A stretch of DNA of 64,000 nucleotides from Methylophilaceae bacterium (GCA_028342535.1 JAOLWQ010000001.1:327490-391489); one strand, 5' to 3'; shown: positions 1-64,000, counted from the first letter of the stretch. Translations and numbers: made by a program. The notes: generated by a model not told the origin, from the sequence alone.

Positions 1-296
1 GAAGCTAAAACAGCTGCTAAAAGATCAATCCAGCGTAAAGCAATATAGTGATTAATATCTAAACTAAAAACCCAAGAGGTAATAAGTGGATACATATGTA
101 AAGTCATTTGAGAGGGGATATTTTGTCCATTACTCAAAGCTGCATTTATTTCTTGAGCTATATAAGTGTAAAATCCACCATCTGGGTCTGGAAAATAAGT
201 AACAAAATGAACCCTTAAATATCCAGCAGTAAATATCGCTACAATTATTGCAATAATTAAATTAAAAGATTTTTTATTGAGGATTGTATTAAGCAT
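1..296 (-). CDS. Partial membrane protein, probable GT-C type glycosyltransferase N-terminus
   Basis: This ORF is not in the supplied track because it runs off the left edge. Reading the minus strand from an ATG gives about 98 codons without a stop (MLNTILNKKSFNLIIAIIVA...). It opens with a short basic stretch, then one hydrophobic helix (residues about 11-26), then a loop with FPDPDGGFYTYIAQEI. A first transmembrane helix followed by an acidic loop motif and a conserved Tyr/Ala segment is the pattern of GT-C fold (ArnT/PMT-like) membrane glycosyltransferases. That assignment is inference from a short fragment. Another multi-pass membrane protein family is possible. Confidence 0.6.
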   Translation of the reverse strand, partial: MLNTILNKKSFNLIIAIIVAIFTAGYLRVHFVTYFPDPDGGFYTYIAQEINAALSNGQNIPSQMTLHMYPLITSWVFSLDINHYIALRWIDLLAAVLA

Positions 297-425
297 AAAA
301 TTAAATTTTTATAAAACTACGTTTACCCAAAGTAACACCATTTAATATTAGAATACAGAATTTTATGAAAGAATCTATGTAATAAATAAATATGAATTAA
401 TATAAGTTTTTTCTGTCTATTTGAA

Positions 426-1430
426 ATGTTGAAAAAAATATTTTTATTGTTATCTATTTTCATATCTCATTACTCACATAGCTATCCGGCTCAAGCCGAA
501 TTATTTGGCCTAAGTAAATCAATGGTGCAAGTATTTGTAACATTTAAAGGAGGAGTAACTGGTTCTGGTTCCGGCATTGTGATTAAAGAAAATCATGTCG
601 CTACAAATTGCCACATTTTTGCTGATAGTGATGGCGTTAATGTAGTTAAGTTCTTTAAAACTTATACGCCAATTTCTGTTTACGCTGATTGGAAAAATGA
701 TTTATGTATTTTAAAGTTTGATAACTTACCTTTACCTTCTGTTAGCATCAGAACAACAAAAGATTTAAATTATGAGGAGAAAATTTTCTCAATGACATAT
801 CCAAATGATAACCCAATGCCTCTTCCATCTTATGGAAAAATCAAGGCGTTATATCCGTTTCAAGACAGTAATATTATAAGATCATCTGCAGGATTTACAG
901 TTGGGTCTAGTGGAGGTGCGTTATTTGACCTTAATTTTAACCTCGTAGGCATTACCACATTTAAAAGTCCTGGAAGAAGAGAAAATTATTACTATTGTCT
1001 TCCAGCTGATTGGATTAAAGAATTACTTAAAACAAAAGAGCAATTTAATTTAAAAAGTATTGCAGCTCCATTTTGGAGCTTACCTGAAAACCAAAAACCT
1101 TTTTTTATGAAAGTTGTCTTGCCTTTACAGAATGAAAATTGGCCACTTATGTTAAAAATCGCTAAAGCATGGACGCAAGCAGATGAAGAAAATGCTGATG
1201 CTTGGTACTACTTAGGCTTTGCTCAAAGTAAATTATCAAATTTAGATTTCGCTAAATTATTTTTCAAGCAAGCTATAAAATTAAATGATATGCACTTAGA
1301 TTCTTTGGTTGAACTAACTGAAATTGCAATTAAGCAAAAAGATAAATTGGAGTTTGAGAAAGTAGTAAATCTGATATCTAAAATTAATCAAGAGATAGCT
1401 AAATCTTACTTAGAAAAAATTTCATTATAA
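426..1430 (+). CDS. Secreted trypsin-like serine protease with C-terminal TPR repeats
   Basis: A signal peptide (residues 1 to about 24, ending AQA) is followed by a chymotrypsin-fold domain. The catalytic triad is visible as His63 in NCHIF, Asp92 in WKNDLCIL and Ser162 in GSSGGALFD, as in HtrA/S1C enzymes. There is no PDZ domain. Residues about 240-334 look like TPR helices (ADAWYYLGFAQSKLSNLDFAKLFFKQAIKLN). It should act in the periplasm, with the TPR part probably recruiting a partner or substrate. It stands alone and converges on the tRNA-Arg pair. No clear Shine-Dalgarno precedes the ATG. The substrate is unknown. Confidence 0.8.
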   Translation: MLKKIFLLLSIFISHYSHSYPAQAELFGLSKSMVQVFVTFKGGVTGSGSGIVIKENHVATNCHIFADSDGVNVVKFFKTYTPISVYADWKNDLCILKFDNLPLPSVSIRTTKDLNYEEKIFSMTYPNDNPMPLPSYGKIKALYPFQDSNIIRSSAGFTVGSSGGALFDLNFNLVGITTFKSPGRRENYYYCLPADWIKELLKTKEQFNLKSIAAPFWSLPENQKPFFMKVVLPLQNENWPLMLKIAKAWTQADEENADAWYYLGFAQSKLSNLDFAKLFFKQAIKLNDMHLDSLVELTEIAIKQKDKLEFEKVVNLISKINQEIAKSYLEKISL

Positions 1431-1438
1431 TCAAAAAA

Positions 1439-1515
1439 TGGCGCGCCCGAGAAGATTCGAACTCCTGACCCCTTGGTTCGAAGCCAAGTACTCTATCCAG
1501 CTGAGCTACGGGCGC
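1439..1515 (-). tRNA. tRNA-Arg (anticodon TCG)
   Basis: The minus strand folds as a full cloverleaf: acceptor GCGCCCG/CGGGCGC, anticodon stem CTTGG/CCAAG with loop CTTCGAA, T arm with GTTCGAA, discriminator G and an encoded CCA. The anticodon is TCG, which reads CGA and possibly CGG. It is identical to the neighbouring tRNA-Arg(ACG) except for the wobble base (position 1481). It lies 15 bases downstream of that copy, so the two are probably co-transcribed. A run of six T follows the CCA on the minus strand. Confidence 0.95.
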
Positions 1516-1530
1516 AAAAACATCGATAAT

Positions 1531-1607
1531 TGGCGCGCCCGAGAAGATTCGAACTCCTGACCCCTTGGTTCGTAGCCAAGTACTCTATCCAGCTGAGCTA
1601 CGGGCGC
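1531..1607 (-). tRNA. tRNA-Arg (anticodon ACG)
   Basis: This cloverleaf has the same arms as the adjacent copy, with anticodon loop CTACGAA and an encoded CCA. The ACG anticodon is the usual bacterial arginine tRNA whose A34 is deaminated to inosine by TadA, so that it reads CGU, CGC and CGA. It is the promoter-proximal member of the pair. A TATAAT lies nine bases upstream of the mature 5' end. Confidence 0.96.
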
Positions 1608-1616
1608 GTGAGCGAT

Positions 1617-1622
1617 ATTATA
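1617..1622 (-). promoter_or_regulatory. Candidate -10 element for the tRNA-Arg pair
   Basis: A perfect TATAAT on the minus strand ends nine bases before the first tRNA-Arg, a spacing that would put the transcription start just upstream of the mature 5' end. No good -35 hexamer is visible 16-18 bases further upstream. The call therefore rests on the -10 sequence and its position. Confidence 0.5.
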
Positions 1623-1657
1623 ACTTAATTTCAGTGATATTTTTGGCAGTAAATCTT

Positions 1658-2764
1658 CTACTGAGAAACTGGAAGTGTTAGAACTGGGCCAATTTTTTCT
1701 AAGTTTCCTGATTGTAAAGCGCTAATTTGGTTAAGTAGCATTAATGTGTATTTACTTTCCATATCATTATCTTTAATGAAAAACCAATGACCCCTATACT
1801 TTACTTTTACAGAAGCATTGCTAGGCTTTTCTCTTTGAGAATAAACAACAAAAAGATCTGATAAAATATTTTGCCAATTAAAATTTTGACCATCTTCTGT
1901 TTTGGTAATCTTAACTCGATTATTAATGATGTCATCATGAGGAATAAGAACCCCGTGAGATAAGAAAAATTGTATACCAGCTAATGACCTTAAGTTAACT
2001 TCAATATATTCTCCTTCTGCTCCACCAGAGAAATTGGATGTTAATGGGATAATATTATTTTTAGTAGATAAATTAAGTGCTGCTAGTAGCCTCTTAACAT
2101 CTTCTGATTCAATGAATTTTTCCCTAATGATGAGTGCAAGATTATCTCTATCACCTTGCGATTTATATCCAAAGCTAACAATATTTTTTTGCTGAAGTTG
2201 GTAAAAGATATTAGCTAATGCTTTAAATTCTTTATAGGATGGTGCAAAAGTTGGTGTTGGTCCAGATGCTTCTGATGCATTATTTATCCCATTTATTTTG
2301 TTAGCAGTTAGCCTTAATAGTCTTTCAATACTCCACCCTGATCTAGTTAGGAGTAATATTATTTCAGGCTGAATTGGGCTTAATACATTTCTTACGTAAT
2401 TAGAGCCTTGAAGGGGGAGATAGGTAATCGTTGGTTTTTCACTATAAGATCCATCGCCCCGAACACCTAAGTTATTATTATCTGTTCCTTCAAAAATATT
2501 GGCAATTAAACTACCCCCCCGTTTCCATTCAAGAGAAGTTGAAACGCTATTCACTTCTAAGATTGCAATACTATCGGCATATCTTCTTCTAACTAAATTT
2601 AATAACATTTCCTCATCATTAGTATTTGCTAGAACCTTGTTATATTCATTCCTCCCATTTTCCATGAACTCTGGGCCAAGCTGAGAACAGCCTGACAAAA
2701 CGAAAATGATCATAGCTAAGGTAATAAACCCTTGATATGCAATTTTATTGAAAGATATATTCAC
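1658..2764 (-). CDS. Uncharacterised outer-envelope lipoprotein
   Basis: The N-terminus is a lipoprotein signal: a hydrophobic stretch ending in the lipobox LSGC with Cys26. Position +2 is Ser, which favours sorting to the outer membrane. The mature part begins with a conserved-looking segment, GPEFMENGRNEYNKVL, followed by LLNLVRRRYADS. I recall this kind of sequence from uncharacterised proteobacterial lipoproteins, but I know no function for it. No enzyme motif is visible. It is monocistronic and divergent from the DUF1993 gene, with a 155-base gap containing a candidate promoter for the latter. Confidence 0.75.
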   Translation of the reverse strand: MNISFNKIAYQGFITLAMIIFVLSGCSQLGPEFMENGRNEYNKVLANTNDEEMLLNLVRRRYADSIAILEVNSVSTSLEWKRGGSLIANIFEGTDNNNLGVRGDGSYSEKPTITYLPLQGSNYVRNVLSPIQPEIILLLTRSGWSIERLLRLTANKINGINNASEASGPTPTFAPSYKEFKALANIFYQLQQKNIVSFGYKSQGDRDNLALIIREKFIESEDVKRLLAALNLSTKNNIIPLTSNFSGGAEGEYIEVNLRSLAGIQFFLSHGVLIPHDDIINNRVKITKTEDGQNFNWQNILSDLFVVYSQREKPSNASVKVKYRGHWFFIKDNDMESKYTLMLLNQISALQSGNLEKIGPVLTLPVSQ

Positions 2765-2816
2765 AGGAACATTATAGATAATTTTAACTTAATTAGCTTT
2801 TAAAATTGGTATTTAA

Positions 2817-2845
2817 TTGATAGTAAGTATTCGTAGAAGTAGTAT
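2817..2845 (+). promoter_or_regulatory. Candidate sigma70 promoter for the DUF1993-SOUL pair
   Basis: TTGATA and TAGTAT are separated by 17 bases, matching the consensus at five and four of six positions. The element lies about 75 bases upstream of the DUF1993 start, which has a GAGG ribosome site at a normal distance. In such AT-rich DNA a chance match is possible. Confidence 0.4.
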
Positions 2846-2919
2846 TAAAATACTTATTTTAATAAATATAAATTAATAAAGTTATAATAATTAGAAAATG
2901 ACTTCATGAGGATTCTAAA

Positions 2920-3432
2920 ATGGCATTATCGATGTACGAAATTTCAATACCAATGTTTATTAATAATTTTAATATTCTTTCTAATATCTTACGTAAGGCT
3001 GAAAAAGATGCTGAGAAAAGAAAAATTGAGAAGTCAGTATTCATGAATGCAAGACTAGCCCCAGACATGCTTCCACTAACAAAACAAATTCAAATTGGAA
3101 CTGATATGGTTAGATTAGGTATTGGGAGATTAGCAGATATAAAAGCCCCATCTTTTAAAGATAATGAAGTTACATTCTCTGATTTACAGAAGAGAATTAA
3201 AAAAACTATTACATTCTTAGAAAAAATTAAATCAAAGCAAATGGATGGCTCTGAGCTAAAGAAAATTGAATTATCAATAGGTAAACGTAAACTAGTTTTT
3301 AAATTTAAAAATGGATACATATATTTAAGTGAATGGATTATCCCTCACTTCTTTTTTCATATGACAACTACTTATGATATTTTGAGAGCTAATGGCGTTA
3401 ATTTGGGCAAGCGTGATTTTGTAAAAATGTAA
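2920..3432 (+). CDS. DUF1993 family protein
   Basis: The 170-residue protein has the layout of DUF1993: an N-terminal MALSMYEISIPMFINNFNILSNILRKAE helix, a central segment MNARLAPDMLPLTKQIQIGTDMV, and a C-terminal HFFFHMTTTYDILRANGVNLGKRDF. The family resembles DinB-type four-helix bundles that can hold a metal, but its role is unknown. No signal peptide is present, so it is cytoplasmic. A GAGG sits upstream of the ATG. It is followed five bases later by a SOUL gene, so the two are likely co-transcribed. Confidence 0.85.
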   Translation: MALSMYEISIPMFINNFNILSNILRKAEKDAEKRKIEKSVFMNARLAPDMLPLTKQIQIGTDMVRLGIGRLADIKAPSFKDNEVTFSDLQKRIKKTITFLEKIKSKQMDGSELKKIELSIGKRKLVFKFKNGYIYLSEWIIPHFFFHMTTTYDILRANGVNLGKRDFVKM

Positions 3433-3437
3433 TTGAT

Positions 3438-4055
3438 ATGAAAATTAAAAAACTAGTATTCCTTTCTATAATTTTTTTCTCGTCTTATCTTATGGCCACA
3501 GAAGAACCTGAATTTATTTTAATACTTAAAAATGAAAATTTTGAGATAAGACAATATAATTCCAAAATTTTGGCTCAAGTTTCAGTGAGAGGTAACTTTC
3601 ATGAAGCATCATCTGAGGGCTTTAAAGAACTTGCTGATTATATTTTTGGGAATAATTTAAGTTTGAACGGTAACACAAAAATGGATATGACAGCACCAGT
3701 AGTTTTGGAGCCTATTTCAGAGTTAATAGAGATGACAGCACCAATATTGGCTGAAGGAAAAAATAAAGAATGGGTTGTCTCTTTTGTGATGCCTAAAAAA
3801 TATACATTAGATACACTACCAAAACCAAATAACAAAAACATAAGAATTTCTAGTTTACCACCAGAAAAATATGCAGTTATCGTTTTTTCTGGACTGGTAA
3901 GAGAATCAAACTATGACGAACAAATTAATCTTCTCAATGGTTTTATAGATAATAAAAATCTTGTTACTGTAGGAAAAGTTCAAATTGCTAGATATAACCC
4001 ACCGTGGACGTTACCTTTTTTTCGTCGTAACGAATTAATGATTAGAATTAATTAG
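3438..4055 (+). CDS. SOUL-family heme-binding-like protein, exported
   Basis: A signal peptide (cleavage likely after Ala20, LMA) precedes a SOUL/HBP domain of about 180 residues. Family landmarks are the N-terminal FEIRQYNSKILAQVSVRG and two copies of the MTAP motif (MDMTAPV and EMTAPI). Some SOUL proteins bind heme or tetrapyrroles, but many bacterial members have no proven ligand. It starts five bases after the DUF1993 stop without its own clear ribosome site, suggesting translational coupling. Periplasmic location is inferred from the signal peptide. Confidence 0.88.
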   Translation: MKIKKLVFLSIIFFSSYLMATEEPEFILILKNENFEIRQYNSKILAQVSVRGNFHEASSEGFKELADYIFGNNLSLNGNTKMDMTAPVVLEPISELIEMTAPILAEGKNKEWVVSFVMPKKYTLDTLPKPNNKNIRISSLPPEKYAVIVFSGLVRESNYDEQINLLNGFIDNKNLVTVGKVQIARYNPPWTLPFFRRNELMIRIN

Positions 4056-4076
4056 ATAATTTATTTTAACTTATAA

Positions 4077-4643
4077 TCATTTTGTAAAATCAAATTTTCT
4101 GACAAAATGACAGCTATAACCATCTGGATTTTTTAAAATATATTTTTGGTGATCTTCGTTAGCCGGATAAAAGTTAGAAAAAGCAACAACCTCAGTTATA
4201 ACTGGATTTACCCATTCCTTAGATTTATCAACTAAATTAATTGCTTGGTACGCAAGATTTTTTTGATCCTCATTAGTATAAAAAATTGCTGATCTATATT
4301 GAGTACCTTTATCATTGCCTTGCTGGTTAATAGTTGTAGGATTATGCATTTTAAAGAAGTTTAAAAGTAAGTCTTTATAAGTTATTTCTTTACTATTAAA
4401 TTCAATTTTAATACTTTCTGCATGGCCGGTATCTCCCCTAGTAACTTCTTTGTAAGATACATTTTTAATGTGCCCACCAGAGAAGCCAACCTTGGTATGT
4501 AAGACACCAGGTATTTGCCTTATTAGTTCTTCAAGTCCCCAATAACAGCCACCAGCTAAGTAAGCAACTTGGGAAGATTGATTTTCTGTATTTGCTAGTA
4601 TTTGATTTGTCATAAAAATTAAAATTAAAAAAAGTTTTTTCAT
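4077..4643 (-). CDS. msrA: Peptide methionine sulfoxide reductase MsrA, exported
   Basis: MsrA reduces the S-epimer of methionine sulfoxide in proteins. The catalytic cysteine is Cys33 in GGCYWGLEE (most family members have GCFWG). The fold continues through GHAESIKIEF and QYRSAIFY. Residues 1-17 form a signal peptide (ending ILA), so this copy acts in the periplasm, not the cytoplasm. No msrB or msrP neighbour is visible. It converges on the SOUL gene with only about 20 bases between stops, and diverges from plsC upstream. Confidence 0.93.
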   Translation of the reverse strand: MKKLFLILIFMTNQILANTENQSSQVAYLAGGCYWGLEELIRQIPGVLHTKVGFSGGHIKNVSYKEVTRGDTGHAESIKIEFNSKEITYKDLLLNFFKMHNPTTINQQGNDKGTQYRSAIFYTNEDQKNLAYQAINLVDKSKEWVNPVITEVVAFSNFYPANEDHQKYILKNPDGYSCHFVRKFDFTK

Positions 4644-4721
4644 CGAAGGTTCATTAACATATAATAATTATAAATAAGTTTACATGATAGTAAGTAATGT
4701 ATGGAGGAGAATGTTTAATAA

Positions 4722-5438
4722 ATGATAAAATTTATTCTAATAATTGCTCATTTAGTTATTGGAACCTTTAGCGCATTATATATTTTGAATATTAATAATA
4801 AACAAAAAAATTTTTTTATTAAGTGGTGGTCATTAAGACTTTTAAAAATTTTTAATGTGAATTTAATTGTAAATAAAAATTTAAAAAAAATTCTGAGAAA
4901 AAAGAATTATTTAATAGTGAGTAATCATATTTCTTGGCTAGATATTTTTGTAATTAATTCAATTTGTCCAGTGACATTTGTTTCTAAATATAGTGTTTCA
5001 AAATGGCCTTTTATTGGATGGCTGGCAAAAGCAACAGACACAATATTTATTGATCGAAGTAGGATTAGTAAAATTAAAGAAACAACAATAAAAATAGAAC
5101 ACCATTTAGAGAATAAAGGAAGTATCTTTATGTTTCCAGAAGGTACATCGACAAATGGTTTATCTGTACTTCCATTTAAAAGTAACTTATTTCAATCCGC
5201 AATAAATACAAATTCTGACATTTTGCCAATAGGAATTCAATATCAACATAAAAATAAATTCACTTCAGCGCCATCATACATTGGTGATATGAGCTTAGTT
5301 GATTCAGTTCTAAATTTAATTAAGCTTGAAAAAATTGATGCAAAAATTACTATATTAAGTCCTATAAGTAAGAATAGAAGTAGAAAATTACTAGCAAAAA
5401 AAGCATATCAAATAATTAATAATTTAATAAAATCTTAA
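4722..5438 (+). CDS. PlsC-like lysophospholipid acyltransferase
   Basis: The acyltransferase motifs are clear: HX4D as NHISWLDIF (His69, Asp74), and the substrate-binding FPEGTSTNG near residue 138. The N-terminus has one hydrophobic anchor helix. The family transfers acyl chains to lysophosphatidate or related acceptors at the inner membrane. A second, different homologue sits at 36797-37504, whose gene context better fits the main plsC. This one could act on another lysolipid, such as lyso-ornithine lipid, but the sequence alone does not decide that. Its stop shares a TTAA with the convergent EamA gene. Confidence 0.85.
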   Translation: MIKFILIIAHLVIGTFSALYILNINNKQKNFFIKWWSLRLLKIFNVNLIVNKNLKKILRKKNYLIVSNHISWLDIFVINSICPVTFVSKYSVSKWPFIGWLAKATDTIFIDRSRISKIKETTIKIEHHLENKGSIFMFPEGTSTNGLSVLPFKSNLFQSAINTNSDILPIGIQYQHKNKFTSAPSYIGDMSLVDSVLNLIKLEKIDAKITILSPISKNRSRKLLAKKAYQIINNLIKS

Positions 5439-6316
5439 TTTTTTTTATTATTCTTATAAAATAATAAAGAAAAAATACCTAGCAGTATAAGAAAGTAACC
5501 AATTTTTTCAGAATTATTAGGTATTTCATTAAGCAATAGCCATGCTGATACTCCACCAGCTATTGGTGTCATTAAAGACAAAATTGAAACTGATGAAGCT
5601 TCAAGATGTTTTAAAGAAAAAAACCATAATAAATATGCAATAGCATTCACAAAAATTATATTAAATAGAACAATACATATAAAATAATTTGTCCAAATAA
5701 TTGGTTCCGAATTAACAATAAATAGAATTATAAATAAAGGAATTGAACCCCATAGCATTTGCCACGCAGTCATAGTTAGAAGATCTAATTTTGGAAACTT
5801 AATATGAATTTTCTTAGATAGAATTACACCACAAGCCCATGAAAAACCAGAAGCTAAAGCAAGTAAGCAGCTAAGTATATTATTACCTTCATTAAGGGGG
5901 TTAAAAATTATCCCTATACCTAAAAAAGATATTGCTATAGCCAGCCATTGCAAAGCACTTAATCTTTCTCTTAAGAATGGCCATGCCATCATTGCAACCC
6001 ATAGAGGCATTGTAAAAACTAATATAACGGTTTTACTTGCACCACCCTCTAATAAAGCCCATATTAGAAACCCTGTAAATCCTGTTGTTTGAAAAAGACC
6101 TAGTATAAAGAGTTTAGGTGCTTCTTTGATAAGAAGTGGTTTTTTTAATACTAAAAGAATTCCAAATAAAACAAATGCTCCAAAAAAATTTCGTATAAAT
6201 GCAAATTCTGCAGGACCAGAAAAATCTAATGCAGATTTCATAAAAGGGACATTAGCTCCCCATATTATAGAGAGTACAAATAGACCTATTATTGATAATA
6301 ATTTATTTTTTTTCAT
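5435..6316 (-). CDS. EamA/DMT-family permease
   Basis: The 293-residue protein has about ten hydrophobic segments and the internal duplication of EamA transporters. The first repeat begins SIIGLFVLSIIWGANVPFMKSAL and the second around ILSCLLALASGFSWACGVILSKK. Members export amino acids or other small metabolites. The substrate cannot be read from sequence. It lies 15 bases downstream of mxaL on the same strand and may be the last gene transcribed with the mxa cluster. Its stop overlaps the convergent acyltransferase stop. Confidence 0.88.
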   Translation of the reverse strand: MKKNKLLSIIGLFVLSIIWGANVPFMKSALDFSGPAEFAFIRNFFGAFVLFGILLVLKKPLLIKEAPKLFILGLFQTTGFTGFLIWALLEGGASKTVILVFTMPLWVAMMAWPFLRERLSALQWLAIAISFLGIGIIFNPLNEGNNILSCLLALASGFSWACGVILSKKIHIKFPKLDLLTMTAWQMLWGSIPLFIILFIVNSEPIIWTNYFICIVLFNIIFVNAIAYLLWFFSLKHLEASSVSILSLMTPIAGGVSAWLLLNEIPNNSEKIGYFLILLGIFSLLFYKNNKKN

Positions 6317-6331
6317 GAAATATTAAAAATT

Positions 6332-7303
6332 TTATTTTTGGGTTAATTTTTTGAAGGAAATTATTATGTAGTTTTCAGTGTATAAAAGAACAATTAATAA
6401 TAAAATAATAAATACACTAGGACGCTCTAATAAAAGTTCAGATTTTATTTTTTTTTGCGGTTTATTTTTAAGAATAGTTTTTACAAAAGTTTTTGAAATA
6501 TCCCCTTTAATATATTGCGCTTTTATTTGGCTCGATAATTCTATAAGGTAACTGTCGTATAATTTTGATAAATAGCGGTCATATTCGGCAGATGCAACAG
6601 AGGGGTCTGGCTCATCTTTTCCACTGTCAGAACTCCTTTCGCCAGTAGCCCCTGGGAGAGAATCATAAATATCCATACCCCAAAAACCAATAAGCATATT
6701 TCTTGAGTTATATCTGGGAACAGGAACATCATTTTCGCCACCAATACCAATAAAAATTAATTCTCTTCCTAAGCTAAAGTTATCTAGATTAACTTTATTA
6801 ATTGCATTAACTTTAGGCGCCTCATCACCATCAGTAAAAAAAAGAATTTTAGATGGAAAATTAAGGCTATCTTGCATTTTAGCTGCAGACTTAATACCAA
6901 AAGTAATTCTTGAATTACCTTTCCATGCCATCCTCCATTCAAGTTTTTGAATTGTATCTATGAGTTCATCATAATTCTTACATTTCTCTACTGGTTCTAT
7001 GATTGATGCAACATTATCAGCTGCAAATATATTGATACTAAAAAAACTCCCACATTCAGATGTGTCAATGATATTTTTAAGTAATAGTTTAGTGTACTCA
7101 ATTCTAGAAATATTTTTTTTATTGTATGTTAAATCCTCTGCATTCATTGATTGAGATACATCAACTAAAAACATATAGCTGGTGACAGATCTTTTTATTT
7201 TTAAAATTGGATTATTAATAGCGATTAAGCACAAAATAATGCTTATTATAAGAATTAATAATTCTTTTTTATTTATTATTAAATTTAATAATTTAAATCT
7301 CAT
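6332..7303 (-). CDS. mxaL: MxaL, von Willebrand factor A protein of methanol oxidation cluster
   Basis: The protein has an N-terminal membrane helix (about 13-30), a VWA domain and a C-terminal helix (about 293-312). The MIDAS metal-site motif is DVSQS (Asp48), with a later FFTDGDEAP strand. Position and architecture match MxaL, last of the R-S-A-C-K-L set that helps assemble active, calcium-loaded methanol dehydrogenase in other methylotrophs. Its start overlaps the mxaK stop by four bases. A generic BatA/BatB-type VWA protein would look similar, so the six-gene order decides the name. Confidence 0.8.
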   Translation of the reverse strand: MRFKLLNLIINKKELLILIISIILCLIAINNPILKIKRSVTSYMFLVDVSQSMNAEDLTYNKKNISRIEYTKLLLKNIIDTSECGSFFSINIFAADNVASIIEPVEKCKNYDELIDTIQKLEWRMAWKGNSRITFGIKSAAKMQDSLNFPSKILFFTDGDEAPKVNAINKVNLDNFSLGRELIFIGIGGENDVPVPRYNSRNMLIGFWGMDIYDSLPGATGERSSDSGKDEPDPSVASAEYDRYLSKLYDSYLIELSSQIKAQYIKGDISKTFVKTILKNKPQKKIKSELLLERPSVFIILLLIVLLYTENYIIISFKKLTQK

Positions 7304-7845
7304 GGTAAGCCAATTGGAATATTGCTAAGCTCTTGAACTGCCTTATCCGACATAATATCTGAAGGTTTATTAGGCATAGATGAATATAAAATACTTAAAT
7401 TAAATTTAGCTAATTTATTTATTGGATTTATCTTTAAAGCTTTCTCATATGAAATAATAGCACTCTGTAACTTATGAAAATTTTCAACTGTTAATTTCCC
7501 ATCATCACTTAATGGTTTAGATAAACCATCTTGAAGGAATAAAGTTCCAATATTGAAATAAATAATATCCATATTATTAGTTTCAGGAAATAATTTTAAA
7601 AGAACATTATATTTTTCAATGGCATTATCATATTCTCCTTGCTTACCTAGCAAGTACGCTGAAGAATATAAGCTCATTTCTTCATATTGATCACTAGTAA
7701 CTAAATCATTTTTTACTAATTGACGGTTAATTTTATTTATCGTTTTATGCTTAAAAAATTCATTTAAAGCTAAAAAAATACATATTAGTAATATGAAAAT
7801 AAAAATATAATTATTTAAATTTAATATTTTTTTTATAAATATCAT
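7300..7845 (-). CDS. mxaK: MxaK, membrane-anchored TPR protein
   Basis: This 181-residue protein has a basic N-terminus, a single membrane helix (about 12-28) and a soluble part with TPR-like helices (YDNAIEKYNVLLKLFPET, ISYEKALKINPINKLAKFNLSIL). The C-terminus is short and ends NIPIGLP. In mxa clusters the gene between the two VWA proteins is MxaK, required for methanol dehydrogenase activity in genetic studies of other species. The sequence on its own would only say membrane-anchored TPR protein. The name comes from context. Confidence 0.75.
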   Translation of the reverse strand: MIFIKKILNLNNYIFIFILLICIFLALNEFFKHKTINKINRQLVKNDLVTSDQYEEMSLYSSAYLLGKQGEYDNAIEKYNVLLKLFPETNNMDIIYFNIGTLFLQDGLSKPLSDDGKLTVENFHKLQSAIISYEKALKINPINKLAKFNLSILYSSMPNKPSDIMSDKAVQELSNIPIGLP

Positions 7846-7848
7846 CTG

Positions 7849-8805
7849 TTATACCTTAATATTTTTAATTAAAATTAATGAAAAAAGAAGTACTAATAAT
7901 ATTCTCAATAAGAAAGGATTATAATTATCGCCAGGAATATCTTTCTCAATTTTGATTGGTCTTTTTTCTTTTGAATCAATATCCATAATTGCAGTTGATA
8001 ATGCGTCAGGATTTTCTGCTTCATAGGCTTGATATTCTGTATTAAGCGACTTAAAAAACATATCTAATTTAATAATGGTTGGCTCCCTACCTTCAAGATA
8101 AGTATTGTCTGAAAATAAGCTAGGATCATTTGGTTCTTTTATAATTATCCAATATAAATTTATTTTTTGTTCAGTTAAAATTTGCGATATTCTATTTTTA
8201 ACTCGTTTAGATATTTTTCCTGCTCCATCTGAAAGTAATACTAATGCTTGTGAACCAGTTGTAGCTATCTCACTAAACATAAATAAACCAGATGTTATTC
8301 CTGAACCAATATTTGTTTGATTAATGGAAGACTTTGTAGCTGCATCAATAGCTGCATATGTGTAATCTCTATTTTTTGTTATTTTAGAACCATACAATGC
8401 GGAATTAGAGAAGCCCACAATACCAATCATGTCCAAAGGGCGATTATGGATAAAATCTTTTAAAATTCTTCTTGCTGCAGTTGATTTAATCTCAGATTTA
8501 TTCTCATCACCACCAATAAATGGTTTAGACATACTAACACTTCTATCTATAACAAATACCAATTGGGCACCTTTACCAATCTGAGTTATAGTTGATGATT
8601 TAGACCATGGATTTGCAAGAATCATAATTAATAAAAGTATTATTGAGGACATAATTACTTTAGTAATTAGATTAATTTTTTTTGATAAATTATCTTCGTA
8701 AAATAAATTAATATTACTGATTAAAAATTTATCTGAAACAGATATGAAAAATGGTAATAGGATCAGTGGTAACAAAAAAAACCAATTTACATTTATAAAA
8801 GTCAT
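7849..8805 (-). CDS. mxaC: MxaC, BatA-like von Willebrand factor A membrane protein
   Basis: The layout is two N-terminal membrane helices (about 6-22 and 48-64), a VWA domain and a C-terminal helix (about 297-315), as in Bat/MxaC proteins. The MIDAS motif is DRSVSMS (Asp87), followed by VLLSDGAGK. The VWA domain would face the periplasm. MxaC is one of the proteins needed to obtain calcium-bound methanol dehydrogenase in Methylobacterium. The gene abuts mxaA upstream and mxaK downstream with almost no spacing, consistent with one operon. Confidence 0.8.
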   Translation of the reverse strand: MTFINVNWFFLLPLILLPFFISVSDKFLISNINLFYEDNLSKKINLITKVIMSSIILLLIMILANPWSKSSTITQIGKGAQLVFVIDRSVSMSKPFIGGDENKSEIKSTAARRILKDFIHNRPLDMIGIVGFSNSALYGSKITKNRDYTYAAIDAATKSSINQTNIGSGITSGLFMFSEIATTGSQALVLLSDGAGKISKRVKNRISQILTEQKINLYWIIIKEPNDPSLFSDNTYLEGREPTIIKLDMFFKSLNTEYQAYEAENPDALSTAIMDIDSKEKRPIKIEKDIPGDNYNPFLLRILLVLLFSLILIKNIKV

Positions 8806-9663
8806 CTATATTTTTCTTTCGATAGCTCTAAGTAGCTTTGAAAAATTATATATATCGATAAAACGATTTTTCGTAAAATATGTTTTAGACGAATAAATTT
8901 CAGCGGAAGAAACCTCTACAAATATTTTAATTTCATCTTTAATTAATTGATAATTTATATTTTTTTCAATAAATTCATTTAAGTTGGAGATATTAATATT
9001 CTTATCAAATGTTTTATTAAAAGCATTAGTTAATATTAAAATAGATTCGATATAATTATCCTTTTCTTTTTTCTTGATTAAAATTTTAATTTTTTTATGG
9101 GCTTTTGCAAATGGACCATTCATTCTTCTTAAAAATGGAATATCAATATTCTTATAAATTAAAATTACTATTATTGATAAAATAATTATTGATAATAAAT
9201 AAGATAATTGATATGAAATTTCTATTTGAGTAGGTTTTTTTTGATCAATAGAATTAAGTAATATATTGTTTAATGGTGAATCAGCTATTTTTGTAAACCA
9301 ATACTTTTTTTCTGGCATCACAATATTGTCATTGTTAAATATATATTTATGAACTGGTAATTCAAAATTACCGTTATTTGTTTTTTGAAATATTTGATAA
9401 ATAATTTTATTAGTAAAAGTATATTTACCTTCATCTTCAATTATTTTATAAGATTGTTTGGTTAACCGTAGATTTTTTATTTTTTTATTTTCTAATTTCG
9501 GAACTTTTATAAATTTTTCATCTGAAATAATCTTATCTTCAATGACAATCAAATCACCCAGTTGGAAGCCATATGTTAAATTAACAATGTTAGTCTCTGT
9601 TTTATAATCTTTTGAGAATGCTAACGTATGAAATAGTAAAAATAAAAAGAAAATATTTTTCAT
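8806..9663 (-). CDS. mxaA: MxaA, methanol dehydrogenase maturation protein
   Basis: A signal peptide (about 1-17) precedes a periplasmic domain of about 130 residues, a membrane helix (LSYLLSIIILSIIVILIY, about 148-168) and a cytoplasmic tail. Sequence similarity is hard to judge by eye, so the assignment rests on topology and on its place between the DUF58 protein MxaS and the VWA protein MxaC. MxaA is linked in other methylotrophs to calcium insertion into methanol dehydrogenase. It overlaps mxaS by four bases and has the very high Lys/Ile content typical of this genome. Confidence 0.72.
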   Translation of the reverse strand: MKNIFFLFLLFHTLAFSKDYKTETNIVNLTYGFQLGDLIVIEDKIISDEKFIKVPKLENKKIKNLRLTKQSYKIIEDEGKYTFTNKIIYQIFQKTNNGNFELPVHKYIFNNDNIVMPEKKYWFTKIADSPLNNILLNSIDQKKPTQIEISYQLSYLLSIIILSIIVILIYKNIDIPFLRRMNGPFAKAHKKIKILIKKKEKDNYIESILILTNAFNKTFDKNINISNLNEFIEKNINYQLIKDEIKIFVEVSSAEIYSSKTYFTKNRFIDIYNFSKLLRAIERKI

Positions 9664-10502
9664 ATGTAATTACCGATGAAGTATTGTTGGATACTTTCTA
9701 TATTAATATCTTCATTTATCTCTATTTGTTTTAACTGCTTTTTCGAAAAAATATTAAATATTTTTATTTTCATTTTTTCATAATCAGTTAATATCTTTTG
9801 CTTTATACTCGGTCTTAAGAATACTTCATGCTCTAAGTTCATCTCAGAATCAGTAAACTTTCTAAATCCATAATTTGGCAATTTTTTAATTTCACTTTCT
9901 GACGAAATAAAAATTGGAATTACATGATGATTTGATAGTTTATTTAGTATTTCTTCTATTTGTATTGGAGTGTGGTGAAAATCTGAGATCCAAAATATTA
10001 ATGATTTCTCTTCCGGTAAGTATTTATCTATATCTTTTATTCCATCACTAGAGCTTTTTTCTATTTCAAATGTAAATTTATCTATCCATTGACTTATGTG
10101 GGCCAGATTGTTGTCAGGTTCTAATAAAAATTTTTTTTTAATTGAGTCGTTATAACAAATCATACTGAACCGATCCCCTTGACTCACTGCTGAATTTGCA
10201 ATGATTTTAGATAAATTCCTAATCATAGAATCATTCTTTTTAGTTACAAACATTGAGCTTGATACATCACATAAAGCAACTAAATTAATTGGATTATTTA
10301 AGTTATATGTCTTAACATATATATCTTCATAAGGGTCTGTTATTGAATTCTTAATGTCTATTCGGGTTAGATCAGGATGATCATTAAAATTTTTCGAGCC
10401 ACTGTATTCAAAATCATTACCAATTTTTGAGCTGAGGTTATTTCCATACCTATTATTTCTTGATCGCCAGGAAATAGAATATATAAATTGATTATCTTTC
10501 AA
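9660..10502 (-). CDS. mxaS: MxaS, DUF58/VWA-like protein
   Basis: The first half carries the YISWRSRNNRYG and IYVKTYNLNNPINLVALCDVSSSM region typical of DUF58 proteins, with a MIDAS-like DVSSS (Asp79). No membrane helix is present, so it is probably cytoplasmic. DUF58 proteins pair with MoxR-type AAA+ ATPases, and here the gene lies three bases after mxaR. In the mxa cluster this pair is MxaR-MxaS, thought to form a chaperone-like machine acting during methanol dehydrogenase maturation. The mechanism is not known from sequence. Confidence 0.82.
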   Translation of the reverse strand: MKDNQFIYSISWRSRNNRYGNNLSSKIGNDFEYSGSKNFNDHPDLTRIDIKNSITDPYEDIYVKTYNLNNPINLVALCDVSSSMFVTKKNDSMIRNLSKIIANSAVSQGDRFSMICYNDSIKKKFLLEPDNNLAHISQWIDKFTFEIEKSSSDGIKDIDKYLPEEKSLIFWISDFHHTPIQIEEILNKLSNHHVIPIFISSESEIKKLPNYGFRKFTDSEMNLEHEVFLRPSIKQKILTDYEKMKIKIFNIFSKKQLKQIEINEDINIESIQQYFIGNYI

Positions 10503-10505
10503 TCA

Positions 10506-11558
10506 TTAATCCAATACTGGAGTTGGCACTCTTATAAGAATTTCTTGTGAAAATTGCTTTAGTAGTTCTATTCTATTGTTTTCATATATTCTATTTATGA
10601 CGAGCCTATGTGCCATAACCTCATGAAAAACATAATCAATATCAGTTGGTTCAATATGTGATCTATTATTTAACCATGCATTAACTTTTGCAGCTTTGAT
10701 AAGCATGATCATTCCTCTTGGACTTGCTCCCGCAACAATGAAGTCATTCATATCCACTTCTTTAATATTGATATTAAATTTTTCTGGGGCCTCAGTGGCT
10801 AACCATAAATTTTCTACATACTCTCTTATATGGCTACTAGCTTGAACTTCATTTTGTATTGCAATAGATACTTTATTAAGCTCTTTGCAGTTAAAGTTAG
10901 CTGTAGGAATATCTTCAACTAATTTACTAGTATCTTGGAATCTACTATCAAAAATTATTGAATCACGTAATTTTTTATCTTTCGGAGCTTCGATTGAAAT
11001 TTCCATCATAAATCTATCACGTGCTGCAGCTGGAAGTTCAAAAGTCTCATTCTTTTCTACCTGATTTCGATCTGCGAAAACAACCATATTTGGCAAAAAT
11101 ATATCTTTATTAAATGCACTAATTGATTTTTCTGTCATTGCCCTTAAAAGTAATGAATGGACCTGAGGCCTTGCTCTATTAATTTCATTAAAAAAGAATA
11201 TTGATAAATCTTCACCTTTTTTAAGGAGAGGTCCTTTGGAGATATTTGGTTTTCCTTCGGCATTAATGGATGCATGATAAATAATATCATTCGGCATTAA
11301 GTCAACAGTCCCTTCTACTCGCTCATACTCTCCACCAATTAATTTGGTAATTACTTGTAATAAAGTTGTTTTACCAACCCCTACGCCACCTTCTAGCAAT
11401 ACATGACCTCTAGAAAACAGGCTAATAATGATTAGTTTTATTGCTTTTTCTTGTCCTAAAATAATCTTATTTGCGTCTAATTGAATTTTATCAGCATGGT
11501 CACGCCATTGTTTAATTATTGGATTTGATGATTCATTATTTGAATTATTTTCACTCAA
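10506..11558 (-). CDS. mxaR: MxaR, MoxR-type AAA+ ATPase
   Basis: This is a MoxR-family AAA+ ATPase with Walker A GGVGVGKTT (about 57-65). The Walker B segment reads FFFNEINRARPQ (Asn124-Glu125), so Asn stands where most AAA+ proteins have Asp. Sensor and lid parts follow (AAARDRFMMEI, ASPRGMIMLIKAAK). It heads the cluster and probably works with MxaS on methanol dehydrogenase maturation. The reading frame begins with TTG, preceded by AAGGA about ten bases upstream. I see no upstream in-frame ATG that would be better. Confidence 0.86.
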   Translation of the reverse strand: MSENNSNNESSNPIIKQWRDHADKIQLDANKIILGQEKAIKLIIISLFSRGHVLLEGGVGVGKTTLLQVITKLIGGEYERVEGTVDLMPNDIIYHASINAEGKPNISKGPLLKKGEDLSIFFFNEINRARPQVHSLLLRAMTEKSISAFNKDIFLPNMVVFADRNQVEKNETFELPAAARDRFMMEISIEAPKDKKLRDSIIFDSRFQDTSKLVEDIPTANFNCKELNKVSIAIQNEVQASSHIREYVENLWLATEAPEKFNINIKEVDMNDFIVAGASPRGMIMLIKAAKVNAWLNNRSHIEPTDIDYVFHEVMAHRLVINRIYENNRIELLKQFSQEILIRVPTPVLD

Positions 11559-11621
11559 AAGATTTTATATCCTTTTAAAATTAAATTTTTATTCTATAAG
11601 CTAATTGTTATTTCATTCGTA

Positions 11622-11630
11622 AGTATAGCA
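11622..11630 (-). promoter_or_regulatory. Candidate extended -10 promoter for the mxa cluster
   Basis: On the minus strand TGCTATACT matches the extended -10 form TGnTATAAT with one change. It lies just after the sulP stop and about 64 bases before the mxaR TTG start. It would give mxaRSACKL its own promoter separate from sulP. No clear -35 is present, which extended -10 promoters can tolerate. This is a single-motif prediction. Confidence 0.33.
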
Positions 11631-11636
11631 AAAGTT

Positions 11637-13160
11637 TTAACTTAATTTATCATCTGCAATATGGTATTTAGGATCTTCAAGTACATTTATTTCTACCATT
11701 TTTTTTGCGCTTTCTAAAACTTCTAAGCAGTCTGGGCTTAAATGAACAAGGTGCAATTTTTTGCCAGCTAATTTATATTTGTTTGCTAAATTATCAATTG
11801 CCATTAGGGCGGAATGGTCAGCTACTTTAGATAACTTAAAGTCGATAATAACTTCTTTCGGATCTTCCTTGATTTTAAATAATTCATTAAAGTTTTTAAC
11901 TGACGCAAAGAAAAGCGTACCCTTAAGCTCGTATATTTTCCAACCTTTTTTATTTTTTGAAGTTATAACTTCAATTATTCTTGCATGCTCCCATGCAAAT
12001 ACCAGTGCTGATACAATAACTCCTAAAATAACTGCTATTGCTAAATCTGCAACAATGGTTACTGCTCCTACAAGTAAACCAACAAAAATATCTTTTGTAG
12101 GAACTTTCCCAAATAATCTTAGACTACCCCATTCAAAAGTCTTTTCAGCAACTACAAACATAACGCCAATTAAAGCAGCTAAAGGAATCATTTCAATCCA
12201 TTTAGAAAGAAATAAAACAAAAGATGCTAGAAATACTGCTGTAGCAATTCCAGATAATCGTTTAACAGCACCATTATTTATATTAATCATACTTTGACCA
12301 ATCATCGCACAGCCACCCATACCACCAAAGAAGCCAGTTACAATATTGGCAAATCCTTGCGCCATTGATTCTTTGTTCGGTCTCCCTCTGGTATCGGTCA
12401 TATCATCAATTAAATTTAATGTAAGAAGTGATTCTATTAAACCAATAGCAGCTAATAAAAAAGCATAAGGTAATATGATTTTAAAGGTCTCTAAATTTAT
12501 GGGGACTAGTGGAAAATTGAAATTAGGAATACCGCCAGCAATTGAGCCTAAATCTCCAACTGTTTTACTATCAATACCGAAAAATGAAACAATACTTGTA
12601 GTAAAAATGATTGCAGCAAGTGTTGATGGAATAGTTTTAGTTATTTTTGGGAAGATATAAATAATAGTAACAGTCAGAATAATTAGACTTAGCATAATAT
12701 AAAGAGGTAAACCTTCCATCCAAATAGATATTCCTTGGCTATTAATAGTTTTAAAGTGATTAAATTGTGCAATAAATATAACAATTGCTAACCCATTTAC
12801 AAATCCAAGCATCACTGGATAAGGAACCATACGAATAAATTTACCTAATTTAAAAAGAGCAAAAATTATTTGTAATAACCCCATCATTATTACAGTAAAA
12901 AAGAGATATTCAGCACCATGCTGAACTACTAGTGAAACCATTACAACGGCGAGAGCCCCAGTTGCACCTGATACCATTCCAGGTCGACCACCAAATATAG
13001 AGGTAATCAAACAAATTATTATGGCAGCATAAAGACCTGTAAGAGGGGAGACTTGAGCAATAAGGGCAAATGCAATTGCTTCAGGAACCATAGCTAATGC
13101 GACTGTTAAACCACTTAATATGTTAGTTTTAATTTCTGGAAAATTATACGAGGATGACAT
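11637..13160 (-). CDS. SulP-family anion transporter with STAS domain
   Basis: The 507-residue protein has the SulP layout: a membrane domain of many helices starting near ILSGLTVALAMVPEAIAFALIAQVSPLTGLYAAII, and a C-terminal cytoplasmic STAS domain (about 405-495, with KEVIIDFKLSKVADHSALMAID). SulP members carry sulfate, bicarbonate or other anions. The substrate here is not certain. MVSGATGALAVVM and the GGMGGCAMIGQSMININNGA motif are typical. It is upstream of mxaR on the same strand with a 78-base gap, probably a separate unit. Confidence 0.9.
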   Translation of the reverse strand: MSSSYNFPEIKTNILSGLTVALAMVPEAIAFALIAQVSPLTGLYAAIIICLITSIFGGRPGMVSGATGALAVVMVSLVVQHGAEYLFFTVIMMGLLQIIFALFKLGKFIRMVPYPVMLGFVNGLAIVIFIAQFNHFKTINSQGISIWMEGLPLYIMLSLIILTVTIIYIFPKITKTIPSTLAAIIFTTSIVSFFGIDSKTVGDLGSIAGGIPNFNFPLVPINLETFKIILPYAFLLAAIGLIESLLTLNLIDDMTDTRGRPNKESMAQGFANIVTGFFGGMGGCAMIGQSMININNGAVKRLSGIATAVFLASFVLFLSKWIEMIPLAALIGVMFVVAEKTFEWGSLRLFGKVPTKDIFVGLLVGAVTIVADLAIAVILGVIVSALVFAWEHARIIEVITSKNKKGWKIYELKGTLFFASVKNFNELFKIKEDPKEVIIDFKLSKVADHSALMAIDNLANKYKLAGKKLHLVHLSPDCLEVLESAKKMVEINVLEDPKYHIADDKLS

Positions 13161-13342
13161 TTAAATTATTTGCTTTCTTAAGATTTTATTTAATAAAATA
13201 GGACGTCACAACTTAACACATTTAATTGTTTGGGAAAAAATAGTTTTTAAAAAAATAGCTGGGTATGAATTCCATTTTATTGTAACATTTCTAGAATAAG
13301 AGTAAATTGTGGTTATATTTATAATTTATATGTGGGGCTATT

Positions 13343-13540
13343 ATGTATACAGAAGAGCATACTAAAATATTAATTGATATTGCAACACTTCTTGACCTTG
13401 AGTTTAAAGAAGTTGAAAAGTTTATGGAGTTAATGCTTGGTGGTTATAATTTTGAAGATGGAGTTAATGGTTGTTCGTTAACAACAGCAGAATGTAAATT
13501 AATTTTAGATGAGATACAAAAAAGAAAGCCAAAATCCTAA
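13343..13540 (+). CDS. Small hypothetical protein, 65 residues
   Basis: This ORF fills an otherwise empty gap, has a GGGG-containing site before its ATG, and is not antisense to any other gene, all of which favour a real gene. The protein is acidic and predicted helical (EEHTKILIDIATLLDLEFKEVEKFMELMLGG), with a single Cys and a Lys-rich end. No membrane helix or known motif is visible. I do not recognise the family. It is convergent with the renalase-like gene. Confidence 0.6.
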   Translation: MYTEEHTKILIDIATLLDLEFKEVEKFMELMLGGYNFEDGVNGCSLTTAECKLILDEIQKRKPKS

Positions 13541-13566
13541 AATTTATAACGTCTGAGATTATATTT

Positions 13567-14559
13567 TTATTTTAGGTTATTATTTTTTTTAATTTCTTTT
13601 GCCATCATAAGGCCTGCCTCAAAAGCACTTTCGATTCTTCCATGGATGAACCAGTCACCGCATGAGGCAAGTTTATTCTCATAGTCTATGAATAAATTTG
13701 ATTTAGGTTGTTTGCATATGTTTGCATATTTCCAAGCATGAAGGGCAACATGATCTGCTTGATCTGTATCATAGCCAATAATTTCGGAAGTTTCTTTAGT
13801 TAAGTAAGAAATAACATCCTGAGATTCATCAGATAAGTGCTTTTCTGCCCAAGCATTAGTAGAGTGAACTAGCATAGAAAACGATTTTACCCTGTCTGGC
13901 TTAGAGCTATTAACTGAAACCCAGCTTATATCAGCATCACTTATAAGTGCTGCATCCCATAATAATGGGAGTTCTTTCTTAAATCCAAGCATTAAAGAAA
14001 AACAACCAACCATTTTTTTATTCATTAATTCATTATGATATTTAAAATAACCCGGAAGAATTTTTGCAGATTGAATTGCAGGGGCGGTAGATATAACCCA
14101 ATCAAATTCTCCTAAATTATTTAAATTGTCATCAAATAACTCCCAACCATAATTAGTATTTTTAATAATTTTACTAATTTTGACGTTTAATTTAATATTA
14201 AGCCCTTTAGATAAATACTCAGGTATTGAATTCATCCCAGGTACGCCAACATAATGAGGGTATTCTGAGTCCCAAGTCACACTTCTTAGTATTTTATTCT
14301 TTTTAAATTCCGCAAAGCGTGCATCCCATCGTTTAATTATATTTTTTCTTATTAATGGCTCTATAAATTCTTTAAAGCTTTTAGTTTTAGCTGTAAAAAA
14401 TTGCGCACCGTGATCAAATTCATATGGCCCAGAACGACGTAAAGCCATTCTGCCGCCCAAACCTCGGCTTTTTTCAAATAGTGATATGTTAGCAATATCT
14501 TTAAGATTTTGTGCAATAGTTATTGCAGAAATGCCAGCACCGATAATAGCAATTTTCAT
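13567..14559 (-). CDS. Renalase-like FAD-dependent amine oxidoreductase
   Basis: The N-terminus is a dinucleotide-binding fold (IAIIGAGISAITIAQNL), followed by the second FAD contact FEKSRGLGGRMA and then YEFDHGAQFFTAKTKSF. This is the signature of NAD/FAD-dependent oxidoreductases of the renalase-like group. The C-terminal part ends with the FAD-binding ASCGDWFIHGRIESAFEAGLMMAKEI segment. It is cytoplasmic, with no signal peptide. The physiological substrate in bacteria is unclear. A 25-codon membrane-peptide ORF ends seven bases upstream and may be co-transcribed. Confidence 0.87.
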   Translation of the reverse strand: MKIAIIGAGISAITIAQNLKDIANISLFEKSRGLGGRMALRRSGPYEFDHGAQFFTAKTKSFKEFIEPLIRKNIIKRWDARFAEFKKNKILRSVTWDSEYPHYVGVPGMNSIPEYLSKGLNIKLNVKISKIIKNTNYGWELFDDNLNNLGEFDWVISTAPAIQSAKILPGYFKYHNELMNKKMVGCFSLMLGFKKELPLLWDAALISDADISWVSVNSSKPDRVKSFSMLVHSTNAWAEKHLSDESQDVISYLTKETSEIIGYDTDQADHVALHAWKYANICKQPKSNLFIDYENKLASCGDWFIHGRIESAFEAGLMMAKEIKKNNNLK

Positions 14560-14566
14560 TTATAGT

Positions 14567-14644
14567 TTATTTTTTAAAGATAATCCAAATTAAAAAGACT
14601 ATAACTACGATTATCATTCCGATTATATTAATATCCAAAAGCAT
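14567..14644 (-). CDS. Candidate 25-residue single-helix membrane peptide
   Basis: This ORF is too short for the supplied track. The minus strand reads ATG then MLLDINIIGMIIVVIVFLIWIIFKK and TAA. It is one continuous hydrophobic helix flanked by an acidic N-terminus and a Lys-Lys C-terminus, as in small inner-membrane peptides. A strong Shine-Dalgarno (AGGGAG) lies seven bases before the ATG, better than those of many neighbours. Its stop is seven bases from the start of the renalase-like gene. I recognise no family. Homologues or expression data are needed to confirm it. Confidence 0.5.
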   Translation of the reverse strand: MLLDINIIGMIIVVIVFLIWIIFKK

Positions 14645-14712
14645 TTTTTAGCTCCCTAGTTAGGTTAATATTAGAACATTTTATGATAAGTTTTTAATGA
14701 AATAGGAAAGAA

Positions 14713-14734
14713 GCCCATATACTAATTATAGGGC
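14713..14734 (-). terminator. Candidate Rho-independent terminator after tRNA-Ser
   Basis: On the minus strand GCCC-TATA-attag-TATA-T-GGGC folds into an eight-pair stem with one bulged T and a five-base loop, followed by CTTCTTTCC. It lies 15 bases after the tRNA-Ser 3' end and would close the lysC-tRNA-Ser transcription unit. The U tract is broken by C residues, so efficiency may be modest. Confidence 0.5.
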
Positions 14735-14748
14735 ATCAAACAAAATAA

Positions 14749-14841
14749 TGGCGGAGAGTGAGGGATTCGAACCCTCGATACAGGTTAACCCCGTATACCT
14801 CCTTAGCAGGGAGGCGCTTTCAACCACTCAGCCAACTCTCC
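14749..14841 (-). tRNA. tRNA-Ser (anticodon GCT)
   Basis: The minus strand gives a class II tRNA of 93 bases with acceptor GGAGAGT/ACTCTCC, anticodon stem CCTCC/GGAGG with loop CTGCTAA, a long variable arm (TATACGGGGTTAACCTGTA), T loop GTTCGAATC and encoded CCA. Anticodon GCT reads AGU and AGC. It lies 43 bases downstream of lysC, the position it also holds after recA-recX-alaS-lysC in many proteobacteria. Confidence 0.97.
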
Positions 14842-14884
14842 GAATATGGCGGTACAATACTTTAAATAATTTTATAAATCAATA

Positions 14885-16111
14885 TTAGTTATCAGCAAGA
14901 TTAAAAGCTTTATGCAATGATTTTACAGCTTTATTTAAAGATTTTTCCTCTATAATTATAGAAATTTTAATTTCACTTGTTGAGATAGTACTAATATTAA
15001 TACCTTCTTCTGCCAAAGCCCTAAACATTTTACTTGCAACTCCAGGATTTGATCGCATACCAACACCAACTATTGATAATTTTGCAATTTTATTATTACC
15101 ACGTATCTCTCTGGCTTTAACATGCACCTTTACTTTTTTATTAAGAATATCTAAGGTTTTAGTCATATCATTTTTATGAACAGTAAATGTGAAGTCTGTT
15201 AAACTATCTCGTCCAATATTTTGAATAATCATATCTACATCTATTTTGGCATCAGCAACAGGACCCAAAATTTGATAAGCTATACCTGGCATATCAGGTA
15301 CTCCTAATACTGAAAGTTCTGCTTCATCTTTTACAAAAGCAATCCCTGAAATAATTGGGTTTTCCATATTTTTTTTATCCTCATATGTAATGATTGTTCC
15401 ATTTCCAGCTGTTTCAAAACTGGAAAGAACTCTTAGTTTAACTTTATATTTTCCAGCAAACTCTACTGCACGTGTTTGAAGAACTTTTGATCCTAAGCTA
15501 GCCATTTCTAACATTTCTTCAAAAGTGATCGAATCTAATTTTCTTGCTTCAGCGACTACTCTTGGATCAGTTGTATATATACCATCAACATCAGTATATA
15601 TTTGGCACTCGTCAGCCTTGATTGATGCAGCTAAAGCAACTGCAGTAGTATCTGATCCACCTCTACCCAGAGTAGTTATATTACCTTCACTGTCTGTTCC
15701 TTGAAATCCAGCAACCACAACTACAAAGCCTTCTTTTAAATCTTTTTTAATTATTTTTGAATCAATATTTTCAATACGAGCCTTGGTGTGTGATTTATTT
15801 GTAAGGATTTTTACTTGATGACCGGCATAACTTTTAGCCTTAATTCCTAAATTTATTAATGCTAAAGCAGTAAGCCCACTTGTTACTTGTTCACCAGTTG
15901 ATACAATACTATCCATTTCGCGTGGGTCAGGGGAGCTCATCATTTCTTCAGCTAAATTAATTAATTTATTTGTTTCCCCAGACATCGCTGATACAACAAC
16001 AACAATTTTATGTCCTTGTGATGCAAATTTTGCAACTTTTTCTGCAACAGCTTTTATCCTTATGGGATTTGCTACTGATGTCCCACCAAATTTTTGAACA
16101 AGAATTGACAT
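14885..16111 (-). CDS. lysC: Aspartate kinase
   Basis: Aspartokinase phosphorylates aspartate, the first step to lysine, diaminopimelate, threonine and methionine. The kinase domain opens with VQKFGGTSVANPIRI and holds TTLGRGGSDTTAVALA and YTDVDGIYTTDPR. Two ACT domains follow from about residue 265, giving feedback control. At 408 residues it is the normal monofunctional length. It is 11 bases downstream of alaS and precedes tRNA-Ser, a conserved arrangement. Confidence 0.96.
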   Translation of the reverse strand: MSILVQKFGGTSVANPIRIKAVAEKVAKFASQGHKIVVVVSAMSGETNKLINLAEEMMSSPDPREMDSIVSTGEQVTSGLTALALINLGIKAKSYAGHQVKILTNKSHTKARIENIDSKIIKKDLKEGFVVVVAGFQGTDSEGNITTLGRGGSDTTAVALAASIKADECQIYTDVDGIYTTDPRVVAEARKLDSITFEEMLEMASLGSKVLQTRAVEFAGKYKVKLRVLSSFETAGNGTIITYEDKKNMENPIISGIAFVKDEAELSVLGVPDMPGIAYQILGPVADAKIDVDMIIQNIGRDSLTDFTFTVHKNDMTKTLDILNKKVKVHVKAREIRGNNKIAKLSIVGVGMRSNPGVASKMFRALAEEGINISTISTSEIKISIIIEEKSLNKAVKSLHKAFNLADN

Positions 16112-16121
16112 AATATATAGT

Positions 16122-18758
16122 TTATTTCTTAAGATTTTCTTTGATAAGATTCATTGCTTCTGGAATTTTATTAATTTTAGTGCCTCCAGCCATTGCCATA
16201 TTTTTCCTTCCACCACCTTTTCCACCTACTTTTTCTCCTAGCATTTTTGCTATTGCTCCTGCATCTATTGAGTTTGTTAAATCATCCGTCACACCAATTG
16301 CAAAAGAAATTTTATCTTCAGTAACTGTGCAGAGTATTATAACGGCACTTTTAAGAATATTTTTTAATTTATCAATCATTTCTCTTAGTTGGTTTGTATC
16401 TTGATTATCAATTACTTCTGCTAAGAAAGAATAATTTTTTATGTTAATGACTTTTGTTGTAAGCTCATCCCCTTCATTTGAAGCAATTTTAGATTTTAAA
16501 TCATAAATAATTTTTTCATTTTCTTTAGTTTGAGATAAAAGTTGATTTAATTTATTAGGAATATCTTCAGTCCCAGTTTTTAGCTCTAATGCCAGTTTTT
16601 CTAATATGCTTTCTTGTTGCTCCATAATTTCAATTAAATTATAGCCAGTCGTAGCTTCAATTCTTCTTACTCCAGATGCAACACCTATTTCTGATTGAAT
16701 TTTAAATAATCCAATATCACCTGTTTGACTTACATGGGTCCCACCACATAGTTCTGAACTATTTCCAATATTTAGCACTCGTACTTTTTCATCATACTTT
16801 TCCCCAAATAACATCATTGCCCCTTCTTTTTGGGCTTCTTCTATTTTCATAAGTCTAGTTTGTGTTGATTGATTTTGTAAAATTTCGGAATTAACAATTA
16901 ATTCCACCTCTTTAATCTCTGATGAAGTTAAAGCTTTATTATGAGAAAAATCGAAACGTGTTTTAACGCTATCAACTAAAGAACCTTTTTGTTCAACATG
17001 ATCTCCGAGAACAATTTTTAGTGCTTTATGAAGAAGGTGAGTAGCAGAATGGTTTCTTTTAATATTGCTTCGATGGGCAATATTAATAGTGGCACTACCT
17101 TTATCTTTCAAATTTAAGCTACCCGATTTAACATAGCCTGTGTGACCAAAAATATTACCTTTAATTTTATAGGTATCCCTCACAATAAATTCAGAATTAT
17201 TACCTTCTATTATTCCAATATCTCCAACTTGACCGCCAGATTCAGCATAAAAAGGAGTTTGATTTAGAATAACAGTACCCTCATCACCTTCTATTAAAGT
17301 TTTACTTGGAATATTACCTTTAAATATACCCTCAATTCTTACTTCCGCCTGATTCTGTTCATAACCAATAAATATTGTATCTTTACCTGCATAATCGAGC
17401 ACAAGCTTGTTTGTAAATTTTCCTGCTTCACGAGCTCGTTTTTTCTGGTTTTCCATTTCTATTTCAAATTCTTTTTCATTTACAGTTAAATTATGCTCTC
17501 TACAAACATCTGCAGTTAAGTCTAATGGGAAACCAAAAGTATCATGAAGTTTAAAGGCTAAAATTCCAGGTAATATTTTTTTCTTTTCACTGGCTATATT
17601 TTTTATTGAATTTTCGAGAATTATCATTCCATTCTCAATAGTCTCAAAGAATCGCTCTTCTTCCAATTTTATTTCACTCATTATTTTTTTTGTCTTGGCG
17701 TCATTGATTGGGTAAGCAGACTTCATTAACTCGATTAAAGTGGGAACCATTTTGGAAAAGAATACACTCCTGCAGCCTAATTTATAACCATGACGTATTG
17801 CTCTTCTAATAATTCGTCTGAGTACATAACCCCTACCTTCGTTTGCGGGCATGACTCCGTCTGATATTAAGAATGTTGCCGCACGTATATGATCTGCGAG
17901 AACTTTTAAGGATGGATGCTCTTCATCTTTAACTTTAGTTACTTCCATAGCTTTATCAATTAGTGCTCGAAATAAATCAATTTCATAATTTGAATGTACG
18001 TTTTGAAGGACAGCTGTAATTCTTTCCAAACCCATCCCAGTATCTACAGCTGGTTTTGGCAAATCTTTCATTACCCCACTTTCTTCACGATTATATTGCA
18101 TGAATACTAAGTTCCAAATTTCAATATAACGATCACCTTCTTCATCTTTTGATCCTGGAGGCCCTCCAGGAATTAAATCTCCATGATCATAAAATATTTC
18201 AGTACATGGTCCGCAAGGCCCTGTATCACCCATCATCCAAAAGTTATCTGATGCATATTTAGATCCTTTATTGTCACCAATACGGATAATTTTTTTATTA
18301 GAGAGTCCGATTATTTTTGACCATATGTCATAAGTCTCTTGGTCATCTTTGTAGACTGTAACTAACAATCTATCTTCCGGTACTCGATATATTTTGGTTA
18401 AAAGTTCCCAAGCATATAGAATTGCTTCTTTTTTAAAGTAGTCTCCAAAACTGAAATTCCCTAACATCTCAAAGAAGGTATGATGTCTAGCTGTGTAGCC
18501 AACATTTTCCAGGTCATTATGTTTGCCTCCAGCACGGACACATTTTTGACTTGATGTAGCAGTTTTATATTTTTGATTTTCAATACCTAGAAATACATCT
18601 TTAAATTGATTCATTCCAGCATTTGTGAATAAAAGGGTAGCGTCTCCATGAGGGATAAGACTGCTCGATGCAACAACTTTGTGCCCTTTGTTTTTAAAAA
18701 AATTTAAAAACAAAGATCTAATTTCTTCTGTTGTGATTATTTGTTTTTTTGTTGTCAT
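16122..18758 (-). CDS. alaS: Alanyl-tRNA synthetase
   Basis: Full-length AlaRS of 878 residues. The class II catalytic core begins EIRSLFLNFFKNKGHKVVASSSLIPHGDATLLFTNAGMNQFKDVFLG. The editing domain carries the zinc ligands in HSATHLLHKAL and CGGTHVSQTGDIG. The C-terminal C-Ala domain ends with the glycine-rich GEKVGGKGGGRKNMAMAGG. It charges tRNA-Ala and clears mischarged Ser and Gly. It overlaps recX by four bases. Confidence 0.98.
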   Translation of the reverse strand: MTTKKQIITTEEIRSLFLNFFKNKGHKVVASSSLIPHGDATLLFTNAGMNQFKDVFLGIENQKYKTATSSQKCVRAGGKHNDLENVGYTARHHTFFEMLGNFSFGDYFKKEAILYAWELLTKIYRVPEDRLLVTVYKDDQETYDIWSKIIGLSNKKIIRIGDNKGSKYASDNFWMMGDTGPCGPCTEIFYDHGDLIPGGPPGSKDEEGDRYIEIWNLVFMQYNREESGVMKDLPKPAVDTGMGLERITAVLQNVHSNYEIDLFRALIDKAMEVTKVKDEEHPSLKVLADHIRAATFLISDGVMPANEGRGYVLRRIIRRAIRHGYKLGCRSVFFSKMVPTLIELMKSAYPINDAKTKKIMSEIKLEEERFFETIENGMIILENSIKNIASEKKKILPGILAFKLHDTFGFPLDLTADVCREHNLTVNEKEFEIEMENQKKRAREAGKFTNKLVLDYAGKDTIFIGYEQNQAEVRIEGIFKGNIPSKTLIEGDEGTVILNQTPFYAESGGQVGDIGIIEGNNSEFIVRDTYKIKGNIFGHTGYVKSGSLNLKDKGSATINIAHRSNIKRNHSATHLLHKALKIVLGDHVEQKGSLVDSVKTRFDFSHNKALTSSEIKEVELIVNSEILQNQSTQTRLMKIEEAQKEGAMMLFGEKYDEKVRVLNIGNSSELCGGTHVSQTGDIGLFKIQSEIGVASGVRRIEATTGYNLIEIMEQQESILEKLALELKTGTEDIPNKLNQLLSQTKENEKIIYDLKSKIASNEGDELTTKVINIKNYSFLAEVIDNQDTNQLREMIDKLKNILKSAVIILCTVTEDKISFAIGVTDDLTNSIDAGAIAKMLGEKVGGKGGGRKNMAMAGGTKINKIPEAMNLIKENLKK

Positions 18759-19264
18759 ATTAATTCAGGTGATTTACCAGATAATATTTGATGAATTATT
18801 GCCACCTCAATACCTCTGCTTTGCAAAAATCTAATTTGCTTAGCTTTTTCATCAATTGTAATTGGAATCTGATTAAACTTTCTCTCCCATATTTTCTTAG
18901 CTAGTAAAAATTCATCATCTTTAATATCTCTAAGAACTCGGGTTATTATTGATTCACTAACCCCGCGTAATTTTAGTTCATATGCAATCTTACGAGTACC
19001 AAATTTTCTTTTTTTTGATAATACAAATTGTTCAGAAAACCTTTCATCTGATAACCAATTTTTTTCTTCTAACTCATCTAAAACTAATTCTAAATCAGCT
19101 TTATTTAGCTCAAGCGACTCAGAGTAAACTAAAATTTTACGCCCTAGTTCGACTCTAGAATAATCTCTTTTACCCAAATAGTAGAGCGCTCTTTTTTTTA
19201 ATTGAAGCTGATTTTTATTGGAGTTATTCGTCAGCTTTACTATCTTCCTTAATTTCATTTTCAT
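18755..19264 (-). CDS. recX: RecX, regulator of RecA
   Basis: RecX binds RecA filaments and modulates recombination. The protein shows the three helical repeats of the family ([63 protein letters not shown]). The first ATG overlaps the end of recA by 41 bases. A second ATG lies two codons later. The core of the family begins near residue 23, so the N-terminal tail is extra or the true start uses a rarer codon. It overlaps alaS downstream. Confidence 0.92.
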
Positions 19265-20279
19265 TCTGCTCTATTTCTTTGTTAGCCATAGAGAGGTTTG
19301 ATTGCGATCTAATTAAATCTTCGATCTCTTTTGAAATATCTGGATTATCTTTTAGGTATTCTCTTACTTTGTCTTTACCTTGACCAATTTTTTCACTTTT
19401 GTAGCTATACCATGAACCAGATTTTTCTATAAGGTCAAGATTAACACCTTCATCAATAATTTCACCCTCTAAAGAAATACCTTCGCCATATAGCACATCA
19501 AATTCTGCTTTCTTAAAGGGCGGAGCTACTTTATTTTTAACAACCTTAACCCTTGTCTCTGCTCCAATTATTTCATCACCTTTCTTGATAGCTCCAATTC
19601 GTCGGATATCTAATCGTACAGAGGCATAAAATTTTAATGCATTACCACCTGTAGTAGTTTCTGGATTTCCAAACATCACACCAATTTTCATTCTCAACTG
19701 ATTTATGAAGATGACTAAAGTATTAGTTCTTTGTATTTGGCTTGTTAATTTTCTCAATGCTTGCGACATCAATCTAGCTTGTAAACCCATATGTGAGTCA
19801 CCCATATCACCTTCAATTTCTGCTCTTGGCGTTAGCGCCGCGACAGAATCTATCACAATCATATCCACAGAGCCGCTTCTGACTAACATGTCAGTGATTT
19901 CAAGTGCTTGTTCACCAGTATCAGGTTGAGAGACTAAAAGATCTTCTATATTGACACCTAATTTGGCAGCATATTGTGTATCTAATGCATGTTCAGCGTC
20001 TATAAAAGCAGCTGTGCCACCAATCTTCTGCATTTGTGCGATAACCGATAATGTTAATGAAGTTTTACCTGACGATTCAGGCCCATAAACCTCAACTACA
20101 CGGCCACGAGGAAGACCACCAATACCTAATGCAATATCAAGTCCTAATGATCCAGTTGAAACTGATTGAATACCTTCGACTACACTACTATCATCCATTC
20201 GCATTACCGAACCCTTGCCATACTGTTTTTCGATTTGTGCTAAAGCTGCATCTAATGCTTTTTTCTTATTTTCATCCAT
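19224..20279 (-). CDS. recA: Recombinase RecA
   Basis: RecA forms ATP-dependent filaments on single-stranded DNA for homologous recombination. Walker A is GPESSGKTS (66-74). The DNA-binding loops are in the [17 protein letters not shown] and [21 protein letters not shown] regions, and the acidic C-terminal tail is present. At 351 residues it is full length. A ribosome site (AAAGG) lies about ten bases before the ATG. I find no complete CTG-N10-CAG LexA operator in the short upstream gap. Confidence 0.99.
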
Positions 20280-20335
20280 TTAATAGGTGCCTTTGATTGA
20301 TTATTTTTTAACAGTTAATTATTTCATATTTGCTG

Positions 20336-20824
20336 CTATAACGTAAGCGCCAATAATTGATTTAATGCAAATAGAAGAGCTTTTTCTCTAATATCTGCTC
20401 TATTTCCATCAAAAGATGCCTGATGCTCAAAAATAATATTCTGTTTCTTAGCAATTGCAAAGAAAATGGTACCAACTGGTTTAAGTTTGGACCCTCCAGA
20501 AGGCCCCGCAATACCAGTAATACTAAATCCTAGATTTCCTTGGCTATTATTAATTCCTCCTAAAGCCATTTCGTTAGCAGTTTGTTGGCTAACGGCGCCA
20601 TATTCCTCAATGGTACTTTTTTTTACTCCTACACAATCTATTTTTGATTGGTTGCTGTATGTAATAAACCCTCTATCAAACCAGGTTGACGAGCCAGGAA
20701 TATTTGTAAGTTGAGCAGCTAGTAAGCCACCAGTACAGGATTCAACAGTAGTAAGAATAATATGCTGTTTTAAAAATTTTTCACCTAGTACCCGAGTTAA
20801 ACTTATGACATCTTTAGATTGCAT
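20336..20824 (-). CDS. pncC: Nicotinamide-nucleotide amidase (CinA C-terminal domain)
   Basis: This is the stand-alone CinA C-terminal domain of 162 residues, which deamidates nicotinamide mononucleotide to nicotinate mononucleotide in pyridine nucleotide recycling. Motifs are LTTVESCTGGLLAAQLTNIPGSS with the catalytic Ser/Cys region, ITYSNQSK, and ITGIAGPSGGS near the end. No N-terminal molybdopterin-binding-like CinA domain is present. Its start overlaps the end of pgpA. The pgpA-pncC-recA order is common in betaproteobacteria. Confidence 0.93.
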   Translation of the reverse strand: MQSKDVISLTRVLGEKFLKQHIILTTVESCTGGLLAAQLTNIPGSSTWFDRGFITYSNQSKIDCVGVKKSTIEEYGAVSQQTANEMALGGINNSQGNLGFSITGIAGPSGGSKLKPVGTIFFAIAKKQNIIFEHQASFDGNRADIREKALLFALNQLLALTL

Positions 20825-21317
20825 AATGGATGAGTATAAAAATTATATAAGCGTATATTGCAGCTCCAACATCATCAATCATAATTCCAAAACCCCCTTT
20901 AAATTTTTTTTCTAGAAAATCAATGGGGAAGGGTTTCCATATATCAAAGATACGAAATAAAATGAACGCAAGAATATAGTCTATTTTAGTTATTGAAATT
21001 TCAGTTCCAGGCACATGAACAACCAAAACTAATAAAAGTAAAAATCCTACAATCTCGTCAATTACAATACAAGATGGATCTTTAATTGCTAAAGCTTGAC
21101 TTGTTTTATCAGCAACATAAATGCCAATAAAAAACATAGTGATAATAAATAAATAAATTAAAGACTGCGAAAGAAATTGTAAGAATAAAAAAATTGGTAT
21201 TGCTACTAATGTACCAAAAGTGCCAGGAGCCTTCGTTATTAATCCACTCCCGAAACCAAGAGCTAAAAAAGCCGAAAAATTTTTAAACAGTAATTTATTT
21301 GCTTTCAAAATGATCAT
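20814..21317 (-). CDS. pgpA: Phosphatidylglycerophosphatase A
   Basis: PgpA removes the phosphate from phosphatidylglycerophosphate in phospholipid synthesis. Family motifs are FGSGLITKAPGTFGTL and DPSCIVIDEIVGFLL, with several membrane helices. The supplied ORF begins at a TTG at 21359, 14 codons earlier. I prefer the ATG (MIILKANKLLF), which matches the family N-terminus and follows a GAGAGG, although that site is unusually close to the ATG. With this start it overlaps thiL by 23 bases, fitting translational coupling. Confidence 0.92.
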   Translation of the reverse strand: MIILKANKLLFKNFSAFLALGFGSGLITKAPGTFGTLVAIPIFLFLQFLSQSLIYLFIITMFFIGIYVADKTSQALAIKDPSCIVIDEIVGFLLLLVLVVHVPGTEISITKIDYILAFILFRIFDIWKPFPIDFLEKKFKGGFGIMIDDVGAAIYAYIIFILIHYAI

Positions 21318-22245
21318 AGCCTCTCTTTTTGATTTTATAGGACATATCTTTATGGTCAATAATGTTTAAACGTTTATCTTCCTTAATACTACCAATCCTA
21401 GTTAGTTTTATGGATGGCATATTATTTAGTAGATTAATTTTATTCCGATTTTTTTTAGGCGCAGTAAAAAGTAATTGATAATCATCTCCTCCAGACAGTC
21501 CAATATCAATTAATTTATTTTTTTTTAACCAAGGATTCATAGGTATATCTTTTAAAGATATATCAGCCCCAACTTTAGAAGCCTCTAAAATATGATCAAG
21601 GTCTGCTATTAGCCCATCAGAAATATCAATTGCAGAATTACTAAGTTTAGCCATAATTTTTATTATGGACGAATGTAGCATGGGTTTTTCTAATGCTCTA
21701 ATTGCTTTTTTTGATAAGCTTTTTGGCAATTGAATTTTTTTTTGAAGCTTTGCCAAGCCCAGTGCAGCAAGGCCTAATTCTCCAGTTATCCATATGTCAT
21801 CTTCTTTTTTTGCGTTTGATCTTAGAAGAGTATTTTTTTTAAGAACTTCACCTAGTATACAAATACTAATTGATAATGGCCCTCTTGAAGTATCCCCACC
21901 AATTAACTCAACCTTATATTTTTTTGCACAACTAAATAAACCATCAGAAAATTTTCCCATCCAATCAGCTTTTACTTTCGGCAGTGCAATTGCCAATAGA
22001 GCAAATTTTGGCACACCCCCCATTGCATATATATCTGAGATATTTACTGCAAGAGCTTTCCATCCTAAGTTAAATGGATCAGTATTTGGGAGAAAGTGAG
22101 TTTTTTCATTGAGCATATCAGTCGAGATAGCCCATAAATAATTATCATTTTTTTTTATTAAGGCAGCATCATCCCCAATACCTTTGTATGCTTTAGTTTT
22201 ATATAAATTAAAATATTTACTAATTAATAAGAATTCAGGGGACAT
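21295..22245 (-). CDS. thiL: Thiamine-monophosphate kinase
   Basis: ThiL phosphorylates thiamine monophosphate to the active cofactor thiamine diphosphate. Motifs are GIGDDAALI (metal and substrate binding near residue 22), STDMLNEKTHF, NISDIYAMGGVPKFALLA and AIDISDGLIADLDHI, with the later GLSGGDDYQLLF. At 316 residues it is full length. It starts one base after the mog stop and overlaps pgpA downstream, so the mog-thiL-pgpA-pncC run is probably one transcript. Confidence 0.96.
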   Translation of the reverse strand: MSPEFLLISKYFNLYKTKAYKGIGDDAALIKKNDNYLWAISTDMLNEKTHFLPNTDPFNLGWKALAVNISDIYAMGGVPKFALLAIALPKVKADWMGKFSDGLFSCAKKYKVELIGGDTSRGPLSISICILGEVLKKNTLLRSNAKKEDDIWITGELGLAALGLAKLQKKIQLPKSLSKKAIRALEKPMLHSSIIKIMAKLSNSAIDISDGLIADLDHILEASKVGADISLKDIPMNPWLKKNKLIDIGLSGGDDYQLLFTAPKKNRNKINLLNNMPSIKLTRIGSIKEDKRLNIIDHKDMSYKIKKRGYDHFESK

Positions 22246-22246
22246 T

Positions 22247-22834
22247 TTATTTTTTTTTAGGCCGGAAAGATTTCAGTATAGATTCTTTAGTTTCAATATA
22301 AGGTCCACCAATAAGGTCCAAACAATAGGGGATAGCGGCAAATATACCAGGTACTAATAAATTGCCTTTTCCATCTTTTAGTCCTCCCAATGTTTCTTCA
22401 ATCGCTTTAGGCTGTCCTGGAAGATTTATTATGAGTGTAGTATTTCTTATAACGGCAACTTGCCTAGATAAGATTGCTGTAGGGACAAAGCTTAAGCTTA
22501 TTTGTCTCATTTGCTCTCCAAAGCCTGGCATCTCTTTATCACCAACACTTAATGTAGCTTCTGGAGTTACATCTCTTTTAGCAGGCCCTGTCCCACCAGT
22601 TGTAAGAATAAGATCACAACTTTTTTTGTCTGATAAATTAATTAATGTATTTTTAATTACCTCAATTTCATCAGGGATGATTATTTCTTCTAAATCGAAT
22701 GGTTTAACAAGTACCTTAGTTAGCCAATTTTTTAGATTGGGTAAGCCTTCATCCTTATACTTTCCCGATGATGCACGATCGCTTATAGAGATTAAGCCAA
22801 TTTTAATGAATTTTTCTTCCACAGATATGTCCAT
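22247..22834 (-). CDS. mog: Molybdopterin adenylyltransferase, Mog/MoaB family
   Basis: The protein belongs to the Mog/MoaB family that adenylylates molybdopterin before molybdenum insertion. Visible motifs are IGLISISDRASSGKYKDEG at the N-terminus, the MPT-binding LTTGGTGPAKRDVTPEAT, PGFGEQMR and NLPGQPKAIEE. The length of 195 residues fits Mog. The cell therefore likely has a molybdoenzyme such as formate dehydrogenase, though none is in this window. It heads the minus-strand run into thiL and diverges from the PDZ protein gene. Confidence 0.92.
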   Translation of the reverse strand: MDISVEEKFIKIGLISISDRASSGKYKDEGLPNLKNWLTKVLVKPFDLEEIIIPDEIEVIKNTLINLSDKKSCDLILTTGGTGPAKRDVTPEATLSVGDKEMPGFGEQMRQISLSFVPTAILSRQVAVIRNTTLIINLPGQPKAIEETLGGLKDGKGNLLVPGIFAAIPYCLDLIGGPYIETKESILKSFRPKKK

Positions 22835-22878
22835 TTAATACATAATTAATTAATATTAACATTTCAAGAAGGTTTACT

Positions 22879-23628
22879 ATGCAAAAATCACACTTAACAT
22901 ATTTTATTTCTTTACTATTTCTATTTTTTATATCAAACGTTGCATTTAGTGTTGAAAATGCCTTTGAAAAGAATTACCAAATACAAAGTCCAAAAGGATT
23001 TCAATCTTTCTCTAAAAATCCTAATACAAAAATGATGAGGGGATGGTCACAAAAAACTGATAAATTTAAAATGCTTGAAGATGGATATGACCTAATGGGG
23101 CATTCAAATTTTACTGGCCCATATACCTCTCCAAATTTAGCACTTCAACATGCAAAATCTATAAAAGCTGATATGGTTTTACTGTATGACCGTCAAATTA
23201 ATGATTCTAGTCGCGCAACAAGAATTAAAAAAGCTCGAGATAAAGCAAGAAAAGCTAATCGAGTTAAAGAGACAGGAAATTTGACAGAAATTGAAATAAA
23301 TGACGATGATTTAGTTGATGAAAATATTAAGTATGAAATAAATGCTACATATTGGGTCAAACTACCAAAACCGACATTTGGCGCACACTTTATCAAGTTA
23401 AACTCTGGTATAGAGAAAATTAATGGAGTTCAGATTATTGCAATTATAAAAGGATCACCTGCAGAAATTGCTGGTATTTTAAAAAACGATAGCATCACAT
23501 CAATTGCTGGAGTTTCTGTCAAAAAGCCAGATGATTTAATTAGTGCAATCAGAAAGAATAAAGGTAAATTAATTGAAGTTGGTTATTTAAGAGGGGGTAA
23601 GCAATCTAAAGTTGATGTCAAACTTTAA
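22879..23628 (+). CDS. Exported protein with C-terminal PDZ domain
   Basis: A signal peptide (about 1-25, ending AFS) is followed by a middle region with no recognised catalytic motif (residues 40-150, including a basic SRATRIKKARDKARKANRVKE segment). A PDZ domain occupies about 165-249, with HFIKLNSGIEKINGVQIIAIIKGSPAEIAGILKNDSITSIAGVSV. No protease active site is present, so it is likely a periplasmic adaptor or scaffold. Its stop overlaps the convergent darP end by 11 bases. The function is unknown. Confidence 0.78.
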   Translation: MQKSHLTYFISLLFLFFISNVAFSVENAFEKNYQIQSPKGFQSFSKNPNTKMMRGWSQKTDKFKMLEDGYDLMGHSNFTGPYTSPNLALQHAKSIKADMVLLYDRQINDSSRATRIKKARDKARKANRVKETGNLTEIEINDDDLVDENIKYEINATYWVKLPKPTFGAHFIKLNSGIEKINGVQIIAIIKGSPAEIAGILKNDSITSIAGVSVKKPDDLISAIRKNKGKLIEVGYLRGGKQSKVDVKL

Positions 23629-24118
23629 GTATAACAATATCCTTAATAAGCTTAAAAAGCTGCCTTAAATATTTAGGGGGCTTATTGCCTTCCTTTTCTT
23701 TTTGAGCATTTGAGATTGTTTGCCGAAGCGACTGCCTATCAATTTGAGGGTATTTTTCCACAAATTCAGTTATTGAATTATTGTTACTTAATAGTTTATC
23801 TCTCCAGCCTTCAATAATATGATTGCTTTGTATTTCCTTCTGTGAAGTCACTTTTAATTGCTTCATAATCAAAAAAGCATCAGTTAAGTCAATCTCTCTT
23901 AGTAACTTGCCTAAATATTGAACTTGTCTTTTTTTGGCAGAATTTGATTTTAAATTCTTAAGCTCTATAGTGGCTTCGAAAATATTTATAGGAAATTTAA
24001 AAGCTTCAATATTGCTTATAGTTAATTCAGAAATTTTTCTTCCAAATTGTTGAATTTTTTTAGATTCTTTCTTTAATTCAGTTTTACTTATAACACTATC
24101 TTTATTCAAATCGACCAT
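23618..24118 (-). CDS. darP: Ribosome-associated protein DarP (YjgA, DUF615)
   Basis: DarP/YjgA binds late-stage 50S ribosomal precursors and promotes their maturation. The protein shows family features: SKTELKKESKKIQQFGRKI near the N-terminus, RQVQYLGKLLREID in the middle, and the C-terminal DRQSLRQTISNAQKEKEGNKPPKYLRQLFKLIKDI. At 166 residues the length is normal. It is divergent from pmbA, the usual partner arrangement in proteobacteria. Confidence 0.92.
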   Translation of the reverse strand: MVDLNKDSVISKTELKKESKKIQQFGRKISELTISNIEAFKFPINIFEATIELKNLKSNSAKKRQVQYLGKLLREIDLTDAFLIMKQLKVTSQKEIQSNHIIEGWRDKLLSNNNSITEFVEKYPQIDRQSLRQTISNAQKEKEGNKPPKYLRQLFKLIKDIVILKV

Positions 24119-24180
24119 GACTTAATACCTAATTCTTTCTATGATTCTGTATGATATCAGTTTTAAGGAATGTATTTTTT

Positions 24181-25524
24181 ATGGACGTAAAACTTCTTAA
24201 CTTCTCTGAAGATGATTTGTATTTAATTTCAAACAAGGTTTTAGAGATAGCAAAAAAAAATGGGGCAACCGCTTCTGATGTGGAAATCAGTGTTAGCTCA
24301 GGAAAAACTATTTCAACTCGTATGGGTTCTTTAGAGTCCATTGAGTTAAATAATGGTAAAAGTCTGAGTATCACTGTTTTTTTTAAGCAGCATCAAGGTA
24401 TTTCATCTACTTCAGATTTTAGCAATGATGCTCTTGAATCTTGTGTTAAGGCAGCTTGTCAGATAGCAAAATATACTGCAGAAGATAAAGCATTTGGTTT
24501 GGCAGATCCTATTCTTTATTCTAAAGATGTTAAAGATTTGAAAATATATAATCCATATTTTGACTCTCAAGAATTAATGATTCAAAAAGTCCTTGAATGT
24601 GAAGATTACGCTTTAAACTTCGATAGCCAAATAACTAATTCAGAAGGAGCACAATTAAGCACTTCTGAAAATTTATTTGTATATCAAAATTCAGCAGGGT
24701 TTAGTGGAGGGTATCCATCATCTAGATCATCTCTTAGTTGTTCTGTAGTCGCTAAAAGTAGTGCAGGGATGCAAAGAGATTATAGCTATAGCTCAGAGAG
24801 ATCTTATACTGATTTAAAGCTAAATAAGTTCATTGGTCAAGATGCTGCTCAAAGAGCTATTAATCGCTTGAATGTAAGGCCTATTAAAACTGGTAAGTAC
24901 CCTATAATATTTGAAGCCCCAATTGCAACATCTATTATTTCATCATTAAGCTCTGCTATTTCCGGCGCAAACTTATACCGTGAAACATCTTTTTTAATAA
25001 ATTCACTAAATACTAAAATAAGCCCAGATTTTTTATCAATCACTGAAAATCCATTTATAAAAAAAGGACATGCAAGTCGAAATTTTGATGGGGAAGGGGT
25101 ACGAATAGCTGAAAGAAAAATCGTAGATAATGGCTTTCTTAAAAGCTATTTTTTATCTTCCTATAGCGCAAGAAAATTAGGAATGCAGAGTACTGGAAAT
25201 TCTGGCGGCGCACATAATCTTGTTGTAAACTCATCTGAACAAACTCTTGAAGAGTTAGTTCAAGGAATTGATAAAGGACTATTGATTACAGAACTTTTAG
25301 GCCATGGTTTAAATATGGTCACTGGAGATTATTCAAGAGGAGCTGCAGGTTTTTGGATTGAGTCAGGCAAAATTCAGCATGCTGTAGAAGAGATTACTAT
25401 TGCTAGCAACCTTAAAGATATGTTATTGAATATTAAAGCTGTAGCAAATGATACTTATCAAAATAGTTCTAAATATACTGGATCGATTATGATTGAGCCT
25501 ATGACGGTGGCAGCTAATTCTTAA
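24181..25524 (+). CDS. pmbA: TldE/PmbA, metalloprotease subunit
   Basis: PmbA (TldE) forms a heterodimer with TldD that degrades unfolded peptides and matures some modified peptides. In the pair the metal site is in TldD. Segments typical of the family are VEISVSSGKTISTRMGSLESIELNNGKSLSITVF, NSGGAHNLVV and GLLITELLGHGLNMVTGDYSRGAAGFWIE. The track begins at an ATG ten codons earlier. I prefer MDVKLLNF because AAGGA lies upstream of it and it aligns with the family start. No tldD is in the window. Confidence 0.94.
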   Translation: MDVKLLNFSEDDLYLISNKVLEIAKKNGATASDVEISVSSGKTISTRMGSLESIELNNGKSLSITVFFKQHQGISSTSDFSNDALESCVKAACQIAKYTAEDKAFGLADPILYSKDVKDLKIYNPYFDSQELMIQKVLECEDYALNFDSQITNSEGAQLSTSENLFVYQNSAGFSGGYPSSRSSLSCSVVAKSSAGMQRDYSYSSERSYTDLKLNKFIGQDAAQRAINRLNVRPIKTGKYPIIFEAPIATSIISSLSSAISGANLYRETSFLINSLNTKISPDFLSITENPFIKKGHASRNFDGEGVRIAERKIVDNGFLKSYFLSSYSARKLGMQSTGNSGGAHNLVVNSSEQTLEELVQGIDKGLLITELLGHGLNMVTGDYSRGAAGFWIESGKIQHAVEEITIASNLKDMLLNIKAVANDTYQNSSKYTGSIMIEPMTVAANS

Positions 25525-25533
25525 GAAATTGAA

Positions 25534-26346
25534 TTACTCAGCTTGGGAAATTTTTTGTGTTTTACATTTCTCTGTAGTTAATTTATTAGTACAATTCTCT
25601 ATAGTTGATTCTTCTGTATATGCCTCAAAATTATAATCAGAATCCGCAGAATCTGAATAGTCGATATCACCTGATGGCTCATCATTTACGAGTGCTTGGC
25701 GGTATTGAAGATAGGCATCTCTTTGGAATGCATATGGATCTAAAGAGGCTTCGTCCATAATTGAAGTTGCATTTAGGAGTTCAGTACGAGCATCAATAAA
25801 TTGTAAAATACGTACTTGATTTCTTCCTCTTACATTATTTATGTAGCTAATAGGATCAAATGCGAGCGTATCTGTAGCCAATCCGACAGCATCCCTAGTA
25901 GTAGAAGGACCTATAAATGGGAGTACTAGGTATGCTCCTTGACCTACACCCCAGTAACCAAGAGTTTGACCAAAGTCTTCTTTTCTTCTCTCGCCACCAT
26001 TTATTGAATGAACATCGATAAAGCCTAGAAGTCCAACAGTACTATTCACAAGGACCCTTCCAGTATCATTGGCAGCATACTCAATCTTCCCTTGTAACAA
26101 TTCGTTTATAACCGTAACTACATCTCTAATATTATTAAAGAAATTATTAATTCCTTTTACAACAAATGTTGGAGCTATATTTTTATATCCAGTTGAAACT
26201 GGCTTTAAAATTGCATCATCGGCAACATCATTAAACTTATAGACTGCTCTATTAAAACTTTCTAGCGGATCTTTGTTTGCCTGAGTTGCACATCCTGATA
26301 CTTGAAAAATAAGCAGGAGAATAATAAATAATTTAGATATATGCAT
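25534..26346 (-). CDS. mlaA: MlaA (VacJ), outer-membrane lipoprotein of lipid transport
   Basis: MlaA removes mislocalised phospholipids from the outer leaflet of the outer membrane with the Mla system. The lipobox is VSGC with Cys19. The family core follows: DPLESFNRAVYKFNDVADDAILKPVSTGYK, NNIRDVVTVINELLQGK, DFGQTLGYWGVGQGAYLVLPFIGPST. The C-terminal tail after about 215 is acidic and low in conservation. No other mla genes are adjacent. It converges on pmbA. Confidence 0.95.
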   Translation of the reverse strand: MHISKLFIILLLIFQVSGCATQANKDPLESFNRAVYKFNDVADDAILKPVSTGYKNIAPTFVVKGINNFFNNIRDVVTVINELLQGKIEYAANDTGRVLVNSTVGLLGFIDVHSINGGERRKEDFGQTLGYWGVGQGAYLVLPFIGPSTTRDAVGLATDTLAFDPISYINNVRGRNQVRILQFIDARTELLNATSIMDEASLDPYAFQRDAYLQYRQALVNDEPSGDIDYSDSADSDYNFEAYTEESTIENCTNKLTTEKCKTQKISQAE

Positions 26347-26417
26347 ATACTTAGATTATCCATTGTTGTTGTATTTAAGTCTATTTAATTTGTTTTTAAA
26401 GGCTGAAATTGAAGAAA

Positions 26418-26439
26418 AATGTTGTAAAAAAACAACATT
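26418..26439 (-). terminator. Candidate terminator overlapping the phr stop
   Basis: An eight-pair perfect stem, AATGTTGT/ACAACATT, with a loop of six T on the minus strand is followed by TTTCTTC. It overlaps the phr stop codon and lies before mlaA on the same strand, so it could end the rsfS-rlmH-phr transcript. The stem is AT-rich and the U tract is interrupted, so this is tentative. Confidence 0.4.
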
Positions 26440-27865
26440 ATACAGTATTCTTAAATAGAGCCATAATTTTAAGCTTTTGCTCTGCATGTGACACAATTGG
26501 AAAAGGGTAATCCAAACCCATTTTAACTGGAAAATTATTTGGAGATTCGTTGAAAAAAACTGATGGCTGGTGTATTTGTTTTTTGTTTAGTAACTCTAAT
26601 TCTGGAACATATCTTTTAATAAATTTACCCTCCGGGTCAAATTTTTCTGATTGGAGAAGTGGATTAAAAATTCTAAAATAAGGTTGTGCATCACAGCCTG
26701 TAGATGCTGCCCATTGCCAACCTCCATTATTAGCAGAAAAGTCAAAATCAATTAAATGCTCTGCAAAATACTTTTCACCCCATCGCCAATCGATTAATAA
26801 ATCTTTTACTAAAAAACAAGCAATGATCATTCTTAACCGATTGTGCATAAATCCAGTTGAATTTAATTGGCGCATGCCTGCATCAACTATTGGGAAACCT
26901 GTTTTTCCATTCACCCAGGCACTAAATTTTTTTTCATCATTTTCAAATTTAAGATTGTTATATTTCGATTTAAAAGTTTCACCATCTTGTATATGAGGGA
27001 AGTTTGAAAGTATTTGGAAATAAAAATCTCTCCAAATCAACTCATTCAGCCAGATCGAAGAACCTTCTGAGTTATGTTCGAGTGCTATCTTTGCAAGGTG
27101 TCTTATAGAAACTGTACCAAACCTATTGTGGACCGAGAGATATGAAACACCCTTTATTCCTGGGAAATTTCTACTGTAATTATAATTATTTATTCTTGTT
27201 TTAAAATCTTCAATTAATGCGAGCCCCCCTTGAGTACCTAAAGGAATTTTAATTGAAGAAATATTTGATTTTTCAAAGCCTATTTCCTTTAATGACTGAA
27301 GAGATTTATTTTTAAATTTAGCTAAATTAACCTTGTAAGATTCGCAATCAAATTGCGTGATGCCTTCGTTAAATATTTTCTTAAGATGAGTATTTTTGTA
27401 TGGAGTAAAAACAGTATAAGGACTATTGTTTTGAGTTAAGATTTCTCTTTCTTCGAATATCACTTGATCTTTATATTTGTATGTTTCAATATTTTTCTTT
27501 TGTAATTCATCAGAAATTCTATTATCTCTATCTATTGCATATTTTTCATAATCCTTATTTAAAAATAATGCATTACATTTGTATTTCTCGATTAAAGAGG
27601 GGATTAAAATGACTGGATCACCAAGTTCTACAATAAGGTCTGAGCCTAGCTTGTTAAGATCTGCTTTTATTTCCTTAAGGGCGTGCCATATAAAATCAAT
27701 TCTCCTGTCATTTTTAATACTTAATTTGTCTAAGATTTTAATATCAAAAATAAAGCAACAATATACTGCATTTGAATTTTTTAGCGCATGGAAAAGGGCT
27801 TTATGATCATAAAGCCTAAGATCTCTTCTTAACCAAACAAGACTACTATTGATAGTGTTATTCAC
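26438..27865 (-). CDS. phr: Deoxyribodipyrimidine photolyase (class I)
   Basis: Photolyase splits UV-induced pyrimidine dimers using light and FADH. The N-terminal antenna domain starts SLVWLRRDLRLYDHKALFHAL. The FAD domain includes LNELIWRDFYFQIL, GFPIVDAGMRQLNSTGFMHNRLRMI and DFSANNGGWQWAASTGCDAQPYFRIFNP with the expected Trp-rich electron path. At 475 residues it is full length. It overlaps the end of rlmH by eight bases. A light-exposed habitat is a reasonable inference. Confidence 0.95.
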   Translation of the reverse strand: MNNTINSSLVWLRRDLRLYDHKALFHALKNSNAVYCCFIFDIKILDKLSIKNDRRIDFIWHALKEIKADLNKLGSDLIVELGDPVILIPSLIEKYKCNALFLNKDYEKYAIDRDNRISDELQKKNIETYKYKDQVIFEEREILTQNNSPYTVFTPYKNTHLKKIFNEGITQFDCESYKVNLAKFKNKSLQSLKEIGFEKSNISSIKIPLGTQGGLALIEDFKTRINNYNYSRNFPGIKGVSYLSVHNRFGTVSIRHLAKIALEHNSEGSSIWLNELIWRDFYFQILSNFPHIQDGETFKSKYNNLKFENDEKKFSAWVNGKTGFPIVDAGMRQLNSTGFMHNRLRMIIACFLVKDLLIDWRWGEKYFAEHLIDFDFSANNGGWQWAASTGCDAQPYFRIFNPLLQSEKFDPEGKFIKRYVPELELLNKKQIHQPSVFFNESPNNFPVKMGLDYPFPIVSHAEQKLKIMALFKNTV

Positions 27866-28325
27866 GATGATATGGGTGATTATTTAATATTGTTGATGCT
27901 CTATAAATTTGTTCCACCAGTATGACTTTTACCAGATTATGAGGAAGTGTGAGCTCTGATAGGCTCCAAACCCAATTTGATTTTTCTATAATTTTTTTAT
28001 CTAAGCCATCCGCACCGCCAATTATGAAAGTTACTTTGGGAAAGTTTTGCATCCAGTTAGATAATTTTTCTGATAGACCTATTGAGCTACAAGATGATCC
28101 ATTTTCGTCAAGAGAGACAATAAAATCAGTTCCAACAAGTTTAAGAATTTTTTGAGCTTCTTGCAATTTTTTTTGTTCAACAGATTTAAATTTTTTTTCT
28201 GACTTTATCTCTAATAATTCAATTTTAAAATGATCAACAAATCTTGAAGTATATTTAAACAAGATATCTTGAATTGATTTCGGCGAACTGTTTCCTATAG
28301 AAATAATTTTAATTTTCAAACTCAA
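27858..28325 (-). CDS. rlmH: 23S rRNA pseudouridine1915 N3-methyltransferase RlmH
   Basis: RlmH methylates pseudouridine 1915 in helix 69 of 23S rRNA using SAM. The SPOUT-fold landmarks are visible: VSLDENGSSCSSIGLSEKL, the SAM-binding FIIGGADGLDKKIIEK and the C-terminal LTLPHNLVKVILVEQIYRASTILNNHPYHRE. The length of 155 matches the family. It is ten bases downstream of rsfS, a nearly universal pairing. Confidence 0.97.
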   Translation of the reverse strand: MSLKIKIISIGNSSPKSIQDILFKYTSRFVDHFKIELLEIKSEKKFKSVEQKKLQEAQKILKLVGTDFIVSLDENGSSCSSIGLSEKLSNWMQNFPKVTFIIGGADGLDKKIIEKSNWVWSLSELTLPHNLVKVILVEQIYRASTILNNHPYHRE

Positions 28326-28335
28326 AAATCACTTT

Positions 28336-28665
28336 TTAATTATCAGATACCCAAAGTTCTTCTAAATTATAATGCGCTCTTGTTGTGGGAGTCATGATAT
28401 GAATAATGATATCACCTAAATCAACTAAAACCCATTCACTTCCTGAACTACCTTCTATACCAATTAAAGGGATATTAATATTTTGCATTTTATCTTTTAC
28501 ATTCTCAGCTAGAGCGTTGGCTTGTCTTGAGGAGGATGCACTTGCGATTATTATAAAATCTGCGATAGATTTTTGCTTCCTTATATCGATAGAAATGATA
28601 TCAAATGCCTTAATATCCTCTAGGGCACCTAGTACATTTTTTTTTATATTGGTAATTGAGGTCAA
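28336..28665 (-). CDS. rsfS: Ribosomal silencing factor RsfS
   Basis: RsfS binds ribosomal protein uL14 and blocks subunit joining during starvation. The 109-residue protein has the family core KAFDIISIDIRKQKSIADFIIIASASSSRQANALAENV and the C-terminal GSSGSEWVLVDLGDIIIHIMTPTTRAHYNLEELW. It sits upstream of rlmH, as in most bacteria. The usual nadD neighbour is replaced here by panD. Confidence 0.97.
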   Translation of the reverse strand: MTSITNIKKNVLGALEDIKAFDIISIDIRKQKSIADFIIIASASSSRQANALAENVKDKMQNINIPLIGIEGSSGSEWVLVDLGDIIIHIMTPTTRAHYNLEELWVSDN

Positions 28666-28676
28666 GTGCTCTTAAC

Positions 28677-29057
28677 TTATGCTGCTTGAATTGCAATTGA
28701 GTTTTTAGTTAAAGTTATCTTATTTTGACCGTCAACATAGACTAAAAGTGGTTGATAATTTTCAAGCTCTATTTCATTATAATTAGCAAATGTAGCAATA
28801 ATTAGCTTATCTCCCGGATCTGCTTTATGAGCCGCTGCACCGTTGATGGATATAATTCCTGAATTTTTTTCTGCTTGAATAGCATAAGTTGAAAATCTTT
28901 GCCCATTAGTTATATTGTAAATTGATATTTGTTCATATTCTTTTATGTTTGAAGCTTCTAAAAGTGACACATCAATTGCACACGAACCTTCATATTCAAG
29001 TTCTGAATGAGTTACTGAAACTCGGTGAAGTTTAGATTTGAGCATTATTCTTTGCAT
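28677..29057 (-). CDS. panD: Aspartate 1-decarboxylase proenzyme
   Basis: PanD makes beta-alanine from aspartate for pantothenate and coenzyme A. The self-cleavage site is Gly24-Ser25 in YEGSCAID, where Ser25 becomes the pyruvoyl cofactor. LHRVSVTH and [22 protein letters not shown] are also typical. The length of 126 is normal. It is downstream of panB and panC on the same strand, completing the pathway block. Confidence 0.97.
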
Positions 29058-29093
29058 GTTCTTTATAGTTTAGTTTTAATCGTCACATTATAG

Positions 29094-29933
29094 TCAGATA
29101 GTCGAGGGGATGCAAAATTCTACATTATCGATTAACCTGACATCGCCAAAAAATCCAGCACTTAAGGCTACTAATTTCGAATCCTTATTTGTTGGTTTTT
29201 TTAAATCGGATTGTCTTCTTATCTCGAAATAATCAATTTTCCAGCCTTCCTTAGTTAATTCTTCTTTAGCCATAAGTTCAGCATCATGAATTTTTGCTCC
29301 ATTTAATACAGATTCAGTACATATTTTAAGTTTTTTATATAACTCCACTGCATTTTTAATATCTTTATCAATAAGAAGGTTATTTCTAGAGCTTAGTGCA
29401 AGATTGTTAATATTTCTGATGGTTGGAGCTTCTATAATTTTTATTGGTAATTTAGAGTCAGAGACAAACTTTTTAATTAAGTATAATTGTTGATAATCTT
29501 TTTTTCCAAAAATAGCATAAGACGGGTTTGTTAAATTAAAAAGTCTGTCAACAACTGTAATTACACCCTTAAAATGACCTATTCTCGTTTTGCCACATAA
29601 TTCGTTAGAAATAATTGGCATTTTGTAAGAAAGAAATGGTTTTGTTGGGAAGATATCTTTTGTCGATGGCGTAAATAGTATAGTTACCGCACTATCTTTT
29701 AATAGGCTTACATCTTGTTTTAATGTTCTTGGGTAATTTTCTAGATCATGTTTCGAGTTGAATTGAATGGGATTAACAAAAATGGTTAAGACAATATTTT
29801 TAGATAGTTTTTTTGCCTCCTTTATTAACGATAAATGACCCTCATGTAAATTACCCATAGTTGGAATCAGAGTAATATTCTCTAGTTTATTTAAATTCTC
29901 TTTGAGGATTGATGGTGATTTAATTATCTTCAT
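29094..29933 (-). CDS. panC: Pantothenate synthetase
   Basis: PanC joins pantoate and beta-alanine using ATP. The nucleotide-binding motif is TLIPTMGNLHEGHLSLIKEAK, followed by TIFVNPIQFNSKHDLENYPRTLKQD. Other family parts are FGKKDYQQL and LALSSRNNLL. At 279 residues it is complete. Its ATG overlaps the panB stop by one base (TAATG), so the two are translated together. Confidence 0.97.
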   Translation of the reverse strand: MKIIKSPSILKENLNKLENITLIPTMGNLHEGHLSLIKEAKKLSKNIVLTIFVNPIQFNSKHDLENYPRTLKQDVSLLKDSAVTILFTPSTKDIFPTKPFLSYKMPIISNELCGKTRIGHFKGVITVVDRLFNLTNPSYAIFGKKDYQQLYLIKKFVSDSKLPIKIIEAPTIRNINNLALSSRNNLLIDKDIKNAVELYKKLKICTESVLNGAKIHDAELMAKEELTKEGWKIDYFEIRRQSDLKKPTNKDSKLVALSAGFFGDVRLIDNVEFCIPSTI

Positions 29934-30664
29934 TAATTCTTGCGTTTATGAATTTTTTTAATAAATTTTTCTATTTTATCAAACAAAGAAGGGGCCTCTG
30001 TTTTATCAGTTTCATTTTTGTCATTGGAGAAAGATGCTGATGTAATTCCTAGTAAATCATATAGAACTTCAACTTCGCCATTACAGAAAGTGGAAGACCT
30101 AAAACTTATAGTTGGAATTGATAATTGATCAGTAATAGCTTTATCATCTGATTCTGAAGTCATTGACATCACGAGCATTTTTAAACCTGCTGCTTCAAGA
30201 TTTTTAGCTTTGGTAAGTAAATTTTTATTTGCTAACATTTTATTTTTATTAACTTGAGGCATACAGCCTATATGCCCACAAACTAAAATTTTATTAACAC
30301 TTAAATATTTAACAATATCTAGGATATTATTTTCCCCTTCAATTTTAACCATATCTGCACCAGCTTTAATAAGTAATTTTGCATTCTTTAAAGCCATATT
30401 TTTATTAGAAAATGAATTAATTGGCATATCGCTAATTATCGGCATTAACGGTGCCCCCTTTCTAACAGAATTTGTATGGTATAGAACTTCGGCCATCGAT
30501 ACTTCTAATGTTGAAGATTGACCTTTTATTAGTATTCCTAAAGAATCTCCAACTAAGAGAGCATCACAATTAGTTTTGGATAAATAAGATGCAAAAGATG
30601 CATCATAACAAGTAATAATGGCAATATTTTTCTTGTTAAATAATTTTTTTAAGTCACGCATCAT
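29933..30664 (-). CDS. panB: 3-methyl-2-oxobutanoate hydroxymethyltransferase
   Basis: PanB makes ketopantoate from alpha-ketoisovalerate and a methylene-tetrahydrofolate. The magnesium and substrate motifs are ITCYDASFASYLSKTNCDALLVGDSLG and GADMVKIEGE, with VCGHIGCMPQ. At 243 residues it is slightly shorter than common homologues, the loss being near the C-terminus. It overlaps both the deoxynucleoside kinase upstream and panC downstream by one base. Confidence 0.95.
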   Translation of the reverse strand: MMRDLKKLFNKKNIAIITCYDASFASYLSKTNCDALLVGDSLGILIKGQSSTLEVSMAEVLYHTNSVRKGAPLMPIISDMPINSFSNKNMALKNAKLLIKAGADMVKIEGENNILDIVKYLSVNKILVCGHIGCMPQVNKNKMLANKNLLTKAKNLEAAGLKMLVMSMTSESDDKAITDQLSIPTISFRSSTFCNGEVEVLYDLLGITSASFSNDKNETDKTEAPSLFDKIEKFIKKIHKRKN

Positions 30665-31311
30665 TACATTAATATAGGGTTAAAAAATTCTCTAGTACTA
30701 TTAATTTGATTAATTCGCTCTATCAGAATGTTTAACGCTGATTTATCTTCTAACAAGTCGATATTTTCATTGTTAATAATTAAAACTCTAGATTGATGAT
30801 TATTATGAAAGTAGTTACTGTAAGATTCTGCAATTTTCTCTAAATACTCAGTAGAAATTTTTTGTTCATATGGTATTTTTCTGTTTTCCACACGTTTCCT
30901 TAAAAGGTCAACAGGTGTTTGAAGATATATAACTAAGTCTGGAGTAGGGGTTTTAGGATGAAGGTAATTATAAATTTGTGTATAAAGTTTAAGCTCCTCA
31001 TTGTCTAAATTGAGATTAGCAAATATTGGATCCTTTTGAAGAAAAAAATCAGCAATTATTCCATTTCTAAAGAAATCTTGTTGGTTAAGCTCATTAATTT
31101 GCTCAGCCCTTTGAAAAAGAAAAAAAAGTTGAGTTGAAAGTGCGTAATGCTTCATATCTTCATAAAACTTTGGCAGAAAAGGATTTCTATCTGCTTTTTC
31201 AGAAAACATATTAGCTCCAAATTTATTAGATAAAAGTTTAGCTAAAGTTGATTTTCCAGACCCTATTGGCCCTTCAACAACTATATATGGGTATTTGTCA
31301 AAAATATTCAA
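30664..31311 (-). CDS. Deoxynucleoside kinase
   Basis: The protein has the P-loop IVVEGPIGSGKSTLAKLL (near residue 14) and later DRNPFLPKFYEDMKHYALSTQLFFLFQRAEQI, the pattern of the dNK/dGK family that phosphorylates deoxynucleosides for salvage. The LID region is LRKRVENRKIPYEQKI. The substrate preference cannot be set by eye. It is embedded in folK-dNK-panB, an order seen in other betaproteobacteria, and overlaps panB by one base. Confidence 0.92.
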   Translation of the reverse strand: MNIFDKYPYIVVEGPIGSGKSTLAKLLSNKFGANMFSEKADRNPFLPKFYEDMKHYALSTQLFFLFQRAEQINELNQQDFFRNGIIADFFLQKDPIFANLNLDNEELKLYTQIYNYLHPKTPTPDLVIYLQTPVDLLRKRVENRKIPYEQKISTEYLEKIAESYSNYFHNNHQSRVLIINNENIDLLEDKSALNILIERINQINSTREFFNPILM

Positions 31312-31315
31312 ACTA

Positions 31316-31792
31316 TTAAATCCTAATAATATTTTCTGGAACTAGCTTATTTATTATATCTATTATTGCACCATGAGTCGGAATCACAATAGTTTCATCG
31401 ATATCTTTTAATGGCATTAATACAAAAAGTCTTTCGTGCATTCTTGGATGAGGAATAGTTAATTTTTTTTCATTTAAAACCAAACTATCATACAAGAGAA
31501 TGTCCAAATCTAAAGTTCTGGGACCATTTTTATCAATTCTAATTCTACCCGCGACACTTTCAATTATTAAAAGTTTATTAAGAAGTTCATAAGGCCCAAG
31601 ATCTGAATCAATTTTTATAACAGCATTGATAAAGTTAGGTTGATTTAGGATTCCTACTGGTGGAGTTTCATATAGATTTGATTCGTTTAAAATTTTAACT
31701 CCCACTATTTTTTTAATAGATAAGATTCCCTTTTTAACCTGTTCTTTTGGGTTTCCAAGATTACTTCCTAAAGCAATAAAAATATTACTCAT
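31316..31792 (-). CDS. folK: 2-amino-4-hydroxy-6-hydroxymethyldihydropteridine pyrophosphokinase
   Basis: FolK transfers pyrophosphate to the pterin precursor in folate synthesis. The family signature is present: IALGSNLGNPKEQVKKGI at the N-terminus, NESNLYETPPVGILNQPNFINAVIKI, and the catalytic GPRTLDLDILLYDSLVLNEKKLTIPHPRMHERLFVLMPL. The length of 158 is normal. It overlaps the pcnB stop by eight bases. Confidence 0.97.
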   Translation of the reverse strand: MSNIFIALGSNLGNPKEQVKKGILSIKKIVGVKILNESNLYETPPVGILNQPNFINAVIKIDSDLGPYELLNKLLIIESVAGRIRIDKNGPRTLDLDILLYDSLVLNEKKLTIPHPRMHERLFVLMPLKDIDETIVIPTHGAIIDIINKLVPENIIRI

Positions 31793-33029
31793 TGTTTAGA
31801 TTTTTCTTGGTAATAATAAGCAAATCCTGATTCTCTTTATTTGATTCAATAAATTGGGTCCACCACAATCCTTCAGATTTTGAAATTTCTAAAGATTGAC
31901 ATCGGAGTAATAAAAAGTCGTATGAAGCTCTAAACCTTGGATGACTTAAAAGCCTGTATATTTTTTTTGATGATGTGCTATTAAATCTTGGTTGAAGCCT
32001 CCAAATCTCACTCATCGTGATGGCAAATCTTTTTTGTACTGGAAAAATTCTTGCTTGTTTCTGAAGTACATCATCAATTGCTTTATTTAGAGCTAAAGAT
32101 GGGTGGGGGAAATTTTTTTTATACTTCTTACTCAACTCACGAACATCTTTCCATAAAAAAACCGCTAATAAGAATCCTGGGTTTATAGATTGATGATTTT
32201 TAATTCTTAGATCGGTGTTTTTAAGACCTTGTAATAGAAAATTATTGAAATCTTTATTATTATTTTCTAAAGATGGAAAATAAATATTACTTAAATTATG
32301 TTTCTTAAAAAGGACCATACTTTCTTGGGCATGGCCTGTTAAAAAAAATTTCATAATCTCATCAAACAAGCGAGAGTAAGGAACAGACTTAAGAAGATTA
32401 ATAGAATTTTTAATTTCACTTACAGATTCACTATGAATCTCCATTTTTAATTTTGCTGCGAAACGAATAGCCCTCAAAATTCGAATTGGGTCTTCTTTAT
32501 ATCGTAACTTAGGCTTTCCAATAAGACGTAATTGATTATCCTGGATATCTCTTATTCCATCGTAGAAATCAATTATATTTTTATCTTCAACATCGTAATA
32601 AAGCGCATTAATAGTAAAATCTCTTCTTTCAGCATCTTCCTTAATGGATCCGTACTCATTATCTTTTAAAACTCCATTCGACATTTTTATTTTCTCACGA
32701 GGCTTTGCTCTGAATGTCGAGACCTCGATAATCTCACGACCATAAATTACGTGAACAAGTTTAAACCTTCTTCCAATAATTCTTGATCTCTTAAAAATTG
32801 ATCTTACTTGCTCTGGGGTAGCATTAGTAGCAATATCAAAGTCTTTTGGCTTGTAGCCCATCAAAATATCACGCACTGCTCCACCCACTATAAAAGCATG
32901 AAAGTTATTTTTTTTAAGTATTGTGAGAGTATCTAAAGCTGAATTACTTATTAACGCATGATTAATTTTTTTTAACTTAAAAAATGAATAAATTTTTTTT
33001 TGAAAGACCTGCAGAAGATTACTATTCAT
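31785..33029 (-). CDS. pcnB: Poly(A) polymerase I
   Basis: PcnB adds 3' poly(A) tails that promote RNA decay. The nucleotidyltransferase head has FIVGGAVRDILMGYKPKDFDIATNATPEQVRSIF with the catalytic DFD, then VHVIYGREIIEVSTFRA. ERRDFTINALYYD and YKEDPIRILRAIRFAAKL follow. Arg-rich recognition of poly(A) polymerase over CCA-adding enzyme is supported by length (414), the basic C-terminus and linkage to folK. CCA ends are gene-encoded in all five tRNAs here. Confidence 0.94.
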   Translation of the reverse strand: MNSNLLQVFQKKIYSFFKLKKINHALISNSALDTLTILKKNNFHAFIVGGAVRDILMGYKPKDFDIATNATPEQVRSIFKRSRIIGRRFKLVHVIYGREIIEVSTFRAKPREKIKMSNGVLKDNEYGSIKEDAERRDFTINALYYDVEDKNIIDFYDGIRDIQDNQLRLIGKPKLRYKEDPIRILRAIRFAAKLKMEIHSESVSEIKNSINLLKSVPYSRLFDEIMKFFLTGHAQESMVLFKKHNLSNIYFPSLENNNKDFNNFLLQGLKNTDLRIKNHQSINPGFLLAVFLWKDVRELSKKYKKNFPHPSLALNKAIDDVLQKQARIFPVQKRFAITMSEIWRLQPRFNSTSSKKIYRLLSHPRFRASYDFLLLRCQSLEISKSEGLWWTQFIESNKENQDLLIITKKNLNNE

Positions 33030-33041
33030 GAATTGTGACTA

Positions 33042-33587
33042 TTAGATATCTTTTTTCCAAAACACATCATTGAAATGATTAATTTTGTTTAAAAATCTAG
33101 CTAATACGAAGAGCATATCAGATAGACGATTAATATATTTAAGAGATGCTTCATTTACTTTATCAGTTTGGGCTAAGTTAAATAAATTTCTCTCAACCCT
33201 CCTGCAAACCGTTCTTGCTAGATGACAATATGAAGAGGCCTTAGAGCCACCAGGTAAAATAAATTCTTTTAATGACTCTAATTCATCATTCATAGCATCA
33301 AGCTTATTTTCAAGGAAATCAATTTTCTCATCATTTATTTTTATATGATTTGGTATAGATAATTCCCCACCAATATCAAATAAATCATGCTGCACTTTCT
33401 CAAGAATAATTTTCTTATCATCTGGTAATTTTTCTGTGAGAAGGATTCCAATAATTGAGTTTAATTCATCAATATTGCCTAAAGACTCAATGCGAGCATG
33501 AAATTTATCTACTCGAGATCCATCAGCAAGGCCAGTTTTCCCCTGGTCGCCAGTACGTGTATATATTTTTGTTAGCCTATTTGCCAT
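33042..33587 (-). CDS. ATP:cob(I)alamin adenosyltransferase, PduO type
   Basis: The protein has the PduO-type signature TKIYTRTGDQGKTGLADGSRVDKFHARIESLGNIDELNSIIG and the C-terminal SSYCHLARTVCRRVERNL...LKYINRLSDMLFVLARFLN. These enzymes attach the adenosyl group to cob(I)alamin to make coenzyme B12. At 181 residues it is complete. No B12-dependent enzyme or B12 transporter is in this window, so its client is unknown. It starts a minus-strand run into pcnB and diverges from murI. Confidence 0.93.
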   Translation of the reverse strand: MANRLTKIYTRTGDQGKTGLADGSRVDKFHARIESLGNIDELNSIIGILLTEKLPDDKKIILEKVQHDLFDIGGELSIPNHIKINDEKIDFLENKLDAMNDELESLKEFILPGGSKASSYCHLARTVCRRVERNLFNLAQTDKVNEASLKYINRLSDMLFVLARFLNKINHFNDVFWKKDI

Positions 33588-33657
33588 AATTTACCATTTT
33601 AATATTCTACATTAACCTACTTTATTTTTTATTTTTATCTCTATAATTAGCAATACA

Positions 33658-34461
33658 ATGAAAAATACACAACCAATTGGAATTTTTGACTCTGGAGTAG
33701 GTGGGATATCTGTTATGTCTCATATTCAAAGCTTACTTCCTAATGAAAGTTTAGCTTATGTTGCCGATTCTTTATTTGCACCTTATGGATTAAAAAGTAA
33801 AGATGTGATTTTAGAAAGATCTAAAACTGCTATTGATTACTTAATTAAAAAGCAATCTTCAAAGTTAATTGTAGTGGCTTGCAATACTGCCACTGCTGCA
33901 GCTATTCAAGAACTTCGTCATATATATGAAATTCCAATTATAGGCATGGAGCCTGCAATAAAGCCTGCTACTAAAGCCACTATTTGCAAAAAAGTTGGAA
34001 TCTTAGCAACGAATGGCACATTAGAAAGTGCAAAATTTTCTGCATTACTAGAAACTTATTCAGGAGAAATTGATTTTCATACGCAACCTTGCCCAGGGCT
34101 AGTTGAGCTTATAGAGCAAGGAAAAATTAATGATTTATCTATAAATATATTGATTCAAAAGTATCTAGACCCGCTGATTGAAAAAAAAGTTGATACTATT
34201 GTTTTAGGATGTACACATTATATTTTTATTCGTAAGCTGATTAAAAATCAAATGGGAGCTAATGTAAGAATAATCGATACTGGTTTAGCTGTTGCTAAAC
34301 AGGTAAAAAGTGAATTAGAAAAGTTTTCATTAACAAATAAAACAAATGAAAAATATTATTCAATATTCACTAATAGTCAAAACTTGAAAATGGAAGAGAT
34401 AATTAGGTCTATGACTACAAATTTAGATTTTAATTACAGCTATCATAGTAATTGGAATTAA
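33658..34461 (+). CDS. murI: Glutamate racemase
   Basis: MurI supplies D-glutamate for peptidoglycan. The two catalytic cysteines are visible, Cys75 in VVACNTATAA and the second in VLGCTHYIFI. The N-terminal PIGIFDSGVGGISVM is the usual start of the family, with YGLKS after it. At 267 residues it is full length and cytoplasmic. It stands as a single plus-strand gene converging on ilvE. Confidence 0.97.
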   Translation: MKNTQPIGIFDSGVGGISVMSHIQSLLPNESLAYVADSLFAPYGLKSKDVILERSKTAIDYLIKKQSSKLIVVACNTATAAAIQELRHIYEIPIIGMEPAIKPATKATICKKVGILATNGTLESAKFSALLETYSGEIDFHTQPCPGLVELIEQGKINDLSINILIQKYLDPLIEKKVDTIVLGCTHYIFIRKLIKNQMGANVRIIDTGLAVAKQVKSELEKFSLTNKTNEKYYSIFTNSQNLKMEEIIRSMTTNLDFNYSYHSNWN

Positions 34462-34482
34462 TTTTTTATATCTTGATTGCTT

Positions 34483-35418
34483 TTAATCAATATAACTTAA
34501 CCAATGCTCGTAATCGGGATTATCCCCTTTAACCGTATCAAAATATATTGTTTGTATTTTTGAAGTTAAGGGACCTTTTATACCTTTTCCGATAAGCCTT
34601 CCATCAAGCTCCTTGATAGGGGTAACTTCCGCAGCAGTTCCAGTAAAAAAAGCTTCATCAGCAGTGTATACCTCATCACGAGTGATACTTTTTTCATTTA
34701 CTTTAACATTTAACCCTTTGGCTATTGTCATGACTGTATCTCTTGTAATACCTTCCAAAGCGCTAGTTAATGTTGGTGTTATTAGCACACCATTCTTAAC
34801 TATAAAAATATTTTCCCCAGTTCCCTCAGCAATAAAGCCTTGGGTATCTAATAATAATGCCTCGTCATAACCATCGTTAGTTGCTTCTTGGTGCGCTAAT
34901 ATAGAATTCATATAATTCCCATTAGCTTTAGCTTTTGTCATTGTGCTATTTACATGATGTCTAGACAAAGAAGATGTTTTAACCTTGATTCCAGAATCAA
35001 GAGCTTCTTGACCCATATAAGCTCCCCAACTCCATGCGGCGACTATTACATTAGTAGATAATTCTTTTGCAGAAATACCCATTGCTTCGGCCCCATAAAA
35101 CGCCATAGGTCTTATATAGCCAGACTTTAAATTATTCTTACTAATTGAATCTTTATGAGCCTGATTTATTTGAGCGGGAGTAAAAGGTATTTTTATCCCT
35201 ACTATATGGGCAGAATTAAATAATCTTTTTGTATGATCCTCTAATCTAAAGATAGCAGGACCTTTTTTTGTTTCGTAAGCTCTTACACCTTCAAAAACAC
35301 CCAAACCATAGTGAAGGGTATGAGTAAGTACATGTGTATTTGCTTCACGCCAAGGCACAAATTTATCATTAAACCAGATAAACCCATCACGATCTTCCAT
35401 TGTCTGTGGTATTGCCAT
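34483..35418 (-). CDS. ilvE: Branched-chain amino acid aminotransferase
   Basis: IlvE catalyses the last step of leucine, isoleucine and valine synthesis with PLP. Fold-type IV features are THTLHYGLGVFEGVRAYET near the N-terminus, the PLP-lysine region STMTKAKANGNYMNSILAHQEA, DEALLLDTQGFIAEGTGENIFIVKNG, and the C-terminal ADEAFFTGTAAEVTPIKELDG. The length of 311 is normal. It is monocistronic and diverges from the Sco gene. Confidence 0.97.
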   Translation of the reverse strand: MAIPQTMEDRDGFIWFNDKFVPWREANTHVLTHTLHYGLGVFEGVRAYETKKGPAIFRLEDHTKRLFNSAHIVGIKIPFTPAQINQAHKDSISKNNLKSGYIRPMAFYGAEAMGISAKELSTNVIVAAWSWGAYMGQEALDSGIKVKTSSLSRHHVNSTMTKAKANGNYMNSILAHQEATNDGYDEALLLDTQGFIAEGTGENIFIVKNGVLITPTLTSALEGITRDTVMTIAKGLNVKVNEKSITRDEVYTADEAFFTGTAAEVTPIKELDGRLIGKGIKGPLTSKIQTIYFDTVKGDNPDYEHWLSYID

Positions 35419-35524
35419 AATGCCCCTTTAAACTTTTAATAAATTTCTTTGTTCTATCTCAGAATATCTTAAATGACTCTTAGTTAGCATGATAAAATGA
35501 ATTATAACTTTTAAGAAACTATAC

Positions 35525-36091
35525 ATGAATAAATTTTTTGTTATTTTACTACTATTATCAACTTTATTGTCTTGTTCGGACAATAATTTAATTTTTAATG
35601 GGTCAAATTTAACAGAGGCCAAATTCAATTCTTATTTTGAACTAACTTCACACAAGGGCGAAAAAAAAACTACAAAAGATTTTAAGGGAAAAGTTGTTGC
35701 AATTTTTTTTGGGTTTGCTAGTTGTCCTGATATATGCCCTACGACGATGATTGAGCTTAAAAATATTAAATCTCAACTGGGTAAGAATTCAGATAAATTG
35801 GAAGTTTTATTTGTTTCACTTGATCCTGAGAGAGATACACAAGAGTTATTAAGTGCATTTATACCCTCTTTCGATTCTTCATTTATTGGCCTTACTGGCA
35901 GTATAGAAAATATTGAAAAAATTACACAACAATTTAAAGTTTATAGGAAAAAAGTTATACAAGGTGATTCCTATACGATTGATCATTCCTCCGGTATATA
36001 TTTGCTTGATAAAGAGGGTATGATCAGGGTTCGTCATCCTTATGGTTCAGAGATTCAATTAATCGTTGAGGATATTGAAAAGCTGATTTAA
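35525..36091 (+). CDS. SCO1/SenC family copper chaperone lipoprotein
   Basis: The N-terminus is a lipoprotein signal with lipobox LLSC (Cys17). The Sco domain has the copper-binding CPDICP motif (CxxxC) in FFGFASCPDICPTTMIELK and the distal histidine in YTIDHSSGIYLLD. Sco proteins deliver copper to the CuA site of cytochrome oxidase or act as thiol reductants in the periplasm. No oxidase genes are adjacent. Its stop shares a TTAA with the convergent YgjP-like gene. Confidence 0.94.
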   Translation: MNKFFVILLLLSTLLSCSDNNLIFNGSNLTEAKFNSYFELTSHKGEKKTTKDFKGKVVAIFFGFASCPDICPTTMIELKNIKSQLGKNSDKLEVLFVSLDPERDTQELLSAFIPSFDSSFIGLTGSIENIEKITQQFKVYRKKVIQGDSYTIDHSSGIYLLDKEGMIRVRHPYGSEIQLIVEDIEKLI

Positions 36092-36804
36092 TCTATTCTA
36101 TAGAGCCTAAATCCATTTTCTTTTAAGTACAGCTCTGCTTCCTTGTAATTTGGAAATAATAATTGGACTTGCTGCCAGAAATCACTTGAATGATTCATAA
36201 ATTTTAAGTGAGATAATTCGTGGCAAATTACATAATCAATTACATATTTAGGAGCTTGAATTAATCGCCAGTTTAGCCTTACCTCTCTTCTAGAATTACA
36301 AGTTCCCCATCTGGTTTTTGCATTTGATATCAATGTTGCTTGTACTTTTAAATTATTTTTATTACAGAGATCCTCAACTCTTTTGGAAAAATATTCAAGA
36401 GCATATTTCTTTACCCAAGCAATAAAAAATTTTTTTAATTTAGGTTTGTCTGATAAATTTTTAAAGCTTATAAAGCATTGATCATTCTTAATATATATAT
36501 TATTAACCCCTATTTTTAATATAATTAATATTTGTTTATTAAAAATTTTAAATATTTCACCATTACCAATCTTAAAAGGTTCTTCATTTTGAATAGTGAG
36601 TAATAATTTTTTTTGAATCCATTTTGATTTTTTTTGAAGTAATTGATGAATTTTGTAGTTTGTCATTAAGATTGGAGCATTAACAATAAGGCCTTTCGGT
36701 GTAATCTTTAAACTTATGGTGCGGCGATATTTTTTTATCAATTCATAGGTAATACATGAACCATCTTGCAGTTTTAATTGCTTAGTCCCAGATAGATTAA
36801 ACAT
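36088..36804 (-). CDS. YgjP-like M48-type metal-dependent hydrolase
   Basis: The C-terminal half has the zinc-protease motif HELSH in VIDYVICHELSHLKFMNHSSDFWQ, with the preceding SNAKTRWGTCNSRREVRLNWRLIQAP typical of YgjP/DUF45 proteins. The N-terminal half is a beta-rich domain (RRTISLKITPKGLIVNAP). The peptide substrate is unknown. It overlaps the upstream plsC by eight bases, a linkage shared by many betaproteobacteria (glyS-gmhB-plsC-ygjP). Confidence 0.92.
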   Translation of the reverse strand: MFNLSGTKQLKLQDGSCITYELIKKYRRTISLKITPKGLIVNAPILMTNYKIHQLLQKKSKWIQKKLLLTIQNEEPFKIGNGEIFKIFNKQILIILKIGVNNIYIKNDQCFISFKNLSDKPKLKKFFIAWVKKYALEYFSKRVEDLCNKNNLKVQATLISNAKTRWGTCNSRREVRLNWRLIQAPKYVIDYVICHELSHLKFMNHSSDFWQQVQLLFPNYKEAELYLKENGFRLYRID

Positions 36805-37504
36805 TTATTTTTACCATCTCTGATTCTATCCAGTCTTTAGCAATTTTATTTGCCTCTCCTGATGAAATATTAGATGTATCAATAGCTAAACCTATTGATA
36901 CTGTAATTTCTCCTGGATATTTAATGAGTGAATTTTTAGGCCAAAAAGATCCAGCATTATGTGCAACTGGAATAATATTTATTTTAGCTTTCTTCGCTAA
37001 CCATGCACCACCAATATGATACTTACCAATTTCTTTCGGTTTGATTCTAGTACCTTCTGGAAAAATAATAATACAAAATCCTTTACTTATTCTATCAACA
37101 CCCTGTTTCAACATTTGTCCTAAAGCCTTTTTTCCTGCTTTTCTATTTATGGCGATAGGAGATGTCATAGCTAATCCCCAACCAAAAAAAGGAATCCACA
37201 ACAGTTCTCTTTTAAGAACCCAAACTTGAGGCGGAAAAATTTTCTGAAAAGCAAGGGTTTCCCATGCTGACTGATGTTTGGATAAAACCATAAATGGTTT
37301 TTTAGGTATATTCTCAAGCCCATTCACTTTAAAATTTATATTACAAGAAATCTTCAGCCATAATAATATTGTTTTAGCCCATAAAGAAATAAATTTATAG
37401 CGAGCAATTGCCGATAATGGAAAAGTTAAAATTGAAAGAATTGTGAAGGGAATAGTGAAAGCCCACACGCCTAGTTGAAAAATTAAAGATCTTAATAAAA
37501 TCAT
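36797..37504 (-). CDS. plsC: 1-acyl-sn-glycerol-3-phosphate acyltransferase
   Basis: PlsC converts lysophosphatidate to phosphatidate in phospholipid synthesis. The HX4D-type motif appears as SKHQSAWETLA, with Glu where Asp is commonest, a variant known in this family. The second motif is IIFPEGTRIKP, followed by PVAHNAGSFWPK. One N-terminal membrane helix anchors it. The gmhB-plsC linkage supports it as the main PlsC, while the homologue at 4722-5438 is more divergent. Confidence 0.93.
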   Translation of the reverse strand: MILLRSLIFQLGVWAFTIPFTILSILTFPLSAIARYKFISLWAKTILLWLKISCNINFKVNGLENIPKKPFMVLSKHQSAWETLAFQKIFPPQVWVLKRELLWIPFFGWGLAMTSPIAINRKAGKKALGQMLKQGVDRISKGFCIIIFPEGTRIKPKEIGKYHIGGAWLAKKAKINIIPVAHNAGSFWPKNSLIKYPGEITVSIGLAIDTSNISSGEANKIAKDWIESEMVKINV

Positions 37505-38041
37505 TTATTTCTTTAAAATCTTTTCAACTGCTTGTGAAAGATTATTAAATACCCATGTATTTTTTGGGTAAGAGTTATTTACAAAAGTTTCTTCCCCTTT
37601 TCCAGTTTTAACTAAGATTGGTTGAGCACCAACAGATTGATAAGCTTCTAAATCTCGTGATGCATCACCTATTGCAGGAATATTTTTTAAGTTGGTATCA
37701 AAACGAGCACTTATTTCTTCTAGCATTCCAGATTTAGGTTTTCGACATTTACAATTTGCATCTTCAGTATGTGGACAATAAAAAATCGCATCAATATGCC
37801 CCCCAACTTGGGCTAGCAAATCCAGCATTTTTTTATTGATTGAATTCATTGTTTCGATATCAAATAAGCCTCTACCTATTCCTGATTGGTTAGTTGCAAT
37901 GATAACGCTGAACCCATGTTGATTTAATCTTGCAATTGATTCTAGGCTGTCTGGAATAGGAATCCATTCATTTGGGTTCTTAATGAAATCTACACTGTCT
38001 TGATTAATTACCCCGTCTCTATCTAAGATAACAAGTTTCAT
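37505..38041 (-). CDS. gmhB: D-glycero-beta-D-manno-heptose-1,7-bisphosphate 7-phosphatase
   Basis: GmhB is a HAD phosphatase in ADP-heptose synthesis for lipopolysaccharide. The nucleophile motif is LVILDRDGVINQDS (near residue 6), then IATNQSGIGRG, the zinc-binding CPHTEDANCKCRKPKSGML and GDASRDLEAYQSVGAQPILVKTGKG. At 178 residues it is complete. It lies between glyS and plsC with two and zero spacing bases, as in related genomes. Confidence 0.96.
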   Translation of the reverse strand: MKLVILDRDGVINQDSVDFIKNPNEWIPIPDSLESIARLNQHGFSVIIATNQSGIGRGLFDIETMNSINKKMLDLLAQVGGHIDAIFYCPHTEDANCKCRKPKSGMLEEISARFDTNLKNIPAIGDASRDLEAYQSVGAQPILVKTGKGEETFVNNSYPKNTWVFNNLSQAVEKILKK

Positions 38042-38043
38042 TT

Positions 38044-40134
38044 CTAATTAGCCAATTTTGAAATATCTGCCACACTATTTAAAGAGATGTGTAAGTGTTT
38101 TAATAAATTATGCCTATTTATTTTTATTCTTTCACTTTCAGAGTTAACCATAACATTCTCAAAAAATTCATCAATAGGATTTTTTAAATCAACTAAAGAG
38201 TTTAATGCGCCGATAAAGTCTTTCTTTCCTAGACCTTCCTTGATTAAAGGGTTAAGTTTGGTTATAACTTTGAAAAGTTGGATTTCTTCAGCTTCCTTTA
38301 AAAGTGACTCATCAACGTTACCAATTGACCCAGTATATTTTTTAAGTATGTTCGAAACCCTTTTATTTGCAGAAGCAAGATCTTTAGATTGCTCTAGGGT
38401 ACTAAATTTTTTAATAGCTTCTAGTTTCTTAATAATATCGTTTAGACGCTGCGGTTTTAAAGATATAACAGCATCAATTTCATTTGATGAGAAATTTTTA
38501 TCTTTCAGATAGTTTGATAATCTTTCATAAATAAATTCTTTTAAAATATTCATTGAATCTTTTTTGTCTTTTGGGCTATGTTTATCAATTAAGTTTGAGA
38601 AATTAAGTGAAATATTTTTCTCTATAAGTATGCGTATTAAGCCAATAGCATTTCTTCTTAAACTAAATGGATCTTTATCTCCAGTTGGTTGTTCATTGAT
38701 GGAAAATAATCCAATTAGAGTTTCAAATTTTTCCGCTAAAGCAGCATAGTCACCAAATAAATTTCTTGGTAATGAGTCTCCTGAAAATTTTGGTTTGTAA
38801 TGATCTTCGATCGCCGAAGCTATGTCCCGAAATTGAATATCTTCAGAAGCATATATTGCCCCCATAACTCCTTGAAGCGCTGGAAATTCACCGACCATAA
38901 GACTTAAAAGATCGGCCTTGGATATTAAGGCAAATTCTTTGTAATCAATATTTGATTTAAAATCGAGCTCCTTTGCGATATATTTTAATATCGTACCAAC
39001 TCTACCAGCCCTTTCTTCTTGAGTGCCTAATTTATTATGATAAACAATTGAGTTAAGCCTCTTTGAGAGAGACTTAAGAGACTGTTTTTTGTCTTGTTCA
39101 AAAAAGAATCCAGCATCAGCGAGTCTAGGCCTAATAACTTTTTCATTACCTTGTATTATATTTATTGGATCATTTGGCGTTAGATTTGAAACTATTATAA
39201 AGTGATTTGTAAGCTGATTATTTTTATCAAACAATGGAAAATACTTTTGATTTACTTTCATAGTTAAAATAAGGCATTCTTGAGGAATCTTTAGAAATTT
39301 CTCCTCAAATGAGCCAATTAATATATTTGGCATCTCAACCAATGCAGTAACTTCATTCAATAAAGATTCATCGTCAATTATGTGAAATTCCTCTTTAAAT
39401 GATTTAGTAGCTAAAATAATATCAGTATAAATTTTTTCTTTTCTTTGATTAAAGTTTGCAATAACTCCACCTATATCTAATAATATTTTTTCATAGTTAT
39501 CAGCATGATCAATATTTAAAAGCTTCTCTTTAGATTCAAATCGATGCCCAAAAGATTTGTTATTTGCTTCAAAACCAAGGAAAGATACTTTTAATATTTT
39601 TTCCCCATGAAGTATAAGTAAATTTTTTATAGGCCTTACAAAATTTACAGAACTCCACCCATCCGCTAACTGATAAGACATCATTTTTTTAATTGGCAAC
39701 TGATTAATACAATTATTAATTATTTGAGACAATATATCTTCAAGATTTATACCAGCAATATTCTTTTCAATATATAAAATTGTCTGACCTTTCTCATCTT
39801 TTCTTTTTATTCTTGTTATTGCTTCATCAGATTCATTCAGGGACTGTAGTTTTTTGGATAAGGCTTGTGAACACTGGCCTTTTGCATCAAATCCAATTTT
39901 TTCCGGCATAAGTTTGATTAATTTCTTTTTATCATCACTCCTATCCGCAACATTCAATATTTTGACCCCAAGTCTCCTTGGTGTTGAAAAAACTCTCATA
40001 TCAGAATTTTTGACTAGATTTTTTTCTTGTAATTCTTGTGTAATTAATTGACCAAATTTTTCACCTAGCTCTTTAAGTGAATTCGGTGGTAATTCTTCAG
40101 TTATAAATTCTATAAGTAGTGTATTTAATTTCAA
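38044..40134 (-). CDS. glyS: Glycyl-tRNA synthetase beta subunit
   Basis: GlyS is the tRNA-binding and editing-type subunit of the alpha2beta2 bacterial glycyl-tRNA synthetase. It begins [26 protein letters not shown] and includes [51 protein letters not shown] and a C-terminal anticodon-binding-like domain. The length of 696 is normal. Its ATG overlaps the glyQ stop by four bases. Confidence 0.98.
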
Positions 40135-41057
40135 CTTTTATCTCTTTTAGAATTTAAAGCTGCAATAACTTCTTCCGCCCGCTTTGAGTCTGCAAGAGGA
40201 AATCCTAATTTTTTTCTACTTTCTAAATAAGAATTAGCTACTAAACGCGAAATAGTTCTAATTCGACCAATATAATCAGCTCTTTCAGTTACGCTGATGA
40301 CTCCTCTAGCATCAAGTAAGTTGAATGTATGTGCTGCTTTTAACACTTGTTCGTAAGCAGGAAGTGCTAGGTTATTTTTAACTAAATAGACTGCCTGTTT
40401 CTCATGGGATGTAAAAGCAGTTAGCAGAAATTTTGAATCACTGTGTTCAAAGTTATAGGCACTTTGTTCAATTTCGTTTTGAAGAAAAACATCTCCATAT
40501 TTTAAATCTTTAGTCCACTTTATGTTGTAAATACTATCAACATCTTGAATATACATTGCTATTCTTTCCAAGCCATAAGTAATTTCGCCTGTAATGGGCT
40601 TACAAGCAATACCCCCTACTTGTTGAAAATAAGTAAACTGAGTAACCTCCATACCATTAAGCCAAACTTCCCAGCCCAAACCCCATGCACCTAAAGTAGG
40701 ATTCTCCCAGTTATCTTCCACTAATCTGACATCGTTTTTTTTGAGATCAAATCCAAGATTTTCTAGAGATTTCATGTACAAATCAACTATATTCTCTGGT
40801 GATGGTTTTAGCGCAACTTGAAATTGATAGTAATGTTGAAGTCTATTCGGATTCTCGCCATACCGTCCATCCTTTGGTCTTCTGCTAGGTTGAACATAAG
40901 CAGCTTTCCATGGCTCTGGACCAATAGATCTAAGAAAAGTTGCCGTATGAGAGGTTCCAGCACCAACTTCCATATCATATGGTTGAATTATGGCACACCC
41001 ATTTTTACTCCAATATTCTTGAAGATTAAAAATAATTTCTTGAAAAGTTAGTATCAT
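40131..41057 (-). CDS. glyQ: Glycyl-tRNA synthetase alpha subunit
   Basis: GlyQ carries the class II catalytic site of bacterial glycyl-tRNA synthetase. The start [47 protein letters not shown] is nearly invariant, with [23 protein letters not shown] and [21 protein letters not shown]. At 308 residues it is complete. It is immediately upstream of glyS, and a 76-base AT-rich gap separates it from lnt. Confidence 0.98.
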
Positions 41058-41133
41058 ATTTTATTTATTTAATTAAGTTTACATTTTACTATTTTTTTAA
41101 AACACATTAAAGAATAAGGTATCAACCAAATTT

Positions 41134-42630
41134 TTATTTAAATAATATTTTTTTAAAATTTAAAAATATACTAACTCTGAGATATAGCAATAAAATTAGA
41201 ATACATATGAAATAAATTATAAAATTATTGAATAACATATATGGTGTTATTCCAGTATAACCCTGAACATCATACCTGAGTTCACCTGAGGTAAATTGTG
41301 GTAATTTCTTCAATACCTTGCCATCTTTTTCAATAAAAGCTGTTACACCAGTATTGGTAGACCTTATCATCATTTTTTTATTTTCAATTGCTCTTGCCTG
41401 TGATATTTGTAAATGCTGTTCAGCTGCAATAGATCTGCCATACCAAGCATCGTTACTTATATTTACCAAAACATGCGGCTCGCTAGTATATTTATTAAGC
41501 GAAGCAATCTCATTACCAAAAACATCTTCGTAGCATATATTTATTGCAAAACTCAAATCTCTAATTTTAAATAAATCTACTGATTTTTGTTTTCCTTTAT
41601 TTAAATTAGCAAAAGGAATATTAAGCCAATTTTTATAGACGTAACCTAGATATTTTTTTAAGGGTATGAATTCACCAAATGGAACAAGGTGATTTTTACG
41701 ATATGGATTAGTAAAACCTTTCCCAATAAGGAATGCCGAATTGTAGTATCTACCCAAATTTTTTTCAATTGCACCAATAATGATATGACTATCATTATGT
41801 GTAACATGATTTTCTAACTTTTCTATAAAACTTTTTGGTATTGTATTTACCTCAATTGGAATAGAGGTTTCCGGAAGGATGATTAAAGAAGCGTCACTAT
41901 CAAGTATTAGTTTCTGATAATGATTAAGAGATTTGTTAACCATATTTTTATTCCATTTTTTATCCTGAGAAATATTGCCCTGAATAAGTGATGTACTTAA
42001 AGTTTTTCCTATAGGCATTGACCATTCGATACCTTTGAGATATTGGCCAAATCCCCAAATAAAAATAAGGAAAATAAGTAAATATAATTTTTTTGAATTT
42101 TTTTTAAATAATTGAAAAATTAAAACAGCTGTTAGCACAACTAGAAATGAAATTCCATGAATACCAAGAATTGGCAAATAACCAATTAATGGACTATTTG
42201 GCACTTGAGTATATCCTAGTGAGAGCCATGGAAAACCAGTAAAAATAACACTTCTCAATAACTCAATTAAAGTAAAAAAAGCGGGTATAAAAAAAATATT
42301 ATTTTTGTATTGGCTAAGTAAAGAAAAGGGCAAAAAGAAAAGGGCAAGAAATAAACATAAGGACAGTGTTGAAACTAAAGCTATAAAAGGCGGCATTCCT
42401 CCGAATTGTTGCAAGCATATATAAATCCAATAAATACCAGTAATAAAAAAACCACTTCCAAAGACAAAGCTTTTTATTTTTGCTGATTCATTTTTATTTG
42501 TTATATAAAGGAGCCCAATAATGGATAAGAGTATAAGTGGGTAAAAACTAAAAGGTGCGAAAGCAAAAACCGATATCGCACCCAGAGAAAAAGGTATTAA
42601 GAAATTGCGGAGAATAATGTGAAAAATCAT
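41134..42630 (-). CDS. lnt: Apolipoprotein N-acyltransferase
   Basis: Lnt adds the third acyl chain to lipoproteins in the inner membrane. About seven hydrophobic segments occupy residues 1-215 and the C-terminus, around a nitrilase-like periplasmic domain. The catalytic Glu, Lys and Cys lie in LIILPETSIP, RKNHLVPFGE and INICYEDVFG. The gene serves the several lipoproteins encoded in this window. A nine-pair inverted repeat sits directly before its start, and no ribosome site is visible. Confidence 0.96.
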   Translation of the reverse strand: MIFHIILRNFLIPFSLGAISVFAFAPFSFYPLILLSIIGLLYITNKNESAKIKSFVFGSGFFITGIYWIYICLQQFGGMPPFIALVSTLSLCLFLALFFLPFSLLSQYKNNIFFIPAFFTLIELLRSVIFTGFPWLSLGYTQVPNSPLIGYLPILGIHGISFLVVLTAVLIFQLFKKNSKKLYLLIFLIFIWGFGQYLKGIEWSMPIGKTLSTSLIQGNISQDKKWNKNMVNKSLNHYQKLILDSDASLIILPETSIPIEVNTIPKSFIEKLENHVTHNDSHIIIGAIEKNLGRYYNSAFLIGKGFTNPYRKNHLVPFGEFIPLKKYLGYVYKNWLNIPFANLNKGKQKSVDLFKIRDLSFAINICYEDVFGNEIASLNKYTSEPHVLVNISNDAWYGRSIAAEQHLQISQARAIENKKMMIRSTNTGVTAFIEKDGKVLKKLPQFTSGELRYDVQGYTGITPYMLFNNFIIYFICILILLLYLRVSIFLNFKKILFK

Positions 42631-42634
42631 AAAT

Positions 42635-42663
42635 GTACTATTTTTATATTAAGCAAATAGTAC
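42635..42663. repeat. Nine-pair inverted repeat in the lnt leader
   Basis: GTACTATTT and AAATAGTAC are perfectly complementary across an 11-base spacer. The element begins five bases upstream of the lnt ATG and ends 29 bases from the stop of the upstream gene. As RNA it would occlude the normal ribosome-binding region of lnt. As DNA it could be a protein site. No U tract follows, so it is not a typical terminator. Confidence 0.6.
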
Positions 42664-42692
42664 TTTAACTTTAATAAAGCTTAACGACTAGC

Positions 42693-43103
42693 CTAGAAAA
42701 CGCTATTAGGTCTCTCAACATCATATTTTTTTGCTTCAATAACAGTTGTCTCATCAACTTCATTCATAAATACTACAGATTCAACATAGCCATCAACGAT
42801 ATCTAATTCAGTTGTTGGAAAGTACCTACCATTTTCATCGGTATTGATATTATGGTAATACCATGTCCTTGCAATCACATCGTTACTTGATTTCATTTTT
42901 AGCTCTATTCTTTTTGCCGGCTCTCCTAGGATATTGAGAATTTCATCAGGAGTTAAGATTCCAATTTTCTCTACAAACTTAATATCCATTGTCGGAAGCT
43001 CTGTCATGATAGGATTTTCGTCAACTGCCCCATCATTTTCATGATGATTTGCGAAAGAAAAAGGCAAATTAAAAAGGAAAAAAATTGCTATTAAATATTT
43101 CAT
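42693..43103 (-). CDS. Small exported protein with BamE/SmpA-like features
   Basis: A signal peptide (1-18, ending SFA) precedes an acidic segment and then a compact domain: ILTPDEILNILGEPAKRIELK, ARTWYYHNINTDENGRYFPTTELDIVDGYVESVVFMN. The helix, then the LGEP turn, then paired strands with a Trp-Tyr motif, recall BamE/SmpA-type folds, but no lipobox is present and it is not BamE itself. The function is unknown. It sits between corC and lnt, where most relatives have no gene. Confidence 0.7.
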   Translation of the reverse strand: MKYLIAIFFLFNLPFSFANHHENDGAVDENPIMTELPTMDIKFVEKIGILTPDEILNILGEPAKRIELKMKSSNDVIARTWYYHNINTDENGRYFPTTELDIVDGYVESVVFMNEVDETTVIEAKKYDVERPNSVF

Positions 43104-43165
43104 ATTTATACTCTTTTATAAAGTTATTATTATGAGTGCTTGTTATGGCAGTAAGTTCAAAAATT

Positions 43166-43993
43166 CTAACTCTTAGGGTTTGGTAAATCAATATTAATAA
43201 GAATAGAATGAATTTGCCTGCTATCAGCCCTTAAAATGGTAACATCAAAACCATCGAAAGAAACTTTTTCATTTCTTTGAGGAAGGTAACCAAATTTTTG
43301 AGTAATTAACCCACCGATGGTTGTAAATTCTTCATCGCTATATTTTGTAGCAAAATAATTATTAAAGTCAGAGATTTCAGTACTGGCCTTTACTCTAAAT
43401 TGCCTTTCTTGATCTTCAATAATATTATCTTCAGTTTCATCATAATCAAATTCATCTTCAATATCGCCAACAATTTGTTCTAATACATCTTCGATCGTTA
43501 CCATTCCAGCAACGCCACCATATTCATCTACTACAATAGCGATATGATTTCGATTAGTTCTAAAATCTTTAAGAAGAACATTAAGGCGTTTTGATTCAGG
43601 GACAAAAATTGCAGGCCTGAGATTGTCACGTACCTCAAATTCTTCACCAGAAGTAAATCTTAATAGATCTTTAGCTAAAAGAATTCCAATAACATTATCA
43701 ATACCACCTTCAACTACAGGGAAACGTGAGTGACTTGTTTTAATAACAAAAGGTATAAATTCTTCAATTTTTTTTGAAATATCAATAACGTCCATTTGTG
43801 ACCTTGGTATCATTATGTCTCTAACGTGCATTTCAGAGACATTCAATACTCCCTCAAGCATCATTAACGCATCAGAATCCATCATATTTTTTTCAAATGC
43901 AGATTTTAAAATATCTGCTAGCTGCTCCTTATCTTTTGGCTTGAGCAAATAATTCTTTATTTTCTTTATGAGTTCAGTTTTTTTCTTTTTCAT
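43166..43993 (-). CDS. corC: CorC/HlyC-family CBS-domain protein
   Basis: This is the soluble CorC form: no DUF21 membrane domain, two CBS domains (about 65-185, MIPRSQMDVIDISKKIEEFIPFVIKTSHSRFPVVEGG...VVDEYGGVAGMVTIEDVLEQIVGDI) and a C-terminal transporter-associated domain (about 205-270). CorC is linked to magnesium and cobalt efflux, but its action is indirect. It is 12 bases downstream of ybeY in the conserved miaB-phoH-ybeY-corC-lnt block. Confidence 0.95.
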   Translation of the reverse strand: MKKKKTELIKKIKNYLLKPKDKEQLADILKSAFEKNMMDSDALMMLEGVLNVSEMHVRDIMIPRSQMDVIDISKKIEEFIPFVIKTSHSRFPVVEGGIDNVIGILLAKDLLRFTSGEEFEVRDNLRPAIFVPESKRLNVLLKDFRTNRNHIAIVVDEYGGVAGMVTIEDVLEQIVGDIEDEFDYDETEDNIIEDQERQFRVKASTEISDFNNYFATKYSDEEFTTIGGLITQKFGYLPQRNEKVSFDGFDVTILRADSRQIHSILINIDLPNPKS

Positions 43994-44004
43994 ATAATAA
44001 AATT

Positions 44005-44448
44005 TTAACTATCTATGTAGGGATTTTGAAATCCGTATTTCTTTAAAATTTGAATTTCCTTTTTTTCCATTTTATCAGCTTCTATTTTCTTATCATGACT
44101 ATAGCCTAAAAGATGAAGATAACCATGAATTAAAAGATGGGCATAATGTGATTGAATTTTTTTATTTTGATTACTGGCTTCAGTTTTAATAACTGGATGA
44201 CAGAGAATAATATCTCCAATTACAGGATTTTCAGAAAGCGTAAAAGATAAGATATTAGTTGGTTTTTTTTGATTTCTATAACTATAGTTTAAAGATTCTG
44301 ATTCTTTTTTATCAACAATTCTAATTGTGATACTAGAATTTTGTTGAAATATAGAGCTTAACCAAAGCCTACAATCTTTTAGTTTTAAAATTTTATTTTT
44401 GTGAAGAGTATCTTGGATGCAGATAGAAATATTATCTTTTTGTGTCAT
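44005..44448 (-). CDS. ybeY: Endoribonuclease YbeY
   Basis: YbeY is a zinc-dependent RNase acting in 16S rRNA 3'-end maturation and ribosome quality control. The metal motif H3xH5xGxxH is visible in HLLIHGYLHLLGYSHDKKIEADKME. RNQKKPTNILSFTL is the conserved preceding segment. At 147 residues it is normal length. It is nine bases downstream of phoH. Confidence 0.96.
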   Translation of the reverse strand: MTQKDNISICIQDTLHKNKILKLKDCRLWLSSIFQQNSSITIRIVDKKESESLNYSYRNQKKPTNILSFTLSENPVIGDIILCHPVIKTEASNQNKKIQSHYAHLLIHGYLHLLGYSHDKKIEADKMEKKEIQILKKYGFQNPYIDS

Positions 44449-44457
44449 TAATTTTTT

Positions 44458-45405
44458 TCATTTTGTTATTTTTTCATATTTTTCGTATGCAATAATTATT
44501 TTTTGGACTAGTGGATGCCGCACAACATCTTCTGCGGTGAACTGAGTAAATTCAATTCCTTTAATTCTTTTTAGAATTTTTTGTATTTCAATTAAGCCAC
44601 TTAATTGCCCTTTGGCTAAATCAATTTGAGTTACATCTCCTGTTATTACTGTCTTTGTTCCAAATCCTATCCTAGTTAAAAACATTTTCATCTGTTCAGG
44701 TGTTGTATTTTGAGCCTCATCTAAAATTATAAAGCTTTTATTTAAAGTTCTCCCTCTCATATAGGCAAGCGGAGCCACCTCTAAAATACCTTTATCAAAC
44801 ATTTTTGTAACATTATCATATCCAGCTAGATCATATAAAGCATCATAAAGAGGTCTAAGGTAAGGGTCAACTTTTTGGGCTAAGTCCCCTGGGAGGAAGC
44901 CTAATCTTTCCCCTGCTTCAACTGCAGGCCTAACCAAAATAATCCTTTTAACTTTTTCACGATTAAGTGCATCAACTGCCGATGCAACAGCAAGGTATGT
45001 TTTACCTGTTCCAGCAGGCCCAATTCCAAAATTAATATCTTGGTTTTGAATATTTTGTAAATATTCAATCTGTCTAGGAGTTCTGCCTTGCAGTTCATTT
45101 TGTTTTGTCAAAAGCTGGGGAGATTTTTGTTGGCCTGAATGATTTATGTTATTTACCTGAACTAAGCTAAGCTGTATGTCCTCAGGATTAACTGGCTTAG
45201 TTGATTTATCATAAAAATCTTTTATTAGGTTATAACCAAGTTCCGTATTGCTTTTATTTCCATTTAGAATGAAACTTGAGCCTCTTCGGCTAATTTCAAT
45301 CTCGAGGCCAGTACTAATTTGCTTTAGATTTTCATCAAAAGGACCACATAAGTTTGATAACTTATTATTATCATCATCAGGCAGCTTTAAGTTTTTTTTA
45401 ATCAA
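44458..45405 (-). CDS. ybeZ: PhoH-like ATPase (YbeZ)
   Basis: PhoH-like proteins are RNA-linked ATPases that partner YbeY. The P-loop is FGIGPAGTGKTYLAVASAVDAL (near residue 133), with VRPAVEAGERLGFLPGDL and Walker B SFIILDEAQNTTPEQMKMFLTRIG. An N-terminal KH-like segment covers about residues 30-80. At 315 residues the length is usual. It overlaps miaB by four bases. Confidence 0.95.
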   Translation of the reverse strand: MIKKNLKLPDDDNNKLSNLCGPFDENLKQISTGLEIEISRRGSSFILNGNKSNTELGYNLIKDFYDKSTKPVNPEDIQLSLVQVNNINHSGQQKSPQLLTKQNELQGRTPRQIEYLQNIQNQDINFGIGPAGTGKTYLAVASAVDALNREKVKRIILVRPAVEAGERLGFLPGDLAQKVDPYLRPLYDALYDLAGYDNVTKMFDKGILEVAPLAYMRGRTLNKSFIILDEAQNTTPEQMKMFLTRIGFGTKTVITGDVTQIDLAKGQLSGLIEIQKILKRIKGIEFTQFTAEDVVRHPLVQKIIIAYEKYEKITK

Positions 45406-46718
45406 TTAAGAATTATTCCTTGGATATTTTTATTTAAAATTTTATTAATTTTGACCTTAATAAATTGATTCAATAGTGATTGATCACCTTGAACCTCGAC
45501 TATTCTATTATTATCTGTTTTACCTAGAAATACTCCAGGTTTTCTTTTTGAAGGACTGTCGATTAAGATCCTTTGTGTTGTACCTAACATTTTTTTTGTA
45601 AAAATTTCACCTTGAGACATGTTTTCTGTTTGTAGCTCATGTAAACGTTCTAATTTATCCTCATGAGGAGTTAAGTCTTCCAAGTAGGATGCAGGTGTTC
45701 CGGGCCGAGGGCTATAGATAAAGCTGTAAGAGTAATCAAATTCCAACTCTTTCATGAGTGATTTTGTTGAGTTAAAATCTTTTAAGGTTTCAGAAGGGAA
45801 TCCCACAATAAAGTCTGATGTAATTGATATATCTGGACATTTTTTTCTTAGCTTTCTTATGATAGATTTATATTCTAGGGTTGTATAATTTCTCTTCATT
45901 GCGGATAAAACTCTGTCAGAACCTGCTTGAATTGGTAGGTGAATCATTTTAGCTAGCTTATCTATGTTACTAAAACAATCAATTAATGAATCATTCATTT
46001 CGTTAGGATGACTTGTGCTAAATCGAATTCTTTTAATTTCATTTATTTCGGAAACATATTCTATTAAAGTGGCGAAGTCAGCTATTTCTCCATTTTCCAT
46101 TAAACCTCTATATGCATTTACGTTCTGACCTAGTAAGGTAATTTCACTTACACCTTTAGTTATAATTTCTTTTAAGATATCATTTAGAGGCCTTGATACC
46201 TCCTCACCTCTTGTATATGGGACGACACAGAAAGAACAGTACTTACTGCAGCCTTCCATTATTGAAACCATTGCAGATGAACCTTCAGAGCTTGATGCAG
46301 GAAGGCGGTCAAATTTTTCAATTTCTGGGAATGAGATGTCTATTTGTGGCTTTCCATTTTCCTCTCTAGCTTTAAGAAGGTCTGGAAGTCTGTGGAGTGT
46401 TTGAGGGCCAAATACTATATCTACATAAGGAGCCTTTTTAATGATATTAGAGCCTTCTTGGCTTGCAACACAACCACCAACTGCAATCCTTAAGCTTGGA
46501 TTAGCTTCTTTTAATTTCCGAATTCTTCCAAGATCACTATAAACTTTAACCTCAGCTTTTTCCCTAATTGAGCATGTATTTAAAATAATAAGATCTGCGT
46601 CTTTTTGCTCTGTTGTCTGAATAAGTTTATTTTTATCAACTAATACATCATTAATTTTTTCAGAATCATATTCATTCATTTGACACCCAAAAGTTTTTAT
46701 AAATACTTTTTTTCCCAT
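45402..46718 (-). CDS. miaB: tRNA-2-methylthio-N6-dimethylallyladenosine synthase MiaB
   Basis: MiaB methylthiolates i6A37 in tRNAs. The UPF0004 domain has the auxiliary-cluster cysteines in TFGCQMNEYDSE, NTCSIREKAE and GGCVASQEG. The radical-SAM motif is CSKYCSFCVVPYTRGEE (CxxxCxxC). A TRAM domain closes the protein (about 375-438). It heads the minus-strand block and diverges from cysG, with an approximately 100-base gap. Confidence 0.97.
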   Translation of the reverse strand: MGKKVFIKTFGCQMNEYDSEKINDVLVDKNKLIQTTEQKDADLIILNTCSIREKAEVKVYSDLGRIRKLKEANPSLRIAVGGCVASQEGSNIIKKAPYVDIVFGPQTLHRLPDLLKAREENGKPQIDISFPEIEKFDRLPASSSEGSSAMVSIMEGCSKYCSFCVVPYTRGEEVSRPLNDILKEIITKGVSEITLLGQNVNAYRGLMENGEIADFATLIEYVSEINEIKRIRFSTSHPNEMNDSLIDCFSNIDKLAKMIHLPIQAGSDRVLSAMKRNYTTLEYKSIIRKLRKKCPDISITSDFIVGFPSETLKDFNSTKSLMKELEFDYSYSFIYSPRPGTPASYLEDLTPHEDKLERLHELQTENMSQGEIFTKKMLGTTQRILIDSPSKRKPGVFLGKTDNNRIVEVQGDQSLLNQFIKVKINKILNKNIQGIILN

Positions 46719-46820
46719 TGAAATTTTTTAGTTAAAGTTTTAAAGAAGTAATTATAGCTTTATTTGATAGTTTTTTAACTGTTACTGTATATAAACACCT
46801 GAATAGAGTAACATTTTGTA

Positions 46821-48197
46821 ATGGAAAGTTTCCCAGTATTTATAAATTTAAAAGACAAACCTGTAACTGTAATAGGTGGAGGGGATATCGCTTTACGAAA
46901 AGTAAAGTTATTGGTTAAGGCAGGACCTAAAATAACTGTTATATCAAAAGTAATATGCAAAGAATTAAAAGAACTTCTCAAGAAATATAATCATAAGGTG
47001 GTAATAAAAAGTTTTCAGGAAGTCGATTTAAAAACCCCAATTTTAATAATTGCTGCTACAAATAGCGCAACAACAAATAAAAGAATTTCAACTTGCGCTC
47101 AGCAGAACAATATACTGATTAATGTGGTGGATCAGCCAAAATTATGTACATTTACTATGGGTTCTATTGTTGAAAGAGACTCGTTGGTCATTTCAATATC
47201 TAGCGGCGGAAAAGCGCCAGTTCTTGTAAGAAATATAAGGGAGAAAATCGAGACATTGATACCACAATCATATGCTGAACTAGTTAGCTTTGCTGGTAGC
47301 TTAAGGACTATTGTTAAAAGGAAAATTCAATCAGGGGTGAAAAGAAGAATTTTTTGGGAAGAGTTTTTTCAAAGTGACTATATCCAAAATTTTATATTAG
47401 CCCCTAAAAAATTAAATTCAAGACTGTTCAATAAGATTTTATTGAGCATGAAGAATAAAAAAAATGGTGAGGTATATTTGGTAGGGGCAGGGCCTGGAGA
47501 AAGAGATTTATTAACAATAAGGGCCCTTCATTTGATGCAGAAATGTGATGTATGTATTTATGATAATTTGGTCTCAATAGACATATTAGAATTGGTTAGA
47601 AGAGATGCAGACTTAGTTTACGCTGGAAAAAAGAAAGACCAACATACTTTGAGCCAGGATAAAATTAACAGCTTATTAATTAAATTTGCTAAGAAAGGTA
47701 AAAGAGTTTTACGTTTAAAAGGGGGCGACCCTTTCATTTTTGGTAGAGGTGGAGAGGAAATAGAAAGCTTAATGAGGTATAAAATTCCATTTCAAGTTGT
47801 TCCTGGAATAACTTCTGCTAGTGGGGTAGCTTCATATTCTGGAATTCCGTTAACACATAGAGATCATGCTCAAAGTTGCTTATTTTTAACCGGACACCTT
47901 AAAGATGGAGTTATTGATTTTGATTGGCCAAAGCTTATTGTTGAGAATCAAACCTTAGTAATTTATATGGGGTTATTGAGTTTAAATGTATTAGTAGACA
48001 ATCTAATTCAACATGGCATGTTAAAAAAAATGCCAATAGCGATTATTGAAAGCGGAACTACCTCCAGACAAAAAGTGGTAACTGGAGTGTTATCAAATAT
48101 TAGATCAAAAGTCACTAGATCAAAAGTAAAGTCACCAGCTTTAATTATTGTGGGATCAGTTGTAACTCTTAGAGATAAATTAAATTGGTTTAAATAA
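46821..48197 (+). CDS. cysG: Siroheme synthase CysG (trifunctional)
   Basis: CysG converts uroporphyrinogen III to siroheme for sulfite or nitrite reductase. The N-terminal dehydrogenase/ferrochelatase part has the NAD motif VTVIGGGDIALRKVKLLVKAG and ISISSGGKAPVLVRNIREKIE. The methyltransferase part begins near residue 215, GEVYLVGAGPGERDLLTIRALHLMQ, with LRLKGGDPFIFGRGGEE and VPGITSASGVASYSGIPLTHRDHA. At 458 residues it is full length. It is a single plus-strand gene converging on envZ. Confidence 0.97.
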   Translation: MESFPVFINLKDKPVTVIGGGDIALRKVKLLVKAGPKITVISKVICKELKELLKKYNHKVVIKSFQEVDLKTPILIIAATNSATTNKRISTCAQQNNILINVVDQPKLCTFTMGSIVERDSLVISISSGGKAPVLVRNIREKIETLIPQSYAELVSFAGSLRTIVKRKIQSGVKRRIFWEEFFQSDYIQNFILAPKKLNSRLFNKILLSMKNKKNGEVYLVGAGPGERDLLTIRALHLMQKCDVCIYDNLVSIDILELVRRDADLVYAGKKKDQHTLSQDKINSLLIKFAKKGKRVLRLKGGDPFIFGRGGEEIESLMRYKIPFQVVPGITSASGVASYSGIPLTHRDHAQSCLFLTGHLKDGVIDFDWPKLIVENQTLVIYMGLLSLNVLVDNLIQHGMLKKMPIAIIESGTTSRQKVVTGVLSNIRSKVTRSKVKSPALIIVGSVVTLRDKLNWFK

Positions 48198-48201
48198 ATA
48201 A

Positions 48202-49530
48202 TTATGCTGTAATAATTGGGATAGTTATTTTTGCATCTAACCCACCTTCGCTGCGATTAATTAATTCTAACTTTCCATCATGAGCTTTTACAATTCTATC
48301 AGCTATGGTCAGCCCAAGACCACTTCCTCCTTTATTTCCCCTTGCTTCATCCACCCTTTCAAAAGGCTTTAGAAGTTTTGATTTTTGTTCTTCAGGTATT
48401 CCTGGCCCATTATCTATAATTGATATTGTGAAGCTTTCCTCAAGTAATGAAGCCTCTAAAATGACTTTTCCTTTTGAATAAAAAAATGCGTTATTTATTA
48501 AATTATCAAGACATCTTTGAAAAGCTAATGGACGCAAATCTATAAAAAGTTTTTTGGGGATATCTGTTCTAATATTTTTCTTTTTTAAAGAAAAATTCTG
48601 ACCCATTCTTTTATGTTTAGTCTTTATGTCTTTTAATAGTATTCCTAAGTTAACTGGTATCTTGGGCTCATCCTCGAAGCCTCTAGCAAAATCTAAAAAC
48701 TGATTTAAGATATCATTAATTTCCATTACATCATCTTCAAGGCTTTCTTTTAAGGATGAAGAATTTGGGGGCAACATCTCGGAAGCAAGCCTAATTCTTG
48801 TTAGTGGCGTTCTAATATCGTGAGACACACTTGCTAGAAGAAATTTTCTTTCCTTATTAACTTTAGATAGATTTTCAGTCATCTCATTAAATGCTTCGCT
48901 AAGTTTACGAAACTCTGTAACGCTATCCAGAGGAAGTTTATTTACATTATGCCCATTTCTAATTTTATCAGCAGCATCTATTAAATTATTAATGGGGCGA
49001 CTAATTCTCTTTGTTGTGACATATGCTCCTAAAATTGCAAGTATTGCAATCACAATTCCCCAACCAATCCAATGCCAAGGAAATGGCCTATCACTAATAA
49101 GTCTTGGTACTACGACCCAGAACATATCTCCATCAATTTCAAAACTCACCCACACACCAGGAATATCATAATGATTTATAACAACAAAACTTCCCGGAGA
49201 AATTTTGGCAGTTATTTTTTCAACTACTAATTTTAAGAATGGATCATCAGGAATGGGCTCTATAGATTCAAAAGGAAAAGCTGCATATATTTTGATATCA
49301 CCTATATCATTTATTTCTCTAAATAATTGTATTCTTTTTGATGGAGCTGCAGCGTAGAGGGCTGCTTTGGTAAAGTTAACAATTGTAATAATTTCTTGTG
49401 CGAGGGCTGTTGCTCTTGGCTCCCTTTCAAAATTATCAAATATTTTAAGCGATACTAATTGGCTAACAATTAAAAGCGTTGCTATAAAAAGTACAAATCG
49501 AGATAAAAGTCTTTTTGGTAAGAAATTCAA
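48202..49530 (-). CDS. envZ: EnvZ-type sensor histidine kinase
   Basis: The layout fits EnvZ: membrane helices at about 11-30 and 156-172 around a periplasmic domain of about 120 residues, a HAMP domain (about 172-224), a dimerisation domain with SVSHDIRTPLTRIRLASEM (His237), and an ATPase with LINNAFFYSKG, DNGPGIPEE and GGSGLGLTIADRIV. It should phosphorylate the adjacent OmpR. The gene is three bases after ompR. The signal sensed, possibly osmolarity, is inferred from family only. Confidence 0.93.
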   Translation of the reverse strand: MNFLPKRLLSRFVLFIATLLIVSQLVSLKIFDNFEREPRATALAQEIITIVNFTKAALYAAAPSKRIQLFREINDIGDIKIYAAFPFESIEPIPDDPFLKLVVEKITAKISPGSFVVINHYDIPGVWVSFEIDGDMFWVVVPRLISDRPFPWHWIGWGIVIAILAILGAYVTTKRISRPINNLIDAADKIRNGHNVNKLPLDSVTEFRKLSEAFNEMTENLSKVNKERKFLLASVSHDIRTPLTRIRLASEMLPPNSSSLKESLEDDVMEINDILNQFLDFARGFEDEPKIPVNLGILLKDIKTKHKRMGQNFSLKKKNIRTDIPKKLFIDLRPLAFQRCLDNLINNAFFYSKGKVILEASLLEESFTISIIDNGPGIPEEQKSKLLKPFERVDEARGNKGGSGLGLTIADRIVKAHDGKLELINRSEGGLDAKITIPIITA

Positions 49531-49533
49531 TTT

Positions 49534-50241
49534 TTATTCACCATCAGGGTTGAAGATATAACCAAAGCCCCATTTAGTTTGAAGGTATTTTGGATTATTT
49601 GGGTCATCTTCGATTAATTTCCTTATTCTCGATATCTGAACGTCTATACTTCGATCAAAAACATCCAATTCCTTTCCTCTGGCCAGTTGCATTATTTGGT
49701 CTCTTGATAATGGCTGTTTTGGTCTATCAGTAAAAACTTTTAATAAATCAAATTCTCCCGTTGTAATTGAAATATTTTTACCGTTTTTAGTTAGGTTTCG
49801 ATTTTGTACATCAAAAATAAACTCACCAAAATTTATTGATTTTGTTGATAATGTTTTAGAAAAAGTATCTTTCCGTCTAATAATGGCATTGATTCTAGCT
49901 AATAACTCTCGAGGATTAAAAGGTTTAGGAAGATAGTCATCTGCACCCATTTCTAGACCAACTATACGATCTACCTCATCACCTTTTGCCGTAAGCATTA
50001 TGATTGGAATTACAACCTCGTTTACTCTTAGACGCTGACATATCTGCAATCCTGACTCTTCTGGCATCATCAGATCTAAAATAATTAAGTCAGCTGCATA
50101 TTTTTTTAGAATTTCATCTAAATCTTTACCACTTTTACCAGTGTGGACGATAAAAGAATTATCAGTTAAATATTTAGCTGTTAATTCAAGAATCTTAGAA
50201 TCATCATCTATTAGCGCCAATACATATTTTTTTACAATCAT
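49534..50241 (-). CDS. ompR: OmpR-type response regulator
   Basis: The receiver domain holds the phosphorylated Asp56 in LIILDLMMPEESG, the acidic pair IDDD at 11-14, and Lys in DDYLPKPFNPRELLARI. A winged-helix DNA-binding domain follows (about 140-232, with REQIMQ-like LSRDQIMQLARGKELDVFDRSIDVQISRIRKLIEDDPNNPKYLQTKWGFGYIF). It pairs with EnvZ. It is divergent from the EF-hand gene, across a 160-base region with two inverted repeats that might be OmpR sites. Confidence 0.94.
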   Translation of the reverse strand: MIVKKYVLALIDDDSKILELTAKYLTDNSFIVHTGKSGKDLDEILKKYAADLIILDLMMPEESGLQICQRLRVNEVVIPIIMLTAKGDEVDRIVGLEMGADDYLPKPFNPRELLARINAIIRRKDTFSKTLSTKSINFGEFIFDVQNRNLTKNGKNISITTGEFDLLKVFTDRPKQPLSRDQIMQLARGKELDVFDRSIDVQISRIRKLIEDDPNNPKYLQTKWGFGYIFNPDGE

Positions 50242-50301
50242 AAATTTTAATAAATCTTAAATAATATTTCATATATTAACTTGTATAACTTTTATTTAAT
50301 A

Positions 50302-50317
50302 GTAACAATCCTGTTAC
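50302..50317. promoter_or_regulatory. Inverted repeat GTAACA-N4-TGTTAC upstream of ompR
   Basis: A perfect six-base inverted repeat lies in the divergent ompR/EF-hand region. On the minus strand it reads TTGTAACAGGATTGTTAC, which resembles the TGTAACA-type half-sites described for OmpR in enterobacteria. Autoregulation is possible but inferred. In AT-rich DNA a six-base repeat can arise by chance. Confidence 0.35.
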
Positions 50318-50352
50318 AATTTTCGTAAATTTTGTAATATTCGATTAACAAT

Positions 50353-50370
50353 TAGATAGCACACTATCTA
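50353..50370. repeat. Seven-pair inverted repeat TAGATAG-CACA-CTATCTA
   Basis: A perfect seven-base inverted repeat with a four-base CACA spacer lies about 31 bases upstream of the TTG start of the EF-hand gene. It could be an operator or a leader hairpin. No known regulator motif is recognised. Confidence 0.45.
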
Positions 50371-50401
50371 TCCGACTAAATAAAAAGTAAAAACTTTATA
50401 T

Positions 50402-50887
50402 TTGAATATAATATCTAAAAGTAAACAATTTTTTTTGTTAACCCTGTTTCTTTCAAGTTATGTTGCTGCAGACGTTACGTCAAATAAATTGAATTCGGTT
50501 GATTCTGAAATTTCATATGAATTAAGCGATTTAGATCAGATTCGAGATGCTCTGGCTATTTATTCACGCGCTGAAGATAAGAATAATGCTATTTATGAGC
50601 AGAAGAGAAGAGCAATGCTTGATAGTGTTGAATTAAGGTTTCTGGCTTGTGACACGGACGCAGATGATACCTTAGATGTTTTTGAAGCAACTCAATGTCT
50701 TCCTCAAGTAGCGAGAATGTTCAGAGATGTTGATATTGATAATGATAATCTTATAACGTTAGATGAGATTGCAATTCTTGCTAAAACCTTCGAAAGAAAA
50801 AATAATCAAGAATTAAACCAAAATATAACTGCTTCAGACAAAAATAAACAAGATTCCGCAGCTTCTTTAGAGAAAAATTTTAATTAA
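50402..50887 (+). CDS. Exported EF-hand calcium-binding protein
   Basis: A signal peptide (1-24, ending VAAD) is followed by a coiled segment and two EF-hand loops, DTDADDTLDVFE and DIDNDNLITLDE, with the expected calcium ligands at positions 1, 3, 5 and 12. The C-terminal tail is Asn/Gln/Lys-rich. The only sensible start is TTG, preceded by an in-frame TAA seven codons earlier and no clear ribosome site. It is likely periplasmic. Calcium binding is inferred from motif. It diverges from ompR. Confidence 0.8.
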   Translation: MNIISKSKQFFLLTLFLSSYVAADVTSNKLNSVDSEISYELSDLDQIRDALAIYSRAEDKNNAIYEQKRRAMLDSVELRFLACDTDADDTLDVFEATQCLPQVARMFRDVDIDNDNLITLDEIAILAKTFERKNNQELNQNITASDKNKQDSAASLEKNFN

Positions 50888-50939
50888 GAAAAAACAATAG
50901 CTTTTATTTTTTTTGTCTTTGAATTAAACTCGTTTCTCT

Positions 50940-52061
50940 ATGATAGAAATAATCTCAGGCTCAAGCTATAGTGAGCTAAAATCATCAATTAGTCACTTAG
51001 ATAGAAATTCACCATTTTTAAATATAAATTTTTTTGCTGCTTTGGAAAAATCAAAATCAATTGGACAAAATACTGGTTGGGTTTCTTTCCCAATCTTCGC
51101 AAAAAAAAATAATGAAATTATTGGATTTATACCTATGTTTTTAAAAGAGCATTCCTATGGGGAATATGTTTTTGATCACTCTTGGGCGGACGCTTTTCAG
51201 CAGCATGGTTTAAGTTATTATCCAAAAATGATATCTGCAATCCCTTTTACACCTATCACTGGAACAAGGCTGTTAGCAGATGATATTGCAGTCAAGAAAG
51301 CAATGATTAAGGCGATTGAGAAGATTTTAGTAGAATATAAGATATCTTCATGCCATATTCTATTTCCTGAAAAAAAAGATCACGATTTATTTAATGAAAT
51401 GGGTTGGCTTCCAAGAAAGGGAGTTCAATTTAAATGGCATAATGATTCATACCAAACATTTGATGAATTTCTTCAAAGTCTTTCACATGATAAAAGGAAA
51501 AAAATAAAACAAGAAAGAAAAAAAATTAAAAAAAATGGAATTTGTATTGAGCGAAAGCAGGGCGCAGATATCACCATTGAAGATATAGATTTTTTTTATG
51601 AATGTTACTGCGAAACATATCGACTTCATCATTCCACGCCTTATTTAAAAAAATCATTTTTTTATGAATTAGCTAAAACTATGACAGATGAGTTACTGGT
51701 GATAATTGCAAAAAAAAATGATATTAAAATAGCTAGCGCTCTAAATATAATTGGCCTTGATACTCTTTACGGAAGGTACTGGGGAGCATTAGAGTTTTTT
51801 TCTGGGCTACATTTTGAATTATGTTATTACCAGGGGCAAGAATTTTGTATCGAAAATAAAATACAGTATTTTGAAGGTGGTGCTCAAGGAGAGCATAAGC
51901 TAGCAAGAGGTTTTAAACCATTCGATACCTATTCTAATCACTTCATAGCGCAGCCTGATTTTAAAGTTGCAATAAGTAATTTTTTAAATGATGAGTTAAG
52001 TAGAATTAATGAATATAGTAATGAATTAGAGGAAAGAACTCCTTATAAAAAACTTAAATAG
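50940..52061 (+). CDS. COG3146 GNAT/FemAB-like acyltransferase
   Basis: The protein matches the uncharacterised COG3146 (DUF482) family with an acetyltransferase-type fold. Landmarks are HSWADAFQQHGLSYYPKMISAIPFTPITGTRLL, FLQSLSHDKRKKIKQERKKIKKNGI, DTLYGRYWGALEFFSGLHFELCYYQGQEFCIE, and FEGGAQGEHKLARGFKP near the C-terminus. The resemblance to FemAB-type enzymes suggests aminoacyl or acyl transfer, but no substrate is known. At 373 residues it is complete. It lies about 50 bases after the EF-hand gene. Confidence 0.9.
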   Translation: MIEIISGSSYSELKSSISHLDRNSPFLNINFFAALEKSKSIGQNTGWVSFPIFAKKNNEIIGFIPMFLKEHSYGEYVFDHSWADAFQQHGLSYYPKMISAIPFTPITGTRLLADDIAVKKAMIKAIEKILVEYKISSCHILFPEKKDHDLFNEMGWLPRKGVQFKWHNDSYQTFDEFLQSLSHDKRKKIKQERKKIKKNGICIERKQGADITIEDIDFFYECYCETYRLHHSTPYLKKSFFYELAKTMTDELLVIIAKKNDIKIASALNIIGLDTLYGRYWGALEFFSGLHFELCYYQGQEFCIENKIQYFEGGAQGEHKLARGFKPFDTYSNHFIAQPDFKVAISNFLNDELSRINEYSNELEERTPYKKLK

Positions 52062-52067
52062 AAATTC

Positions 52068-52256
52068 CTATTGAAGAATAAAGCTTACTAGATAAAATAA
52101 TAAAAATCCCAAAATAATAACAAGGATGAAGCCAATAATTAAGAAATATTTCACTCCGTTGCTTTTTATAAACTCTTCATCTTTATGAAGATTGTTGCTT
52201 GATTGAATTCCGCAAAATGCAGATAAAACACTTTTAATAATTTGGAATATTTTCAT
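52068..52256 (-). CDS. DUF2970 family small membrane protein
   Basis: The 62-residue protein has the DUF2970 form: an N-terminal segment KIFQIIKSVLSAFCGIQSSNNLHKDEEF, and one C-terminal membrane helix (about 37-60, YFLIIGFILVIILGFLLFYLVSFIL). The family is widespread in beta- and gammaproteobacteria and has no known function. It follows tRNA-Met on the same strand and converges on the COG3146 gene. Confidence 0.85.
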   Translation of the reverse strand: MKIFQIIKSVLSAFCGIQSSNNLHKDEEFIKSNGVKYFLIIGFILVIILGFLLFYLVSFILQ

Positions 52257-52290
52257 TGAATTTTATTAAACCAGTTAGCGTTTTTAGAAA

Positions 52291-52367
52291 TGGTAGTGAT
52301 GGAGAGACTTGAACTCTCGACCTCAGCATTATGAATGCTGCGCTCTAACCAACTGAGCTACATCACC
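52291..52367 (-). tRNA. tRNA-Met (anticodon CAT), elongator type
   Basis: The minus strand folds into a 77-base cloverleaf with acceptor GGTGATG/CATCACT (first pair G-U), anticodon stem CAGCA/TGCTG around loop TTCATAA, T loop GTTCAAGTC, discriminator A and encoded CCA. The paired G1-U72 end and the D arm AGCTCAGTTGGTTAGAGC fit elongator tRNA-Met and exclude the initiator, which has an unpaired position 1. A tRNA-Ile(CAT) read by lysidine is less likely but not fully excluded. Confidence 0.93.
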
Positions 52368-52387
52368 ATATGATTTAAATAACGTGG

Positions 52388-52417
52388 ATTATACTTTTTT
52401 TCAACTTGTAAAGTCAA
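52388..52417 (-). promoter_or_regulatory. Sigma70 promoter of tRNA-Met
   Basis: On the minus strand TTGACT and TATAAT are separated by 18 bases, matching consensus at five and six of six positions. The -10 lies 20 bases before the mature tRNA 5' end. The -35 begins six bases after the ychF stop. This is the best consensus promoter I found in the window. Confidence 0.75.
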
Positions 52418-52422
52418 AGATA

Positions 52423-53508
52423 TTAAACATTAAATCTAAAATGCATTACATCTCCATCTTTTACTATATAATCTTTCCCTTCAAGTCTCATTTTCCCCGA
52501 GTCTTTTGATTTTTGTTCTCCGTTACACTCAATATAATCATCATATGAAATTACTTCTGCCCTAATAAATCCTTTCTCAAAGTCCGTATGGATGACTCCA
52601 GCTGCTTCAGGTGCAGTTGCACCAGCTCTAACTGTCCAAGCTCTAACCTCTTCAATTCCTGCGGTAAAATAAGTTTGGAGACCGAGTAAGCTGTAAGTTG
52701 AGCGAATAACGCGATTTAATCCTGGTTCATTTAAGCTCATTTCAGATAGGAATATTTCTTTCTCATCATCATCAAGATCGGATATATCAGATTCAATTTT
52801 TGCACTTACAGGTACTACGGGTATGTTCCTTTTAGAAGCATATGCCATTACCGCATCTAAATTTTTATTACCTTCGAAACCATTTTCATCAACATTTGCA
52901 ACTAACATCATTGGTTTAATTGTTATCAAGCAAAGCGGCTTAATTAAAGTTAACTCATCAACACTTAAATCTACATGAATTGCTAAATTGCCTTCATTAA
53001 AGATTGCTTCAACTTTTTTATACACATTTAGAAGTGCTATTGATTCTTTATCACCTGATTTAGACTTTTTAGATTCTTTTTGAATCGCTTTGTCTAAAGT
53101 TTCCATATCAGCAAGTATTAGCTCGGTATTAATTATTTCAATATCTGATAGCGGATCTACTTTACCGTCAACATGAACAACATTGTCATCATTAAAACAC
53201 CTTACAACATGCATAATTGCATCAGTTTCTCGTATATTAGCTAAGAATTTATTGCCCAAACCTTCACCTTTAGATGCGCCTGCGACAAGACCTGCAATAT
53301 CTACAAATTCTACGGTGGCTGGCTGAGTTTTCTTTGGGGAAACAATATTTTGCAGAGCTTTAATTCTTAGGTCAGGAACTTCAACAATACCTATATTTGG
53401 CTCAATAGTGCAGAAAGGGTAGTTCTCAGCATCAATCCCAGCTTTTGTTATAGCATTGAATAAAGTGGACTTTCCGACATTTGGTAGGCCAACAATTCCG
53501 CATTTCAT
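52423..53508 (-). CDS. ychF: Ribosome-binding ATPase YchF
   Basis: YchF is an Obg-family P-loop protein that prefers ATP and binds ribosomes. The P-loop is [23 protein letters not shown], then [22 protein letters not shown] and NVDENGF, where the usual NKxD specificity motif is changed as expected for this ATPase. The TGS-like C-terminus ends DVMHFRFNV. The length of 361 is normal. It follows pth on the same strand. Confidence 0.98.
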
Positions 53509-53526
53509 AAATTACATCCTAAAATA

Positions 53527-54099
53527 TTATTTTGAGTGAAGATTTAGCATTGCTTTTTCAAAATCACCCATTGTTAGTAGTGAAAAAATTTTGTAACTGT
53601 TAAAAATTGTATCCTCTATGGCTGTTTTTTCAGATCTCTGGGGTTTATTTAAAACATAGTCATGGACTAAACTTTTATCCCCTGGGTGACCAATACCGAG
53701 TCTTAAGCGCCAAAAATTATTTGTCTGTAGTAAGCTGGAAATACTTTTTATTCCATTATGTCCACCATGCCCACCACCAAACTTTAACTTAGTATTTCCT
53801 GGAGATAAGTCAAGTTCATCATGAATAATTAGTATTTCTTCTGGCTTAATTTTATAATAATTGGATAAAGCAGCAACAGATTTACCGCTATCATTCATAA
53901 ACGTATTCGGTTTTAGAAAAAAATACTCACTATCTTTTGAATATTTTCCATATAACCCATAGAATTTCGAGCTATTTTTTAAGGATAAACGATGATTTTC
54001 AGTAACAAAATCTACCCACCAAAAACCAGCATTGTGTCGGGTAGCTTGATAATTATCACCAGGATTTCCGAGACCAACAAATAACCTTATCCCAGCCAT
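53527..54099 (-). CDS. pth: Peptidyl-tRNA hydrolase
   Basis: Pth releases peptides from prematurely dropped peptidyl-tRNAs. The active-site region is FVGLGNPGDNYQATRHNAGFWWVD with the catalytic His in TRHNAG, then FLKPNTFMNDSGKSV, IHDELDLSPGNTKLKFGGGHGGHNGIKSI and WRLRLGIGHPG. The length of 190 is normal. It lies between rplY and ychF, the conserved order. Confidence 0.98.
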   Translation of the reverse strand: MAGIRLFVGLGNPGDNYQATRHNAGFWWVDFVTENHRLSLKNSSKFYGLYGKYSKDSEYFFLKPNTFMNDSGKSVAALSNYYKIKPEEILIIHDELDLSPGNTKLKFGGGHGGHNGIKSISSLLQTNNFWRLRLGIGHPGDKSLVHDYVLNKPQRSEKTAIEDTIFNSYKIFSLLTMGDFEKAMLNLHSK

Positions 54100-54141
54100 T
54101 AGAATCCATATAATCCTAAAATGAAATTTCTGATAAAAGAG

Positions 54142-54867
54142 TTATTCTTTGGAGTCTTTATTTGACTCATCAGAATTTTCCCCATCCTTGCTAGAATTAT
54201 CTCCTTCAGCACCTTCAGCACCTTCAGCACCTTCAGCACCTTCAGCACCTTCTTCGCTTTCTTCACCTTCAGGAGCTGCTACAACCTCTTCAACAACAAC
54301 TTTAGGTCTAGATACAGAAGTTATGATTGGGTCATTATCTTCGGATAAATTAGCTAATTCAACACCTTCTGGCACTTTTATTTCTGATAGGTGAATTGAA
54401 TCACCGATTGCTAAATTAATTAAATCAACCTCAATATAAGTTGGTAAATCTTTAGGAAGACATGATATATCTACTTCAACCATAATATGTGAAACAATAC
54501 CACCCTCTAGTTTTACGCCTGGGGCAATTTCTTCATTTAAGAAATGGAACGGTATTTTAACGCTTAGTTTTTTATTCTCATCAATTCTTTGAAGATCAAT
54601 ATGTTGAATATTATTTCTTACTGGATGCATTTGGAAGTCTCTAAGTAATACAGGTTCTTTTTTACCATCTAAGTTTAAAGTAAGAATAGATGCATGGAAG
54701 GCTTCATGTTTAAATTGCATGAATAACTCTTTACTATCTAACTCTATGCTAGTTGCTTTATTTTTCCCACCGTATAGGACTCCAGGTACTTTTCCTGAAT
54801 GTCGAAGACGGCGGCTCGCACCCGTACCTTTCAACTCTCTAACTTTTGCATTTATTTCAATTTTCAT
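54142..54867 (-). CDS. rplY: 50S ribosomal protein L25 (CTC form) with repetitive acidic tail
   Basis: This is the long, two-domain CTC-type L25 that binds 5S rRNA: N-terminal EINAKVRELKGTGASRRLRHSGKVPGVLYGG, then HPVRNNIQHIDLQ, then a second beta domain to about residue 190. The last 45 residues are an acidic tail with five tandem EGA units (AEGAEGAEGAEGAEG) and a Ser/Asp/Lys-rich end. The tail is encoded by five exact nine-base repeats. It is downstream of prs in the conserved prs-rplY-pth-ychF block. Confidence 0.96.
   Translation of the reverse strand: MKIEINAKVRELKGTGASRRLRHSGKVPGVLYGGKNKATSIELDSKELFMQFKHEAFHASILTLNLDGKKEPVLLRDFQMHPVRNNIQHIDLQRIDENKKLSVKIPFHFLNEEIAPGVKLEGGIVSHIMVEVDISCLPKDLPTYIEVDLINLAIGDSIHLSEIKVPEGVELANLSEDNDPIITSVSRPKVVVEEVVAAPEGEESEEGAEGAEGAEGAEGAEGDNSSKDGENSDESNKDSKE
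54206..54250. repeat. Five exact tandem nine-base repeats in rplY
   Basis: The plus strand shows TTCAGCACC five times without a mismatch, which the minus strand encodes as repeated Glu-Gly-Ala. Each unit adds three codons, so copy-number changes keep the frame. Exact nucleotide identity suggests recent slippage. Confidence 0.85.
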
Positions 54868-54946
54868 TATTAACTGCTCCTAAGTAAAAATAGACCCGCG
54901 ACCAGGCCTATTAGTTAATTAAATCTCTATTCATCTATTAAAGTTT

Positions 54947-55897
54947 CTATTCCATAAATAAGGAACTAACTGAATCTTCATGGCTAATTCTTCTTATAGT
55001 TTCTGCTAATAACTCTGCTACTGATAATTGCCTGATTTTTTTAGTATTTTGCGCATTTTTATGTAGCGTAATTGTATCAGTAATTACAATTTCATCAAGT
55101 TCAGAATTATTGATTGAATTTATTGCATCGCCAGAAAATATAGGGTGGGTTGCATAAGCAACTACTTTTTTTGCGCCCCTTTTCTTTAGGGCAAGAGCAG
55201 CTTCACACAAAGTATTCGCTGTATCAACAATGTCGTCAATTATGATGCATGTCCTATCTTGAACATCGCCGATAATATTCATAACTTCTGATACATTTGG
55301 TTTTGGCCTTCTTTTATCTATAATTGCCAAATCTGAGCCCAATATCTTTGCACAAGCACGAGCTCTAACAACACCACCAACATCTGGCGATACTATTACC
55401 ATATTTTCGTGATTTTGTTTCACAAGATCCTCTAATAGCACTGGAGTGGCGTAAATGTTATCGACTGGTATTTCAAAAAACCCTTGTATTTGATCGGAAT
55501 GGAGATCCATTGTTAAGAGCCTATCTACCCCAACACTTGTAAGCATTGTTGCTACAACTTTAGCTGTAATTGCAACTCTTGCAGACCTAGGACGTCTATC
55601 TTGTCTTGAATAACCTAAGTAAGGTATTGCCGCTGTAATTCTGGCCGCTGATGACCTTCTTAAGGCATCAACCATTACCATAATTTCCATTAAGTTGTCA
55701 TTAGCAGGGTGGCTTATGGATTGAAGTATAAAAACATCTTTACCTCGAACATTCTCTAATAATTCGACCATTGTTTCTCCATCACTAAAACTTCCAACAG
55801 AAGCTTTACCTAATTTGATGTCTAAATGTTTGGCCACTTCTTTTGCAAGTTTTTCGTTGGCATTTCCTGAAAAAACCATCAAGCTTTTATTATTCAA
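54947..55897 (-). CDS. prs: Ribose-phosphate pyrophosphokinase
   Basis: Prs makes PRPP for nucleotide, His and Trp synthesis. Motifs are [36 protein letters not shown] at the start, [21 protein letters not shown], and the PRPP-binding [19 protein letters not shown]. The track starts at 55951, inside tRNA-Gln, which cannot be right. I choose the TTG at 55897, which follows AGAGGA at seven bases, gives [12 protein letters not shown] as in relatives, and yields the normal 316 residues. An ATG six codons later is the alternative. Confidence 0.95.
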
Positions 55898-55904
55898 AAG
55901 TTTG

Positions 55905-55910
55905 TCCTCT
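55905..55910 (-). promoter_or_regulatory. Ribosome-binding site deciding the prs start
   Basis: AGAGGA on the minus strand lies seven bases upstream of a TTG in the prs frame and five bases downstream of the tRNA-Gln 3' end. It favours TTG initiation over the ATG six codons later, where the same site would be too distant. Confidence 0.65.
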
Positions 55911-55915
55911 AATAT

Positions 55916-55992
55916 TGGCTGGGGAGGAAGGATTCGAACCTTCGCATGCATGGATCAAAACCATGTGCCTTAACCAGCTTGGCGACTCCCCA
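55916..55992 (-). tRNA. tRNA-Gln (anticodon TTG)
   Basis: The minus strand gives a 77-base tRNA with acceptor TGGGGAG/CTCCCCA (U1-A72 is typical for tRNA-Gln), anticodon stem CATGG/CCATG with loop TTTTGAT, T loop GTTCGAATC, discriminator G and encoded CCA. It lies between ispE and prs, as in other betaproteobacteria. Its first 23 bases overlap the 3' end of the ispE reading frame, whose TAA stop is in the D loop. Confidence 0.97.
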
Positions 55993-56863
55993 ATTGATCG
56001 GTTGAATAAAAAGGGTGAACCGATAAGCCCTTAACAATAAAGCAATTAGCATTTCTTGGTTTATTTTTTTTTATTGATTCTGCCATTTTAAGATTTTTAG
56101 CTCTTACAAAAATACTTGAACCTGTTCCAGACATTTTAGCATTCCCAAAAGAACTCAACCACTGTAAAAGCTCAGCCATTTTTAAATATTTTTTTATAAC
56201 TGTTTCCTCAAGATCATTTTCTACAAAATCATGATCAACAGCATTGAAAGAGGACGATATTTTCAACGGTATTGTAGTTTTTGTCAATTTAAAACAACTA
56301 AAAATTTCTTTTGTATTGATACTTAAATTTGGCACCATAACAATATAAATGTAGTTAGAAATCTTGATGTCATGCAAAAGCTCACCAATTCCCTCAACCC
56401 ATGCATTTTTTCCATTAATAAAAAAAGGTATATCAGCACCTAACTTTAAACTAGATTCTATAAGTTTTGTATTGCTAAAATTAAATTTACATAATTTATT
56501 GATAGCCATCATAACTGTTGCAGCGTTCGAACTTCCACCACCAAGACCAGCACCTATTGGAATTTTTTTATTTATAATAATATCAGCACCAAGTTGTTGA
56601 TTCAGCAACATTAACTGCGCAGCTTTAAATGCAAGATCATCTTTAGGTTTAATTTGTAAAGATGAGTTTTTAATATTTATTTCCGTGTCTTCATGTCTAA
56701 TTTTAATAAAAATCTCATCCTGCAAGTCAATTAGTTGAAATATACTTTGAAGATTGTGATAACCATTTTTTCTCTTATTGAGAATTTTAAGAAATAAGTT
56801 TAACTTAGCTGGAGCTGAAAACTTAGCATAACCGGCTTTTAACAGTTCATGCGTACTTTTCAT
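55970..56863 (-). CDS. ispE: 4-diphosphocytidyl-2-C-methyl-D-erythritol kinase
   Basis: IspE phosphorylates CDP-methylerythritol in the MEP isoprenoid pathway. The GHMP-kinase motifs are FSAPAKLNLFLKILNKRKNGYHNLQS, the ATP loop IPIGAGLGGGSSNAATVMMAINKL and the later AKMSGTGSSIFVRA. The track begins at a TTG three codons earlier. I prefer the ATG that overlaps the lolB stop as ATGA. The C-terminus runs past the usual GLSVHPFY into tRNA-Gln, adding TDQLGSRQAG and ending on a stop in the tRNA D loop. Confidence 0.95.
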   Translation of the reverse strand: MKSTHELLKAGYAKFSAPAKLNLFLKILNKRKNGYHNLQSIFQLIDLQDEIFIKIRHEDTEINIKNSSLQIKPKDDLAFKAAQLMLLNQQLGADIIINKKIPIGAGLGGGSSNAATVMMAINKLCKFNFSNTKLIESSLKLGADIPFFINGKNAWVEGIGELLHDIKISNYIYIVMVPNLSINTKEIFSCFKLTKTTIPLKISSSFNAVDHDFVENDLEETVIKKYLKMAELLQWLSSFGNAKMSGTGSSIFVRAKNLKMAESIKKNKPRNANCFIVKGLSVHPFYSTDQLGSRQAG

Positions 56864-57423
56864 AACACCCAATCTGTGATAAATATTTTTAGACTAATAT
56901 TAGCTTTTTCGAACTCAATAGTGTTTGGAAGTATTCGGTGCCTAATAACTTTATTACCTTGAAAATGAATATTCCAATTTTTATATTTGACTGTAATACT
57001 TTTATTATTAGAAAGTTGCCTTGGTGGATTTACAATAAATTCTTTTAGTAAAAAAATATTTTCCTTCTTGTCAAAAATTTTGGCAATTAATTCTTCAGAG
57101 CCTTTTTTATTGTTTTTAGAGAATTTTAAAATAACTTTTTTTTCTATTGAAGATAAAATAATTTCAGCAATTTTAGTGTTGAAGGGATTTAATATATGGA
57201 TAGTGTCTTTATTATCTTTAGAATCCCATAAAATTTTTCCTGTTTGCCCTTCATTATTTATAAATAGAGATATTTTTCCTTTAAGGTAAAAATTTTCAGT
57301 TTTTTTTGCAGCTAATGCATTTTTATATTCATCGTAAGATAGAATTTCAACATCTTGATGTAAGAAGGGGAGTGAGCAAGCTGTAAGAAATAAAATAAAT
57401 AGAGTAACTGAAGTTATTCTCAT
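56860..57423 (-). CDS. lolB: Outer-membrane lipoprotein LolB
   Basis: LolB receives lipoproteins from LolA and inserts them into the outer membrane. A lipoprotein signal ends in lipobox LTAC (Cys16). The LolA/LolB-like beta barrel follows (FYLKGKISLFINNEGQTGKILWDS, then repeated beta strands). Sequence conservation is low, as in the family, so the position directly before ispE supports the name. The stop overlaps the ispE ATG by four bases. Confidence 0.88.
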   Translation of the reverse strand: MRITSVTLFILFLTACSLPFLHQDVEILSYDEYKNALAAKKTENFYLKGKISLFINNEGQTGKILWDSKDNKDTIHILNPFNTKIAEIILSSIEKKVILKFSKNNKKGSEELIAKIFDKKENIFLLKEFIVNPPRQLSNNKSITVKYKNWNIHFQGNKVIRHRILPNTIEFEKANISLKIFITDWVL

Positions 57424-57436
57424 ATATCTTCTTATA

Positions 57437-59158
57437 TTACCTAAATCTATTGGCAGTTTCTAGCAGAATAATATTGCTTGGATGTCTATTAAGAGAGCTT
57501 TTCCATATCTCTTTAGCTTCTTCTTTTTTGCCCTGAGCCCAAAGAATTTCTCCTAAATGAGCTGCAATTTCTGGATCTTCATTTATTGCATAAGCTTTTT
57601 TTATGAATTGAGAAGCAATTTCTAAATTACCTAATTTGAAATGTATCCATCCCATGCTGTCTAATATGTAATGATTATTTGGCTCATAAGACAGAGCAAT
57701 CTCAATATACCGCTTTGCGACTTGTAACTTGATATTTCTATCCGCATATGAGTAACCAAGAGCATTGTATGCTGTTGAATAATCTGGTTTTAATTTAATA
57801 GCTTCTAAAAGAAGTTGCTCCATTAATAATGTATTTCCCATTTTTTCTGAAAGCATTGCATAGTCAAATTTAAATTCATGAGAATCTTTAAATTCTTCTT
57901 CTTCTGACTTCATTAAGTCATAAGCATCTTGGTTTCTATTATCAGATAAAAAGAGAGATGCTTTATTTCTAAGAATAATTAGCTTTTCATTTGGTAATAG
58001 ATTTCTTTTTTTTAAACCATCTAGCATTTCAATTGCTAAATCAACAGATTTATATTTTGCATAAAATTCAGCCATTAAAATTCTAGAGTCTAAAAAGTAT
58101 TCACCATTAGTAATTTTTTTTAACCAAGTTATAGCTTCGTCAAAATCACCTCTTTCATCATAAATCCCTGATAAATAGATATAAATTTGAGGTGGCTGAG
58201 GGTAACCTCTTTCTAGGCTTTGCATAAAGTATTTCTCTGCAAGAATATTGTCACCAAGCTCTATTGATAATAATGCTACCGTTAGACTAATTTCAGAAGT
58301 AGCTAGGGAGCTGTTAACTAATTTTAAGAATTGTTTTTTAGCTTCGTCATACTTTTTAATATTAGTTAAAGCCTTTGCATACTCAAGCCTAACTTCATTT
58401 GATTTTGGGTTTCTTTTTAGGAAATCTTGATAAAAAGCTAAAGCCTTTTCTGGCCAATCTTGACCTATAATATAACCTCGAAATAGAGCAGCTGTCTCCC
58501 ATTTAGAATTTATGGATTCAATTTTATCTAATTCTTCGATAGCCATTTTTTTATTACCCGCAGCAAAAGCTGCATGAGCAATTGCAAATCTTGCTTCTGG
58601 AATCATTAAGTAGGGCTTACTAATATCTAAAATAAATCTAAGTGCATTTTTTTTGTTTTCTACTTGCGATAAAATTTTATTAAGATACAAAAAACCTTCT
58701 GCCCTCGTTTTTTCTTCTTTTTTCAAAAGAGCTCTAATTAGGGGCCTTGCTTTTGCTAAGTTTCCACTCGTTATAAATAGTTCAGCTAGAATTTTTTTTG
58801 GCTCGATTGATGCTTTATCTAGCTTTTGCCAAACATTTGCAGAATCCATAGCAAGTCTTGAATTTCTGGCCGAGCCAGCAATTCTAGTTGCACGTTCTGC
58901 TAAGGGAATAATTTTAGTTAGTTTCGCTAGATCTAAGTAGATATGTCCTGCTGAATTCAAATCCCCTCTTTGTGTGGCAATTTCAGCTAATAAAAATTTA
59001 TAGATAAATTCTGCGTTTGTTTTTGTTATGGTAGCAGGAAGATTTTCATTAAATATTTCATTTTTTTTGTTTAATTTCGTTGTATCTTCAGCATATAAAA
59101 TACCACTAAAACTGAATAGTATTAAAACGAAAAGTTTCTTGGTTATTTTTTTTATCAT
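57437..59158 (-). CDS. Exported TPR-repeat protein
   Basis: A signal peptide (1-23, ending LYA) is followed by TPR repeats across the 573 residues. Clear units include AEFIYKFLLAEIATQRGDLNSAGHIYLDLAKL, AFYQDFLKRNPKSNEVRLEYAKAL and YSTAYNALGYSYADRNIKLQVAKRYIEIALSYEPNNHYILDSMGWIHFKLGN. In betaproteobacteria a TPR protein sits between mutM and lolB, and this fits. The function is unknown. A role in outer-membrane assembly has been suggested by location only. It diverges from the ABC operon across 210 bases of AT-rich DNA. Confidence 0.85.
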   Translation of the reverse strand: MIKKITKKLFVLILFSFSGILYAEDTTKLNKKNEIFNENLPATITKTNAEFIYKFLLAEIATQRGDLNSAGHIYLDLAKLTKIIPLAERATRIAGSARNSRLAMDSANVWQKLDKASIEPKKILAELFITSGNLAKARPLIRALLKKEEKTRAEGFLYLNKILSQVENKKNALRFILDISKPYLMIPEARFAIAHAAFAAGNKKMAIEELDKIESINSKWETAALFRGYIIGQDWPEKALAFYQDFLKRNPKSNEVRLEYAKALTNIKKYDEAKKQFLKLVNSSLATSEISLTVALLSIELGDNILAEKYFMQSLERGYPQPPQIYIYLSGIYDERGDFDEAITWLKKITNGEYFLDSRILMAEFYAKYKSVDLAIEMLDGLKKRNLLPNEKLIILRNKASLFLSDNRNQDAYDLMKSEEEEFKDSHEFKFDYAMLSEKMGNTLLMEQLLLEAIKLKPDYSTAYNALGYSYADRNIKLQVAKRYIEIALSYEPNNHYILDSMGWIHFKLGNLEIASQFIKKAYAINEDPEIAAHLGEILWAQGKKEEAKEIWKSSLNRHPSNIILLETANRFR

Positions 59159-59339
59159 ATTTTTACTAACTTTTATTTTTATTTTTGTTGTCTAATAAGT
59201 TTAAACTAAAAATCTTTTTCTTAATATAAGTTTTAAAGACTAAAAAATGTGAATATAATTCATTTTTCATTGAATTTTATTAATTTTATTTTATTTAAAC
59301 TTTTTTTTTAATATAAACTCATACATTTTGAAACACTCT

Positions 59340-59355
59340 TATCATTTAAATGATA
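59340..59355. promoter_or_regulatory. Perfect 16-bp palindrome before the ABC operon
   Basis: TATCATTTAAATGATA is a perfect 16-base palindrome with no spacer, ending 13 bases before the first ATG of the ABC operon. It lies downstream of a TTGAAA at about the position of a -10 or transcription start. Such symmetry is typical of a dimeric repressor site. A leader hairpin is unlikely since no loop bases exist. No regulator gene is adjacent. Confidence 0.5.
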
Positions 59356-59368
59356 CTAGGAAAGGTAA

Positions 59369-60328
59369 ATGACAGAAGCTACATTAAATGCATTTGATTT
59401 ATCGAGGCAGTTCGGAAGTAATTATGCTGTTAGAGATGTATCATTTCATCTGAACCAAGGTGAAGTCCTTGGTTTTCTTGGGCCAAATGGCGCAGGTAAA
59501 TCAACAACGATGAGAATGCTGACAGGTAATTTAGCCCCCTCTCAGGGGGGTGTGAAAATATGCGGTATTGATATTATTGAAAATCCAAAAGAAGCCAAGG
59601 CTTTAATTGGTTATCTGCCTGAAATTAGGCCTTTATACAAAGAATTTACAGTTAATGAATTTTTAAATATTGCAGCTCGATTTCACAATGTAAAATCTTC
59701 TTATGTCCATAAGGCTGTAGAGGCCGCAAAAGAAAAATGTGGTTTAGCTCATATGAGTAATCGTTTAATTGAAAACTTATCTAACGGTTACCAACAAAGG
59801 GTTGGTATTGCTCAGGCTATTATCCATAATCCTGAAATTGTCATATTGGATGAACCAACTGTTGGATTAGACCCAATACAAATAAGAGAAATTAGAAAAT
59901 TAATTAAGGAGATTGGTAAAAAACACAGTGTTATTTTATCTACCCATATCTTACCCGAAGTTGAAATGGTTTGTGATCGAGTTCAAATTATTGATAAAGG
60001 TAATCTTGTATTTCACGGCTCAATTGAGGATTTAAAACAACATAGGCTTGGTAATAAACTATTAATTGGTCTTTCTAAGCCACCTACCTTGACTAAACTT
60101 AAAGCTATTAATGGCGTTGAGAAAATCGAAAAAGATGAGCATGGTATGTTTATAATCAAATTTAAAGATAAATATTTACCAGCCGAAGAGATTGTTTATT
60201 TAGCATCAAAAGAGAATTGGGGGCTTTATCATATAGCTCCACACGTAACTAGCTTAGAAGATATATTTGTGCAGTTAACACAAATACAGACTTTAGATAA
60301 TCAAAAGATTGAGGTTAAAAAAACATAA
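59369..60328 (+). CDS. ABC transporter ATP-binding protein (GldA-like)
   Basis: Walker A is GFLGPNGAGKSTTMRMLTG (38-46), Q-loop PEIRPLYKEFTVNEFL, signature LSNGYQQRVGIAQAI (LSNGY instead of the common LSGGQ), Walker B IVILDEPTVGLDP and switch His in STHILPEVE. The C-terminal 80 residues form the extra domain seen in GldA/CcmA-type ATPases. It powers the permease encoded two bases downstream. The cargo is unknown. An AAAGG site precedes the ATG. Confidence 0.93.
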   Translation: MTEATLNAFDLSRQFGSNYAVRDVSFHLNQGEVLGFLGPNGAGKSTTMRMLTGNLAPSQGGVKICGIDIIENPKEAKALIGYLPEIRPLYKEFTVNEFLNIAARFHNVKSSYVHKAVEAAKEKCGLAHMSNRLIENLSNGYQQRVGIAQAIIHNPEIVILDEPTVGLDPIQIREIRKLIKEIGKKHSVILSTHILPEVEMVCDRVQIIDKGNLVFHGSIEDLKQHRLGNKLLIGLSKPPTLTKLKAINGVEKIEKDEHGMFIIKFKDKYLPAEEIVYLASKENWGLYHIAPHVTSLEDIFVQLTQIQTLDNQKIEVKKT

Positions 60329-60330
60329 CT

Positions 60331-61077
60331 ATGATAATAAATGTTGCCAGAAAAGAATTACAGAGCTTATTTGCATCTCCTATGGGTTGGATTATATTGT
60401 CCTTATTGATGCTAGCTTTTGGAAGTTTTTATTTACAAGGGGTTAATAATTATTTTGAAGTTATGTCAGGTGCAATTAGGCCAGCTGAGAGAGTGGGAGT
60501 AACGATATTTGTTGGACAAACAGTTTACGGTATCGCATCATTTCTTATGCTATTTGCAGTGCCACTTTTATCAATGGGATTAATTAGCGGAGAAAGAAAA
60601 AGTCAAACGCTACCTTTTTTATTTAGTGCACCAATTTCATTAACTGAAATTGTAGTGGGTAAGTTTTTAGGGTTAATTATTTTTTTAAGTATTCTTGTTG
60701 TTTATATTCTCATAATGCTCTCCACTTTAAATATTTGGTCAGATATTGACTTTGGCTACTTACTCTCTAATTCATTAGGTTTAATTCTTTTAGCAGCAAG
60801 CTTTTCTGCTTTAGGAATTTATTTCTCTTCACTTACAAGTCAGCCCATTGTCGCAGCAATTTTGAGTTTTATTGCTTTATTTGCATTAATGGGGTTGGAT
60901 AAGTTTTTTGGAAGTCAGCCTGATCATTGGTTTGGGTATATTTCACTTATGAAGCATTTCCAATCTTTTTCTCGTGGGGTTATAGATAGTAAAGATATTA
61001 TTTATTTTATTTTGTTTATTACAACCTTCTTAGTTTTAACTATTAGGCGTTTAGATTCAGATAGGTTAACAGGATAG
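60331..61077 (+). CDS. ABC-2 type permease (GldF-like)
   Basis: Six hydrophobic helices are visible, starting INVARKELQSLFASPMGWIILSLLMLAFGSFYLQG. The internal SGERKSQTLPFLFSAPISLTEIVVGKFLG is the conserved cytoplasmic loop of ABC-2 permeases of this class. It is two bases downstream of the ATPase and five upstream of the GldG-like gene, so all are one operon. The substrate is unknown. Confidence 0.92.
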   Translation: MIINVARKELQSLFASPMGWIILSLLMLAFGSFYLQGVNNYFEVMSGAIRPAERVGVTIFVGQTVYGIASFLMLFAVPLLSMGLISGERKSQTLPFLFSAPISLTEIVVGKFLGLIIFLSILVVYILIMLSTLNIWSDIDFGYLLSNSLGLILLAASFSALGIYFSSLTSQPIVAAILSFIALFALMGLDKFFGSQPDHWFGYISLMKHFQSFSRGVIDSKDIIYFILFITTFLVLTIRRLDSDRLTG

Positions 61078-61082
61078 TCTCT

Positions 61083-62468
61083 ATGAAAAAAAACTCAAAA
61101 CTTAAATTACAACTTTTAATTCAAAATTGGTTTTTTGTTTTACTCTTTGCAGTATTAGTAATGCTATTTGGATATTTATCAAATCAATTTGTGGTAACAA
61201 AAGATGTTACACAAGCAAACAGAAATACCCTGACAAAAGGAAGTATTGAAGTTCTTCAAAATATGCCACATCCTATAAATTTAACTGTCTTTGCAACAAA
61301 AGATGATGTTAATAATGGAGATACATTTAGACAGGGTATTATAAACTTTATAGCTAGGTACCAAAGAACAAAGAGTGATATAAACATAAAATTTATAAGT
61401 CCAGTTGAAGAGCCAAAATTAGCTCAAGAAATGGGCATCAGGATTGATGGCGAAGTTATTGTGGAGTACAACAAAAGATCTGAACATATCTCCCCTCCAT
61501 TTGCAGAACAAGATTTAACAAATCTACTTGTTCGGTTAACTCGTACAAATGAGCAACCCATTTTATATTTAGACGGTCATGGTGAAAAGAACTTAATAGG
61601 TACTAAAAATAACGATTTAGGTGAATTTGGTAAACAATTAGAAAAGAAGGGGTTCAAATTTTCGAATCCAGATTTAACTGTTCTGAATGAAGTTCCAAAA
61701 GAGGGAGGTTTGTTGGTAATTGCAAGTCCTCAAGTAAATGTAAGCAAAGTTGAGTCAAATAAGATTGTTAAATATTTACAAGCAGGAGGGAATATTCTCT
61801 GGCTATTAGATGATGATAATTTAAAAGGGCTGGAAAATGTTGCTGAATATTTAGAATTAAATGTTTCACAAGGAAAAGTAATAGATCCTTCTTCGTCACA
61901 ATTTGGAGCAAATGAAAATGTTTCTTTTGCAACTTTCTATGGCGACCATCCGATAACTAATAGCTTTATGCTTAGAACCCTCTATAACGGAGCACATGAA
62001 GTAAGTGCAAAAGGAACATATGAAAATGGGTGGAAGGTAAGTAAATTAATTGAAGTTGCAGGGAGTGGGTGGCTGGAGGGTAAAGGCAAAAAAGCAGATC
62101 AGAAGTTAATTTTTGATAAAACTAAAGATAAAAAAGGCCCAATCAATATAGGTTTAGCTTTTAATAGAAAATTTGAAGAAAAAGGGCAAAGGGTAATTGT
62201 TATAGGAAACGCGGCTTTTTTATCAAACAGTTTTATTACTTCAGGAGGTAATTTGGATCTTGGAATTAATATAATTAATTGGTTAGCTGGCGATGAAAAA
62301 TTAATTACAATACAGCCTATGCCACTAAAAGATGTAAATGTAACGATACCAAATGATAGTAAATCTGTATTCCTTGCATGGACTATTTTTCATAGCTTTC
62401 AATACTTTATTCCTGTGATACTTTTTATAGCTGGATTCGTTATTTGGTTTAGAAGAAGAAAGGCGTAG
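61083..62468 (+). CDS. GldG-like ABC transporter auxiliary protein
   Basis: The protein has one N-terminal membrane helix (about 14-32), a large soluble domain and a C-terminal helix (about 434-455). Features of the ABC auxiliary/GldG family are NRNTLTKGSIEVLQNMPHPINLTVFATKDD, the ILYLDGHGEKNL segment and AGGNILWLLDDDN near the middle. The soluble part likely lies in the periplasm. In gliding Bacteroidetes GldG works with GldA and GldF, but many non-gliding proteobacteria have this set with no known role. Confidence 0.9.
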   Translation: MKKNSKLKLQLLIQNWFFVLLFAVLVMLFGYLSNQFVVTKDVTQANRNTLTKGSIEVLQNMPHPINLTVFATKDDVNNGDTFRQGIINFIARYQRTKSDINIKFISPVEEPKLAQEMGIRIDGEVIVEYNKRSEHISPPFAEQDLTNLLVRLTRTNEQPILYLDGHGEKNLIGTKNNDLGEFGKQLEKKGFKFSNPDLTVLNEVPKEGGLLVIASPQVNVSKVESNKIVKYLQAGGNILWLLDDDNLKGLENVAEYLELNVSQGKVIDPSSSQFGANENVSFATFYGDHPITNSFMLRTLYNGAHEVSAKGTYENGWKVSKLIEVAGSGWLEGKGKKADQKLIFDKTKDKKGPINIGLAFNRKFEEKGQRVIVIGNAAFLSNSFITSGGNLDLGINIINWLAGDEKLITIQPMPLKDVNVTIPNDSKSVFLAWTIFHSFQYFIPVILFIAGFVIWFRRRKA

Positions 62469-62472
62469 AAGT

Positions 62473-63369
62473 ATGAAAATTAGATGGTTAATAAATATTG
62501 GGTTATTGCTTATTGTTTTAATAACCTTTTTTTATTCTTGGACAATTTTTCAAAAAGAACCCCTTGAATCTACAAGGTTTGAGTTAACTAAATTTAAATT
62601 ATCAGATTTTAATGAACTTAAGATAGACTTTCCATCGAAGATAAGTACCCATTTTAAAATAATTGATAATCATTGGGTAATGATTTCTCCTCATAAAGCA
62701 AGAGCAGATGAGCTCTACGTTTATAGAATACTTTCCTTACTTGCTGCTTCTAGTTTAGAAAAATTAAGTGCAGATGATTTATCAAAATATGGATTAGATC
62801 AGCCAGATTTAAAAATAACTTTTTTAGGAAAAAATCTTAATGAGGTGATTTTATTTGGAACTTATAACCCAATAAATGAGGATCAATATGTTCTGTATAA
62901 AGAAAACGTTTATCTTATTAGTGGCGGGTATTCTGAAACAGCATCTTTCATGCCAGTAGAGTTAATAGACAAAAATCCAATTGCAAAATCTGAGAAAATA
63001 AAAAGTTTTGATTTTTCTCGCCTGGAGCAATGGCAAGATTCTCGCCTAAAATTAAATTATACCAATAATATTTGGAGCGTTAAGGGTAAAAATCTTTCAA
63101 TTACCCAGGCTGATGTAAATGAATGGTTCGAAATGACATGGAAAAATATTCCAGCAAAATCAGTTGAGCCTTATAAGATGAATGAAAGAGTTGGTTATAA
63201 AAGTTTTGATATTGTTGTTAACAATAATCAGAAACTAACTTTTTATAGAATTCAAGAATCTCCCGAAGTTCTTTTATTTAGAAAAGACGAAGGGCTTTTG
63301 TATCATTTTCCTGGGGACTTAGGCTTTACAATGCTTAATCCTCACCTTAAACAAAAAGAAGAAAAGTAG
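62473..63369 (+). CDS. DUF4340 domain protein
   Basis: One N-terminal membrane helix (about 7-25) is followed by a periplasmic region with two DUF4340-like units (ISTHFKIIDNHWVMISPHKARADELYVYRILSLLAASSLEKL, DLSKYGLDQPDLKITFLG). This family regularly follows GldG-like genes in proteobacteria. It is four bases after the GldG-like gene. Its TAG stop overlaps the mutM GTG start by one base (TAGTG). The biochemical function is unknown. Confidence 0.88.
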   Translation: MKIRWLINIGLLLIVLITFFYSWTIFQKEPLESTRFELTKFKLSDFNELKIDFPSKISTHFKIIDNHWVMISPHKARADELYVYRILSLLAASSLEKLSADDLSKYGLDQPDLKITFLGKNLNEVILFGTYNPINEDQYVLYKENVYLISGGYSETASFMPVELIDKNPIAKSEKIKSFDFSRLEQWQDSRLKLNYTNNIWSVKGKNLSITQADVNEWFEMTWKNIPAKSVEPYKMNERVGYKSFDIVVNNNQKLTFYRIQESPEVLLFRKDEGLLYHFPGDLGFTMLNPHLKQKEEK

Positions 63370-64000
63370 TGCCGGAACTACCGGAGGTTGAAGTTACCCG
63401 GCTTGGATTAAAACCACTTTTAAGGAGTAAAGTTGGTAAAGTAATTATTAGAAATTATTCATTACGCTGGCCCATTCATTCAAAACTTCCTGAATTATTA
63501 AAAAACCAAACTCTTTTAGATTTAAGTAGAAGGGGAAAATACATACTTGCTAAGTTTACTAGCGGAACTCTAATTATTCACCTTGGGATGTCAGGTAGAT
63601 TATGTATTGTATCCACTAGCGAAGCTTTAAACAAACATGATCACGTAGATATTCAATTTAAGCAAAATAAATTAATTTTACGATATCGAGACCCAAGAAG
63701 ATTTGGATCTTTTTTATGGACAGAAGAAGACCCTTACAGTCATAAGTTAATTAAAAATTTGGGACCAGAGCCACTTAATGATGAATTCGATGCTAAATAT
63801 CTTTTCATAAGATTAAAAAGTAAAAAACAATGTATTAAAAATGCAATTATGAATAGCAACATAGTAGTGGGTGTTGGAAATATATATGCAAGTGAGGCAC
63901 TTTATGATTCAGGGATTAGGCCTAATAGAATTTCAAAAAAAGTCTCAATGAAAGAAGTGGTAAGCTTAGTTAAATCAATAAAAAATATAATTAAAAAAGC
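63369..64000 (+). CDS. mutM: Formamidopyrimidine-DNA glycosylase, 3' end cut by window
   Basis: This ORF is absent from the track because it leaves the right edge. From a GTG it reads V/M-PELPEVEVTRLGLKPLL, with the catalytic Pro2 and Glu3. It continues with RRGKYILAKF, IIHLGMSGRL, RYRDPRRFGSFLW and the helix-2-turn-helix segment VVGVGNIYASEALYDSGIRP. About 210 codons are present. The C-terminal zinc finger lies outside. MutM removes 8-oxoguanine. The GTG overlaps the DUF4340 stop, so it is co-transcribed with the ABC genes. Confidence 0.96.
   Translation, partial: MPELPEVEVTRLGLKPLLRSKVGKVIIRNYSLRWPIHSKLPELLKNQTLLDLSRRGKYILAKFTSGTLIIHLGMSGRLCIVSTSEALNKHDHVDIQFKQNKLILRYRDPRRFGSFLWTEEDPYSHKLIKNLGPEPLNDEFDAKYLFIRLKSKKQCIKNAIMNSNIVVGVGNIYASEALYDSGIRPNRISKKVSMKEVVSLVKSIKNIIKK

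Follow-up and report, generated by a model that had tools for sequence, protein, structure and literature searches.

The window analyzed here is a 64,000-nucleotide stretch of DNA from a Methylophilaceae bacterium whose assembly amounts to 1,194,772 bases in 17 contigs and is 93% complete. On the minus strand, positions 6332–11558 hold six contiguous open reading frames in the order mxaR-S-A-C-K-L, all uninterrupted from start to stop, with neighbors that overlap by 4 bases or sit 0–3 bases apart. The mxaR gene (10506..11558) encodes a 350-amino-acid ATPase of the MoxR family of AAA+ proteins (PF07726, AAA_3, 89.5 bits) with the Walker A motif GGVGVGKT and the Walker B motif FFFNEINRARPQ. It is followed by mxaS (9660..10502), encoding a DUF58/VWA protein of 280 amino acids (PF01882, 41.5 bits), and by mxaA (8806..9663), a fast-evolving gene for a 285-amino-acid protein with an N-terminal signal-like segment. 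No Pfam or NCBIfam family was matched by MxaA in the profile search; the protein can be aligned with MxaA of the type A and type M clusters described below. The remaining genes are mxaC (7849..8805), encoding a VWA protein (PF13519/PF00092); mxaK (7300..7845), encoding a membrane-anchored TPR protein of 181 amino acids (TPR_2, 31.2 bits); and mxaL (6332..7303), encoding another VWA protein (PF13519, 40.4 bits).

MxaR and MxaS have no predicted transmembrane (TM) helix and are probably cytoplasmic, while one TM helix is predicted in MxaA, one in MxaK, three in MxaC and two in MxaL. A motif check found MIDAS motifs in all three VWA proteins, DVSSS in MxaS, DRSVS in MxaC and DVSQS in MxaL. Genes for an EamA permease (5435–6316) and an acyltransferase (4722–5438) lie on one side of the cluster and a SulP gene (11637–13160) on the other. 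None of mxaF, J, G, I or D adjoins it, and the gene calls agree on these flanks with the original prediction.

Identity of the six genes

Pfam and NCBIfam returned only general domains for the six proteins (AAA_3, DUF58, VWA and TPR) and nothing for MxaA, so the cluster was compared with annotated operons. The references were plasmid-borne operons annotated as mxaFJGIRSACKLD, found in Methylobacterium nodulans, Methylocystis iwaonis and Paracoccus methylovorus, together with unannotated equivalents from Paracoccus denitrificans, Azospirillum lipoferum and Methylobacterium aquaticum. MxaR is 44–49% identical to the MxaR proteins of the named operons and shares with the annotated ones the signature FFFNEINR(A/S)RPQ, the core of which (FFFNEINR) is common to the named operons and the 85 Methylophilaceae clusters tested. 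Every MxaR examined, including those of annotated mxa operons, has NE in Walker B in place of the usual DE. Alignment to the named proteins also gave strong E-values for MxaS (19–24% identity, matching Methylocystis and Methylobacterium MxaS), MxaC (24–33%) and MxaL (26–36%), and a significant though weak match of MxaA to Paracoccus MxaA. MxaK is the weakest of the six; its sole match, at E 1e-4, is to an orphan set in Caballeronia, and the assignment of this putative MxaK is based mainly on its place in the gene order.

Operons of the generic BatABD/MoxR kind, with no tie to methylotrophy, also contain MoxR, DUF58, VWA and TPR proteins, and the window MxaC does reach the BatA_Lepto profile weakly. 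The scores against the bat profiles matched, which comprised Leptospira-type models only, are nevertheless far below the cut-offs (55 bits against 380 for BatA_Lepto and 15 against 350 for BatB_Lepto). Gene by gene and in order, the cluster corresponds to annotated mxa operons, the shared MxaR signature points the same way, and the identity of MxaR to named methylotroph proteins contrasts with a partial-length identity of approximately 30% to a different MoxR that sister genomes carry. The bat reading, which the original prediction had named as its possible undoing, is thus not supported by these comparisons, and we regard it as extremely improbable. From the matches to annotated operons, the six genes at 6332–11558 are best identified as a genuine mxaRSACKL maturation set, in the gene order originally predicted, with MxaK as the weakly matching member. 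The set has the same six genes, order, matching domains and MxaR signature as the classic mxaFJGIRSACKLD operon of Methylobacterium, Methylocystis and Paracoccus. It differs from that operon in lacking mxaFJGI and mxaD, in belonging to a separate stand-alone lineage and in the strong divergence of MxaA, MxaK and MxaS.

Three lineages of accessory clusters

Contig C15 of the genome carries a second complete mxaRSACKL set, flanked by fabB/fabA and by a ygfZ-like gene. The 85 complete clusters extracted from Methylophilaceae fall into three supported clades, designated M for the clusters tied to mxaI, A for those at fabAB and B for those standing alone. A quick tree that was flagged for long branches was followed by one built under a mixture model from 42 clusters, the named operons among them; in this second tree the window cluster lies in clade B with support of 100/100, apart from M and A, and the clusters of its genus stand together on a long stem as sister to the remaining B clusters. 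The Walker A motif of MxaR reads GGVGVGKT in 48/48 B clusters and GDVGVGKT in all 37 of the A and M clusters, and the MxaC MIDAS motif DRSVS is found in 48/48 B clusters; the window set carries both of the B motifs. Type A and type B are strongly diverged, at 55% identity for MoxR and about 20–30% for MxaA. Membership in B means that the window set is not a leftover of the classic operon, and not the obligatory XoxF set either. The idea of a maturation set left behind by the classic operon gives way to a stand-alone lineage in a genome with another complete set on C15.

The Caballeronia orphan, from plasmid p3 of Caballeronia sp. Lep1P3, is likewise a complete RSACKL set that lacks mxaFJGI. 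It also has GGVGVGKT, so this marker alone is not unique to clade B. The orphan comes from a different family, and its long branch falls in neither the A nor the B clade of the Methylophilaceae. It occupies positions 7983–13186 of locus L253, the plasmid is typed as mobilizable, and integrase and transposase genes are found nearby.

The three types differ in distribution. Forty-one family genomes were searched for MoxR and XoxF. Type A was found in 40 of them, the exception (G021) having M, and wherever MxaF occurs, type M is present as well. Two genomes, G003 and G004, have a type A MoxR with no XoxF detected, which may reflect assembly gaps or another client. Type B occurs in 17 genomes outside the window's genus. 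Two or more methanol dehydrogenase (MDH) genes are present in 16/17 of these genomes versus 4/17 of those without B (Fisher p 6e-5), a comparison that uses a hand classification from identity bands, includes a few fragment genes and is confounded by both genome size and ancestry. In the window's own genus, 7/31 genomes have B, and an A-type match is present in 14/14 of the genus genomes that are at least 90% complete. The presence of B thus tracks neither the near-universality of A nor the tie of M to MxaF. Most of the genus genomes with XoxF only are without type B, and B is therefore dispensable for XoxF in the genus.

Type B also changes its surroundings. The seven copies in the genus occupy at least five neighborhoods: between EamA and SulP in this genome (G000) and G129, beside rhodopsin genes in G147 and G150, beside a secretin gene in G086, at pheT/glnE in G141 and next to a TetR pair in G104. 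The rhodopsin genes are two adjacent bacteriorhodopsin-like genes that abut the type B cluster (L061, 6369–7876; L062, 11478–12987). The copy in G104 shares 88.6–90.3% identity with its counterparts in G086 and G141, whereas the A sets and flanking markers of the same genomes are only 67–70% identical, and G080, a near relative of G104, is without B. This pattern suggests horizontal transfer of the G104 copy, with mis-binning of its 10.8-kb contig as the alternative. As for vehicles, viral contigs gave no match to the window MxaS, and the plasmid matches were all distant, at less than 60% identity. SulP is rare in the genus and offered no usable empty site. A PQQ dehydrogenase gene does not recur as a neighbor of stand-alone B clusters in the flanks examined. 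In larger Methylophilaceae, M and B sets are found near each other.

Regulatory genes accompany many of the B clusters. In 17 loci, 16 of them in other genera and one in the window's genus (G104), mxaR lies beside a divergent pair consisting of a TetR regulator and an uncharacterized protein that bears a TM-like segment; the G104 pair, divergent from mxaR, spans 9467–10772 of L065. A further 14 B loci have a divergent MocR-type regulator, with a match to the PdxR profile in the one case examined. These arrangements suggest that type B would be conditionally regulated in the genomes concerned. The window copy adjoins neither the TetR pair nor a MocR-type regulator, one or the other of which is found at 31 other B loci. 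The Walker and MIDAS motifs of the window set are intact. Between this genome and G129, dN/dS is 0.07–0.18 for the B genes (0.02–0.23 for A), and type B is therefore under purifying selection.

Candidate clients and the role of type B

The original prediction left room for structural genes elsewhere in the genome, and the genome-wide search found none in the assembly. The MxaI profile (PF02315) has no match in the 93% complete assembly, although the same search finds MxaI in 42/150 family genomes, none of them of the window's genus. MxaF is also missing from this assembly, as are all of mxaFJGI and mxaD, and a single XoxF is the only MDH-grade match. The xoxF gene (C1:240166–242055) is accompanied by xoxJ, xoxG and an NADH-dehydrogenase-like gene, in keeping with the XoxF-type context that had been suggested. 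Its product carries the DxD motif WDYDG, as in solved XoxF structures with WD(Y/F)DG (6dam and 6oc5) and unlike solved MxaF with WD(Y/F)AG; by this motif, therefore, it is classed as a lanthanide-type MDH. In pelagic forms XoxF4 is the only MDH (PMC8262872, PMC6794327), and OM43-like XoxF is among the most abundant transcripts and proteins in coastal waters (PMC5120137).

The genome encodes three other quinoproteins: a PQQ-type lipoprotein of 580 amino acids, a PQQ-type protein of 674 amino acids and a BamB-like protein. The 580-amino-acid lipoprotein (L007, 8876–10618, corresponding to C1:123875–125614) is found in 24/31 genus genomes. It has glycine at the position of the MDH catalytic aspartate (PHDTWGYDV versus PHDEWDYDG) and is perhaps not an ordinary PQQ dehydrogenase. 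The 674-amino-acid protein (L009, 7414–9438, corresponding to C3:13416–15437) has a CxxCH heme c motif, CASCH. Within the genus it occurs in this genome only, on the short 20-kb contig C3, and may be a recent gain or contamination; a tie between it and type B was rejected on this restricted occurrence.

To our knowledge, how metal is delivered to lanthanide MDHs in the periplasm is not settled. The reading we favor, at about even odds, is that the window holds an accessory type B mxaRSACKL set in a streamlined OM43-like member of the Methylophilaceae whose methanol oxidation relies on a single lanthanide-type XoxF, and that XoxF is the likeliest client in this genome. ATP hydrolysis by a cytoplasmic MxaR ring, acting with the cytoplasmic VWA protein MxaS, would drive a membrane-anchored complex of MxaC, MxaL, MxaA and MxaK, and the MIDAS sites of the VWA domains would grip the PQQ dehydrogenase in the periplasm as its metal site is loaded. 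This mechanism is modeled on NorQ–NorD, in which a MoxR ring twists its VWA partner and thereby enables metal insertion (PMC13036017). Like the mxa set, NorQ–NorD and related MoxR–VWA pairs join a MoxR AAA+ protein to a VWA/MIDAS partner, which in their case enables the placement of metal in a redox enzyme (PMC13036017). NorQD has two components and inserts iron; the mxa set includes three VWA proteins, of which two are predicted to be membrane anchored. Type A, being near-ubiquitous, is probably the house-keeping version, and type B would be an alternative set, one that lineages relocate, lose or exchange and that is under local control in other genera. We infer the client, the metal and this division of labor between A and B. 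A role with XoxF is not transferable from M. extorquens, because in strain AM1 La represses the mxa accessory genes along with mxaF (PMC6414531) and a transposon screen on XoxF1 names a MxaD homolog in its main text, with mxaR, S, A and C unmentioned there (PMC7391723).

A counterpoint to XoxF as the client is that every type B genome of the genus (7/7) also carries a second quinoprotein, the 580-amino-acid lipoprotein, and that B is found in 0/7 of the genomes without it. That type B serves this or another quinoprotein would also fit its dispensability for XoxF. The lipoprotein is present in 24/31 genomes, however, mostly without B, so that it is not diagnostic and the association is weak (approximately 0.13, by a hand-computed hypergeometric test); moreover, its catalytic aspartate is replaced, and outside the genus B goes with genomes that have several MDHs. 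We consider a client of this kind rather unlikely. A similarly low probability attaches to the view that A and B duplicate each other on the same XoxF, B adding dosage or acting as a stress- or metal-dependent variant. The separate regulators of B in other genera and its company of multiple MDHs outside the genus, with the confounding noted above, would suit such a duplicate, but the divergence between A and B argues for different partners or conditions, and the window copy has no regulator neighbors.

It is very unlikely that the window genes are a functionless relic, the accessory part of a classic mxaFJGI operon that lost its structural genes. The genes do follow the classic order and mxaFJGI and mxaD are all gone, as such a relic would have it, but the cluster belongs to a tree lineage distinct from all 14 mxaI-linked clusters, M and B sets co-occur in larger Methylophilaceae, and the motifs are intact; tree placement and purifying selection together led to its rejection. 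Beyond the favored assignment to XoxF, a more speculative and doubtful proposal is that type B is a specialized, locally regulated, horizontally exchanged module that inserts metal into PQQ dehydrogenases and has a client or metal unlike that of house-keeping type A, for example in alternative-metal loading or in the rescue of apo-XoxF when lanthanides are scarce.

The target of the machinery had been put forward as an open question, and the finding is in fact largely known. In the portion of the published Methylophilaceae comparison on which we draw (PMC4109929), the core genome includes XoxF, XoxJG, PQQ synthesis and MxaRSACKL and leaves out mxaFI, and the accessory set occurs in 2–4 copies per cultured strain at locations that are not strictly conserved. 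Like the window cluster, those extra sets lie away from mxaFJGI and are also found in strains without MxaFI. They are not split into lineages in that portion of the work, whereas the window copy is assigned here to type B, which is optional within its genus. What is new is that the clusters divide into M, A and B, that the window copy falls in the optional lineage and that B has a patchy, relocating spread. A clean natural experiment is offered by minimal genomes that combine a single XoxF with one or two mxaRSACKL sets, in which type A, kept almost everywhere, is a candidate XoxF maturase against which the optional type B can be compared.
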